Assembly (NCBI RefSeq): GCF_042453785.1
Contig: NC_091676.1
Location: forward strand, 131,501-195,500
Source: Malus domestica
Lineage: Eukaryota > Streptophyta > Magnoliopsida > Rosales > Rosaceae
DNA: 64,000 bases
Direction of reading: 5' to 3'
Position 1 is the first letter of the stretch, and the number at the start of each line of letters is the position of its first letter. This document shows, in pieces, positions 1 through 64,000 of the stretch. Made by a program: the position numbers and the translations under genes. The notes below the pieces were generated by a model. That model was not told where the DNA came from, did no database searches, and was given only the letters and a program-made list of their open reading frames with translations.

Positions 1-339
1 TCAGTTTCAAACCTGACTCAACTTGAAAGGTTTGATGTATCAAGGAACCAGATGACAGGCACCATCCCTACAAGTTTGGGGTTGCTGGTGAAACTGAAAT
101 GGCTCGATGTGTCCATCAATGGGCTCACAGGAAGGATTCCAAATAGCCTATTGGGGATTGAAGGGCTCAGACACGCAAGCTTCAGGGCAAACAGGTTATG
201 CGGAGAGATCCCACAAGGGAGACCATTCAACATTTTCCCTGCAGCTGCTTACGTGCACAATCTGTGCTTATGTGGCAAGCCAATGCCACCTTGCAGGGGC
301 AGGGGAAAGAAACAAGAAGCAAATATGATGAACCAGTAA
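1..339 (+). CDS. Leucine-rich repeat protein, C-terminal part (5' truncated by window)
   Basis: The frame is open from base 1 and stops at TAA 337-339, so only the last 112 residues are seen. They hold plant-type extracellular LRRs (the LxxLxxLxVSxNxLTGxIPxSL pattern appears at least twice). A C-terminal cap follows, with RLCGEIPQG, PFNIFPAAAY and paired cysteines (LCLCGKPMPPC). The protein ends in a short basic tail without a transmembrane segment or kinase domain. This suits a secreted or wall-associated LRR protein of the DRT100/PGIP-like kind rather than a receptor kinase. The C-terminus resembles what I recall of Arabidopsis At5g23400, and the next gene is an HMGB like At5g23405/At5g23420. 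The ligand or partner is unknown. Confidence 0.85.
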   Translation, partial: SVSNLTQLERFDVSRNQMTGTIPTSLGLLVKLKWLDVSINGLTGRIPNSLLGIEGLRHASFRANRLCGEIPQGRPFNIFPAAAYVHNLCLCGKPMPPCRGRGKKQEANMMNQ

Positions 340-1051
340 GAGGCTGACACAGACTTGAGAAAATATGAGCATTTTCATTGATATTACATGTAATATACAA
401 AACAGCACGTAGGACAATCTCCTGCAAAAGCCAAGATCCAAGATCCATAAAAGATAGTCACTTAGTATCTATTTATCATATTCACTTTTAACTTAAGAAG
501 CCTCATCTGTTTACATACCTAGAATAGAAAATGTACGTTCTTTCCTTTGTTAAGCTTATGCTTAAACATCCAAATTAAAGAGCATTGTGCATTAATCATT
601 TGCTTCAGAAAGTGCCTCTCAACAAAAACAAGAATCGAGACCACCAACTAATACATAAACTCAGATAGATTGCAGAATAAGAAGTGGAATGAATCGAATG
701 ATATTTTCAATGCACTTTGTAATTTGAAATGATACCGCAAGTAAGCACTAGGCAATTCATGTTTCAACGTACACCAACCAATTATAACACAAACACAAAT
801 GGAATTGAAATGCTCAACCACTAGATTTGCATTCACAAGTCCACCAAGAAAAAAGGATGCTCATGAATCAATCAAGAACGATATATATTATAACTAGTTT
901 CAGGAAAGCTGTAGATAGCTCAGATACAACCAGCCTCAGAATTTACAAGAATCCATAAACATGCATCAGACTCATTCCCTCCAAACAGAGAGGAACATAC
1001 AACTTTCTATGAAAAGGTTTGTCAAACTAGACTAATACTAGTACGCTAGTA
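340..1051. other. Intergenic: 3' flanks of two convergent genes
   Basis: This AT-rich stretch lies between the LRR stop codon and the HMGB stop codon, so the two genes converge. It should hold both 3' UTRs. No coding pattern or repeat was recognised. Confidence 0.6.
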
Positions 1052-2623
1052 CTACTCCTCATCACCATCAGATATTTCTTCCTCCCCTTCCTTCTCTGAA
1101 GCTTCTTTCTCCAAAACCCCATCAGCTGTTCCACCCTGAATTTCCACAAAGAAAAACCAATATTTAGAGAGAGCTAAAATAACAACAATAATAATAACAC
1201 ATTCAACAACTACAATGAACAAGTCTTACATCGCCATCTCCTGCAATGTCACTCTCCAGTGCTCTTTTGTACTCTTGTTTAAGCTCAGCAGCTTTATCCA
1301 CATAGGGCTTCTTCTCCTGAACACATTTTACATCAGACACAAGAGGAAAATAGGATCAGACAAAGTCTAATTACCATTTCCTGTCCACAGGATTAGATTG
1401 AAGGTCACGACCAAAACCAAAAAGAAGAAAAGACAAATGAATGCAAATACAAACCTCATCAGCATATTATACAATAATGGAGTGCTGAAGTTGATGACAC
1501 TATATACCATCTTAACACCTTTGGAATCAGGATTAGCTTCCTTGTAGGATTTTCTGAAATCATCCCTGCAAAAAAACAAAAAAAATCCCCAATTGACCTC
1601 AAACAGCGTCTCACGCAAAACGGACATCATTCAAATCCGCAGCAGATACTGCAGTTGTACATCATTGATAACATGTAAGAGAAACAGAAACAACAGGTGA
1701 GAGGAGAGTTACAGGAAGAGGAAGAAGGCAGTGAGAGGGCGCTTGGGTGCATTTGGATCTTTGTCCTTCTTGGCTCTCTTTGACATCTTTGGTTGTGATG
1801 TGGCGGTAGTGAACTTCTTTCTGCAAATAAAAAAAAAGTTGAAAGAAAGATGTGATACATAATAAATCTCACAACAAAGTGACAAGTGAAACGGAAGAGG
1901 AGAATGAGAAGTAATTACCTCTGAGTCTCAGTGGGAGGCTTCTTTTTCACTTCAGGGGGCCTTTCCACAACTTGAGCCTCTGGAAACTCATCCCATTTCC
2001 CAATTCCCAATTCCCAAACAAAGGAAAATCAGATATGCTACTCTCATTTCTCAAGATAAGTAGAATAAAAATTACACAGAAGATAAATAAGGCAAAAAAA
2101 GAAAAATAGCGGCAACCAATTACGCACTGAGATTGAGCTTGATTTTGGCATCGAGGCTACAGCTGTGCATGGTGATGAGTGCCACTGGCACGTCCTTGTT
2201 GCACTCATCGCTGCAATTTATCACCCATATTTAACTCAATTATTCAACACAAACACTACTTCAAGACTTAGGAGCAGCCTCTCCATAAATGGGGGTAAAG
2301 TTAGCCGACATTCACCTCTCCCAGACCCTGCGTAAAGCGAGAGCCTTGTGCACTGAGTACGATCTTTATTCAACACAAACACTACACATCTAATAGACTA
2401 ATGCATAGGCCCTAAATCCAGAAGAATATAACAAAGGAGAAAAGCAAAAGGATGGGGAGGGGTTTAGGGTAGCAAACCATCGGGCAAAGGCACTGCCATC
2501 CTTGCCACGAACGAGAGAAAGCGGTGGTGCTGTTGACATTGACAAGGAGTTCTCCTCAGTCTCAGTGGCCTCCACTCTCTTCCTTGCCTTGGTTGGGTTC
2601 GATTTCATTGACCCTCCTCCCAT
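1052..2623 (-). CDS. HMG-box chromatin protein (HMGB6/7-like), possibly missing part of the box
   Basis: Seven coding exons on the minus strand: 2478-2623, 2128-2210, 1919-1979, 1713-1820, 1508-1565, 1230-1316 and 1052-1135. All have GT-AG borders and phases that agree, giving about 208 residues. The N-terminus (RKRVEATET, DGSAFARCDECNKDVPVALI, SLDAKIKLNL) is the plant-specific domain of Arabidopsis HMGB6-type proteins. The HMG box starts at about residue 118 (DPNAPKRPLTAFFLFL, DDFRKSYKEANPDSKG) and resumes at residue 153 with EKKPYVDKAAELKQEYKRAL. An acidic tail follows (EKEGEEEISDGDEE). The protein is expected to be nuclear and to bend DNA in chromatin. Oddity: the segment normally linking helix I to helix III (family consensus about GEKWKSMTDE) is not found in the 191-bp intron 1317-1507. 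The joined box is therefore about 15 residues short. The join keeps frame. The gene may be partly degenerate or the exon may be unrecognisable. Confidence 0.8.
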
Positions 2624-3619
2624 TTCTCTCTTCTTTTTCTTTTTTTTTTTCTTCTTCTATGAAAATAAAATGAAACTATGAAAGGAACTGAGCGGAACGA
2701 ATACTAATATATATTCATATAAAAATGTTTGAGTTTGAACTTTGATGAAAACACGAGGGAAAATTTTAGAATCCCCGCCCGCCAGATTTCGTTATCATCC
2801 ATGTTTGTTTCCTGTAGCTTTCCCCAAATTTTGACGCTCTAGATTTAACGCCTCTTGTGCTTCCTTTTTTCGGTCGAGTCTCTTATGCTTTCTAATATGT
2901 ACATGTACCCCCGTGATCTCAGCCCATTCTCTTTTAATACTGGGCTCACAGTTTGGCCTGCAGTTAAGCCTGACCGGAGCTCGACCATCCTCCCAAATGG
3001 CCGGATCGGAGTCCAAGCAAGCTGGCCTGGGCCTCTTGATTGAAACCCAGACCCGGCCCAATTCTGAGGCCTAGCGGACCGTTTTTTTGTTTTTTTTAAT
3101 CCGAGTGTTAGTTGAGTTGTGAATCAATGTATTTCCTTGTTCTAGGAAGGAAGGAACCAAGCAAACATGGTTATACTTGTCCACTCTCCATCCAACTGTC
3201 TCTGGTACTCGTACAAGTAAGAAGAAGTGAGAAGAATGAAGAAAGAAGGTGGCATTGCATGATAATTACTTCAAATTCCAGAGCACAAGAACTGCCCCAC
3301 TAATTATCCTAAGAGAAATGCTAGTAAGACTCACTTTAAAAACGAGTTTGACAAAAACTTCTCATTTCACGTGTTTTCAGTTGTTCAACTAAATTTTTGT
3401 TACTAAAAATTATTATCTCATCTCAATTGAATACCGTGACCCTTTTGTATTTGTAAAATTAATTAAACAAATTGAGATGTTTCAAGAACATAATACTAAT
3501 TATCCTCCACAGTAAATGAATTTGTTAAATGTGTTGAAGTGAAGATTCCTCCTTTTTTATATTAGTTAAATTTATTAATTTCCTACTTTTATTTTAATTT
3601 ACATTTTAATTTTGGGGTT
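2624..3619. other. Divergent intergenic promoter region (HMGB-like / CHR28-like)
   Basis: The region separates the minus-strand HMGB start (2623) from the plus-strand helicase 5' leader, so it should carry both promoters. A pyrimidine-rich tract at about 2628-2656 lies just upstream of the HMGB ATG, probably in its 5' UTR. No clear TATA box or conserved element was identified. Confidence 0.45.
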
Positions 3620-4704
3620 GATACTCTTCTATTCAAGATCTCTTCCATTGTCCATTGTTCTCGACGCAACAGTACTCTCTCTGTCTCCGCCTATCGCCTT
3701 CTCCCCTCGCCTGCGCTGCAAACCCTATAAACGAGTGTATGACAAGTGCAGTGACAATCGGCCATTGTAGCTTTTGCAGGTACGATTTCTCCTTTGTCCT
3801 CTGCATTTTAATGAGTAAAGTTTTGAACTTGATGACGAATTGAGCCACTGGAGCTGCCATCCACTGCATGTTCCATCTTTGCAATTCATCCTTTTCCTCT
3901 GGGTTTAACTTAAATATTCTTGTTGGCTACCTTTCGTCTCTTCCAAATTTGTTCCAGTCGTTCAATTCAAAGGTTTCTTTGGAGTTTTTTTATTTAATTT
4001 TTATAATTTGGTAGGATGTTATGAGAATTTTGTAAGCAAAGTCCTATTTGGAGACGAGAGGGTCAAGTTAATCAGGTCTTTGCGAATTGTGATAATACGA
4101 TTCCAAAGTTTTGTGCTTATGAGGTTAGATTTTTCCATAGTTTTGTGCTTTTGAGGTTAGATTTACTAGCAACATCAAGTTTCAATAGAAAAGCTTTATC
4201 CTTTTGGTATAGGTTTACTATCAACATCAGGGTTCCCTAGTAAGCAAGCAGTCTACCACCTCTTTTGCTGAGTTCCTGCTTGGAAACTTCACCCCGAGAT
4301 AATGCAGAAAAATTTACTTCAATTTTATGATGGTCAATCAAATGATCAGTTAAACTTGAATCCGATGATTATCAAGGGTCAATCAAATTACTCATGTCGA
4401 CTGCCTAAGTATTAGCACATATACATTGGTATACGTTATACCCATATGAAGTCAAGTGATAAATTCTTTTTCACTGGCTTGCATTGTTTGGTGAAATCTT
4501 TTTCATCCTTAATCAGAACAATCAACCTACTTTTGTTATATGCTTTTGTTTTGTACTGTAGTTATTGTATATATAAAATGTATTTCAATTCCCTGATAAG
4601 CTTATGAACCTTCCTTTTTGCCTCTTTTTTTTGTGCACTTCAAAATAATCTGCTCAACTTATAAATCTTCTGTTTTTTGAGGAAGGGGGATGCCCTTTCC
4701 TTAG
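3620..4704 (+). other. 5' leader of the SNF2/RING helicase, with a probable UTR intron
   Basis: A CT-rich, exon-like stretch at about 3630-3779 ends CTTTTGCAG and is followed by GTACGATTT, a plausible donor. No coding continuity reaches the start codon at 4705, so this looks like a 5' UTR exon plus a long leader intron. The first transcribed base cannot be set from sequence. Confidence 0.4.
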
Positions 4705-7700
4705 ATGTTTGGTCATGCGGATCATCTTTATGATTTCTTTGATTCAACTTGGAGACGTTGCTCTTTTTTAAGTGGATGGATTGGCAGTTTAATCTCAAAA
4801 TACTGCACGGACGTGGTGAGTCACTTTAAATTTTAGTAAAACCTGTTGCTCCTCTGTTTATAAACTTTATATTGCTGCACCAAGAGATTTTAAAAATCCT
4901 TCACAATTTCAGATTGGGTTACCTGCAAGGAATTCACTTTCTAAGTTGGCTGAAGAAAGGGAAACTCAATTTTCAACCTTCATGGCTCAAAGGGAATTTA
5001 TAGATATTAGTTCATCGGATAGTGAATTAGAGATAGAAGAAAGGGAATATGGCAACAGCAGAGTTCTTCCAAGCTCGCTCTCTGGTCCTGGCTCAAATCC
5101 AAGGAGTAGAGGTTAGATTGGGTTTTGTATTTTAATGGCCTCCCTAAGTTTAGAAGAAGTTGTATGTATTATTAATTACATGACAATCGGTGAAATTTGC
5201 AGATTATTCTGGGCAGTCTAGAAAGGTGCCTTCTCCTAGAAGAGCATATGCTTCTAATGGCAACTCTCCTAATATTAATCAGCACACACAGGTGAAACAG
5301 AATTTTAATCCCAGTTCAAGTGATGATATGAGAACCTCAAATCAACATGCTACTCGAGCACATAATGGTTATGCGGAACGGCCTCAGAGTAATCATTCAC
5401 AAATTTATAATATTTCTGTTAAGGACTATGAAGCTCATAAGAGGACCCTTCCGCCGTCTATGCAGCTATTGGCACCAAGTACTTATGCAACCAATGGCAA
5501 GGGCCTTATGAGAGACTATTCAAGTAGGGGCTATGACAACGAATTTAATAGGTCTGAGAGCAGTGGGAGTAGGGGCCAGCCTCCCTCTTTCATGCATGGA
5601 AAGTCATTTTCTACTTCACAGTTTGCTAGTTCAAATGACCCTGCATACCATGGTGGGACAGGTGACGATAGGGTGGCTGGCAGTGATGAGAGACTGATAT
5701 ATCAAGCGGCATTAGAGGTATTTCCGTACCATTTCTAACATTGTTCCATTGCTATTGTTGGTGTGGTACGCAATTTAGTCTTGATTTCTTTGTGAGGTTC
5801 AGTAAAAGAAAAATTATCAGGGATTGAACATTTGTGAAGAAACCTTGACACGTTCAGAAACCCAAAAGGGGCCAAAACCATGTATTGTGCAAAATGAATT
5901 TTGTTCAGTAGTCTTTTGGTAAGAAAGAATTAATTTCAAGGTACGAATCTTTGGGGCCAAAACCAGTTTGAAAGGGAACAAGTATGTCCCTTTCTCATGT
6001 TGTGCTAGTAATAAAAAATAGCTATAGTCATCTTTCCTTCCATGTTGTCGTAATTATACAGAGAGATGGTGGGTTTATGCTATTTCTTAAAGTTGTTGAG
6101 GAATTTATGGGTAAGACAGATCTCATTAATTGCGATTGTACCAGGGGTAGCAAGTAAAATCTTAACAGGATTGGTCCTAGATATTGTTGTCATAGTTGCA
6201 GTCTTGCACAGCAAGGAATCCTCGTTAAAGGAAGTTTGGTTCTTGCAGGATCTCAATCAACCAAAAGTTGAAGCTACTTTACCTGATGGTCTTCTGTCGG
6301 TCCCTCTTCTACGACATCAGGTTTTTCTCTCTTTTTATAATTATTGGTTTCATCATTCTCTTGAATTCATCATTTTCATGAACTCAAGTTAAGTTTATGC
6401 CCATAGAAAATTGCTCTAGCATGGATGCTTCAAAAGGAAACTAGAAGTCTGCATTGTCTAGGTGGAATCTTAGCAGATGATCAGGTTATTCAATAACTTC
6501 TGACCTCTAAATCGACGCTTAATGTTCATATTTATGCGCTACTTATATTCATAATGCTTTTATCTTACAGGGCCTTGGTAAGACCATTTCAATGATTTCC
6601 CTTATACAAATGCAGAAGTTTTTGGATTCAAAATCAAAATCTAGAGAGTTAGGCAATCAGAAAACTGAAGCTTTAAATTTGGATGATGATGAGGACAATC
6701 CCAACGGTGGTTTGGATAAATTGAATAAAACTGAGCAACCTGATCATCTTCTATCAATTCCAGAAGTTAGTACATCTTCACGGTCCATCAGAAAGCAGAG
6801 GCCAGCAGCGGGTACATTGGTTGTGTGTCCAGCAAGTGTTCTTCGACAGTGGGCTAGGGAGCTGGATGAAAAGGTTGCAGAGGAAGCAAAGCTGCGTGTC
6901 CTTATTTATCATGGTGGCAGCCGGACGAAGAATCCTGAAGAACTGGCTAGCTATGACGTGATTCTCACAACATATGCTATTGTAACCAATGAAGTCCCAA
7001 AACAACCTTTAGTTGATGACGATGAGCCTGATGAGAAAAATGGGGAAACTTATGGAGTACATTCTGATTTTTCAAGTAATAAGAAGAGAAAAAAGGCTTC
7101 GGTTGTTAATAAGAAGGGAAAGAGGGGCAAAAAAGGAATTGACAGTTCATCTATTGATTGCGGTTCTGGTGCACTTGCAAAAGTGGGTTGGTTTAGGGTG
7201 ATACTAGATGAAGCTCAGACGATTAAGAATCACAGAACTCAAGTGGCAAGAGCGTGTTGTAGCCTTCGAGCAAAAAGAAGGTGGTGTTTGTCTGGTACTC
7301 CTATACAAAATACAATTGATGATTTATACAGTTACTTCAGATTTCTTAGATATGACCCCTATGCTGTATATAAGTCATTTTACAGTACCATTAAGGTTCC
7401 AATATCGAGAAATTCAATCCAAGGTTATAAGAAGCTCCAGGCAGTTCTGAGGGCTATAATGTTGCGTCGAACAAAAGGTGAATATACTGTTCAGGTTATT
7501 TGATTTGCTTGATAGTTGGTGGATGTTTATATTTGTGCACTTTTAATAATCCATCAAGTTGGATGTCTTACACATGAGGCTTTGCTTTCTCATATTGAAC
7601 TAGGCAACCACTTTCTTTGAGTTTCAGAATTCCATATTGAGAAAGGGGGATATTTTCTGGCTGAGAAATATTGGCAAAAATAGTATGGTCTTAAGCCATG

Positions 7701-10700
7701 CTTTGTAATTTGGACTTGCTTAAAACATCTTTTGTTTCATTATTCAGTTGTTTCTGTTGTGTGCCCAATTACGTTATGGTATTTTGTTGTTTATTTTTTT
7801 ATGAAAATATTCTTAACTAGTTCTGATTTACTATTGTGCATTTCTGTTCAAGTTTATTTTGTGATGTGGTTGTTTATCTGATAAATTTATTCTAGTTCTT
7901 TACATACCGTTTGGACAAACATGTTACTAGAAATTGCTTGTCACTGTGTATGTAGGTTATTAATAAAGTCTGTTATTGTTTTATGTAGGAACATTGATCA
8001 ATGGGCAACCTATAATTGAGTTACCACCAAAAACAATAAACTTGAGTAAAGTGGAGTTCTCATCTGAGGAGCGTGCTTTCTATACCAAGCTAGAAGCCGA
8101 TTCACGCACTAAGTTCAAGGTGCATTCCGTTTCTTTCTTTTTATTCTACTTGAGACAACTGATATTTCTTTTGAGTAATTTGAGATGTAAGTGACAAATG
8201 CTGCTGGTGGATTTATTAATGGGAAATGGATCTGTGCTGTTCTAATGGCCCCTATACATGCTACTTAGTTGGATTTTTTGAGGTAGATTATATATATTGC
8301 AACCTGGTACAGGTAGGAATTCCATGCTAAAATATTTACAACCTGCAGTTTGTGGAAACCTGCCGTTTTGAGGAAGATTCGTTTGTGATCTCATGAAGAT
8401 TTAATTTGGGTTTATAGATATTCGTATGCTGATATGTATTGCGTGAGTGTCTTGCAGGCATATGCCGCTGCTGGCACAGTGAATCAAAACTATGCAAATA
8501 TTCTTTTGATGCTTTTACGCCTCCGGCAAGCTTGTGACCACCCTCAGCTTGTTAAAGCATATGACTCTGACTGTGTCGGGAAAGATTCTGTGCAAATGGC
8601 AAGGCGACTCCCAAAGGATATGATTTCCCATCTTTTGCATCTCCTGGAAACTTCATTGGCCATTTGTCGTGTATGCAAAGTGAGCTTTCTTGAAACCCTT
8701 CCCAACATATAAAGGCCTGTAAATCTCTGTAGACTTAAAAAAAAATTATGTTAAGTTAATACGAAAACAACTGTTTTGGAAACTGGTCAGCTTCGTCGTG
8801 CACACGTGGAAGGCTGGTGATGACTGCCTGTTCTAAAATTAAATATAGTATAAATACTATATGCTTTTAGTTAAGGGCTCAGCCAATTATAGGAGATATA
8901 GTGCTTGTACTTACTATGTGAAAATGGTGTCTGCATTTCGATTAGTTTAAAGCAAAGCAACTTGTTTTCTTTTGTCATTTTCTCGATTTATTTCTCCTAT
9001 CTGAAAATATGTTATTGAGACAATTAGGTTTTATAGCTGTTAGTAGCACAGGACCTAGAGAAGCTCAGTGTCTCCTTTTCTAATTTTCCCAGTATACTGT
9101 GCATGATTGCAATGAAACCTTATAATAAATAATTCCTTTGCATCATGATGCTTAAGATTGAAACCATTGACTTCCTTTCCTAGCTCTTATTAATTATTAT
9201 ATACTTAAGCATATTCTCTCTCCTGAATTGTAGAAGTCTTTCTTGTGTGTCTAACACATTGTTTTAAGCCAAAATGACTTTAAAACATTGAAAGAAAAGT
9301 ACAGTCACGCTTAACTGGTTTTGGGGCGTTTGAAAAAAAAAAAAAAAAACTGGTTTTGGGGAGTTGGGAGGAATCTCGACGCACTTAACTAGGGAATTTT
9401 TGTGCTGAAGATTCTCTTTGCGAATTGAAAGTGTCAGATTATTAAAAGAACATTGGGTGGGCCTATTTAATTCTTCCTAGTATTTGATGCTTTTGGCAGG
9501 ATCCACCTGAAGGCCCTGTTGTTACTATGTGTGGCCATGTATTCTGCTATCAGTGTGTTTCAGAACACTTGACGGGTGATGACAATACATGCCCTGATGC
9601 TGAATGTAAAGAACAAGTTGGTTCTGATGTTGTTTTCTCCAAATCCACTCTCATAAGTTGCCTCTCCAATAATCTTGATGGTACTCCGATGAATTCTGAG
9701 TTGGGTGAGAAATCAATTGTGTTACAGAATGAGTATAGTTCATCTAAAGTCAGAGCTATTATTGAGATTTTGCAGTCACATTTGGAACATAACTCTACTG
9801 GAAGCAGTGGAGACCCTGCTTTTGGAACCGAAATCACAGATAGTATATATTCTGGCTTTTCAAGCTCACCAAATAATGGACCAATCAAAACGATTATTTT
9901 CTCCCAGTGGACTGGCATGTTGGATTTAGTTGAGGCATCATTGAACGAGTATTGTATACAGTACAGAAGGCTTGATGGTACAATGAGTCTGGCATCAAGA
10001 GACAGGGCTGTCAAAGATTTTAACACTGATCCTGAGGTTTTGGTCCTCGTCTTGATAAATTGCTCAAATAATGCAGAACTGCTTCTACTTTAGTTGTTCA
10101 TTTTTACATGGTTAACCCTTTACCTACCTCAATCTGGTCATTGATTTTAACATCTTTAATGGTTGAAATATTTTGTAGATCATTGTTATGCTCATGTCAC
10201 TAAAGGCTGGAAACCTTGGTCTCAACATGGTCGCTGCATGTCATGTTATCCTTTTGGACCTGTGGTGGAATCCAACTACTGAAGATCAAGCTATTGATCG
10301 GGCACATAGAATTGGACAGACCCGACCTGTTACTGTAACACGTCTCACAATTAAGGATACAGTGGAGGACAGGATATTAGCTTTACAGGTATGATCTTAC
10401 AGTTACTATTTCTGCCGTCCATATTCGATTTGCGCTGCTGATGTACTTTTTCTTTCGGTTTTCTTTTCCGTGTAGTTCTGATTTGTAAAGAGAAAAGGTT
10501 ACTGTTTTTTCTGTTATATTTAGCAAATATGTATCTTTTAGGCTCACATGAAATATCCAAACGGCACTTATGTCAGATCTAAGTCGTCATATTGTGTCAT
10601 TGACTCCCATGTTTTGCAGGAAGAAAAGAGAAAAATGGTGGCATCTGCTTTTGGTGAAGATCATGGTGGGGGCTCTGCTACACGTCTGACTGTCGAGGAT

Positions 10701-10724
10701 CTGAGGTACCTCTTTATGGTCTAG
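4705..10724 (+). CDS. CHR28: SNF2-family helicase-like transcription factor with RING finger (CHR27/CHR28 type)
   Basis: Eleven coding exons: 4705-4815, 4913-5111, 5203-5717, 6249-6320, 6407-6484, 6571-7477, 7989-8119, 8458-8679, 9500-10036, 10179-10388 and 10620-10724, giving 1028 residues. The start at 4705 ([12 protein letters not shown]) keeps frame across two small exons into [16 protein letters not shown] shorter start at 4982 is possible. Helicase motifs: motif I ADDQGLGKT (321-330, with DDQ as in the CHR27/28 branch), motif II DEAQ (538-541), motif III SGTPIQN (566-572) and motif [11 protein letters not shown] (965-973). A C3HC4 RING sits between the two ATPase lobes (C741, C744, C756, H758, C761, C764, C776, C781), as in Rad5/Rad16-like proteins. 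Likely nuclear, with roles in chromatin remodelling and RNA-directed DNA methylation as known for Arabidopsis CHR27/CHR28 (FRG1/2). No frame break was seen. CHR27 versus CHR28 cannot be decided here. Confidence 0.92.
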
Positions 10725-11330
10725 AACACAACCAAGCGATTCACAATCGTGTTTTTGGCTTGAATATCTTTGCTGTCTCAAAGAAAAGCTGGTCAGGAAA
10801 CAAAGTTTTTGAGAATTGTAGCAGTAGCAGTTGTAGTAGTAGTGCCCGATAATGTAGGCTCTAATGGGACTAATGGATGATTTGCATCCGAACCTGCATC
10901 TGTTTTTTTTTTTTTTCAACTTCCCGGGCTGAAGACGGCATTTTTGTTCCCATTAATTTGTGAGGAGCGAGCGAGCGAGCATAGGGCTAGGGTGACTGAC
11001 TGTGAATATTTTCTAATCTATTTTATTGTACAAAAAGACTGTACTAGTAGTATACCTTCCTTCGTTTTAGTTATGTTAATAACATGATAAATGATGTTTT
11101 ATGTGATAATATTTGCAATTATATCCGGAATCTGATTTTGTTAGCAGCTCTTGGTTTCACACCAGAATCATAATACTCTATTAGTCTGGTAAAATCTTTT
11201 AATTTTGTGTTTGCTATTAGATTTGTGTGAAGTCAATTATTGTATTATTATCCGACTTGGGTAACTATTTGTTTCTGGGTTGTTATACATCTGAAGAATT
11301 AAGCAACAAAAAGGAACATGGGTTATATAA

Positions 11331-11450
11331 GAAATTCTTGGGTGCTTTGGAGTATCCAGTACTCAAGATGTTCTAACCATTATATCTTGAAGTTTATATT
11401 TTCAAATAAAGATATAACGGCTAAAATATCAAGAGTATCCAAGAAAGTTC
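11331..11450. repeat. Imperfect inverted repeat, MITE-like
   Basis: The left arm (11331-11390) contains TAACCATTATATCTT. The right arm (11409-11450), read as its complement, contains TAGCCGTTATATCTT and ends GAACTTTCTTGG, against GAAATTCTTGGG on the left. No clear target duplication was found, so the borders are approximate. Confidence 0.35.
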
Positions 11451-11499
11451 CTGTTACATGATAGGGATTTTACCACCTATGTAAATAAGGGTAAAATCA

Positions 11500-12930
11500 C
11501 ATGAAATACTTGCAAGAATACAAGGATGTCGTAGTATAGATGCTCATGCAAGGTCGTTCTCCTCAAGGACTATTTAAACAATTTATGTAAAAACAATTCC
11601 TAATCAACTACTTAGAATTAAAACTTGAGAAAAGAGATTTTGAGATTGAGTAATATTAAAAACGAATTTTAAACAAAAACTAATATAATCGAAGAAAAGA
11701 GTTTTAAGTACCAATTTATAAAGACACTAGGGTTCCACCATCACCTAGCAATCCTATGAATTTCTACCAATTACTTATGATCTACACATGCTGCTTTGAA
11801 GGTTAGGTTTTCCTAATATATATTCTCCTTGTGATATTCAAGCAAGAACGTATATCTACCATGCAATTCGTCTGTGATATTCAGATCAAATATAAACATG
11901 TAAGACTCATTAAATGCTATGAAAACCTTTTGAAAAACCATGCAACACCTAAGAGCGTGATATTCGCCTTAGATGAAATTACAATTATCAATCACAAGAA
12001 GTAACACTTAATTCTCCGGTGATATTCCGACCGAATTGCATCCAATTACTTGTCTAAACATCCTAATGGTGGCCAGTCATCAAGACAGTTAGATAGTTTA
12101 AAACAATGGTCAATAATTCAAAGTGTGCATGCAATCAATCATAAGAAATTTAATAAAAATTACATATTCATGCTAAGACTCAAGGCTTCACCTTAGCAAG
12201 AGGAATTAGTTACGCATATTCATAGTTGAAATCATAGAAAATATTATTAAAAATAAAAGGAATGAAAGCACCTTAAAGTAGAAAATCTCCAAGAACCCTA
12301 GCCAAGTTCTTTGTCTCTGAAGTTGAATAATAATAAGCGTCCCAAAAACTATAGATGGCCAAGCAATATATTTGCTAAGCCATCACACAAACCCTAAGAC
12401 ATAGGTCTCTTATTCCAGCTAGGAAACTAAATAATAATAAAATAGCTTAGAAAATAAAGTCCTAATTAAACTAGGAGAATCTGCCAGGTAGCTGTACAGC
12501 CACGTTTTAGCCTCAGATCTCCTCCAAATCCAGCCCAAGATAGCTTGATTTAAAGATCAGCATGTTCCAAACACATCTCCAGAAGGCCACGAAACAATCC
12601 GAGGTCATCTTGGGTTCCAAAAACGCAATTTAAGCCCAGAAACGTCAATTTCCAGCACTGCATATCGCTCATTTATTTTATCGCCAGAAAATAACCGCTT
12701 AGTGGAAAATCCCAAATTTTGATACGATCAAGCTAAGTGACTCACGAACGTCCTCCAACTGGAATTACTCCAAAATTCGTCAATTTGACCACGTTTTGCT
12801 CCAGAGGAAGTCGAAAGTCCTATATTAGAAATACAATTCAAAGTATCAAAATTCTTCCAAAATATGAACCAAAATTTACCAAGAATAAGGTTAAATATAT
12901 AATATAAAATTCACTTATCATTACATACAA
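11500..12930. repeat. Unclassified repeat-like block, perhaps LTR-retroelement non-coding sequence
   Basis: No reading frame of note. The phrase TGATATTC recurs (near 11830, 11876 and 11960) and the block reads like retroelement non-coding sequence I have met in other dicots. Termini and target duplications were not found. The call rests on general appearance only. Confidence 0.25.
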
Positions 12931-14370
12931 AATACATCACATTCAGTTAACAATATTATGATGAGAAGAAGAACCTGGTCCTAGTGAGGGGAAGTTGATG
13001 TCTTGAGATCCTTAATTCCACTCTCCAGTCTCCATTAAAATGTTGAGTGGTACTGGTCGATCTGCAAGGAAAATTGAAAGTTGTATTGCATATCCCAAAA
13101 GAGCAAAAGCTAAGCTAAACTTACAATCCACGAGTGAGTCTTTCAGTCATATATTACTTTTATTGATTCTGTTCACAGCATCAATCTCATATAAAAAAAT
13201 AATTGAGTTTGTATGAACTTATAAGTAACTGAACTATTTTTCATATTGTTAATTAGTTTTTGGTGTAACCTCAACTTTCCTCATGATATTAGAGCATGTT
13301 GTTCCACGTATGAAGTCCAATTGCTACACGTGCTTCATGCTACCCGGTTTGTGCTAGGTTAGAAAATTAGCCACACATAAAGAGGCATTTTGATAGTATC
13401 AATCTCACATCGAAAAAAAAAAGAAATTTGCATGTGTTTATACAACCTTATATTGCAAATCAATTTTAAAGTAAAACCTCTATTCCTCCCCTCACATTTT
13501 TTCGCAATTTTCACCAACAAATTCCTACTTTTTATAAAAGTCGTCATCATGATACATTCCCAACCCAAGGATTGTTGATACTTGATAAAACTAGGGCCGA
13601 CCGGTATAAATAAAGCGCTCATACATAGTCCTCACCTTCCGCTACTCCTATTTTTATCTCTGGCCTTGATCGAATAAATTAAAATAGAAAACAAGAATAA
13701 CAAAATCACTACTTGTATTCAGTAAGTCTCAAATCCTTATGGTATTCAAACACATTATCAAGAGTCTGTGATTATCATTTTAGCTTTTACTAGATTTAAG
13801 TTTCATTGTTTTGAAAACTAAAAATAAAAACGAAAAACTGAAAGCTAAATAGTTATAGATGGTTTTCTTGTTAATATGAAAAAGGAGGGAAAGGGGGCCA
13901 AAAGTGATGTAATTGAGCCTCAATGTTTGCAGAAAAGATGAAAAAGTGAATGCCTTTATAAAAGTGATTGCTTGAATGGACTCCAAGTTGGGTTGGGATG
14001 GGTAGGCCAGAACTGAAAACCCTCGAGTGAGCAGTCAGTGAATACTACTTACTGTGTGTTGGCTTGGCATCACATGACATGCACGTCCAAAAAACGAAAA
14101 CGGTGGTGGGGTGGCTCCCCTCCCAAAGGCCAAAGTAAGCTCATGATTCCATCTCAGCCTCGGCCTTGCTCGATCGATTGAATCAAAGACTAAAAGAGAG
14201 AGATAAAAGAGATAAAAGAGATAAAGGAGATAAAGAGGGATGAGAAAAGCTGTCAGGTGTTGTTGGTTAATTATTGTTTTACCTTTGGCATTGGGGCAAT
14301 GTTTTAGAAAATGTACGATCAATTGATCGTCTATGTTTTTGGTCAGCGAATATTGACTATAAGAGGGCTT

Positions 14371-14610
14371 CTCTTGGAGAATCCGGATTCTTGACGGATC
14401 TTTTTTACGAGGATTCTGAAGATTCATGAATTATATTCGTTTATCGTACATCGTACTATTAGAAATTATTTAAAATATTTTTATTTAAAATTAAATACAA
14501 ACAGTACTTGATAAAAACTGATCGTGATGAACGGACATAATTTATGAATTCCTAAGATTTTCACCAAAAATTTTCGGAGAGGATCCTGTTGGTCTCTTGG
14601 ATCCTCATTC
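14371..14610 (-). mobile_element. Fold-back MITE, copy 1 of a two-copy family
   Basis: The element is an imperfect inverted repeat. Its left arm includes GATTCATGAATTATATTCG and its right arm, complemented, reads GGAATTCATAAATTATGTCCG. The centre is AT-rich (ATTTAAAATATTTTTATTTAAA). It matches the element at 53041-53235 over most of its length but in reverse orientation. It has no coding capacity, so it is non-autonomous. Confidence 0.6.
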
Positions 14611-14671
14611 CTCATTATTAATAGTTAAATATATATATTCCTCATCTTTACTTGTTTAGTTCATACTTCAT

Positions 14672-14696
14672 CACACACACACACACACACACACAC
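14672..14696. repeat. CA dinucleotide microsatellite
   Basis: About twelve CA units in an otherwise unremarkable intergenic stretch. Confidence 0.9.
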
Positions 14697-14881
14697 GCAA
14701 ACGTGAAGTTTCCTCTTTTTTGACTCTCTTCATTTTCTTGACTTTTGGAACGTTTGATTCGTTTATATCATCGGTTATTTCAAGTTCTTTTGATTAGTTT
14801 TACTAGCAGCTGTATATATGGTGCATATGCATGTGCTTGTTAAAATTTTGAAATTAAAATTTATAAAGAGAACTTTTCAAA

Positions 14882-14889
<8 letters not shown>

Positions 14890-14912
<23 letters not shown>

Positions 14913-14917
14913 TATAA
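14890..14917. repeat. TA dinucleotide microsatellite
   Basis: About fourteen TA units directly after a run of A. Confidence 0.9.
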
Positions 14918-16076
14918 AGAAAAAACATATAAAATAGTAGTTAAATCTTTTTGGTGACGGCCTAACGAATTTTCGTTGCTAAAGAGGCTGTTCATTTATT
15001 TAGCAACTGTTTCTCGATAACTATTTCATTATTAAAAGTTTATTTATTTGAGGGAAAAACATGAAAGAGAAAATGAGAGAAACTAATACGGTTACCTAGC
15101 TTTCAGAAGCTAGTTCATGGTATCATATTACGCCAAATTATTAATCAGCCATATGAAGAATGCAAAATCAGGAGGGGATACACATTAGGGGGAGCATCCA
15201 GGACATATACATGTTGTACTCTTTTTCCTTCGACAAGGATTTTTCGCATAGGTTTTTCCTGATAAGGTTTTAACAAGTCAACATAAGCATACTCAACACT
15301 ATATCAATAATCCAAACAAAGTTGTATTCTTTTTCCTTCGCTACGATTTTTCTCACTAGGTTTTTCCTAGCAAAGGTTTTAACAGGCAACTGATTGTCTG
15401 ATATAGATAGATGGGCATCCAAGGAGAGTGCTATAAAATGGGTGTGGGTGACCACGTAAAACAAGCATGTGGAGATGGAAGATGAAAGAGTAGAAGCCTT
15501 ATATGGCTTAAATAGTAGAAGTTTGATTTTTATTATTTTGGTGTGTAAACTTTCGTCATGCATTAATTTGTATTGTAGACTTTTGCACGTTAAGAGCTCA
15601 TAAAGAGCATGCAATGTATGATAAAAAAAATACAAGAAAAGGACTACTACTTTCCTCAAGATTATTGCCTATCTTTTCTATGCTCGTTTTCAACTAATAT
15701 CAGTAAATAAATAAACAGAACGATACATTAATCTCGTTTTACTTAATCTTTGACAAAAATTCTCAGTTTTTGCTTATTAATAACACTAAAAAAAAACACT
15801 ACTCCAGTTACAATATTTTATATGTAGTCACTTCAAAAGAACAAAACCCACACGAACATATTTTAAAAAGTTTCACCTAAGAACCTCTTAGGACAAGATT
15901 AACTAAAAGACTATCTACTATGGCTCACTTCATTGAAATCAATATATACCTTTGTCCAAATAATATAGTAGTTGAACTTGAATTTAAGCATATGTTCTAG
16001 TACAATATCAAAATTAAAAGGAAAAAAAAAGGAGAAAAAAGGAGCTGCTAGGTACCAAATATAACTAATAAATAGT

Positions 16077-17720
16077 TTAGCAGACATTAGGTCCAAAACC
16101 TACAAAACCATTGGCTCCATCAAATGAAATTTGGATGCCCTCTTGCTGGATGTTGCCTATTATGGAAAGTCCGGATGGCGAAGGAGCAAATGCAAAGCAA
16201 AAAGTGCCTTTGTCGTCCACCGGAATCAGAAAATTGCTCGCCGGAAGCGTTAGAATGGGCCCACCCGAAAAATAAAACGACACGGTCGGCACCCGAACCG
16301 ACACGAAGCCGTTCAGGTCATAGCATGTGTCAAAAATGGACACTCCCGTCGACAGCCGAGGGAGGCTGGCCGTCTGCTGAAGAAAGGTATCGCGGAAGGC
16401 CTCGTAAGCCAACGTAGGGAACCTCGTCACGGCGGTACCCGTGTCCATCACAACCCCTCCGTACCCCAACTCGGTTTGGCCGAATACATCTCCGGATATG
16501 GGTACCCGCATCCCTCCAACTCCAAGACCCGCCAGCCCCACAAAATAGAAACTCGGGGCCTGCGGGTTCCGGATCAGCGGGACCCACGAAGCACCCACGG
16601 GCATCGCCCCACGACCGAACTCCAGGGACCCTCCTCCTCCTCCGCCGGCTACGTTAGTACTTGTAGCACTAGAGCGGCCGCCACGGCTGACTAAACAGTA
16701 AGTGAAGGCACCTCCGGTCAGGCCGGCGAGCTGACCGACAAAAGACATGGGCCCGCCTCCAAGGCCCAAGAGACCAGCGGCTCCCACAAACATGCCGCGA
16801 TTCATGTGGCCGCAGCCGATGGCTACGTTTCGGATGAGCGCACGGCCCAAGGTAAGAGTTTCCAGGGCAAGCGTGCCCTGGGTGTAGGATCCGTCGCCGT
16901 AGGAGGCCTCGTAGCGGCATCGACCGGAGTGACAACCGGGGTTCTGGAGGCGGCCGCAGAGGGAGGAGGCACAGGAGACGCCAGAATAGGAAGCAGAGCG
17001 GGCGGGGTCAAAGATAGGGTCGGACTGGTGGTAACACTCGGTACAAGGCTGGCACTGAACCCACACGATGTCACTGCCGGAGTCAATCACCATGTATTGG
17101 TTTCGTGGCGGGCTCCCCACTCCTATCCTCACGAAGTATTCTCCGCTCCCTTGCTCCATACCCGACACCACCCCCGACCCAAAATCCAACGACTCTAACT
17201 CTGAGTTTGAGCAGTTGAGGAGGTGCCTCGTGAGGCTAGCAACCCTTTTGGCATCCCTTTTCATGCGTGCACGGAAAAGGTGCCTATGAGACGTATGGCT
17301 GCCGCCATTCCCATTCCTGTTTGAATATTGCGACGACATCTTATCTCTGTGAACCACCTTCACCTTCCATTTTCCTCCTCCGGATCCGCCATTAGTGCTT
17401 CTTTCATCTTCTTCTTCTTCATGATCTAATTCATCTTTATCATCATCATCATTTAATTTGCTGCCGGTGGTGGTACTTCTGGTGAAGTTGTATGCAGCCC
17501 TAGGTGCCCTGCTATTTATTTGAAACGCCATGATTGTTTCTTTCACGTTCAGCTCTTGAAAATCAGGGTACGTTGGGGAAGTAGTTGTAGAATTGGTGAT
17601 GGTGGTGGCGGCGGCGGCGGTGATGGTGGCGGCGGCGCAGCTGCTAATTAGGAGGAGGAGAGCAGCCACCGTTAGTAGTAGTAATAGTACTACTGCTTCT
17701 TTCACGCGTACGGCTGCCAT
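16077..17720 (-). CDS. ASPG2: Pepsin-like aspartic protease, ASPG2-like (family A1, intronless)
   Basis: A single uninterrupted frame of 547 residues. Residues 8-30 form a hydrophobic signal peptide or anchor. A low-complexity pro-region follows, with Thr/Ala runs, an acidic DDDDKDELDHEEEEDE stretch near 91-106 and Gly/Ser-rich linkers. VVHRDKM and the Arg-rich HLFRARMKRDAKRV are typical of the plant nucellin/CDR1-like propeptide. The mature domain begins near GSGEYFVRIGVGSPP (191-205). The catalytic motifs are DSGSDIVWVQC (D213) and MDTGTAVTRF (D426), with many paired cysteines (QCQPCTECY) and the end NGFVGFGPNVC. DSG in place of DTG at the first site is normal for this branch. Likely secreted or in the endomembrane system; Arabidopsis ASPG genes are linked to guard-cell and drought responses. 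Its neighbour is a CHR27/28-like gene, as in Arabidopsis. Confidence 0.93.
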   Translation of the reverse strand: MAAVRVKEAVVLLLLLTVAALLLLISSCAAATITAAAATTITNSTTTSPTYPDFQELNVKETIMAFQINSRAPRAAYNFTRSTTTGSKLNDDDDKDELDHEEEEDERSTNGGSGGGKWKVKVVHRDKMSSQYSNRNGNGGSHTSHRHLFRARMKRDAKRVASLTRHLLNCSNSELESLDFGSGVVSGMEQGSGEYFVRIGVGSPPRNQYMVIDSGSDIVWVQCQPCTECYHQSDPIFDPARSASYSGVSCASSLCGRLQNPGCHSGRCRYEASYGDGSYTQGTLALETLTLGRALIRNVAIGCGHMNRGMFVGAAGLLGLGGGPMSFVGQLAGLTGGAFTYCLVSRGGRSSATSTNVAGGGGGGSLEFGRGAMPVGASWVPLIRNPQAPSFYFVGLAGLGVGGMRVPISGDVFGQTELGYGGVVMDTGTAVTRFPTLAYEAFRDTFLQQTASLPRLSTGVSIFDTCYDLNGFVSVRVPTVSFYFSGGPILTLPASNFLIPVDDKGTFCFAFAPSPSGLSIIGNIQQEGIQISFDGANGFVGFGPNVC

Positions 17721-19262
17721 GGCTTGTCTTTAAGCCTACTCCTAACTCCTACGTACTGTATTAAGTATAATAAGCTATTCCTTGCTTGCAATTTGGGTTT
17801 GAAATAGTTGGGAGATGGGGTGTGGGATTATTTGGTTTGGGATTTGTATATGTAATCGCATATATAGAGGGAGAGAGATCGAAAAGGTGGGATGGAATAA
17901 TTGTGAGATTCCCCATTTGCCCATGATCGATGGGCTCGGGTCTCTTTTGTTTTCATATTCCTCGATTAATTGATAACATGAGGGGGAAGTCTACTATCTT
18001 GACTCTTGTTTCTAGGTTAGCTAGTAGCAATAGCCACCTTTCTTCAACTTTACTTTCTCAATTCTTTTTCCTTTTGGATTAATTGAGTGATAGCTTCACC
18101 ACAGGATGACATCCATCAAGTTCTAATTGATGTATAATAGACGGCTGAGACGATCGAATGGAAGTTTAAGAATGTGTAAAATCAACAGCAAAGCTCAAGC
18201 ATTGTAGTATATATAAAGATTTGGGTTTCGGTGTTTGATTTGGTTTGTGACCCACTGTTTCAAAGAGAACGTCAGCGCAAAAACTCACCATTTTGCCATG
18301 ATGCAATGACAACTTTAGCCGAATTTCATTGTTTACTAGTCCAAAACGAGACGTTAAAATTTTTAAGTGTTTTCCGTGTTTTATTACTTCTTTAATTTGT
18401 TTCCTATTTGTAAAAGGTGGGTGGCTAAGAGGCCCTATATAAGCTACCTTTAGTGTGATATAAAGTTGTATCATATCATTCGATTTATGAACTCGAAGTT
18501 TTCTTATTTATTGAGAGCTCCATATTAGATTAATAAATTTCGACTTATTTTGCGTCCACGTTATGTCAATATTTATTTTCACAACTAAGATGCATGATCA
18601 CAATTAAGTGTATCTTGCTACAAATATTTATTTTCCTTATATATATAGTTAGCCTTTTCCATAAGCTTTAGATAGACACCATTGGAGGTTTAAAAGTGTG
18701 ATAGAATGTGTATTATTATAAACAACAAAATTTCTATGATATATAATGTACTCAGTAGTGTTAGCCTTTTTCAATAAGTAGGCACTATTATATTATGTTT
18801 CTTTCTTTTAACACAAACACTGATTACATGTTCTAGTACAATATCCAATAGTCTTGATTATGAGTGATGTAGAGCTTATCTCTTATAATGAAATAGGATT
18901 AAGAGACCCCAAAAAAAAATTCAAATGTTGGAATATCCAACATAAAAAAAATTAAACAAAAACCTGAAAAAATACTTCCCGTCTTTTGCCGATGATGTCT
19001 CCAATTCCCCTTGTATATAAACCTCCATAGCAAAACCCTATCAACGGTCAACCCAAGCTAGCTTGTTTGAGATTCCTACAGCCACAAATTCATCAACAAT
19101 CCAGTTTGCAATGTATTTAAAAAAAAAAAGTGAAACCCAGGACAAATGTTAAAATGTATTTTGGCGTTGCTTGTCGATCATGTGTATTAATCACAATTTC
19201 ATTTCCCCCACCCAATTTTTTCAACAATTCTTTTTTCAAGTGTCAAGTAATTGCAATTGCAA
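17721..19262. other. ASPG2-like promoter and AT-rich intergenic sequence
   Basis: The region holds the presumed protease promoter and then AT-rich sequence up to the FAR1-like pseudogene. Only short chance ORFs are present, and no repeat was recognised. Confidence 0.45.
17857..17869 (-). promoter_or_regulatory. Possible TATA box of the ASPG2-like gene
   Basis: The minus strand reads CCTCTATATATGCG here, about 140 bases upstream of the ATG at 17720. This is the only strong TATA-like sequence in the first 200 bases upstream. No transcript start is known. Confidence 0.4.
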
Positions 19263-20040
19263 TCAACGTTTGACATTGGGAAGTACGAGGATTTTGTCTA
19301 GGTGACCAAGGATGAATTGATGGAATACTTTCCTGAGAAAGTTGACTTCCTTAACAAGATGATCATCAACTGAAATCCAAACACATGTACTTTGTTCTTG
19401 CGTAAAGTTTTTGCATCTCAGTCGAAGACTTAGTATCGACTCTTGATGGAAGATTAAAGCTAGCGCATAGAATCTTAGGTTATAGAAAGCCGAATTGAAC
19501 GTTTCTGTGTTCATGCTTTTCGAATTGTCATGTAATTTGTGTGCATTTAAACCTTCCATGTAAATTGTGTATGCCTCATTTGAAGACGATGCACAACAAG
19601 CTTATTTAGTAGCTCTACAACACATATGGCTAAGTCTCAATGCCTCTGCTTGTTCTTGACCATCACTTCTCATTAATTCTTCTGAATCCGTAACCCTAAA
19701 CTTGTTTGCTTGCTTCCATCTTTCCATAATAAAGTGGGATGATATGACATCAATGTCTAGACGAACAAGAACTTTAATAATATGTTGACAAAGAGTTCCA
19801 ACAAACTAAAATTTTTGACACTCGTATGTGCACTCATAGGTTTGTAGATTGAGCTTAACTAAAAATCTCTCAGCATCACCAATTTTTTTCATGACCACAT
19901 ACATATGAAATTAATTGTCACTTCCCTTTTCTTCAGCTTTGAGCCCATTGACATTTATCCATTTTTCCTTCAACTTTTCAAACATTTTTCGAGTATAAAC
20001 TTTAGACGCATGCTTTAAAAGGAAATCATTATCATCCACA
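19263..20040 (-). pseudogene. Decayed FAR1/FHY3-related (FRS, MULE-derived) fragment
   Basis: One minus-strand frame reads continuously from 20039 down to 19263 with three internal stops. It shows ASKVYTRKMF, then YECTYECQKF, then a stop, then FVGTLCQHIIKVLVRLDIDV, then HFIMERWKQANKF. This is the C-terminal SWIM zinc-finger part (CxH as LCQH) of FAR1-related proteins, which descend from MULE transposases. The frame continues into MEGLNAHKLHDNSKSMNTE and ends at 19263. Upstream (higher coordinates) homology stops at 20040, right beside a MITE and its target duplication. The MITE inserted at or near this edge. With three stops in one third of a protein it cannot be functional. Confidence 0.75.
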
Positions 20041-20049
20041 ATACAATAT

Positions 20050-20197
20050 GGGGTGTGCTATCCACACAACCCTTTTTACTTCTCTCACACCCCTTGTTAA
20101 TTTTTGTCCTTTGATCTTCTTCAATTCATCTGATCTGACGGCCGAAAATTAAAAAGGTGTGGGAGAAGTAAAAATGGGTGTGTGGATATCACATCCC
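20050..20197. mobile_element. hAT-type MITE, 148 bp, with 8-bp target duplication
   Basis: Terminal inverted repeats of about 45 bp are visible. The left end reads GGGGTGTGCTATCCACACAA and the right end, complemented, reads GGGATGTGATATCCACACAC. Both arms then share TTTTTACTTCTC and CACACC. The element is flanked by TACAATAT at 20042-20049 and again at 20198-20205. An 8-bp duplication is the hAT signature. No coding capacity. Confidence 0.85.
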
Positions 20198-21945
20198 TAC
20201 AATATTTATCAAATCTGACGTGCTAGTATTTATTGAATCAAAGTGATTCACTCTTGAAGGTAAAGTCGTGTTAGTATTTGACGGCAAATTAAATAGATGA
20301 AGTTTTATCGAATCTGACAATGATGGGTTAATTGACTACTTTCAAATAGTTTGGGAGGTTAATTTTCCAAAAAATACTTCAAGGATCGTTTTAGACTGTG
20401 ATAATGGTTCAAGGGTCCAAACGAGAGAGATTTTTCAATCTATCTTGAACACGGATACATACATCATATGTCATCATACAAGTGAAGGGAGACTTGAAGA
20501 AAAAAAATTCCCTTCACTAATATATATAGCATACCCCACTCGTATTCAGAGCGCATTACTTGTCAGACAGTTTATGTGACAACCCATCCCAAATTTTACA
20601 ATTTTATAAATATTAAAAGTGTGAATTGACGAAAATGCCCTGGAGGAGAGGACTTTGACTTCCATCGACCATCATCTAGAGGAACGTATGACTTATTATT
20701 TTGGCGTATTTGTGCAATACTCGTTGGTACGAACACATAGGTGAAAGACGTTCACGAGTCCGGATTATAACGGTATAGTTACGGACGTTTGAAACTAGTT
20801 AATTATATTTTAGATGATAAGTGTTAACTTCCACTTTATGGGAAGGGGAACCAATCAGAAAATTGGAAGATTTGAAGCAACCAATTAGGAGGAGAGAGGG
20901 AAGCTCTCAGCCTTCCTCCCTTTTTTTTTTCTTCACGTAGCCTTCGAACACCCAAAAACCCGATTGTGACCCGGGGTGATTTCCGGCGATTCTCACCCGT
21001 TTTTCAGGTGATTTTCACCCATTCACCACCATCAAACCTTATCACCATATCCCAACATTCAATTCTAACCAAAATTTGCAAGAAATGGTAGAAATTTCAC
21101 GAAGAACACCCATGGGTGCCGCGGGAAGCTTACTCAAAATCCACCCATTTGTGAAACGTTTTCCTTCGACTACCACTAGCAAAACACTCCCCTAGAACCC
21201 AGGAACAAATCTCAAGCAATGGTGGAGGCGTTGAAGCAAGTTTGGAGGTCGAATCAAATCACACCCAATTCTAGGGTTTCGTACGGTTTTAGCAAAATTG
21301 GAGCATTTCTAGGCCAAATTGGACTAGGCCACAGGTATAAAGTTTACTATACTCTTTGAGGTCTTCAATTCTGAAATGTTTAGGAATTTTTAAAAATAGT
21401 TGAATTTTTCCGGCGAGTTGGGGCGGCCGACTGCCACCCGCGACGGGATGTGGCCTGTGGGCCAATGATGCTTTGTTTAAGTACTATTAGATGCCCTGGG
21501 TTTATAATTGATATTCATATGACGTAATTTCATTATTTGGGCTTAGTTTCATTTCGACAGGTGAATAGGTCAAAATATGAATCGACGATCCGACTGTTGG
21601 ATAATGTGGATCTTTGGAAGTTTCGGATTGGAAATCTGATATGCGGATCTTCCGGAACGAGTTTACAAGGTTGTAGACCCAACCGTCGACCAGTCGACGG
21701 TTAACTTATGGTTAATGGGTCTCAAATTATTTTAGAATGTCCTTGATGATGTGTTTTATGTGAATTACGTATTCTATTGATAAGAGATATGAGATGTGAT
21801 TCTATAATTGTTTTAAGCGCCAATCATTCGAGACACATCGATGCTCGTGCTAGAGAATAATAACGTGAACTCCAGGTGAGTGGGTCTTTTCCTTTTATCA
21901 TAGGTATATAATTGATAGTTCCTCAAACGCTTCTAAAGTGAATTA

Positions 21946-22793
21946 TGCATTGTGGATGCAAATTTCTTCCTCCTTAATCTTGGACAATTTTGTACCTACA
22001 AAACAATTAACACCTTAGGTTAAGGCCAAGAGCCTCACACGCCCACGATGAATGAGGGGGCTTTGGCCGAAGAATCTCCGATGCCAAAGTTAGAATTTAG
22101 AAAGAAAGAGTGTTTAGAGAATTTTGGGATTTTTGCCAAAGTGTTGGAATGATTTTTTGGTGAAAATGGGAGCCTATTTATAGGGATAGGCCAATCCCTT
22201 TTGGAGAGGGAGTGGCCGGCCACTAGCTAGGGTTTTCTAGGTTAATTTTTGCTTTAATTAGGAGTTATGAAATAATTCATAATTAATCAAAATAACTCCC
22301 TAATTAACTTAGCTAATTATTATCATAAAAAGGAAAGATGTAATAGAAAAGGTATAAAGCATGGTTGATTTATTTTGGGGATGAAAGATGGCCGGCCTTT
22401 TGTGGGAGTTAGGGTGAAATGAATGTTTTAATTGACAATTAAGGGATTGATTAGGTGATTAATCCCTTAATTAGTCAATTAATATGATTTTTAAAGAAAG
22501 GTTTTAGGAAATATGAAAGGAATATATTATTTAGCTAATGGATTAGCTAAATAATGGAATATAAAACATATAGAATAAATTAGGTTTTGGGAATTACCTT
22601 ATAGAAAGGATTTGATGAAATAGGCTTTAAATTGTTACCTATTTTGGGCACTTTTGAATTGGTTGAAAGATGATTGTCCGCTACTCGCGCGTAAGGAACC
22701 CGTTATGCCTCAAGGGTATTTTTGTCCTCTTTTGCCCAAAAATCTACGTGTTACCTTGTGATTATTTTTGGTTCCACATGCATGTTACCAACA
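21946..22793 (-). mobile_element. Solo LTR (about 848 bp) nested in element A
   Basis: On the minus strand it starts TGTTGGTAACATGCATGTGG and ends GCATCCACAATGCA. It contains a promoter-like CTATCCCTATAAATAGGC at about 22173-22188, followed by a transcript-leader-like stretch, as expected of an LTR. ATTA flanks it at 21942-21945 and 22794-22797, a 4-bp duplication. The sequence to its left and right aligns with separate parts of element B, which lacks it, so it is an insertion. The exact ends are uncertain by a few bases. Confidence 0.6.
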
Positions 22794-23274
22794 ATTAATT
22801 ATTGTGAACTACGAATGGCTTGATCCTTGTTTACGGTACGTAGACAGTCTGATGAGACGTTAGATGCAGCCATACAAAATGAGACTAAATAACTGAGACA
22901 ATAACCTTGTTTAGGGAATTGATTAATATGAGGGATATTGGTGGAAAATATAAGATTTAACTTTATGATTTGGTGGTTAAATATTGGTCATAAATCAATG
23001 TATGAAGAATTAGGAATTTGAAGTAAGGAAACGTAAGTAATGATAGTTAATTAAACTAGTATATAGTTGGGCTTATCATTGTTAATTATCTCCGAAAATA
23101 AGTAGTTCGGGAGTAGGCCGTTACGGATTATGCATTTCATGCCATGCTATATATATACTTGAAAATACTATGTTATAATTGAGTTTTAGATTGCATCATG
23201 ACATATTTATATGTGTATTACCTGAACCTAATTATTGTGAATGCTTCGAAGTGCCAAATGATGCTGCGGACGCC

Positions 23275-24045
23275 TAGGTAAGCTTCAAGTGAGTACATGT
23301 TGATGATAATGATGGTAGTGAGATATGTGATGAGATATGGATGATGAGATATTGATTCGCTAGCATGTTGATGAAATATTGATTCAGCCGTACAGGTCAC
23401 GTGAGGTGACTCCGGCTAGTATATTGATGAGATATGTGATGAGATATTGATTGGCTAGCATGTTGATGAGATATTGATTCAGCCGTACATGTCACGTGAG
23501 GTGACTCCGGCTAGTATATTGATGAGATATATGAGGAGATATAAATAAAGTCGTATATGTCACTATAAGTGACTCCGACTTATATGCTAGCAATGATGAA
23601 TGAGATATATGAGGAGATATAAATAAAGTCATACATGTCACTATAAGTGACTCTAACTTATAAGCTAGCATATGTGATAAATATGTGATAAGCTAGCATA
23701 TGTGACGAATATGTGATAAGCTAGCATATGTGACAAATATGTGATAAGCTAGCATATGTGACGAATATGTAATAAGCTAGCATATGTGATGAATATGTAA
23801 TAAGCTGGCATATGTGATAAGCTAGCATATGGGATGAATATGCGATGAGCTAGCATATGTGATTAGCATATGGGATGAATATGCGATGAGCTAGCATATG
23901 TGATGAATATGCAATAAGCTAGCATATGTGATGGATATGCGATAAGCTAGCATATGCGATGAAATATGTGAACTAGTATATGTGATGAGATATGGGTAAG
24001 TCGTACAGGTCACCATAAGTGACTCCGACTTGCGTACTAGTATGA
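23275..24045. repeat. Tandem repeat region inside element A: hairpin units and a 28-bp array
   Basis: The first part (about 23300-23650) repeats a unit with TTGATGAGATAT and a hairpin core GTCAC...GTGAC. The second part (about 23660-23960) is roughly eleven copies of a 28-bp unit, AAGCTAGCATATGTGACGAA plus TATGTGAT, with single-base variants. The unit contains the palindromes GCTAGC and CATATG. A last hairpin unit lies at about 23996-24036. Confidence 0.85.
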
Positions 24046-24482
24046 GTTATTAATCACATGATTATTTGATATTGCTGACGAGATGCTGTCTTGTGGTATA
24101 TTTATGATATTTTCTAGAAATTATACATGTGTTGTAGCGAGGGGTTATAATGTTTTATATGGTTTATATTAGAATTTTATTTACAGGGCCACTCACCTTT
24201 GTCTTGTCTTCACCCTCCAGGTTTTATTAGCTGAGCTTTCTTATCGTCAAGGATTCGTGGTGATTCTTGGTATTAGAGATTATTTTGAGGGTACGATTAT
24301 TAATTCACTCTTCTGTACTTGCTTATGCTCTAAGGTCACGTGTGAAGTGAGTTCATTCCCACTCACCGGTGCACTCTGGTATTTAGGCATTCTCAAGTTT
24401 AAATTTATTCACATTTTTCCACATCATCACACTTTATGGCTTCGTCACATTCCAGGTGTCGGCCAACACAGCTCGATTCGGA

Positions 24483-24611
24483 GTCCTAGTGGACATTCCG
24501 GATCAGGATGTGTCAGTTTACCCATATATATATATGTGTGTGTGTGTGTCCTAGTGGACATTCCGGGTCGAGATGTGTCAGTTTATCCACATATATGCGT
24601 GTGTGTGTTTG
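24483..24611. repeat. 65-bp tandem duplication across the right end of element A
   Basis: The segment CCTAGTGGACATTCCGG through GATGTGTCAGTTTA and the following CATATATA(GT)n appears twice, at about 24484-24548 and 24549-24611. The unit includes the element end, the GTTTA target site and host flank, so it arose after insertion. Confidence 0.75.
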
Positions 24612-25121
24612 TGTGTACGCATAAAATGATTGCACAACATGATCAACATGCGCGCATGAGTACGTTGCTGAGTACTTCATCCAGATCTCATAGAGCCAGG
24701 GCCCATGCACATAAGGACAAGCCTACCCATATATTTTTCCATCGCACGATTAACAAGCATGGATGCACAAACAATCAGGGACGAAGGGAAATAGGACCAA
24801 GGTTGTCCTAGAACCAATTCAGTCTGGAAAATATACATGTGAACACTAATATTTGGTATGAATTCATTTTGTGTCTATTAAATGTTTAATGAAATACATG
24901 CTAGGTATATCTAGACATGTTGCGACATCACTCGATAAGTTTTCTCTATATTACTCATCAGATTACTTCGACATATAGATGTTGATATCTGTTAACATGT
25001 GCACAACAAACCTATTATATACTGATTTTTCTTTTACTCGTTTCGTACTTTGTTCCTATCCAAAAAATTTGTAACTAATATTGGGACCCCCCAAAATTTA
25101 GATTCTCAAAATTTAGATTCT

Positions 25122-25144
25122 GAGAGAGAGAGAGAGAGAGAGAG
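25122..25144. repeat. GA dinucleotide microsatellite
   Basis: About eleven GA units. Confidence 0.9.
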
Positions 25145-26109
25145 TTGTATGCAACCCTAAACCCTAATTCCCACACACAAATACATATGTTTCATTTGAA
25201 CGGCATGCAAGCTTGACAAGGCATTTAGTTTCAACTTTCAATAGCTCAGCTTAATTTTGTTATTTGCATACATGTGCGACCAATAGGTACGTACGTACCT
25301 TAGAAAAGTAGAGTTTTTTGTTGTTGAGCAATTGGTTTAACATTTAATTGATGTGAAATTAACGTAGGATAAATAGTATGTGTATGAAAACTAATATAAA
25401 ATCGCCACCACCTTTCTCCATCAATGAGTGCATTGTTAGTTTAAAAGCAAAGATTGCATATAATCCAATTTTTTGTCCCCATGATGGCGGCTGAGCTCAC
25501 TCTTTCGGCAGAATTCGCTATATGAATACTTTTTAGTATATGATTTCATCTAACAAGATTTGAATAAACTGAATGAAAAAATTACTAGGGAAATCATACT
25601 TTGTAGATTATATGATGTAGTGGTTAATCGTTGGATTCTTTCTTTAATTCATTAAATAAGGAATACAACTATTGATTGCCATATCATATCATGTAGTCTA
25701 TAAAATATAGTTTAAAAAAATGATCTCTCTACCATCACTCTAAAATGAAAATCGATCGATGATAGCTGCCTAGCAGGGGCAATCTAGCATCAATAATAAT
25801 AATTTCATAACAGAGTATAGTATATTCAACGAGTAATGTTAGACTTACCACCTATTTCTACCATGATTTTTACCATCTTTTTAATAGAGAACTCGCGAAC
25901 ATACGTATGTGGGTATCATCTCTATTAGAGAGATGATACAAATATACAATAAGAGAAGCATTTTTTATATTCAATTGCTTTTGGAATTATAGCTAGATAT
26001 TCCATTGGATTTGGATATCTTGACAATCAACATTTTGACGTAAAGATCTACCTCGATCGATCAAACAGAACGATCTTGATATGCAGCAATAATATGAGAG
26101 TTTTTTTTC

Positions 26110-26259
26110 AGTGTAACCGTCACACAAGGTGGTACACCACGTGTCTCTATGTAAATGGTTGGATATATGTGTTAAAATGTTAATAACTTAAAAATTAAAA
26201 TTTTTCACCACTTACATAAAAACACGTGGTGTACTATCCGTGTTCCCGTCACAACTAAA
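26110..26259. mobile_element. Short inverted-repeat MITE
   Basis: The left arm contains TGGTACACCACGTG and the right arm CACGTGGTGTACTA, an almost perfect inverted pair. The outer ends also pair loosely (GTGTAACCGTCACAC against GTGTTCCCGTCAC). T-rich sequence with a final C (TTTTTTTC) flanks both sides and may be an 8- to 9-bp target duplication. No coding capacity. Confidence 0.6.
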
Positions 26260-26289
26260 TTTTTTTCCAATAATACGGCTTTATTTAAA

Positions 26290-26423
26290 AGGAAAACTAA
26301 TAAAAAAGGTTTGAAAACTTTTAGTTTTAACGATAAAGACAAAATAAATAGTACCATAATTAATTTTTTAATGTAAAAATGTGGTTTTTATTAAAGTGAA
26401 TAGTACCAGCAGTTAAAGTTTTC
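26290..26423 (-). mobile_element. MULE-like MITE, family copy with 9-bp target duplication
   Basis: It starts AGGAAAACTAATAAAAAAGG and ends TTAAAGTTTTC, and is flanked by TTATTTAAA at 26281-26289 and 26424-26432. The centre, AATGTAAAAATGTGGTTTTT and GTGAATAGTACCA, is shared with copies at 30261, 46692 and 47592. Nine-base duplications are typical of Mutator-like elements. Confidence 0.75.
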
Positions 26424-27052
26424 TTATTTAAAATCACAAAAATAATCAAAATGTAATGTTATAAAACTAAATGACAGAAGCGATTAGCATTTCTCCACTA
26501 GCTAATATCGATGATATCCCACTTCCATAGCTTCTTCTTTTCCATCCCATGATCCCATCCCATCCAGAGGGGGGTTGTGGGTTCCCAAAGAGATTAATAT
26601 CCATATATGGAGGGTTAATTATATATTCAAATGAAATAATGAAATAATGAATTAATACGACAAAGACCAACCAAACTGATAGCATAGAAAATTAGGAAAC
26701 ACAAATAAGTGGGAACATCACAGAAAATAAAAAAATGGAGTAGATTATTTAAAGGTATGAGAGCACCATCGACGGACATTCCAATAATTGTACAATTATA
26801 GCACCTAAAAGTGGTTCTTATTTTTAATTAGTTAATACTAAGTCTCTTATCATTCTTTAATTAAGTTGTCTGTGTCTCTTGTATCTCTTTTCTCTCTTCT
26901 CTCTGACTTCACTCACTTGATATTATGAAACACGTATACATGCACTTTGCTTCACATAATATTCTTATCATTCTGTTTCTGTAATTAATGTGTATGGAAA
27001 ATTGACGATGGCATCGCAGTACATATGACTTTGTATTTCTTCTCGTCTCGTC

Positions 27053-27077
27053 TATATATATATATATATATATATAT
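27053..27077. repeat. TA dinucleotide microsatellite
   Basis: About twelve TA units between TCTA and TCTCTC. Confidence 0.9.
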
Positions 27078-27402
27078 CTCTCTGCAACAAATTCAAACCT
27101 GCATGCATGTAACACACACACACACAAATTAAGAAGTGAATTCTGAGTTCCATTTCTTATTTTTCATGGAAGATGAACATAACAACATGCAGAGATACAA
27201 CTTATTGAGAACACGCACGCACTTGTAAGCAAAAACTGATCATGTAATTCCTGTATATCAATAGTTAATGAGTCAAATCCAAGCTAGTTGCAGTGCTAGC
27301 TACTAAGTGCTGTGGGGATAAAATAAATTAAAAACTATCCTATTCGGAACTATATCAAATAAATTAAGATCAGTATCGCGCCTTTTCTCTTTAATCAGTT
27401 TT

Positions 27403-29121
27403 CTAGCTCTCTGATGATTGGTTGGGCTGGGCCTGCTGGGACTCGGGCTCGGGCTCCAGCTGGGGCTGCTGGGATTTGGGCTCGGGTTCCGGCTGAGGCT
27501 GGGGTTGATGATCGTAATCTTCAGAACCAGTAGAATGGCAAGCGAGTTGTTGAATGAGGGCCAGCAGCTCAGAACGCATCGTGGATTCCAAAGAAGTATC
27601 AATATGCTTTATGATATCTGGAAATCGATCACCATCATCAACCTTATCATCATCATTTCTTTGTATCTGATCATCTGCACTACCCTTGTCATCAACAACA
27701 ACCTTATCTTTTTCATCTGCACTGTTACTGCTAGTAGTACCACTACTAGCAGTAGTAGGGCTAGAGGAGGAGGCGGCCGCGGTGCAATAGTACCATTGGC
27801 AGATGACTCTAGCAATGGCCATGACATATAGACCACAATCATAATAGTTGGTCTGCCGTGGCGTTGGCAATTGTTTAAAACAAGGGTCATCATTCATATT
27901 ATCAACCCCCCATCTAGACCTAGACGATGATGACGAGTCATCATTAGTACGTGCGCAATGATGGTTCAAGTAGAGTTGACTGTAGTAGTCAAGATGATGA
28001 TCATGGTGTACCCAACGATAAGGGTAGTGGTGGAACATTTCATCATGATGCAACCCCCAAGGGTAGTGGTGGAACGTTATTTGCTCATCATTATGTAACC
28101 CCCAAGGGTTGTGGAACATTTGCTCATCATCGTCATCATCGTCTGGTGGCTTGTTTTTGTCATTCTCGTCTGCTGATCTCATTTCATCATCGCCATTGTC
28201 TTCTGCTGGCTTCTTTGTATCATTGTCGTCTGCTGGTCTCATTTCATCATCGCCATTGTCTTCTTCTGGCTTCTTTTTGTAATCGTCATCTGCTGGCCTC
28301 ATTTCATCATCGCCTAGCGCCTTGTCGTCTGCTGGTTTCTTTTTGTCATCGGCTTCTGCTGGTTCCATTTCATTGTCACTGTGGCCTGCTGGAGGAGGCG
28401 GAGGAGGGGGAGGGGTAAACCAACGATTGTAATGATAATATGGATACCTGTACATCATCAGCATCCTAGCCCTCTTACTACTTTTATTCTCATCTCTAAA
28501 TCTCATGCAGCAGCTGTCCATTTGTCTGGATGGACTAGTAGTACTAGAACTACTAGCAGGTAATGGATGACCTTCGCTAGTAATAGTAGTGGAAGCAGAA
28601 GAGGCCGAGGCAGAGGCAGAGGCGCTATCTGGTGTATCAATCATTCCAACATGTTTCTTAACTGCTTTATAGAGTTTCCAGGCATCGGAACGATTCATAC
28701 TCCCCAAGCTGTCGTAATGTACAAATGTGTTTGATTTTCTGTAAAACACCAGCAAGCTCCAGTGAGTTCCGCCATCATTCTCACCCACGTTCCGATTGTT
28801 ATTGACCGTGAAGATGACAACTTGCTTTTTGAGCACCTCATTAGACTCCTCAAACTCCTTCAAACTCTCGGAATCCTTCGAGTTTGCCAGCCAAAATGAC
28901 AGCGTAGGCGGAACCAGAAGGATGTCATCTTTCGACAAGGATGAGTGATGATTATCATCGCCTAAGTGGTGGTGGGAATTATTGGAAAGATAGTTGAAGT
29001 AGAATTCAATGAGGCAATCATTCAAAAAATGCGGGCCTTTAAGCAGATCCAAGTCAGACCTTCTCAGTACAACCCCACCATAGCTCAACGCCTCCTCCTT
29101 TTGATCCATCAATATTTTCAT
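27403..29121 (-). CDS. NEDP1: NEDD8-specific C48 cysteine protease (NEDP1/DEN1/SENP8-like) with a large low-complexity insertion
   Basis: A single uninterrupted frame. The first ATG is at 29121 (MKILMDQKEE, 572 residues). A second in-frame ATG at 29109 (MDQKEEALSYGGVVLRRSDL) fits the family start better. The frame also runs 39 bases upstream without an ATG. The fold is the Ulp1/SENP8 type: VVLRRSDLDLLKGPHFLND near the start, H120 in GGTHWSLLV, D137 in HYDS, and Q423 and C429 in PRQTNYYDCGLYV. The full triad is therefore present. Family members of about 220-240 residues have some 50 residues between Asp and Cys; here there are nearly 300. The insertion (about 160-412) carries Ser/Ala runs, an eight-Pro run, 20-residue acidic repeats (DDEMRPADD, KKPAEDNG) and His/Trp repeats (HHYPWGLHHDE). 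A Pro-Glu/Gln tail ends the protein. Activity is plausible but unproven. Confidence 0.85.
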   Translation of the reverse strand: MKILMDQKEEALSYGGVVLRRSDLDLLKGPHFLNDCLIEFYFNYLSNNSHHHLGDDNHHSSLSKDDILLVPPTLSFWLANSKDSESLKEFEESNEVLKKQVVIFTVNNNRNVGENDGGTHWSLLVFYRKSNTFVHYDSLGSMNRSDAWKLYKAVKKHVGMIDTPDSASASASASSASTTITSEGHPLPASSSSTTSPSRQMDSCCMRFRDENKSSKRARMLMMYRYPYYHYNRWFTPPPPPPPPAGHSDNEMEPAEADDKKKPADDKALGDDEMRPADDDYKKKPEEDNGDDEMRPADDNDTKKPAEDNGDDEMRSADENDKNKPPDDDDDDEQMFHNPWGLHNDEQITFHHYPWGLHHDEMFHHYPYRWVHHDHHLDYYSQLYLNHHCARTNDDSSSSSRSRWGVDNMNDDPCFKQLPTPRQTNYYDCGLYVMAIARVICQWYYCTAAASSSSPTTASSGTTSSNSADEKDKVVVDDKGSADDQIQRNDDDKVDDGDRFPDIIKHIDTSLESTMRSELLALIQQLACHSTGSEDYDHQPQPQPEPEPKSQQPQLEPEPESQQAQPNQSSES

Positions 29122-30084
29122 TAGAATCGCGAGATGAGCTCTGCCTCTGCTGCAACTCAAGCAGTAGGAAATTAAAATATGTTATGAGCTTAACTAACAA
29201 ACATCAAAAGTGACTAAATCAAAAGTGACGGAATCAAAAGTGATGGAAACTGACTAAAGATTAAGCATACAAACATGCACACTAAATCGGATTCAAATCA
29301 AATTTGAAAACTAGTAACAATGTAAATTGATACAAGGCATATACAGTTAGGTCAGGTATACGACTTGGTTCCCTGCCAAAATACTGAATTGAATGGATTG
29401 ATTTCATTCATACGGTAAACCCCTTTATATGTACATCGCAAGTCTCGAGCTTCAAGGATTAGGATTCCTTGGAAGAAAAGAAACCTAAATTACATACAAT
29501 TACAATACTTAAAGAATAAGGAATCCTACCCACCCCCTAGGCATCTGTATGTTACAGTTTTTTCAACAAGGTCTGATACTAACTCATGGTGTTATATATC
29601 AACAGACATAAATATAAATATATACTATTTAGAGATGATCAATTAGGGTTTCAAGAACGCAAAACAAAGGTAAATTAAGAAAATTCCACAAGCAATAATA
29701 TATGCATGGAGTCCTTGCAACCTTTTCTGAAGTCTCTGGATAGAGGTCGCAACTGCAGCAGCACCAGTACGGATTGAAAGACTGGCTTAATTAGCAAGAA
29801 AGAGTCTATATGATTAAGGAGCCTTGCGTACGTGCACACAAGAAAAGAGAAGACTAGCAGTAGCAAGAGAAAATTAGGGTTAATTCTCACACACAATTTA
29901 TACGATACATTCTTCCTAATTGCTTGTAAATCGCACCGCAAATTAATTTCGGTGAATCCTTTCCTTACTGGATTTGGTTCCTTTTTCTATGTTAATTTTT
30001 TTTTTAAATTCCAATATAAGATACTTCTAGTTAGTGTAGATGATATCTTTTGTTCAATAAAAAAAAAATTGTAATCAAATTAGA

Positions 30085-30215
30085 GAGTAAGACGCGGATG
30101 GCGCTTATCACAGTGGCGAAAAGCAATTATGTAAATATACTCTAGTGTGGGTTCAATCCCTCTTCCCTCTTACCACTAACAATTTAACGCCCTAATACTA
30201 TCGTTTGTGTAAAAA
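30085..30215 (+). mobile_element. Possible tRNA-derived SINE
   Basis: An A-box-like TATCACAGTGG (30106-30116) and a B-box-like GGTTCAATCCC (30150-30160) are about 44 bases apart, the spacing of a pol III internal promoter. The sequence does not fold as a tRNA gene. The ends are approximate. Confidence 0.4.
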
Positions 30216-30260
30216 AAAATTTAGAGTCAAACCTCCGGAATTTTGAACTCAAATACTAAA

Positions 30261-30409
30261 GGGAATTTTAAAAGTTCATGGTACTGTTCACTTTAACGAA
30301 AAACTACATTTTTACACTAAAAAGTCAATCTTGTACTATTCACTTTACCCTTTATTTTGTCCTTATGATTAAAACTCAAAATTTTCAAGTCATTTTCATT
30401 AGTTTTCCT
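30261..30409 (+). mobile_element. MULE-like MITE, family copy (no intact target duplication)
   Basis: Starts GGGAATTTTAAAAGTTCATG and ends CATTAGTTTTCCT, with the shared core TTTTTACACTAAAAAGTCAA and CCTTTATTTTGTCCTTAT. Same family as 26290-26423 but in opposite orientation. The flanks do not match each other, so this copy is older or its ends are eroded. Confidence 0.65.
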
Positions 30410-31674
30410 AAAATTTTTAAAATCAGGTTGGAATCCTAAAACATTTAGGAATTCAAAATTAAAAAAAAATTCAGCTATATAGGAATTAATAGTGCGAAAT
30501 AGGTATTAAGTATCCATATACAAGTTTTAAGCTTTGAGTGCAACGAAATGCGTTAAACGTCACTTGACGTTTCAATATCCTAATTCAATGTAATATTAAA
30601 AAAAGTTTCACATGACATCTTATTATTGAACCTGAACACCACAATAAAAATGAACTTGTTGCATCTAAAGTCCTCACAAACTTTTGTTTCCAAGTTTCCT
30701 AATAAATTCACGCACTGGGTCCCATGAAAATAACAAAATATTGAAAATAGTAGTGTTTAAGGGCAAAATTGTAAAGCAAGCAAATTTGCTTTTGAAATGT
30801 GGTTGTCTTGATCGTCGAGTTAGTCACTTTCGAACCGTTTGCCAGCCAAACCACAACGAGTTAGCCGTCAAGAAAGATACCATTCTCTTCGTCTCGTCGA
30901 GAAGTATGATTTTTGTTTTTAAATCACTCGAATATTGAAGAAGTTATGAACGTTTAAAGTTTATCCAGTTTTCGACGAGTTTTCGTTTTCCCGCGAACCA
31001 ATCACCTTTCAAGTGATTTTTCGACCATCTCTGGCAACCATTGGCCTTCCAAATAGATATAATCTTGTTCTACACTTTCCTATCTTCATTTTGATATATT
31101 ATGGATCAAATTTGATTAAGAAACGATTGAGTTACGAAGCTTTAAAAATTGCTCAAACTTCCAATCAAGAGCTTTTTAACGGACCAAAGTAATGGATGGT
31201 GGACAATCTCATGGACCATTTCTATTGATTTTCAATTTCAGGAACCAAAGTGATGTGTTACGCAAATCTCATTGTTCATTTTGGATAAAAAGCCTAATAA
31301 AAAATAACAATCATAAAAATGTCTTCCTTCGCTAGTCTGTCCATTACATTTGCGTTTAATTGTCAAGTAGCTCTATAAAATAAATAAATCCTTCTTCAAA
31401 ATGGCTCTAGATAACCAACCGAGCCAGCCATGGGGATCGCGGGAGCATGCACTATGGAGTGGATTTTCATATTTTGGAAGGGCACCAAACACCAACCCCG
31501 CCCCGGCCCGGCCCCCCCCCCCCCAAAAACCCCCGGTTGAGGTTGAATCAGTCTCTTTCATACTCTAGTTCCATATCAACAAATAATAACAAAACCAACA
31601 AAGATTTTGAACTCTACCGCATCCTGCAACTATAATGTTTATTAAAAAATAAGACTAGAGAATCACTAATGAGA

Positions 31675-34352
31675 TTAACGGAACTCATCATGGTAATAGT
31701 CCTCTTCCTCATCATCATTGAAAATAGCGCTGTAAAATACATATGGGTTCTCTATCATCTCTCCCAGCGTTAGTTGCCCATCTTTATCTGTATCAGCCTG
31801 CAGTTCGCAAATTTGTCGATTAAAGGCAGCACAAGATATTTACTATCAAACTTCACTTGATGTTTTCAGTGACAGAATAATGGCAAGATTGCAAACATTA
31901 CTTGCTAATCAACTGATAATTCCACCGTCTTATAAGGTAAATATCTACTAGCATGAAGGCAATACATGACTTTAGAATTCGAATACCAACATATAGAGAT
32001 CATGCCCAGTCTATAAACTACAAGCAATTTTGAAAGTTGATCTCCAAATTGCCTCTTCGAGTGCAAGATAAATCAACAGACTTTGACACTTGAAGTTGCT
32101 CTGATAGAATGTAGAAAGTGATTCATCTCTTAACACTGTTATGCATAAATTCACAAACCTTAATTTATTGTTTTGAAATGATTTAACTCATCTTATCTGG
32201 CAAGGAAAGGAACTAGGAAGCCCTTGCTACACGGTGAGAGGAGACTAATTTCCACAAAAAAAGGGCAACTAGATCAATGCTCATATGAACCATATATGCA
32301 TATGTAAACGACACAAAAAGCACAAATTGATAGATCCATCAAAAGTAGAAAAGAAAATACTTTTCACTGTAAAAATGAATACCTGTGATATAATGTAATC
32401 TGCTTGTTGTTTTGCATAGTAATGTTCTGATGGATGTATCTTTCCAATAATAGGAAGCATTTCCTCATCTGACAAATACCTGTGGATATGCAAGACGGAA
32501 ACAAGTAAAATAATCATGAAAAGGGAAACCCTCTGATAATTACACACAAATAAAAGCAGCTTAAAAGTACCCATCGCCATCTTTGTCAAGCTGAGCAAAC
32601 AAATTTCTAGCTGGGAACTCCATCAAATCATCAGACTGATGTGTGGAATTGTGATTTTCTTCATCATAGTTCCTCACCAAATCAAAGAGGCCATGGAAGA
32701 ATTCTTTGAAGTTAATCTTTTCATCTTTGTCGGTGTCCCTTTCCCTAAGGAGGCAATGGAGCATTCAGACAATTAGAGAAGCTAAGCAACAATGTTAGAA
32801 TGACATCGCGCAATGACAAATAAGATGATGTGCAAGGGAAAATGATAAAATACTATAAAATATAAAAAAAGCTGGTGAAAAAGGAAACCGCCCATCTCAA
32901 CTGGTCAGTCCCTGCTTCCTAACTTCCTATATCAGTAAATGTTTCTTTTTCTCTTTTTGGTTTTGATATCAGATGATTTTAGTCCAGGAGAAACCCAAAA
33001 TTATAAAAATAAAAGCAAGAGAAACTTCAATATATTGCTTGAAAATTTCCTTGTCATGGTGCGTGCATCTGACCTACAAACTGATATCCTACAAATAGAT
33101 ATTGCTCATATGGATACAGACAACTAGAATTTCAGCGACGGGAAATCAATATTACCTTACTTCCTCCTTACACAACCACTTAAGTAGCTTCAGGTTTTTG
33201 CTATCAGCTGGGTGTAGAAAGCTAGAAAAGGACGAGGAGAAAAAGCACCGCCATCATGTTAAAGAATGTATTTGAAAGGGTATTATGTACAAGGAAGTTG
33301 AGAGACAGGTAGAAGCTCACTCATTGAACTCGGTTATATTAAGAAGACCATCTCCATTCGCATCGGATGCATTAAAATGTTCCTCTTTCCACCAACCCAT
33401 ATCATAGCCAAAGGAGCTGTTATCTGGCACATGGAACATAAATCGAATCAGTGACAAGGAGAATATGACAGCATACAATGATCTAGTTGAAGATGGCCTA
33501 CTCCTAGATAACAAATGACCACCCTGTTTCACCAGATACAACTTTCCCTCTTCTCACCCATATTACCGCCGTTGGAGCATTAGTACTAGGAACTGAACAA
33601 CATTCCAACACATTACAGAATGACACACTAGTTTTACTTAAATTAAGCTGTATCTGCCGAAGACCAAAAACCACAAATTCCATATAGCATAGCCATGGAT
33701 TGAATTTCGCTTTTCAGCAGTCAATAAAGCCAATATAACAGAACAAGATATGAGAAATAACCAAACATATGCAACAACTTGCAAAGACAAAACCTGCATT
33801 CTGAACCCAACTGGGGGGCTGATACTCGGCAAAGGAAACAAAGCCGTCACTATTCTTGTCGTGAAGCTCCATATCCCTCTGAGTTCGATGCAAGACTTCC
33901 CTCTGAGCCTGGTTCAAGTTCCACTGAGTCAACTCGTCCTCGGTGACGAATCCATCAGCCGGGTCGACATCAACCTTTGGAAACAACAAGAGCAACCTGT
34001 TGGTGACGTTGAACCTGTCCTCATTGTTCAAATAATCCTCAGCGTCCATGAAGTCTTCCCACTCGGGCTGAGACTCGGCGGCCGGTGCGGAGTCGTGGGA
34101 GGCGTTGAAGGCATGATCGAAGTGCTGCTGCTCCCACTTACGGTCCTCGCGGCGGCGCTCAATGTCAGCGACGAGGGGGTCGAAGGGGATGGGGTTATGG
34201 TGGTGGAGGGGGGGAGCAAAGGTGAAGTTGGAGCGGAGCTTGAGGCGGCGGTGGCGGTGGTTGCCGGGTTTCTTTGGGGAGTGGGAGATGAGCAAGAGGA
34301 CAAGGACTGCAATTGCTATGTATATGATTACTGAGACGGACGCCCTCACCAT
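31675..34352 (-). CDS. Calcium-binding protein with six EF-hands and an N-terminal membrane anchor (At5g08580-like, CREC-like)
   Basis: Six exons on the minus strand: 33794-34352, 33321-33423, 33156-33221, 32571-32744, 32383-32479 and 31675-31797, giving 373 residues. Residues 5-23 (SVSVIIYIAIAVLVLLLIS) form a signal anchor, followed by a basic RHRRLKLRS segment. The six EF-hand loops start at D128 (poor), D165 (DKNSDGFVSFAE), D207 (DANGDGLLNITE), D246 (DTDKDEKINFKE), D296 (DKDGDGYLSDEE) and D335 (DTDKDGQLTLGE). The acidic tail ends YYHDEFR, close to the HDEF retention signal of reticulocalbin/calumenin proteins but with an extra Arg. The likely location is the secretory pathway lumen. The Ca2+-dependent role is not known. 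Confidence 0.9.
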
Positions 34353-35138
34353 TGGAACTCTGACGGTGAAATTGGAACGAATCGCTCACTGTGAGTGCAC
34401 CACTAGTATTTGGAAATTTGACTGACTAGTATACCATATGGACTAGACTGGGAGAAGAATCTGGGGAGAAGACAAGAGAATCGGAGAAGAGGAGGATAAG
34501 ACTGATTCAATTTAATTATTTATTCAAATGAATGAATGAACTTGAATGAACTTGCGGATCTGCTCTGCCTCTGCCCGTCTGCCGCCACCCAACCCAGCCT
34601 ACCATCCCATTCCCACTCTTAGTTTTAATTATTATTTTTTTATTTTTTTATATATTTTTTATTTTATTTTTATCGAAAGATAACATTAATAAGCTTGATG
34701 TTAAATTAGCCATCGACAGAGTTTAAACTCCCGCTGTCACTCAACACATTTTCACCATTATGATAAAATGTCATTTGCAATTTTAATTATTAATTAATTG
34801 TTTCTTTTAATTTGTAACCAATTTTCATTTATTAATTTATTACATTTTTTAAGTCGAAGTACAACATTGGGCATAGGGCGAAGGGCCTTGATATCAAAGA
34901 GGTTGCATTAAATTATTATATTTAACTATATGTAGGTGAAGGAGTGCATGTATGGATGACAATTCAAACATTTAAACCCAATAATCGTGGATAATTGTCC
35001 GAATATAACATATTTGGGGATTAAAATTTGATTATATTTTGGATACGGGGAAAAATCGAAAATATTATTCAATTATGGTTTCAGATATGATTATAGGGGT
35101 CTTCGATCTGTATCCGTCCCCACATCCAAACCGAACAT

Positions 35139-35172
35139 CGTCACGCCTCGATTCTAGGATCGGGGTGTGTCA
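35139..35172 (+). repeat. Fragment resembling the end of an LTR
   Basis: GATCGGGGTGTGTCA resembles the right terminus of elements A and B (read outward, ending GTGTGTCA). No matching body was seen. Confidence 0.35.
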
Positions 35173-36040
35173 ATACATATTACATATATAATATAATTTA
35201 TACATAATAAATATCGTGTTGTATAATATGTATATATATATATATAGGGATAAGATCAAAGAACAAATATTTTACAAATAATGATAAGATTAAGGAACAA
35301 ATATTTTTATAAATATTTTTACATTATTTTTAAGCCTTTAGATTATATGACATACAATGGTCCTTATTTATTCATTAAATTACATGGATGCTTATGTGAA
35401 TTTTAACTAATATTAAAAATAAAATAAAACATAAAATCTATAAGGAAATGAAATATAAAATTTAAAGGGAAGAAACCCTATAAGCGTGAACTCCATTAAT
35501 TCGTAGCCTCCATCTTCCTCTTTGCTAATGAGGTACACAACTCCATGCCTTAGATTGATACGAATTTCTAATACCCTCTACAACAGAACCAACATACCAA
35601 GTATTTTGGACCACTTATTTTATATTTACAATCTTGATTAGTTTAGTGGCCCATCTTACCTAAATCTCTCTCCTACGACCCGAATCACCTAATCAATGAA
35701 TAACGAACACAAATATGTGAATCAGTTCATCCTTTTCTTTATGTTTACTTGCTTAATTTTTTTTTCTTATAATTTATTTTATCATGTTTCTTTGGCCTTA
35801 CTACATTTCACATCCTTCATTTTTGAGGTGATTTTCAAAAAGATCATGATTTTTTTTTAACTGTGCACGATAAGATTTGAAAATTGTATCAATTTATGTC
35901 TTTCGTGAAATGATTGTTTGAACAATCAATAAATTGATTGCATGGTGCACGCACGTGTGACCGTTATATGGCTAACATGTAAAACACATTTGCACTATAA
36001 TTAAAAGAACTCATCAATTCAATGAATAATTACATGTTCA

Positions 36041-36149
36041 AAAAAAAAAAAATACATATTGATATAATTTCAAAACCTTAGTGTCCAACTTAAGAAAAAA
36101 AAAAATACATATTGATATAATTTCAAAACCTTAGTGTCCAACTTAAGAA
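36041..36149. repeat. Tandem duplication, 53-bp period
   Basis: AATACATATTGATATAATTT and the following CAAAACCTTAGTGTCCAACT are repeated with an A-run between copies. A partial third copy of the CCTTAGTGTCCAA part follows at about 36196. Confidence 0.8.
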
Positions 36150-36325
36150 AATTAAGACCTCATGAATCATTTTGAAGATGACTTCAAACCTCAAACCTTA
36201 GTGTCCAATTAAAAGAAAAATTAATACCTCATGAATCATTTTGAAAATCACTTTTAAACCTCGAAGTGTAAACTTGTAGTTACCCTCTTTGATATACAAG
36301 GATATTGGACGGTCATGGTGAAGGG

Positions 36326-36454
36326 TACAACAACAACAACAACAAAGCCTTTTCCCACTAAGTGGGGTCGGCTATATGAATCCTAGAACGCTAGTGCGCT
36401 CGGTTTTGTGTCATGTCCTCCGTTAGATCCAAATACTCTAAGTCTTTTTTGAAG
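36326..36454 (-). mobile_element. RTE-type LINE, 3' end fragment
   Basis: The minus strand encodes KDLEYLDLTEDMTQNRAH, then a stop, then RSRIHIADPT, the typical end of plant RTE endonuclease/reverse transcriptase ORFs. A (TTG)n tail (CAACAACAA on plus) follows. The fragment is 5' truncated and broken, as is usual for LINE insertions. Confidence 0.7.
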
Positions 36455-37086
36455 GGTGATACAATAAATTCATCATAATTTACTAAAGCATAGTACTAGT
36501 GACGTTATCATTTTTGAGTTTGAGGATAGCACAAAACGAACATGATTCTAATTTTAAGTATATTTTTTTGATAGACAAACTTCTAATATTATTTGGATGG
36601 AAGTCTGTCCTCTTCGTATTAGACATGCTCTGGTATTAGATTATCGAGGTTCTAACGTATTTTGAGCTCCCTAACCACACAATCATCCTAGGCGTGAGAA
36701 CTACTATAGCCTATAGGATTAGGAGATATAAATTCAAAACTACTAGAGCCTATAGGATTACGAGATAGAAATTCAAAGTCTAAGGGTTTAGTGAAGATTT
36801 AGCATTATAAAATAATCAACCATGTCAAAAAAAAAAAAATGTGTGATGCTATTTACACATCTTTTTTACTTTTTACACGCACGCCTATCTCAATTTATGA
36901 CCATTGGTTCAAATGAATATAAGATAATAAATAAACAAAAATTAACAAAATCTGTAAAAAGTAAAAATAAATGTATAAATAACACCTCATTCAAGAATAT
37001 AATATCATAGACTAAAGTTTTTTACACCTCATTCAAGAATATCAAATCATAAACTCAGTGGAAAAAACTTTAGTAAACGTGAGATT

Positions 37087-37145
37087 TTATGAGAACTTTA
37101 ACGAAAAACTTTCGATATTGTTCACTTTAATAAAAAAACCTCGTA
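37087..37145 (+). mobile_element. Fragment of the MULE-like MITE family
   Basis: GAGAACTTTAACGAAAAACT then TGTTCACTTTAATAAAAAAACC matches one end of the copies at 30261 and 47592. The rest of the element is absent. Confidence 0.5.
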
Positions 37146-37454
37146 ACTAAGCATATTAGCATTTCCTGGTGTTCCTGGATGAAGCCCAAGCCCAAACCAG
37201 ACAGATCCAATTCCAACCCAGCAGAATTCCGACTGGGGATCTAGGATCTGGGATCATTATTCTTTTATTTTATTTTCTTTAAACAAAAAAGAAAAGAAAT
37301 TAAAAAATAAGCTTAAGACAAGAAAGGAGGAGGAGGAGGAAGTGACGGAGGCTTGGAATGAGAGCGTGAGGATCTAACGGAAACTAGGAGGAGTCTAATC
37401 GACGCCGTTTGGTTGCAGCGAAGGAAGAAGAGCGAAGAGCGAAGGGAAGGAGGG

Positions 37455-37594
37455 ATGCTGAAATTCTTGAAGGGAGTGGTGGGCGGATCGGGGACTGGAC
37501 CTAAGGATCTGCCCTACAACATCGGCGATCCTTACCCCTCTGCTTGGGGCTCTTGGACTCACTTCCGAGGCACCTCCAAGGTCTGCTTCTCTCA

Positions 37595-37629
<35 letters not shown>

Positions 37630-40600
37630 GTGTATATATACAAACAAAATTTCATGATTCCAACGGTGGATGTGGACGAGTCATGACTGGATCTGAGGGA
37701 GGGTGATTGTTTATTTGGGAAGAAGGAATTCGAATGAAATCATTTTTTTTTTCTTTTTCCAATTGTTTGTTGTAAACTGTCCAGGACGATGGGTCTCCGG
37801 TGTCCATATTCTCTATATCTGGAAGTAATGCTCAGGATGGCCATTTGGCCGCTGCTCGCAATGGCGTCAAGCGTCTCCGCACTGTGAGTTTCTCTTTCGT
37901 TTTGCTCTTCACAATTTCATATGCAAAATTGCAAAATTGCAAATGCAGCAATTGTTCATTTCATTTTGCTGATTTGTTTGTCTACTTTCAGGTCAGACAC
38001 CCAAACATCTTATCATTTCTTCACAGTACTGAGGCTGAAACTGTGGATGCTTCTTCTGCCACCAAGCAAACTATCTATATCGTTACCGAGCCTGTTATGC
38101 CCCTCTCTGATAAGATCAAGGAGCTCAATTTACAAGGTATCCAAAGGTATTTCCAAACATAATCTATCCGCTCTTTTCCCGTCTTCTTGTTCAATTTGTT
38201 TCTCTACGAAAATCTTTTTATTTATTTACATTATTGCACATGCAAATCATATAAAATGGATGCTGAAATTGTCGCTAGAATTCACTTCATCTTTTTTTTT
38301 CCTTGATGTTAGGGATGAGTATTTCGCATGCGGACTGCACCAGATAGCGAAGGCTGTCAGTTTCTTGAATAATGATTGTAAACTTGTAAGTTTTTGTAAT
38401 TGGTATCACTAGTATTTTGAATGTGGAGTGCACCATATACCTAATTCTCATATATGATTTTCAGTTGTAGTAATACTGTTTGACTAGCTTTTGGACAATA
38501 CAGGTTCATGCCAACGTTTGCTTGGCCAGTGTTGTTGTAACTCAAACTTTGGACTGGAAGCTACATGCTTTTGATGTACTATCTGAGTTTGATGGCGGCA
38601 ATGAGGCTTCTGCCGGAGAAATGCTGGTATGCATGTCTTCCATTGTGATTCATCATTGTAGAGCCTGATTAATTCAACTTATTTCCTTGTTAAATTTTAT
38701 TGAATTCTCCCCGCTTTTGTTTCTTTAACTGTTGTTTTAAAGTTTACCTGCTTCACCTATATGGGAGGGCTTACTTTTTTAACTTTGGTTATATCTTTTT
38801 TTCTAGTTTGAATAGCTATGGATGAAATGGTGTTTGTTTCCACTAAGATAATGCTTGTGGATATTTGTACTAAAAAATTCTTAGGAATAGTAAGAAGTTC
38901 AATATGTTTCTCATTAGTTCTTATCTTCCGTCAGCAATTCGCCTGGCTTGTTGGACCACAATACAAACCCATGGAGTTACTGAAGTCTGATTGGGCTGCA
39001 ATCAGAAAGTCTCCACCATGGGCTATTGATTCTTGGGGCTTGGGTAAGTCTGCTGCTATCTGTTTCTCAGAACATGATTATTGGTTTGTTAGTTCCCCTT
39101 GACCTCTTAATGATGAACTTAATTGATTCTTTCATGGGGATATATAGAAATGAATTTTAGCCCCTCGTAGAAGGTTCATCCTTGTTTTTTTTCATTGTCC
39201 CATTGTTTGACGATAAGGTATGGATTGTACTGGATAGCAAGGCCGAGTTCGGTCTTGTGAATTTTTGTTTATGGAGGTATTTTGTGCTTTTGGTGGAGAG
39301 AAAAAGGCTAGTGTGGGTTTTTAATGTGTTGCCAAAGGACAGTATTTTGGGTTGTTTAGTTGGAAAAGATTGGGAGGTTTTTTTTGGCAGAAGGTGGAAG
39401 GAAGTGGATTGTCGTGGGGAATTTTGTCTCTTTTTATTTTCTTTGGTATATATTGAATTTTGATATATTCCATCTTATTATCTTAACTTGGATTGGAAGG
39501 CCGATACATGTTTAGTTAGTTAGAGTTTGAAGGCTTTTTGTTATCTAATTTGCTGATGTTGTACTGCTAATGTTTTCGTGTATTGGCTTTGATTATATTT
39601 TCAGTGAATGCTGGTTGGTTTATCTTAATATAGTTAATATATTTATAGTAAAATATGTTGAATCATGTGATGTTTTGCTGCTGAACTGCCAGTGGAATAC
39701 ACTAATCTTGAAAATCTAAATTCTTTAATTGAACTGATAGGCTGCCTTATATACGAGCTCTTCTCCGGTCTGAAATTAAGCAAAACAGAGGAACTACGCA
39801 ACACGGCTTCTATTCCAAAGGTTCGTAGTCTTCTACCGTCAGCATGAGTCAATGATGATCTTATTCTTTTTAGGGATCAACTTAAATTTAACCCCTAGGG
39901 TTTGGTGGTGGTTTTCAAATTTTTTTTCTTTTCAGAAGAATGATAAAATTTTATTAAAGCAATAACATGAATTATAAAAAAGTGGATAAGAAATCCTCCA
40001 TCTAGCAAAACTAGCTAAGACCTCTCAAGTAGATCTATTGACAAGTAACTAAAGCTGAACCAAATTCATTTTATGGCTGCTAACATATCCCTCACTATAT
40101 GAGAAAGAGAATAAACCCTGAACTCATTCGAAACTGATGCCCAGAGAGCTGCCCACGAGGTTTGAATTTTGGCAATTTGCACCATGAAGCTATAAAATGA
40201 CATCAATTTAAAACTTCCATCAGGAAAACTGTTTGTTTTTCGTTCAATTGGTGATGTGGCACTTTTGGGACCCATTTTTATGCAAACATGGGGAATAAAT
40301 ATAGTAAACGATTATTTTGAAAACACAAAAAGGGGTACGCAGTTCCCACATCATCAATTTAATACCATTTGTAAATAAATTTACTAAAATGGAAATGTCG
40401 TGGTCCATTTTGAAAACAACCCCAAACCATAGGGGTAAAATGTGGTTGATCTTTTCAATCTCTCATGAACACCACCATGTTAACTAAAGAGTTTGCAAGT
40501 GTCTGACATCTGTTTGTTTCCATGGGCTTAATCTTTTTGAAGATTCATTTTCATTTGCATCTCTCTATTTTCTTGTCTCACAGTCTCTGCTTCCAGATTA

Positions 40601-43600
40601 TCAGCGGCTCTTGAGTTCCACGCCTTCTCGTAGGTTGAATACATCGAAGCTTGTAGAAAATAGTGGTGATCTTTCTTTCTTAACTCGAGTTAATTTCTTT
40701 TAATGTTTTTGGGAATTTATAGTCTTGACTGTTGAGAATGTCAGTCTCCTTCATGGTCTGAGGACTGATTGGCATTTATGAAAATATGATCTTTGCTCCT
40801 TCTATTGTTTATACCTTGGTGGTTTAACAATCTTATGTCTCATAGTGTTTTTGTTCACGTATATTTCACTAACTGTTGCAACAAATGTATTGGCAGAATA
40901 TTTTCAAAACAAGCTAGTGGATACAATACATTTCATGGAAATTCTAAATCTGAAAGATAGTGTTGAGAAGGATACCTTCTTCCGCAAGCTTCCAAATTTA
41001 GCGGAGCAGCTACCTCGCCAGATTGTGCTGAAAAAGGTGTGTTACCCGAATTATTATATGATTTTCAACTTCGAAATATATAACAAACCTTTTGTTATCA
41101 AATTATAATCCTACCTTCTGGTTTCTACAGTTGCTTCCTTTATTGGCTTCTGCCCTTGAATTTGGTTCAGCTGCTGCACCTGCTTTGACGGCTTTGTTGA
41201 AAATGGGTTCCTGGCTTTCAACCGAAGAATTCAGTGTGAAGGTTACTGTTTCAGTATTCTGCGTTGACCTATATGTCATGAATGTTGTTTACTTAAATTT
41301 CTCTTGAATGTGGAAGTTTCGTTTATCCTTTGTTAGTTGTTTTTATTTTTATGGTTGTAATCATCTGAATTGGGTTTATGTCTTGCCTATACATTTAGGT
41401 GCTGCCAACAATTGTGAAGCTGTTTGCTTCCAATGACCGAGCTATTCGAGTTGGACTTTTGCAACATATTGATCAGTTTGGAGAATCATTATCAGCACAA
41501 ATTGTTGATGAGCAAGTATGCAGTCAATGATAGTTGGATTTTATTGAAGACTGGTAGCCTTAGATTGATTCATTCCTAGTTTGTAGGTTCTAAATTTGCA
41601 TGTGATGCTTGAAATTAGGTTTACCCCCACGTTGCTACTGGGTTCACTGACACATCTGCTTTTCTCCGGGAACTGACTTTGAAGTCGATGCTTGTTCTAG
41701 CTCCTAAGGTTAGTGCACCTAATTTTATGGTTGTATGATTCTTGCTTTGTATAATTTATATTCTCAAAAGCCACTGTTAATATGATTTGAATCTCAAAAA
41801 CACGGCGCTTAAGTGTTAGTATTTTATATAGTATGGTTTACTCCATACCATTTTAAAGATATAGGTCAATCTTTATGTGGAGCCTATTTAAATTGGATAT
41901 CCATTTGTCCTTATGGCTAATAAATCCCTGTCTTTGTTTTAGGTTTAGAGGTCATTCTATCCCTTTGAAATTTCAAATTATGTGATTATTCTCATCTAAT
42001 CGGTTTGTCTTTCTACTTTGTAGCTTTCTCAACGCACCATTTCAGGGTCCTTGTTGAAGTATCTTTCAAAGTTACAGGTATTAACTTCTGAACTAATAAC
42101 CTTGACTTAGCCATTGAAATGAATGTTTGCAGTGTTTACTTTCACATTATGTCTCTTCAAGTTCATTATTTTTGTGAGTGCATGTGTTTGGAACATAGAA
42201 TATGGCCATTCTTTGACACTAAGTTTTTCATTCTTTTAATTTCTTCCTGTTTTGCAGGTTGATGAAGAACCAGCAATTAGAACGAACACCACTATATTAC
42301 TAGGGAACATTGCATCCCACCTGAATGATGGGGTTAGTGTCATCTATTTGCCACATTTACTGTTTCTAATTTTTTTTCTTCTCTTCAGGGATAGAATGGT
42401 CCTATTGGTCATTTGTTGTAATTTCTAATTTTTCAACAGATTTTGATAAAATATTTGCTTGTCCTAAGATGATTGGGTTCATATTTAAATGCAGACAAGG
42501 AAAAGAGTGCTGATTAATGCTTTTACTGCCCGTGCATTACGTGATACTTTCTCACCTGCCCGAGGAGCAGGTACTAGAATTTTCTATTTTTCCATGCCTT
42601 TTTTTACTACATTCTTTTTTGAATCATGTTCTAGTTTTTCCTCATATGAAACTTGTCCTTTTCCTCTGTTTCATACATGAGTCAACGTTTGGATTCTATG
42701 ATCAATGTGAAAATTGTGGCAGGTATAATGGCTTTGTGTGCTACCAGTTCTTATTATGATATCACTGAGATTGCAACTCGGATTCTCCCAAATGTTGTTA
42801 TTCTTACCATTGATCCTGATAAGTAAGTATGCTGCAGATTATTTGTACATTATTTCTCTCTGTGGATTTTTTTGAAGCATGCTTTATGTTATTATTGAGT
42901 GTGTTTTCATGTTCTATGACATGCTAACAGTCTGCACATATTGATACCTTATATGTACCTTACAAAATCTTCTCTTGATCTGGGTTGTTTTGAAGTCACA
43001 TTTAACTACTCTGAGGTAGGTGTTTGCTGTATTTAAAAAACATTGAAATAATGTTTGCAGTTATAACAGAATCTTACAAGATTCTGTTTCTTGTCACAAA
43101 GGTATTTTAAGGTCATCTTCTTATTAATGTTAGTAGTCATAATTATCTTTGGACGTTTCTTCAGTCTTTTTTTCTGAATAACTGTATATTCCTTTTATTT
43201 TTTTGAGTAGCAAGTAATAATTTGTCTTTATAAATTTTAACACTAGGAATAGATGATAATGTTTCCAAATATATATATATATATATATATATTTCTTTTT
43301 CTTTTTGTAAATATGTTGGTGCCTCTTGTGGATGAGAGGAAAAGTGTATATATTGGAATACTAAGGAGATATTTCCTTGAGAAACTTTGCTTTTCCTTCC
43401 CTATTGTTAAGCCAATTACAGGGTCTAGTCATTGCTTGGGTGAATGCCTGTGTGTTGTGTGATCTAAGTAGACTTTTTAGACAAGTTTACAACATCACTT
43501 GTACAACACTTGGATCTGCGTGTGATGCACTCAGAGTGGGATGGGATCAATTGCGCACCGAATATTGGTGTATCACCAAGAATTTTGTCGCTAAATCTTA

Positions 43601-45848
43601 AGGGGCAATACTTCAAAAAAAACAGAAAAAAAAAAGGAAAAGCTTGAGGGGGAAAAGAGAAATGTAGATTACATTTTGTACTGTCATACTTTATTAATGG
43701 AATCCTTGTAACGGGAATTATACCTTTTTTCCCTTTGGTGCAGTGATGTTCGATCAAAGGCATTTCAAGCAGTTGATCAATTTTTACAAATAGTGAAGCA
43801 ATCCTATGAAAAGGTGTGTTGGAATTCTTAACTCATTTGTTTCTGTTTCTCATAGCTTGTAGGTATATCAGAAGCAATTTTTGCTAGTGTGCATCAAATG
43901 CCTTAAAGCTTATGGCATGCATGTGTTTTTCTTGTGATTTTGTTGGTTACCTTGTGTATATGACGTTTGCAAATTTCTCGTGAATTGAGTTCTCATTTTT
44001 ATGTTCACATGCCACATATGATCCAACATGTGGTGTGTGATGTTGACCTTGCTACAATTTTTGGTGTTCCATCATAATTTCATCACTTGGTACCGTATGC
44101 CATCGTCTTGTGTGGTTTTCATGGTGCTTATTTGTATCAGTGAATAAATATTATTTGCAAAGGCAAATACAGTATGTATGGTAGCAGAATCTTTAGAGGA
44201 TAAGGCTCAGAGGAAGTTTCAGAAGCCTGATGCTCCATATCTTCGTGTTTGTCAATACTGTGTCATATTGATAATCTGTTAATTTTTGTGTGCTTTTGTG
44301 GTCAATGTAGACTGATTCAGGAGATACTGCTGGTGTTGGAATCTCATCACTACCAGGAAACGCTAGTTTACTGGGGTGAGTTGCTTATGAAACTTTTCAG
44401 CATATTATGATTTACAATTAGTTTATGGGGATTGAACCAAATGAAGCTGAATAGAAAGAAAAAGGTTCTTTCTGAGAGCTTAGTCTTAACGTATATTTAA
44501 ATTATCATGCAGATGGGCAATGAGCTCCTTGACTCTCAAGGGTAAACCTTCTGAACAAGCTCCACTTGCTCCTGTAAATACCAGTGCATCTCTTACTAAA
44601 ACAACTTCTAATGCAAGCTCAGGTACACATATTGATAACTTGGGTTTCTTTAAATGTGTTTAGCTTGTTGGAGAATCAACAGCCATGCTAAGAATGTTGA
44701 ATGCTGGAGATCCAATAATAAAAAATGGGGTGTGGGTGGGAGGAGAGGGAATTGTGTGCGTTTGTTGGTTTCCACATCTATTTTGTTTCTACCTCCGCTA
44801 CATAAGAGATTGGAACAATTTCTTATTAAAAAAAATGGGTAGACAGGCCAATGATCCTTTTTTGGGTTCCACTTCTTACATTGTTATTATCTTGTAATCC
44901 TAGTGGTGGATACTCCAAGCACGGCGCCTGCCCACATAAGTTCGACAACAGATTTTGGCGATCAACGTATACCTGATTCCCCAACATCTACAGATGGCTG
45001 GGGAGAACTTGAAAATGGAACCCACGAAGAGAATGAAAGTGACAAGGATGGGTGGGATGATGTTGAACCCCTGGAAGAGCCAAAACCATCTCCTGTTCTT
45101 GCGAGTATTCAAGCAGCTCAAAAGCGGCCGGTCTCACAACCTGCTTTGCAGCCTAAACAAGGTAATTGAACTTATGTATCAAGAATAGCATTTTTTTAGC
45201 TTCTGCTGCTATGCATTTACATCTGAATGAATATAAAATATTGCAGAAATGTATAAAAGTTACTGGTTACAATAAGAGTAAAAATGCAATATACTGTTTT
45301 GAATTTCGAATGTACATAAACCGATGATAATTGTCTTGTGGTGGATAAATCATATATCTTTTATTACAATGAAGTATGTGCTTATTATATTGCATGCCTC
45401 CACAATGGCCTACAAAGTGTCAAAATTGGTAGCAGTTTAATATTGCTTTTACCTTTTTTCCTTTTCTAGTTCATCTAAGTTGTATGCATTCCGTCTTCGT
45501 TAATTGCTCATTTCAGTAATATAATTGCGGTGTTAATTAACTGGAAGGTTTTCATATTAATTCGTAGCGACGAGTTTGAGACCAAAAAACACAGCCAAGG
45601 CTATAAAAAATGAAGATGATGATTTGTGGGGCTCCATTGCCGCCCCTGCACCAAGAACAGTTTCAAAACCATTGAATGTGAAAGCAAGTGCAGCAGTTGA
45701 TGATGATGATCCATGGGCTGCGATTGCCGCTCCCCCACCCTCTACCAAGGCAAAGCCTCTATCAGTAGCCAAAGGCCGAGGAGCGAAACCTGCTGCTCCA
45801 AAATTGGGCGCCCAGAGGATAAACCGGACGTCTTCGTCGGGGGTGTAA
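37455..45848 (+). CDS. CTEXP: SCY1-like pseudokinase with HEAT repeats (CTEXP/SCYL1 type, tRNA export or vesicle traffic)
   Basis: Twenty-one exons: 37455-37580, 37785-37883, 37992-38146, 38313-38385, 38504-38626, 38935-39043, 39741-39820, 40584-40665, 40897-41036, 41131-41241, 41399-41515, 41619-41708, 42024-42077, 42258-42332, 42495-42570, 42723-42822, 43744-43813, 44311-44375, 44513-44622, 44904-45161 and 45568-45848. All phases agree, giving 797 residues, about the size recalled for Arabidopsis At2g40730. The N-terminal third is a protein kinase fold without catalytic residues: HAN at 153-155 replaces HRD and HAFD at 172-175 replaces DFG. Helical HEAT repeats follow (LLPLLASALEFGSAAAPALT, VLPTIVKLFASNDRAIR). 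The C-terminal tail has repeated acidic-tryptophan patches (DGWGELENG, DKDGWDDVEP, DDDLWGSIAAP, DDDPWAAIAAP). Family members act in tRNA nuclear export and COPI traffic. The CT microsatellite at 37598 lies in intron 1. Confidence 0.93.
37598..37627. repeat. CT dinucleotide microsatellite in intron 1 of the SCY1-like gene
   Basis: About fifteen CT units soon after the exon 1 donor, within the intron. Confidence 0.9.
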
Positions 45849-46691
45849 ATTACACAAAACAAGGAGAGAAGATTTTGGTGGCTGGTGTTCATGTTATCAT
45901 TGGTGCCAACACTTATTAATTGATTTGTAAAGATATTCACTTGATTGTTTTGGTTTTACAGTTTACACACACAAGACAGAACAGAAGCTGCCATTCTGTT
46001 TAGGATGGAGGTGCAACTACTGGCTACTACCACTACCAGTTGCAGGGGAAGTTAAACTAAACTGGCTATCAATTTTTGGGCCTGTAAAGTAAGTTGGTGA
46101 CATGTAATTTATCACTTTCTTCTTTGTAGTCAAAATGCATAGGGGTAGTTTTCTATCCATATCACATTCATGGCTCTGATTTTTTGACCATCTCTTCTTT
46201 TTTTTTTCCCGTGGGAAATGCTTAACGGCCCACCCCATAACTATGGGCTGAGATTTTCTGGGCTATTGTTTCGCAACTTGGCCCAATTTGCACATGTATC
46301 TGGATAGTGTTTGTTTACCAAAAAAAAAAAAAAAAAAGGTATGTGTGTGTTTGTGTGTATATATATGTATACATGCATCAGATTAATTCTCTTGGGAAAA
46401 CCTACATCTACGTTTATGCGAATTAACATTAATAATAAATGCAGAATTGAACAATTTGTTGTCTAAAATTGACCACAAAGTTGAAGCGGGGGGCCATGCC
46501 AGGGCCAAAGATGTCCTCTGCCATGCTTTATATAGCCGCCGCAATTTATGATTTGCAAAATTGAGAGCGAGGGGCCACATTGGGTCTCAATTAAAATCAT
46601 GTGCTTGCTCAACTTTTCAACTTTCAAGTTGTTTTCTTGTGTCTGATATTTTTGGTTTTTGGTAAAATGCCCTGATGTGTCACTTGTTTTT

Positions 46692-46845
46692 AAGGAAAAC
46701 TATTGAAAAGGGCTTGAAAACTTTGAGTTTTAATGATAAGGACAAAATAAAGGGTAAAGTAAATAGTACCAGGATTGACTTTTTAGTGTAAAAATGTGGT
46801 TTTTCGTTAAAGTGAACAGTACCGGATGCTTTTCGTTAAAGTTCC
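46692..46845 (-). mobile_element. MULE-like MITE, best-preserved copy, 154 bp, 9-bp target duplication
   Basis: Starts AAGGAAAACTATTGAAAAGG and ends AAAGTTCC; the complement of the end (GGAACTTTAACGAAAAG) pairs loosely with the start as an inverted repeat. CTTGTTTTT flanks both sides (46683-46691 and 46846-46854). The core AGTGTAAAAATGTGGTTTTT is shared with the other copies. Confidence 0.85.
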
Positions 46846-47591
46846 CTTGTTTTTATTCATTCCATTTCCAATAGAAAAGGCAAATTCCTTATGGTACATC
46901 AGATTTGGCACAGTTATTGATAGAGTGAATAGATATGTTATTTCTTTAATTCTAAAAAAAAGAGGATTTAATTGAGTATCGAGGAGTCAAAGAATTTAAG
47001 CTAAAATATCAAACGAAAGTAGATCAGTATTTTTTTCATTCTCGAGGAATTTCAGGCTTGGCAACTTGCACAATTTGGACGAACGGACTAATTTAAAGAA
47101 AAAAAAAATTGTACCACCGTAGCATATCAACTTCGATTGCTAATGATACTTTATATTCATTGTCTTTCACTGTGCGTATATAGAAAATGAAAAAAGAAAC
47201 CAGACTTTGGGGTTGTATGCGCGACATGTGCAAATTGCCAAAAAAACGCGTATGGTATTTTACCGTGTTAGTATATGTGATTGCCGATCTCTCCTACAAG
47301 GAAAACAAGATCCAAATCGGATAGAGCAGACAGAGTCACATGGAGCAAAAAGAAAGTAAAATATCATTTTATGCGATTGTGAAGTAGGGAAAAAAAGGGA
47401 AAGTCGGGTTAGTTTTTGCCATCAAAGGAAGCTTAGATTGCGGGATGAGAGATATTTATCCAAAAATTAGGAAGAGGATAAATCTGTAAAATGATATTAT
47501 TAATAAATTAGGTGGTAGGGAGTAGGGAGTAGGGGTAGGACCCCAAAACCAAAAGAAGGAGGAAGTGTGCCTCCAAATCTGATATTAATAT

Positions 47592-47709
47592 GAGAATTTT
47601 AACGAAAAACTCATAATACTGTTATAAAATGAATAATCATATTTTTACACTAAAAAATCAATCATGGTACTATTTATTTTGTCCTTCAAATCATTTTCAT
47701 TAGTTTCCT
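47592..47709 (+). mobile_element. MULE-like MITE, shortened copy, 9-bp target duplication
   Basis: Starts GAGAATTTTAACGAAAAACT and ends TTAGTTTCCT. TATTAATAT flanks both sides (47583-47591 and 47710-47718). It has lost part of the core (the TTTACCC and TTATGATTAAAACTC parts present at 30261). Confidence 0.75.
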
Positions 47710-49832
47710 TATTAATATATGATAGGCTCCCTTCTTGACTCTTGTGATGGTGTTGATGTTGTGTGCAACAAAACAGAAGAGTCAGTCTTGACAAGTGCAA
47801 GTCTGCAAGTGCAAATAAATGAGAAGGCTAACAAAAGATTGAAAGGGAACTTTGATCACTTTTCCAACAAATAGAGGTGATGCCTATTGCTTTCAATCTC
47901 AAAAACCCAATTCCTCCCTCCTCCTTAATCCTTCCTTATGTCACTCATTTTTCAATATATATATATATATATTATGTTTTGCTCTGCAACTGCAAATGGT
48001 TTTGTTTGTTTGATGGTGGCGGTTTTATTATGTGCGAGCTGATGTATTAATGGGAATGGGAAATTGGGAATTGTATGTGTGTGAAATCGCAAGTTGAGTT
48101 GGAGAATGGAGAGTTGAGATCGTCTGTATGTAAATGTGTAAGTTTCAATCAGTTATCAATCCGAGCTGTGGTGTGGTGTGGATGAATGTGTAAAGTAATC
48201 AGAGAGTAGTTGTTGGGTGGTGATGGGACCAAGTGGAGTGGACCATCCTGACTCCTGAGTCTGATGGATTCCTCCTCCTGCAGTTGCCTCTCTGGATATT
48301 TCGATTCAGGATAATCCATCCACATCATCCATTATTTAATTTATTGCTTTGTAAATTCCAACTCTTTTTCTGGCCTTTTTGACCTTTTGTTTTCTTCCGG
48401 TTGATGGTTTTAACTTTTATTTTATTTCTCTTTTGGGTTTATCAAATTTCTGGTCTGGATGCTTTTTCTCTCTCTTCCAGTTTGTTTTTATTAGGCTTCT
48501 TCTATTTCTGTTTATGCTGATGTCAACTCCGCAGTAAAATATGCAATCAGAGTAATTTCCCCTTGTTTACTTTTTTTGGTCAATTTTCACTTTTTGGTAA
48601 AATACCGACAAATGCAAACACGCACGCACACACACACAGACAGAAGGGGAGAATAGGAGGTGAAGCAAGCAAGGTGTCTCGCGTCCTCGAGGGTTGGGTT
48701 TTGCTTTCCTAAAAATACAATCTTGCTTGTGAGTTGTGACACTACTGCTTCTCAAGTTAACTCCTTTGCTTGTTGATTAAACTGCCATAATTTGATAGTT
48801 TACTTCAATCCCTCTCCCTCTCCCTGATTAGGTTTAACAGCATTTTGTTGGTTGCTAGAATCGCCTTTGTGAGCGGAACAATGATTGGAAAAGGATGTAC
48901 CAGTAGGTGCATTTACTTAACAATGATTGAAATTTTTCATCTTTTTTTGCTTTTGCTTTATGTGGGTAATTTTGGATGGGATTCCCCTCCTCCATTCCAT
49001 ATATGTAGTTTAGTTGGGCAATGAATTCACAGCGGGTAAGGTTTTTCTTTATTTTTTTGCTGAATTTTGAAATTTTAATTCTTGTTTGAATCTCCCAATT
49101 TTGAATTCTGCATATGATTAGGGATTGGGGAATGAGTGAGAATATGCATTATGGTGTTTTTACTGTATGCTTAAATAGTGGGACAAGGAAGCTGTGAAAA
49201 TTGAGTTTGAAAAGAATGGGCCTGCGCTGTTAAAAACTGTTGATATCCCTATCAGTGGGGTGGGAATGGGATGGGGGTGGGGCAGCTGCTCAGAATCTGG
49301 GATTTTTGTTTTCTTAGAATTCAAAGGCTTGGGTTTTTTTCTTCTCTGCTTGGTTATTTCGTGGTCTCTTTCATATTTCACAGAGTAAAACCCTAATTAC
49401 CATTCTACTACTAAATTTACGTCCGCAATTAGTGATATGTCCTTTTATAACTGCCATTTATTGCATCTTTGATATTATGGTTTTCAGAGGTTTCTCATGC
49501 TCTAATTGAAGTTTGTTGCCTTTTCGCTCATTATTAGGTCAGCCATTCAGAAGACTCCAATTCTTGAATTGTGGAGCTAATCGCCGCTGAAATCTTCAGT
49601 TACCTCTGTGGTGTTAAGCATCCGTTTCCCATAATTTAGCCCGCAAGAAGTTGTTAGCTATATGTTGTAACCAACTATTGAAATAATTTAGATCCAATTC
49701 CCAAGAACAATTCTAGATACTTGATAATCCCAGACCTGGTGTAGCATAAATTGTCAAGCAGGTTGCTAAATTACTCTCCTCTTCTTCCGGTGTGAAATAT
49801 TTGGATAGTAGAGTCAAACAAAGACTACACAG

Positions 49833-52658
49833 ATGACTGTGGAGGAAGCGGGCTGTAGCTCCTTATGGACTCGAGAGCAGGATAAGGCATTTGAGAATGC
49901 CCTTGCAATTTATCCTGAGGATTCTTTAGATCGGTGGGAGAAAATTGCAGCTGATGTACAAGGGAAAACCCTAGAGGAGATTAAACATCATTATGGCCTC
50001 TTACTTGAGGATATATCCCAGATCGAAGCTGGTGTTGTGCCACTGCCTTGCTACAATTCTTCTTCAGAGGGTTCGACTAGCCACGCCAGTGATGAAGGAA
50101 CCAATAAGAAAGGGGGACATTCTGGAAACTATAGCAGTGAATCTAATCATGGAAGTAAGGCTTCAAGGGCAGATCAGGAACGCCGAAAGGGGATTGCTTG
50201 GACAGAGGATGAACACAGGTTAGTATATTATTGTTGAGTTTAATGATTTTCTTGCCCTTATGATAGGTGACATTTGTCGGAGTATCTAAATAAAGCTAAA
50301 CATTGGTTATTCTGTTCAAGTCCTCTTTTATTTTTATAGCAAATTTTTAACAGGAGTTTTGTCCCTGGTGCAACTTTAAGATCTTAAGTTTGTTTGTCCA
50401 ATAATAAGTTTTATGAAGTTGCTTTAGGCCCAAAAGCTTAGGGTGATGATAGTTGGTTAAGCTATTCACTATATCGAGCTTTACCTTTTGAAGAACTTCC
50501 ATATCCAGAATATTCCTTTTAAGTTGTTTCTATTAAGTATCAAGCTCATGGCCCTTGGGTTATACTTTTGTACAATATTGTTGAACTATAATGGAATAAG
50601 TAAAGAAAACATGGTATTTTCGTATTTAAATTAAACACATTCCTAACATGGCAGTTGGCTTCTCCTCATTCAACTTTTCTATGTTGATGCACGATTTGGT
50701 TAGGCTTCATTTGAGTTTTTCTTTTATTTTTGTATGAAAGACTTGTTAAGGCTTTATGGATATATTTATCACCGGGGTTGCCCTCGTATACTATTAGTTA
50801 AATCTGAAAACGTGAAAATTTGGATAAGAAAGAAAACGGCATTGTAGGAGAAACTATCTAAGTATAGCACAACCTTTAGGATATAACCTTTAGGATAGTT
50901 TGTCTGAAATAAGAGCCTTTTAGTTATGTATCTAGGTTCCTTAATTGTAATTTTTCTCTGGGATTTGGTGTTTACACATGGAACACCCTATCCTGATATA
51001 ATGATTTTGGTATATGCCTTACCTCAGCTTTTGGCATACTGCGCTACTGCATTGGGCTAAGAAACCTTTGATTCTCAATTTGGCACTGGTAAGAAGTAAC
51101 TGGGAACTGCCACACCTGCTTTACTCAAATTGTGATTAGCTGGTAATTGTTTTAGTAGGAATATATGTGATCTGTAGATTTAGATTTGAACAGTAACTGT
51201 CATCATGAAAACTGGTTTGTTTATGGAAGAATAGAGCTAAGGTATGTAGCTATGCACATACCGTTGTATAGGAAAGTGGATCAAAATGACGAGACATGAA
51301 ATAGCTCTGTCCTGTCACCATGAAAGAACTAGTAAGGCCCCCAATCAACAATCCCATGGTGAAAACTTGTTTCTAGAGAGTAGAGACCGTGCTTTTAGAT
51401 ATAGAAACCAGGTTCTACGAAATTTTATGAGGGAAATTCCTGTTATATTACTGTTAAGGGGTGCCAACTGAAAGTATGCAGAAGTGTTTCTAATAATCTG
51501 CATATAGTACCTATAGAGTTGGCATTTCAGCTGAGAAAGATGGAAAGGATTGTGGGAACTCCAAAATGTGAGGTTTTTAAGAAAACATGAAACATCTGTA
51601 ACAATACCACGTTATCAGACTTGTGGCTTGATTGAACAGTGTGTGGTATGCATTAAGTTCTTGTATACCAGCTGCCATTTATCTCTCTTTAAATGATTCT
51701 GTCCATCAGTGTATGCTTGAATTATATATACATCATATTCTCTTTTCTTGTATGTTTGATGGATTTTCTTTTCTCAATTCTTTGAGTAGGCGTTTTGGCA
51801 GTATCCATCCTGTGTCGTCACCTGGGTTCTTAGTCTAGGTTAAATATCACTGACTTACTAGTTTTTTGGTGATGGCTTTTTGCAATTTTGTGAGCCTCCA
51901 ACGCAGAGAATCTCAAACTGATTCCAAATCCCAAAACCATATTGTCCCTATGGAGTTCCATTTCTTTTATATAGTTCTAAGTTTTCTGTTTTTAGAAGTT
52001 TGGTGGCTGTTGAATTCATTGCTTACAAGGTTTTTATGGTCCTTTAACACGTCCTAGGTACTGTTATCTTAGACCAACCTTGCAATGTCTCCTGACTCTG
52101 CTTTTGTGAGATTTCAAAATAATGCCCATTGCTTATGTTTTTTTCTTTCTGTTTTTGTACCATGACAGGCTATTTCTTCTTGGTTTGGAAAAATATGGGA
52201 AAGGCGATTGGCGAAGTATATCCCGGAACTTTGTGGTAACAAGAACCCCTACGCAAGTGGCAAGCCATGCACAAAAGTACTTCATACGCTTGAATTCAAT
52301 GAACAAGGACAGGAGGCGATCAAGCATTCATGACATCACCAGTGTCAACAATGGAGAAATTTCGGCAGCTCAAGGGCCAATCACTGGTCAAGCAAATGGT
52401 GCTGCAGTAGGTTCCTCTGGTAAGTCCACCAAACAATCTCCTGCTGGGGCCCCAGGTGTCGGAATGTACGGCAATGCACCGAGTATAGGGCAACCAATTG
52501 GAGGACCCCTTGTCTCAGCTGTTGGCACACCTGTGAATCTCCCTGCTCCCCCACACATGGCATATGGTGTGAGCGCCCCAGTACCTGGAGTTGTTCCTGG
52601 TGCACCAATGAACATGGTTCCAATGACATATCCAATGCCTCACAGTTCGCATAGGTAG
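49833..52658 (+). CDS. SRM1: Two-repeat MYB-like transcription factor, SRM1/MYBS2/DIVARICATA type
   Basis: Two exons (49833-50218 and 52169-52658) with a 1.95-kb intron, 291 residues. A SANT/MYB domain occupies about residues 9-60 ([39 protein letters not shown]). A Ser/Gly-rich linker follows. The second MYB repeat begins [13 protein letters not shown]; the intron cuts its last Arg codon. The repeat continues [18 protein letters not shown] and ends with SHAQKYF at 161-167, the hallmark of the R1/2-type single-repeat MYBs that bind the I-box (GATAA). A Pro/Gly/Ala-rich tail ([16 protein letters not shown]) completes it. Nuclear. Arabidopsis SRM1 (At5g08520) is linked to salt and ABA responses. 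The domains are certain; the exact orthology is inferred. Confidence 0.92.
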
Positions 52659-53040
52659 TGTGATGTTTTAGTTATTAGCAAAGCACAAGTTGAAGTGGTC
52701 GTTGAATGGTTCGTCGTTACTTGTCCATAGTTGTTGGAATAAGCCATTTATTTGATGGGGGGAAGAATGAGATGAATCTGAAGTCTGTACAGGCAAATTC
52801 TGAAAGAGATGAAGTAGCAAAGCAATGCTCTTTTATTTATTGGCAATTGGGCGGCTACAAGTGTAGTAGTCAGTCAGTCAGTCATAAACATTTGATGATG
52901 GAAATAGTTAGTTAGCATTCTAGGCAGTAACCCTTTTTACATGTTAGCATTGTCCTTGTTATAAAAACTTGTTTATTTAATGTCTCTTCTTTTTACTGTG
53001 TTCAAGATTGTCCTGCCCGCGCCAGATATGGCTACATAAA

Positions 53041-53235
53041 TAAACCAACAGGATTCTCTCTTGATCCTTTCGGTGAGGATCTTAGAGATTCGTAAATTGT
53101 GTCTGTTCATCGTACATTGTGATCAATTTTTATCAGGTATTGTTTTTATTTAATTTTAAATAAAAATATTTAAAATGATTTCTGATTACATGATGTACAA
53201 TGAACGGATATGATTTACAAATCCTCATCCGGATT
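53041..53235 (+). mobile_element. Fold-back MITE, copy 2
   Basis: The left arm TCTGTTCATCGTACATTGTG is mirrored by the right arm ATGATGTACAATGAACGGAT. ATTTAATTTTAAATAAAAAT lies at the centre. Most of it matches the complement of 14371-14610, including CCAACAGGATTCTC and GGTGAGGATCTTAG against GGTGAAAATCTTAG. Confidence 0.65.
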
Positions 53236-54915
53236 CATAAATAAATTAGTGATGGTGGTTGCCCAAAGTTTGTGAAATGGGAGTAGGAGAATCTCCAAAA
53301 GAGGTAGCAATTGAATAGTAAAATTAGATTTGTTATGCCATTTTGGAAAAAAAGTATTTCTCACATGCTCACATGCGGTACCGCGTGCAAAAAGGTTAAT
53401 ATAAATAAGTGCAAGTGGAGAGTAGAATGGACATGTGGGGAAGGAGAAGGGGAGGTGATGTTTGTTTGACGTGTGAATTCCTTTTTTTTTTGAGAAAATT
53501 TGAAAGAAATCCAATTTTATAGTCTATCTTTTAAAATAGGTTCAATTTTTAGTGATTTTTTATTTTTGAAACAGGTCCAATTTTTAGTCAAATTGAACCT
53601 TTATCAAAAGACCCCTTTTTTCTTTGTTATGATGGATTTAGATCACAAGCACAAAAGGTAGAGGGGGAGTAACCAATTGTCCCTATGGCCACACGGACAC
53701 TGTTTTGCTTTAGGGGGGGATGGATTGGACCATTGCTTAGCTAGCACACCGTTCTCTCTTTTATTTTATTTAATTTATTTTTGCTGGGAATTGAGCAATG
53801 AATTAGAAAGCTTCGGTTCAAAGATAAAAAAAAGGGTGTCTTTTAATTAGATTAAAAGGAAAGGAAATGCCAAATTGGCCAGGGTGGTGATGATGATTTA
53901 TCAAAGTCCGTCCAGATAAGCATTTGCACAGCTCCACAGTTACAGTTGCCATGTCGACGGAGATGTGATTTGTGACACTACACGATCAGCAGAGTCCGAA
54001 TGACATGACATTATATATCTCTTTTAACCAATGCCAAACGCTTGACTAAATGTGGAATATGTGCAACGTGGATGGTCCTCTTGCTTTTCTTATCCAACTG
54101 CCGCCAGCCACCTTTTTCTTGCAACTGCAATTTTTGTGAGTTCCCTTGGGTTTGGGATGAAAATAACAAGCATACACATTGAGGAAATTGGGTTTGAGAG
54201 GTAGTTTTGATGAATCTGTTATGAGCAAATTGTCTTGACAAACTGACCTAGTCAATACATTTGCATAAATAATTTGATGTAATCTCTAATAGACGAGGAC
54301 AAAGTAATGAATTATTCTCCAACATCTATCACTAATAGCAGAATCACACATCTTAGAAAGAGACAACATGTCCCTTAGTCTTAGTCTTATACCATGTGAT
54401 TTGGCTCATGGACATATTTGGTGACCAAGAGTTTAATGCTTTTTTACCTCCTTTTCGTCATCTGATCTTAACTAGTAGTATTAATAGTAGGTAGGTAGTG
54501 TACTTGTATATTAGAAGAGGAAAGGAGAGGAAAGGAGAGGAAATGAGGGTGTGGGGGGTGGCAAATGGCAATGGCATTGGCATTAGAAAGCTAAAGGTCC
54601 AGCTCAAAAGGTCTCATTGACACATCTGAATTCCTCTTCCTCCTCATACAGTTGGTTACAATATTATATTTTAGCAAAGTTAATTAACTAAAAACGACGC
54701 ACAAATGCAACGGGCATGGATGATGGATGCGTGTTAATCTATGCTTGTTTTTATTCTTTAATCTTTCTCACTCTCTTTGTCTTCCTTTTCCCCTGTTTGT
54801 TGTAATGCTTGTGCTGATTTGGAAATATAGCAAAATATACAACAACTCAGACAAACAAAGTGGACCAGACAACAAACAACCTTATTTCTTTCAGGTTTTT
54901 TGGAATTGTATACAC

Positions 54916-54916
54916 A

Positions 54917-54945
<29 letters not shown>
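54916..54945. repeat. CA dinucleotide microsatellite (with TA tail)
   Basis: About fifteen CA units followed by ATATATATATA. Confidence 0.9.
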
Positions 54946-54957
<12 letters not shown>

Positions 54958-55216
54958 GAATTAATCTTATTGCTAAAATTTCTTTTTCTTAAAGCAAAAC
55001 AACCGATCGAAGATAACATGCCAATGCCATTATCTTTTAAAGATGAAGAGATGATTTATATCTTTAAAAAAGAGTCGGTCGACTCTCTGCGTGCGTGTAG
55101 TCGTGCCTTTGTTCTCACTGATGAGCCATGCATGACTCATGCAACAAAAGTTAAAGATTCATTCACCCCCACCCCCAGGGCCAGAGCCCCACCCACCTAT
55201 TACTATTTTCCATCCC

Positions 55217-55226
55217 GTTATATATG
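55217..55226 (+). promoter_or_regulatory. Possible TATA box of the GEM-like gene
   Basis: GTTATATATG lies about 150 bases upstream of the ATG at 55372, a plausible spacing for a plant promoter with a short leader. No other TATA-like sequence is nearer. Confidence 0.35.
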
Positions 55227-55371
55227 TAACATAATATAATGCTCACACAACCACAAGAATCACCAATTAAGCATCCATCCATCTCCTCATACGCAGGCTC
55301 ATCGATTGTTCTTCTTATTCTAATTAACTTACAATTAATCCTAGCTAGATACTTACTCATCATCATCAAAT

Positions 55372-56219
55372 ATGAAGGCCTCACTTCAAGGACAAGTTAT
55401 AGGAATTCCAATCAACTCCGCAGCCGCGTACTCGTTTAAGAGTGCAGATCATCGTGCTGCTATCCAATATCATCATAATATTCCAGCAACGGCTCCTAGT
55501 GATGCTACTGAACCTTCAAAGCTCATCAGACAAAGCAGACTGCATTCAGTGCTTAACAGGATGAACAAGCTTACCAACAAGGCTGAAAGTTTTGCCCATG
55601 GAGTCAAAGAACATGGTAAGCAGCGCGGACGACTGATTCAATTTCACTAAATAACTTTATTGCACCTCGCTGTTTATACTAACTGAGAAATTCAGAGAAG
55701 TTTAGTCACATAATAATTAACTTAATTATTATTTGATTCAACTTTGCAGTGAGACTAGGGCCCAAGATCACAGAGACAGTGAAGGGGAAGCTGAGGCTTG
55801 GGGCTAAGATTGTAAAAGCAGGAGGGACGTTAGAGGTGTTCAAGCACGCATTCAGCGTTAACGCAGGAGAGAAGCTGCTCAAGGCATCCCAGTGTTATCT
55901 GTCGACCACAGCGGGTCCTATGGCAGGCCTCCTCTTCATGTCGACGGACAAGATTGCGTTTTGCAGCGAGAGATCGATCAAACTTCCATCGTCAGATTCA
56001 GACGGACAACAGTTGGTCAGCAGAGTCCACTACAAGGTGGTGATCCCAGTGAAGAAGATCAAGGCGGTCAACCAGAGCGAGAACAGGAAGAAGCCGTCGC
56101 AAAAGTACGTAGAAATAGTTACTGCGGATGATTTTGACTTCTGGTTTATGGGGATCTTGAATTACCAGAAAACTTTGAAATATCTCCAGCAGGCTATTAA
56201 TATTCCATCTCAAGCTTAA
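55372..56219 (+). CDS. GRAM-domain protein, GEM-like (ABA-responsive/GER family)
   Basis: Two exons (55372-55615 and 55750-56219), 237 residues. The N-terminus (QGQVIGIPINSAAAYSF) and the segment with NRMNKLTNKAESFAHGVKEH, GPKITETVKGKLRLGAKI match the conserved lead-in of GEM-like proteins. The GRAM domain spans about 108-190 (EVFKHAFSVNAGEKLLKASQ, AGLLFMSTDKIAFCSERSI, YKVVIPVKKIKAVNQSEN). It ends with KYVEIVTADDFDFWFMGILN, also typical. GRAM domains bind membranes or phosphoinositides. Arabidopsis relatives (GEM-like 4/5, GER) respond to ABA. The neighbouring FAD synthetase at 62964 recalls the Arabidopsis order At5g08340-At5g08350. Confidence 0.92.
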
Positions 56220-57388
56220 CTAATCACGTACACGTTATCAAGTTGTAATTAGTTAGGCAAATTAAGATAGGAGAGGAGGAGGAGGAGGAGCTCAATATCG
56301 TTAATTAACCATGTATAAATTTTGTTCTCTTTCTTTCTTTCTGATTAATGAGAAAATTCTCTTTTCTTTGAAAACCACGTGGCCTCTTTCATATGGACAA
56401 AAATCAAAATCAAAATCAAAATCAAAATCCTCTTTAATTATATTTTGTTATTGATTTACTTTTAATTAATAAAATGTGGAATTTGAGTGATTTTCTAAGA
56501 CCGGGCTAGTATTTTAAATCGACTTTTCAATTTAACAGCTTTAAAATTTGATAACAAGTACATACATATAATATAAGAGTAACATCAGTTTCAACTTTCA
56601 AATGGCTTATAAATCTAGATTAAGTAGTAACAAGTCACCACATAATGTACTCCACACAGGATGTACATGATTCTAATAAACATTTGTATATACATTCCGA
56701 CTTCCGACTCGAGGAAGGATTTCGTTTATCCAGTATGGAGAAGAGAGGATCAGAAGAGAATCCCCTTTGCTGGATGGGTTAGACACATGCAGTTGAAAAA
56801 ATATTGGGTTTTTCGTTTGGATTTCATTCAATTCGTGAATTTGCCAATTAAGTTTGTTTTTGTATGATTAGAAAATGGAAATACATTGTTTTTGGGGAAT
56901 TCCCTTTGCAGGTTTGGTGAGTTAGGGTTACCCAAATTTGGTCTGCAAGTTGTTTGATTAAATGCTTCAAAAAAGTATACGACGAATCAGTTGGGTTTTT
57001 TTGCTCCGCTTTTTTGTCTAATGAAGTTCATGTTGGTTTTAATTGCTTTTTGTATAATATTTGTAATGTTGTGGCAATTTTTTACATGAATTTGATGTTG
57101 CTTAGATTTTGGGTTGATATATATAACATATAATTTGAAATGGTGGAAGAACAAATTGGGAAGAAATGTATTAGCCACTTGTAACTTTGATAAAAATTCA
57201 TGAAAGAAGTCTACACAAATCTTAAGAAATCCATAGAAATTCATATAAATCTATTAAAACCCTTTGAAATCTATCAATTAAAAAAAGTTGGTTACAATCC
57301 TTTGAAATTCAAATTGACTACAAGTTTTTGGATGTCTTCCATGAGAAGGGATCATCCCAAGGGATTTTAGCAAAAATACTCAATCTTT
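56220..57388. other. 3' flank of the GEM-like gene and AT-rich intergenic sequence
   Basis: Contains a short AAAATC hexamer repeat (about 56397-56429, five or more copies). No gene or element was recognised in the rest. Confidence 0.45.
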
Positions 57389-57890
57389 AACAACCAAGTC
57401 TTTTTCTATTAAGTGGAGTTGGTTATATGAATCTTAGTGCTTGATTTTGGGTCAAATCATTTTTTTTTTTTGGCCAAGTCTTCTGTTAACTCCAAATACT
57501 CCATATCTTTTCTTATATTCACTTTCAAAGTCCTACTAGGTCTTTTTTTACCTCTTATGCCATTTTTTCCAAAACAATCGAGAGACGATAAAGGATGCAT
57601 AGACATCTAAGGGATGCCTATTCTATTCCTCTTTTTTTTTTTCTTTAGATAAACCGAGCCTCCATTATAGTCGCATCTTCTAACCAGAACATTTGTAGGT
57701 CTTTGGTTCACTTGTCCAAATCATTTTAACTGATTTTCTCTCATCGTATCTTCAATTGCAGCACTCTTACTTTTCCTCGAATATCCTCGCTCTTAATCCT
57801 ATCTCGCACATCTAGTGAAACATTCTTATCTTCACTACACTCATTTTTTGCATGTGTCCAACATTTCGTAAAGCATCGTTGACCTTATTA
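57389..57890 (-). mobile_element. RTE-type LINE, degenerate 3' part
   Basis: The plus strand here is the complement of a worn RTE 3' end. TCTATTAAGTGGAGTTGGTT corresponds to the CACTAAGTGGGGTCGGC of the copy at 36351. Further in, the minus strand reads fragments such as REDIRG-like SEDIRGK, MRENQLK and VRRCDYNGG in different frames with stops and frameshifts. These are the endonuclease/RT C-terminal motifs of plant RTE elements. Confidence 0.55.
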
Positions 57891-58563
57891 TCGTTCTATA
57901 ACATTTTTTCTTGAATTTTAGTGGTATACAACGATCGCAAAACACACCTGATGCATTATTTCATTTCATACTTGATATTTACACACTAAAATTAAAAATA
58001 CACACAAGTTTAAACTTAACTAAACACATTCACTTTTTTATTTAGGAATTTTAAACTGAACTAAACAAGCTCACTTTTTTATTTAGGAATTTTAAACTGA
58101 ACATAAATTGTGAGTTATAACCCACGTTTTCCAATCAATTTGAGAATTTTTAACATAATCAGTATAAGTGAAAATTCGAGTCCTTCTCTTTGCATCATAT
58201 GTTTCTTAAAATTAATTTTAGTACATTCTGAACATTTTCAACACATAAACATATATTCGGGAGGGGGCACTCTATTGAATTATATATTTTTTTTTATTTT
58301 TTAACTTTGAAAATCAGTAAAAAATAGTTTTGAACCCTGATATATGGTCGAATCACATTCATAAGTCTTGCATCATTTTCCTTAACTTCCACGCAAAACA
58401 TTTCCTAAAACTAAAAATTTCATTTTTTTCCCCAAAAACAGTGAGTTATATAACCCACGTTTTCCAATCGATTTGGGAATTTTTACAAGAGTCATTATAA
58501 GTGAAAATTCATATCCTTCTCGTCGCATCATATATTTCCTAAAATTAATTTTAGGACATTTTT

Positions 58564-58839
58564 TGTCACATCCCGGCCCGGGCTCGACTTTGTCGTAGCA
58601 CGATATTGTCCGCTTTGGGCCCCAACCACGCCTTCACGATTTTGTTTTTGGGAACTCACAAGAGAACTTCCCAGTGGGTCACCCATCATGGGATTGCTCT
58701 CGTGCGAACTCACTTAACTTTGGAGTTCTGATGGAACCCGAAACTAGTGAGCTCCTAAAAGGCCTCGTGCTAGGTAGAGATGAGAATATACATAGAAGAC
58801 TTACAGGATCCACTCCCCTGGACGATGTGGAATGTTACA
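58564..58839 (-). mobile_element. Cassandra-type TRIM solo LTR (276 bp)
   Basis: On the minus strand it starts TGTAACATTCCACATCG and ends CGGGATGTGACA. It is flanked by TTTTT on both sides (58559-58563 and 58840-58844). It interrupts one unit of the tandem array: other units read TTTTAGGACATTCTTAACAT where this one is split after GGACATT. Inside, 58648-58740 resembles 5S rRNA, which is the mark of Cassandra elements. No second LTR or body is nearby, so it is a solo LTR. Confidence 0.85.
58648..58740 (-). other. 5S rRNA-like segment within the Cassandra-type LTR
   Basis: The minus strand reads CCATCAGAACTCCAAAGTTA, then GAGAGCAATCCCATGATGGG, then TGACCCACTGGGAAGT. These match plant 5S rRNA from its second third onward, including A-box-like and C-box-like promoter parts, with several substitutions. 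It is not a functional 5S gene. Confidence 0.85.
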
Positions 58840-59522
58840 TTTTTAACATTCTTGACACATAAAAATATATTTTTAGGGGGGGGTGCTCTATTAGTTTATA
58901 TTTTTTTTTAAATTTTTTAACTTTATAGTTTTGGGACTTAATAGGTGGTAGAATCACATTCGAAAGTCTTGCAAGGTTTTCCTTAACTTCCACACAAACT
59001 ATTTCCAAAAACTAAAAGTTTGAATTTTTTTTCACAAAAACTATGAGTTCCAATCAATTTGAGAATTTTTACAAGAATCATTATAAGTCAAATTTCGAGT
59101 TTTTCTCATCGATTATATGTTTCTTAAAATTACTTGTAGTATATTTTGAACATTTTCGATACATAAAAATATATTCAAGCATGGGCGCTCTATTAAATTA
59201 TATTCATTTTTCTATTTTTTTACTTTAAAAATCAATAAAAAATAGTTTTGGATCTTGATAGATGGTAGAATCATATTCATAAGTATTGGACATTTTCCTT
59301 AACTTCCACACAAAATATTTTCTAAAACAAAAAAAATTCAAATTTTCACAAAAATTGTGAGCCCACGTTCTCTAATCGATTTGGAATTTTTTTTGAAGAA
59401 TCATTCTAAGTGAAAATTTGAGTCATTTTTGTCCCATCATATGTTTCGTAAAATTAATTTTAGAACATTCAGAATATTTTCGACACATACAAATATATTT
59501 GTTTTTTTTTGGGGGGGGGGGA

Positions 59523-61715
59523 TGACACACCCCGACCGAGATCAAGGCATGTTGGCCGTCACGTGAGAGTGACGTAGCCATGTGCACAATGCGGAAGCAA
59601 TATTGAAAAGAAATATATGAATAATAAAAAAAAACCAAATTACTAGAGTGCACTACTAAACAGAAAGTGATAGGAGTTAGTTACAACAGTAAACATTCCT
59701 ATTCAGAGCATAAAAGTCTAAGTGCAGTCCAGCAGGAAAAGTACTAGTTATACAGTACCAGGAATGTCCTACTATTATTTAGATAAGTTAGAACAGCCGA
59801 CGTCCTCGAGCCACCAAAACCTGGAGGAGCGCAAAACAGAAAACGTGAGTGGGCAAAAACAAATGCTTTACAAAATCATTTCATTTATCAATATACTAAC
59901 CCCTTACTGTAAAACATGTATTCCCAGAATCAAGATATAAGTATATACATGTATATATATATATATATATAATCATATCAATTCAATTCATGCTTCATAT
60001 AATCATATTCAAATATATGCCATGCCAATATATAACAAAGTAAGCAATTTAGGAAATAATAAATTCATAGAAATATGATATGTTAGCCGGAACCCATGTG
60101 GTAATGTGTATGGCTGAATTCATAGCTCAAAGTCAATATAGCCGGAGTCACTACAATGACCTATACGGCAATATATTGCACATAAGTCGGAACCCCTATA
60201 AAGGTCTGTACAACAAGATTGGGTGTAATATAATTATGCTCAATTTTATTCTCTCATAATAGCCGGGCGATAATTCGCTAATCACCTACGAGTCGGAACC
60301 ATAAATAAGCTCTGTACGACAAGGCTGTGCACTAAAGTTGGATCCAATATGAGCATATAGTGCAGGAGGTGACGTAATTAAACAGGCCTGTAATTCATAT
60401 ATCTGGCTAAATCACAATCACCCTAGGTACAATTTTATGAGCTCAACATCATTCAATTACATATCACATCATCGATGATTCACATAACCAAACATAACTT
60501 ACCTGAACTTACCTGTACCTCCACAACACCACATTTATATATATATATATGCAACCATGAAATGCATAATCAGAATATAAAAGCATTTGGCATATTATTT
60601 CAAAGCATACTTTTCTTTAAAAAAAGAGTGTATTTCTGGGGAATATACCAAGTATATAAATATATACTTAAAACAAAAGTCCACTCACTTGTATGTCGAC
60701 GGGTGGTAACCCCCGAGTCGCCCATGGATACGCTCGCCATCGGGATAAGTCTCACCTATATGCAAATTAACTATAAAAACGTTATTTTAAAGCACATATA
60801 CAAAACTAGCTAATAACTTCTCATACAAAGCTCAATTTTGGTATTTGAATATACCAACGTGACCTACACAACCTCACAAACGTCATGATATTTTTAGAAT
60901 AATTTTTCTATGGCTCACGCGCCGGGGAAGGCACGGCCTCACGCGCCCTCAAGCGCATCACCTTCAACCTCCAGACGCGGAATAGTGTCATTGGCGCCGG
61001 ATTCTGGGCAGACCTGCAACTGCCTATTTCTCGCTCATTTTTGCACCATTTTTCACGCAATTTATACCAAAATGAAGCTCTTTACTAGTAGAACACAATC
61101 ATACTACTTTAAAGTTCTAAAAGTCACGGGATCTCATCGGAGAATTCCAAGAAAAACCGGCCAAACTTCGTCCACACGATCTCGACGTCCAAAACCTTCA
61201 AACAAAGCACTCCGAGCTTCCTTAGGACCTCATTAAGCTTCCTACAAGCTTCAAATTCCCAAAAACATCCATAATTACGTGTGCATGAATAGTGCACAAA
61301 TCGGGGGTTATGAAAAACTAGGGTTTTCGAAGGTATCCTTACCTGAAATGGGTACCAATCGACTCGTCTGAGCTTCACAAACACAATAGTGCCAACTTTG
61401 ACCACGATCCATGAAGTTTCAAGGGTTTTGGGTGATTGTCCGTACGATTTCGAAGGAGATAGAGAGTGAGAGTCCGAGAGAGATGAGAGGGTACGAGAGA
61501 GAGATGAGAGAGAGATGAGAGAGTGTGAGTGTGTGTGGCCTAGGATTGGTCAACCACTAAAAATACCATAACTTAATCCTAATTGGTTCCAAACAATTAG
61601 GATTTAAGAATATTGACCCAAATCCACACTTAAACCACATTACACAACTAACGTTCAAGGGTATTTTCGTCAATTCACACCGTCGATAATTATATATTTG
61701 GGACGGGCTGTGACA
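59523..61715 (-). mobile_element. LTR-type element B, 2.2 kb, same family as element A
   Basis: On the minus strand it starts TGTCACAGCCCGTCCCAAAT and ends CGGTCGGGGTGTGTCA. Close to its start it shares GTGTGAATTGACGAAAAT with element A, and it has related hairpin units (60080-60320). It sits inside a unit of the 330-bp array between G-runs (GGGGA on the left, GGGGG on the right), so the target duplication is unclear. No body or second LTR was seen. It lacks the 28-bp array and the nested LTR of A. Confidence 0.75.
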
Positions 61716-62963
61716 GGGGGTCTATCAACCTATATTTATTTTTTCTATTTTTTAACTTTTAAAATCAATAAAAATAGTTTCGGAGCCTTATTGATGATAG
61801 AATCACATTCATAAATCATGCAATGTTTTCCTTCACTTCCACACAAAATATTTCCTATAACTCACGTTTTTCAATCGATTTGAGAATTTTTACAAGAGTC
61901 ATTATAAGTGAAAATTCGAGTCTTTCTTGTCCCATCATATGTTTCCTAAAATTAATTTTAGGACATTCTTAACATTTTCGACACAAAAAAATATATTCGG
62001 AGCTGGGGGCGCTCTATTAGTTTATATTTTATTTTTTAGCTTTAAAATCAATAAAATGTAGTTTCAGAACCTAAAAGATGGTAGAATCACAATCAAAAGT
62101 CTTGCAACATTTTCCTTAACTTCCATGAAAAATATTTTCTAAAACTAAAAATTTCAATTCTTTTCACAAAAATTGTGAGTTATAACCCACGTTTTCCAAT
62201 CTATTTGGGAGTTTTTACAAGAATCATTATATATTCAGGTGGGGGCGCTCTATTAAATTATATTTATTTTTCTATTTTTTTACTTTAAGAATCAATAAAA
62301 AATAGTTTCGGACCCTAATATATGGTAGAATCACATTTAGAAGTGTTGCAATATTTTCCTTAACTTCGACGCAAAATATTTCCTAAAACTAAAATTTTCA
62401 ATTTTTTCGCAAAAAGTGTGAGTTATAACCCATGTTTTTTAATCAATTTGGAAATTTTTACAAGAATCATTGTAAGCGAAAATTCGAGTCCTTCTCATTG
62501 CATCATATGTACTTAAAATTAATTTGAATATTCAAAAGTCTTGCAACATTTCCCTTAACTTCCACACAAAATATTTTCTAAAACTAAAAATCTCAATTTT
62601 TTTTATCTTTTCACAAAAGCTATGAGTTATAACCCGCATTTTCTAATTGATTTTGAGAATTTGTATAAGAATCATTATAAGCCAAAATTCGAATCATTCT
62701 CGTTGCACCACATGTACACCCGTTATCGATGAATCCATCATGATGTAGCACAACCAGAAATGTAAAACCTTTCTCTACCCAATCCTCAACCTCGAGCCCC
62801 ATACCTTAACGTAAAAATGATACATTCTAAAGCTGCACATATATCCCCGTATTATTCTCTCTCATCATGTGTTTGCCATTCATTATTTTTCGGACAAGGA
62901 TGAAAGATTTCAGCCAACTTCTTTTAAAAGAGACGAAATGAAAATCAAATCATTTAAACATAC

Positions 62964-64000
62964 TCAAGATTGCGAATCACCAAATTCAATACGTAAGAGC
63001 CTCAAGTCCTGTGTACCAACTCTATTACATACGCCTACGTCTACCTCATCATCCATTTCTATATGGACATTCCCGGTGTCAACCACGACCCTGCAGGATG
63101 ATGCTAGGTCATCATCCTCCCCACTACAAAGATAACACTTCTCGTATAGACCCTCCTTTGGAGCCAGATTTAACAAACCAGACTTTGGAACTGACAACTT
63201 GTGTTTGCTGCCAGTAAATCCTTCCTGGTCCTTTGCAGCACCCATTATCAGACGATGCTGCCGACCCAACAGTTGTGAGACATACTTCATATCTCCCACA
63301 GCAAGGGCACGGCGAACGCGAGTAGAGGAGACTTGTCCTCTGTCTTTCAAATCACTCGACTGTATATTTATGGAATATTCGTTCTTGTCCATAACAGAAT
63401 TTATGATATATGCCTCAATGCCATACTCTTCACACAACCTCACCAGCTCTGTCGCATCACCTGCAGCTTTGTATCCAAATCGGTAGTTTTCACCTGCCAC
63501 GATCAGTCATTGTAAATTCCATTTCAAACTTCAAAATATATGATCAAGGGTGTGTTTTTGACTCATACCAAGAAACATAATGGATTTCGTTAAATTAACT
63601 TACCTGTGACAACCCCACGCACTCCAAGCTCCTTCACTAATTTCTCAACAAATTGCCTTGGTGTTAGACATCGAACACTTGAAAATTCAATCTGAAACTC
63701 TGCAGGTGCCATGTCACCACAGTACGGGGCCCAAGAGGAAAGAACCCGTTTGCGATCACATTTCGCAACTATGGGAGCTCTGTTCAATTGGTTTTTTTAC
63801 AAGAATATAATTAGGTTCATTTAACAAAGCTGAAGATGAATTTCTATTTGAAACTATAATCACCCGAACAAGGAAATTGAGTTCCAATGTGCAGCTCATA
63901 TCACAACAACAAATGACAATACCTTGGTTCCCAACCCAGTACTTCAGCCATTCCAACAAATGACAAAAGGAATGGAGGTCCAACTTTGGATGCTTGAATC
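62964..64000 (-). CDS. RIBF2: FAD synthetase / riboflavin adenylyltransferase, chloroplast type (RibF), C-terminal part
   Basis: Three exons are visible on the minus strand: 63923 to beyond 64000, 63604-63779, and 62964-63493 (stop TGA at 62964). The N-terminal part lies outside the window. The sequence follows the RibF family closely: [20 protein letters not shown], then [20 protein letters not shown], then [40 protein letters not shown], and [29 protein letters not shown] corresponds to the conserved SSTxxR nucleotide-binding motif of FMN adenylyltransferases. The enzyme makes FAD from FMN and ATP, in plastids in Arabidopsis. RIBF1 versus RIBF2 is not decided by sequence; the symbol rests on the neighbouring GEM-like gene. 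Confidence 0.9.

Follow-up and report, generated by a model that had tools for sequence, protein, structure and literature searches.

The locus described here raises the question of whether a NEDP1/DEN1-like protease gene, in which about 250 extra residues separate the catalytic Asp from the catalytic Cys, still encodes a working enzyme. The window, that is, the whole stretch of 64,000 nucleotides that was analysed (C16:131501-195500), contains on its minus strand a long ORF with the ATG at 29121 and the stop codon at 27403-27405, which spans 592 codons from stop to stop and whose features are collected in Table 1. As the earlier note on this DNA had claimed, H120 (28762-28764), D137 (28711-28713), Q423 (27853-27855) and C429 (27835-27837) are all found intact, at those very residues, in one frame of 572 codons, and they follow the His-Asp-Gln-Cys order of the C48/Ulp1 peptidases. 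The gap between Asp and Cys, which had been given as nearly 300 residues, was counted as 292; subtracting the 44 to 47 residues of the compact relatives leaves the roughly 250 extra residues that had been proposed. The insert had been located at 27886-28644, corresponding to residues 160-412, and we place it at residues 159-411.

Regarding the identity of the protein, residues 11-151 and 410-447 align to human SENP8 (phmmer, 1xt9, whole-sequence E 5.6e-21), and no phmmer alignment to 1xt9 was obtained for the residues between 151 and 410. The nearest solved relatives were SENP8 (E values of 5.6e-21 and 2.5e-20), followed by SENP1 (0.0079), and SENP7 gave 0.13; judging by these matches, the closest solved relative is SENP8 and no SUMO protease. 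In addition, Pfam C48 (PF02902) matched in two stretches and scored 35.3 bits, where the cut-off is 20.7, in agreement with the NEDP1/DEN1-like identity suggested earlier. A Pfam New_glue match on residues 432-467 (19.2 bits, below the cut-off of 31) was discarded as a low-complexity chance match. Human SENP8 and the normal apple copy on contig C11 share with the C16 protein the order of the catalytic residues and the core sequence, and the C11 copy is likewise a single frame. However, they differ from it in size (a chain of 212 residues in human SENP8 and 224 residues in C11, against 572) and in Asp-Cys spacing (44 in human SENP8, from Asp 119 to Cys 163, and 47 in C11, against 292). Furthermore, three more low-complexity expansions besides the insert set the C16 protein apart from both, at residues ~47-64 (a His/Ser-rich loop inside the N-terminal core), 448-495 and 533-572. 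With this length and spacing, the C16 protein lies outside the compact domain of ~210-240 residues with a short Asp-Cys spacing; we call it a NEDP1-like variant because compact size is a habit of these proteins and no catalytic requirement.

Table 1. Features of the C16 gene; positions are those of the window, residues those of the encoded protein.
Feature	Residues	Position	Strand	Remarks
Single-exon ORF, second NEDP1/DEN1-like (C48) gene		27403..29121	-	572 codons
N-terminal core part	1-158	28648..29121	-	contains His120 and Asp137; from SENP8/C11 alignment
Insert	159-411	27889..28647	-	253 codons; net charge -27
Ser/Thr-rich start of the insert	159-200	28522..28647	-	20/42 Ser+Thr
~4 copies of a 60-bp (20-codon) unit		28124..28373	-	acidic with Lys; Pro8 before them
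His/aromatic-rich end of the insert	335-390	27952..28119	-	14 His and 12 Tyr/Trp/Phe of 56
C-terminal core part	412-447	27781..27888	-	contains Gln423 and Cys429; from SENP8 alignment
Second low-complexity loop	448-495	27637..27780	-	after the catalytic Cys
C-terminal segment	499-531	27529..27627	-	weak alignment to the C-terminal end of C11
Gln/Pro/Glu-rich C-terminal tail	533-572	27406..27525	-	33-bp repeat in part

The insert matched nothing in Pfam or PDB at E <= 0.01, and it is rich in repeats. Each of its 10 tandem-repeat rows has a period that is a multiple of 3, and its His/aromatic-rich end is partly a 45-bp repeat. For three of the ~4 repeat units, those aligning without gaps, dN/dS values of 0.22, 0.51 and 0.70 were obtained on 6, 11 and 9 differing codons, respectively, which are too few codons to give these values weight. 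A crude charge-hydropathy score of -0.33 for the insert, compared with +0.05 for the N-terminal core and +0.17 for the C-terminal core, points to disorder. When the three proteins were aligned, the insert fell in the C11 loop that is flanked by DAVVDFMSV and SPQQVNGYDCG, a loop that is Ser-rich already in the normal C11 copy and within which the alignment is arbitrary. By this alignment, the insert would follow the helix that comes after the Asp and precede the strand that leads to the Cys motif, two elements that we name on the assumption that the SENP fold applies. The proposal that the insert loops out of the fold is thus backed as far as the aligned position goes. The AF2 single-sequence model of the C16 protein was uninformative (mean pLDDT 38.8, pTM 0.21), and the two short helices that this poor model draws in the insert (217-221 and 375-388) are distrusted.

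A transposon or a captured gene as the origin of the insert is unsupported. The DNA search of the genome gave 17 places, namely the C16 gene itself, a remnant on C13 and 15 that match only window positions 29378-29528. The sole other copy of the insert found in the same genome consists of two short collinear pieces in the C13 remnant, bearing in mind that simple repeats and very common words are passed over by the DNA search, which could therefore miss a low-complexity copy. The segment 29378-29528 is a dispersed repeat that lies upstream of the ATG, at a distance of ~257-407 bp, and has its 15 other matches spread over 10 contigs; it may be a small transposon inserted in the promoter region. 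A 15-bp unit in ~3 copies (29203-29248) is located immediately upstream of the start codon.

Concerning the reading frame, the claim that it has stayed open across the insert held up. The coding frame has 0 stops, against 11 and 44 in the other two sense frames and 6, 16 and 14 in the antisense ones, and none of 5000 dinucleotide shuffles of the insert was open (mean 15.7 stops, minimum 5). The composition of the insert (T 21.9%, A+T 54%) is unlike that of an intron; four stretches outside the exon-like frames of the neighbouring SNF2-type gene, which are presumed, unconfirmed introns, have 31-39% T. Splice sites were scanned by simple consensus counts, looking for donors over residues 137-260 and for acceptors over residues 300-423, and this yielded 16 donors, 17 acceptors and 70 in-frame pairs. 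The sites are weak, since the best donor scored 6/9, the best acceptor 4/6 and the best pair 10/15. A constitutive intron in the ORF was discarded on the grounds of frame, composition and splice-site strength, and we consider it unlikely.

A different situation would be that of an exitron. Exitrons have a length divisible by 3 and contain no stops, and the insert, or most of it, could be an in-frame intron of this kind, whose optional removal would yield a shorter isoform in which the loop is reduced. As an example, a stretch of 528 nt between residues 225 and 401 has a length divisible by 3, 0 stops, an in-frame donor CAGGTATCC (6/9) and the acceptor TCTAGG (4/6). However, besides the weakness of these sites, T makes up 19.5% of this stretch, and its removal would still leave ~75 extra residues in the loop; we regard optional splicing as decidedly improbable.

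The history of the gene can be followed on C13. Collinearity with C13:120797-180229 extends over much of window 1-56.7 kb, and the collinear rows of at least 120 bp are 72-92% identical; the gaps include window 18.8-24.6 kb and 27.7-31.3 kb. For apple, the available part of a published work (PMC9720448) mentions syntenic regions on chromosomes 13 and 16. The neighbouring aspartic-protease pair of C16 and C13 has a dS of 0.12-0.14 and a dN of 0.04 over 541 codons. Other elements of the window are a local tandem repeat at 23660-23994, where the sequence is strongly G-skewed (22-24 kb, GC skew 0.33), a large array of long tandem repeats at 58101-62717 with relatives at C13:187226-189994, and an inverted, MITE-like pair at 30280-30413 and 46688-46823 (93% over 136 aligned bp), with a third relative at 26289-26407 (80%).

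At the site of the gene itself, C13 retains a counterpart of window 27573-27716 (78%) and two pieces of the insert. The first has 55 bp (76%, window 28550-28604, within the Ser/Thr-rich start) and the second 25 bp (92%, window 28366-28390, at the 60-bp repeats), and both keep the same order as in C16. Each piece outscored 500/500 insert shuffles and 500/500 query shuffles, and also the second low-complexity loop (29 vs 17 and 21 vs 9). On C13 the two pieces abut, with an overlap of a few bases, which suggests a deletion joint. The tblastn match at the remnant starts at residue 431 (LYVL...), contains 4 TGA and 2 TAG, and could represent a short relic of the core on the Cys side. When residues 412-447 were searched alone, no match was found at the remnant with E up to 5, and the core halves and the C11 protein gave no match with E < 0.75 in C13:110000-189999. 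On this comparative evidence, the homoeologous C13 copy has decayed. Since pieces of the insert are present on C13, part of the insert predates the C13/C16 duplication, and that part is therefore not recent; the rest is missing on C13, and this age applies to the retained part only. The description of the insert as fast-evolving fits its repeat structure.

Two further observations were made at this remnant, both in L045. Within it, at C13:139019-139160, a 35-bp unit containing the ITSED-coding stretch of the insert is present in ~3 copies, as if this piece had kept duplicating after the death of the C13 gene. Beside it, at C13:139603-139841, there is a piece of 53 residues, which we take to be PRMT6-like; compared with the window, which keeps the NEDP1 gene, it gave no match better than E 0.93. 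A PRMT6-like gene on C13 and NEDP1 on C16 may represent reciprocal gene loss after the duplication.

A normal NEDP1 copy was found on C11. The Pfam C48 scan of the apple genome produced 29 matches (L001-L029), which included the C11 copy (L006) and not the gene of the window. As the scan misses members, the genome (a 651-Mb assembly of 19 contigs) was searched with proteins. The N-terminal core matched at 2 places, itself and C11:11062822-11063214 (58% identity over residues 8-154, E 1.9e-35), and the C-terminal part at 3, namely itself, the C13 remnant and C11. The C11 frame is open over the whole domain, and its residues 7-217 match 1xt9 with an E of 4.4e-32. In-frame stops were observed in 14 of the 29 C48 matches, and many of the 29 are probably Ulp1-bearing transposons. 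Pattern searches of a prokaryote genome collection (41 matches, 0 confirmed) and of a viral contig collection (0 matches) are silent on plants.

To evaluate whether the C16 frame is kept by selection, neutral rates were taken from 10 picked alignable noncoding C16/C13 segments (2,429 aligned bp). Their p-distance was 0.147 (0.077 to 0.207 by segment), and 33 of their 39 indels are no multiple of 3; because the segments were picked for alignability, these rates are if anything low. With half of the C16/C13 divergence assigned to C16, 5.3 nonsense changes and 11.7 frameshifts are predicted for its 1,716 bp. The neutral probability of having stayed open since the duplication would be 4.4e-8 for the whole frame and 6.8e-4 for the insert alone, values that are compatible with selection having ceased recently. 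The cores of the C16 and C11 proteins are identical at 102 of 183 aligned residues, with a dN of 0.36-0.39 and a saturated dS (undefined by NG86, no value by YN00, 23.8 by ML), which makes a numeric dN/dS unusable. This saturation, together with the dN, indicates that C11 and C16 split long before the C13/C16 duplication. At 108 core sites aligned by hand with human SENP8, 44 are identical in all three proteins, 6 match the human residue only in the C16 copy and 5 only in C11; by this small count, there appears to be no sign of faster change in the C16 copy. Because of the decay on C13, the neutral probability and the equal change at the 108 sites, we argue from the neutral model that the C16 frame would have been kept by selection.

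The same observations bear on another reading, namely that the C16 copy is a young pseudogene whose disabling change is yet to come, while C11 does the work. The homoeologous copy has indeed decayed and a normal C11 copy exists, the four low-complexity expansions resemble what relaxed constraint on loops would produce, and the C-terminal segment, which lies outside the 108-site count and may have changed faster, is poorly conserved (9/29 residues identical to C11 at 499-527). Nevertheless, the four intact catalytic residues, the lack of excess change (6 vs 5) and the very low neutral probability of an open frame speak against it, and we find it unlikely.

In known systems, SENP6 and SENP7, of the Ulp2 branch, are C48 proteases that are active with insertions in the catalytic domain, according to the available parts of two papers (PMC4281951, PMC11130253). 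The C16 protein resembles them in having an insertion inside this domain; however, they are SUMO-chain enzymes of another branch, and C16 matches SENP8 far better. NopD and other bacterial CE-clan proteases also have a loop insertion in the fold, VR-3, which, in the accessible part of PMC11130253, is placed between strands beta2 and beta3, where it touches the tail of ubiquitin or SUMO, whereas the C16 insert would be in the loop that joins a helix to the strand ahead of the Cys motif. Since SENP6 and SENP7 carry such insertions, activity of the C16 protein is plausible. Alternatively, the protein could be made and be a pseudo-enzyme, with the loop blocking NEDD8 or the triad geometry, and act as a decoy or scaffold. 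That the insert separates Asp and Cys and is strongly acidic and His-rich would fit this idea, but the catalytic residues are kept and the SENP6 and SENP7 enzymes work despite their insertions, so that we hold it to be very unlikely.

Overall, the C16 gene is probably an intact, old and retained second NEDP1/DEN1 gene of one exon, with a disordered loop grown by repeats, whose product acts as a deneddylase. The loop between helix and strand after the catalytic Asp would be a permissive site, grown by in-frame tandem duplication and slippage to ~250 disordered residues, and the loop after the Cys and the C-terminal tail would have been enlarged as well. The insert would be translated and loop out of an ordinary C48 core, the triad would be assembled from both sides as in SENP8, and the protein would cleave as a deneddylase. 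A bolder guess is that the loop regulates via charge, metal or partners. The C16 copy would then be a neofunctionalised deneddylase that has been retained from a time before the C13/C16 duplication, and its once short Asp-Cys loop would have turned into a disordered, charged, His-rich module regulating the enzyme through sensing of metal or pH, docking of partners or entry into condensates; we see this as rather unlikely. The mechanism that we prefer is that of a flexible tether, which would leave catalysis intact and may tune binding, location or stability.

A literature search that missed most subscription papers, and that included the available parts of PMC3968751, PMC3215745, PMC11130253, PMC4281951, PMC9720448 and PMC9454143, brought up no plant NEDP1 described as carrying an insert of this kind. 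NEDP1 is known as a compact protease, and the C16 copy splits its catalytic residues by ~250 repeat-derived residues. The long C16, normal C11 and decayed C13 copies offer a ready comparison of how much loop growth a protease can tolerate, and of how new disordered modules arise through the expansion of repeats.
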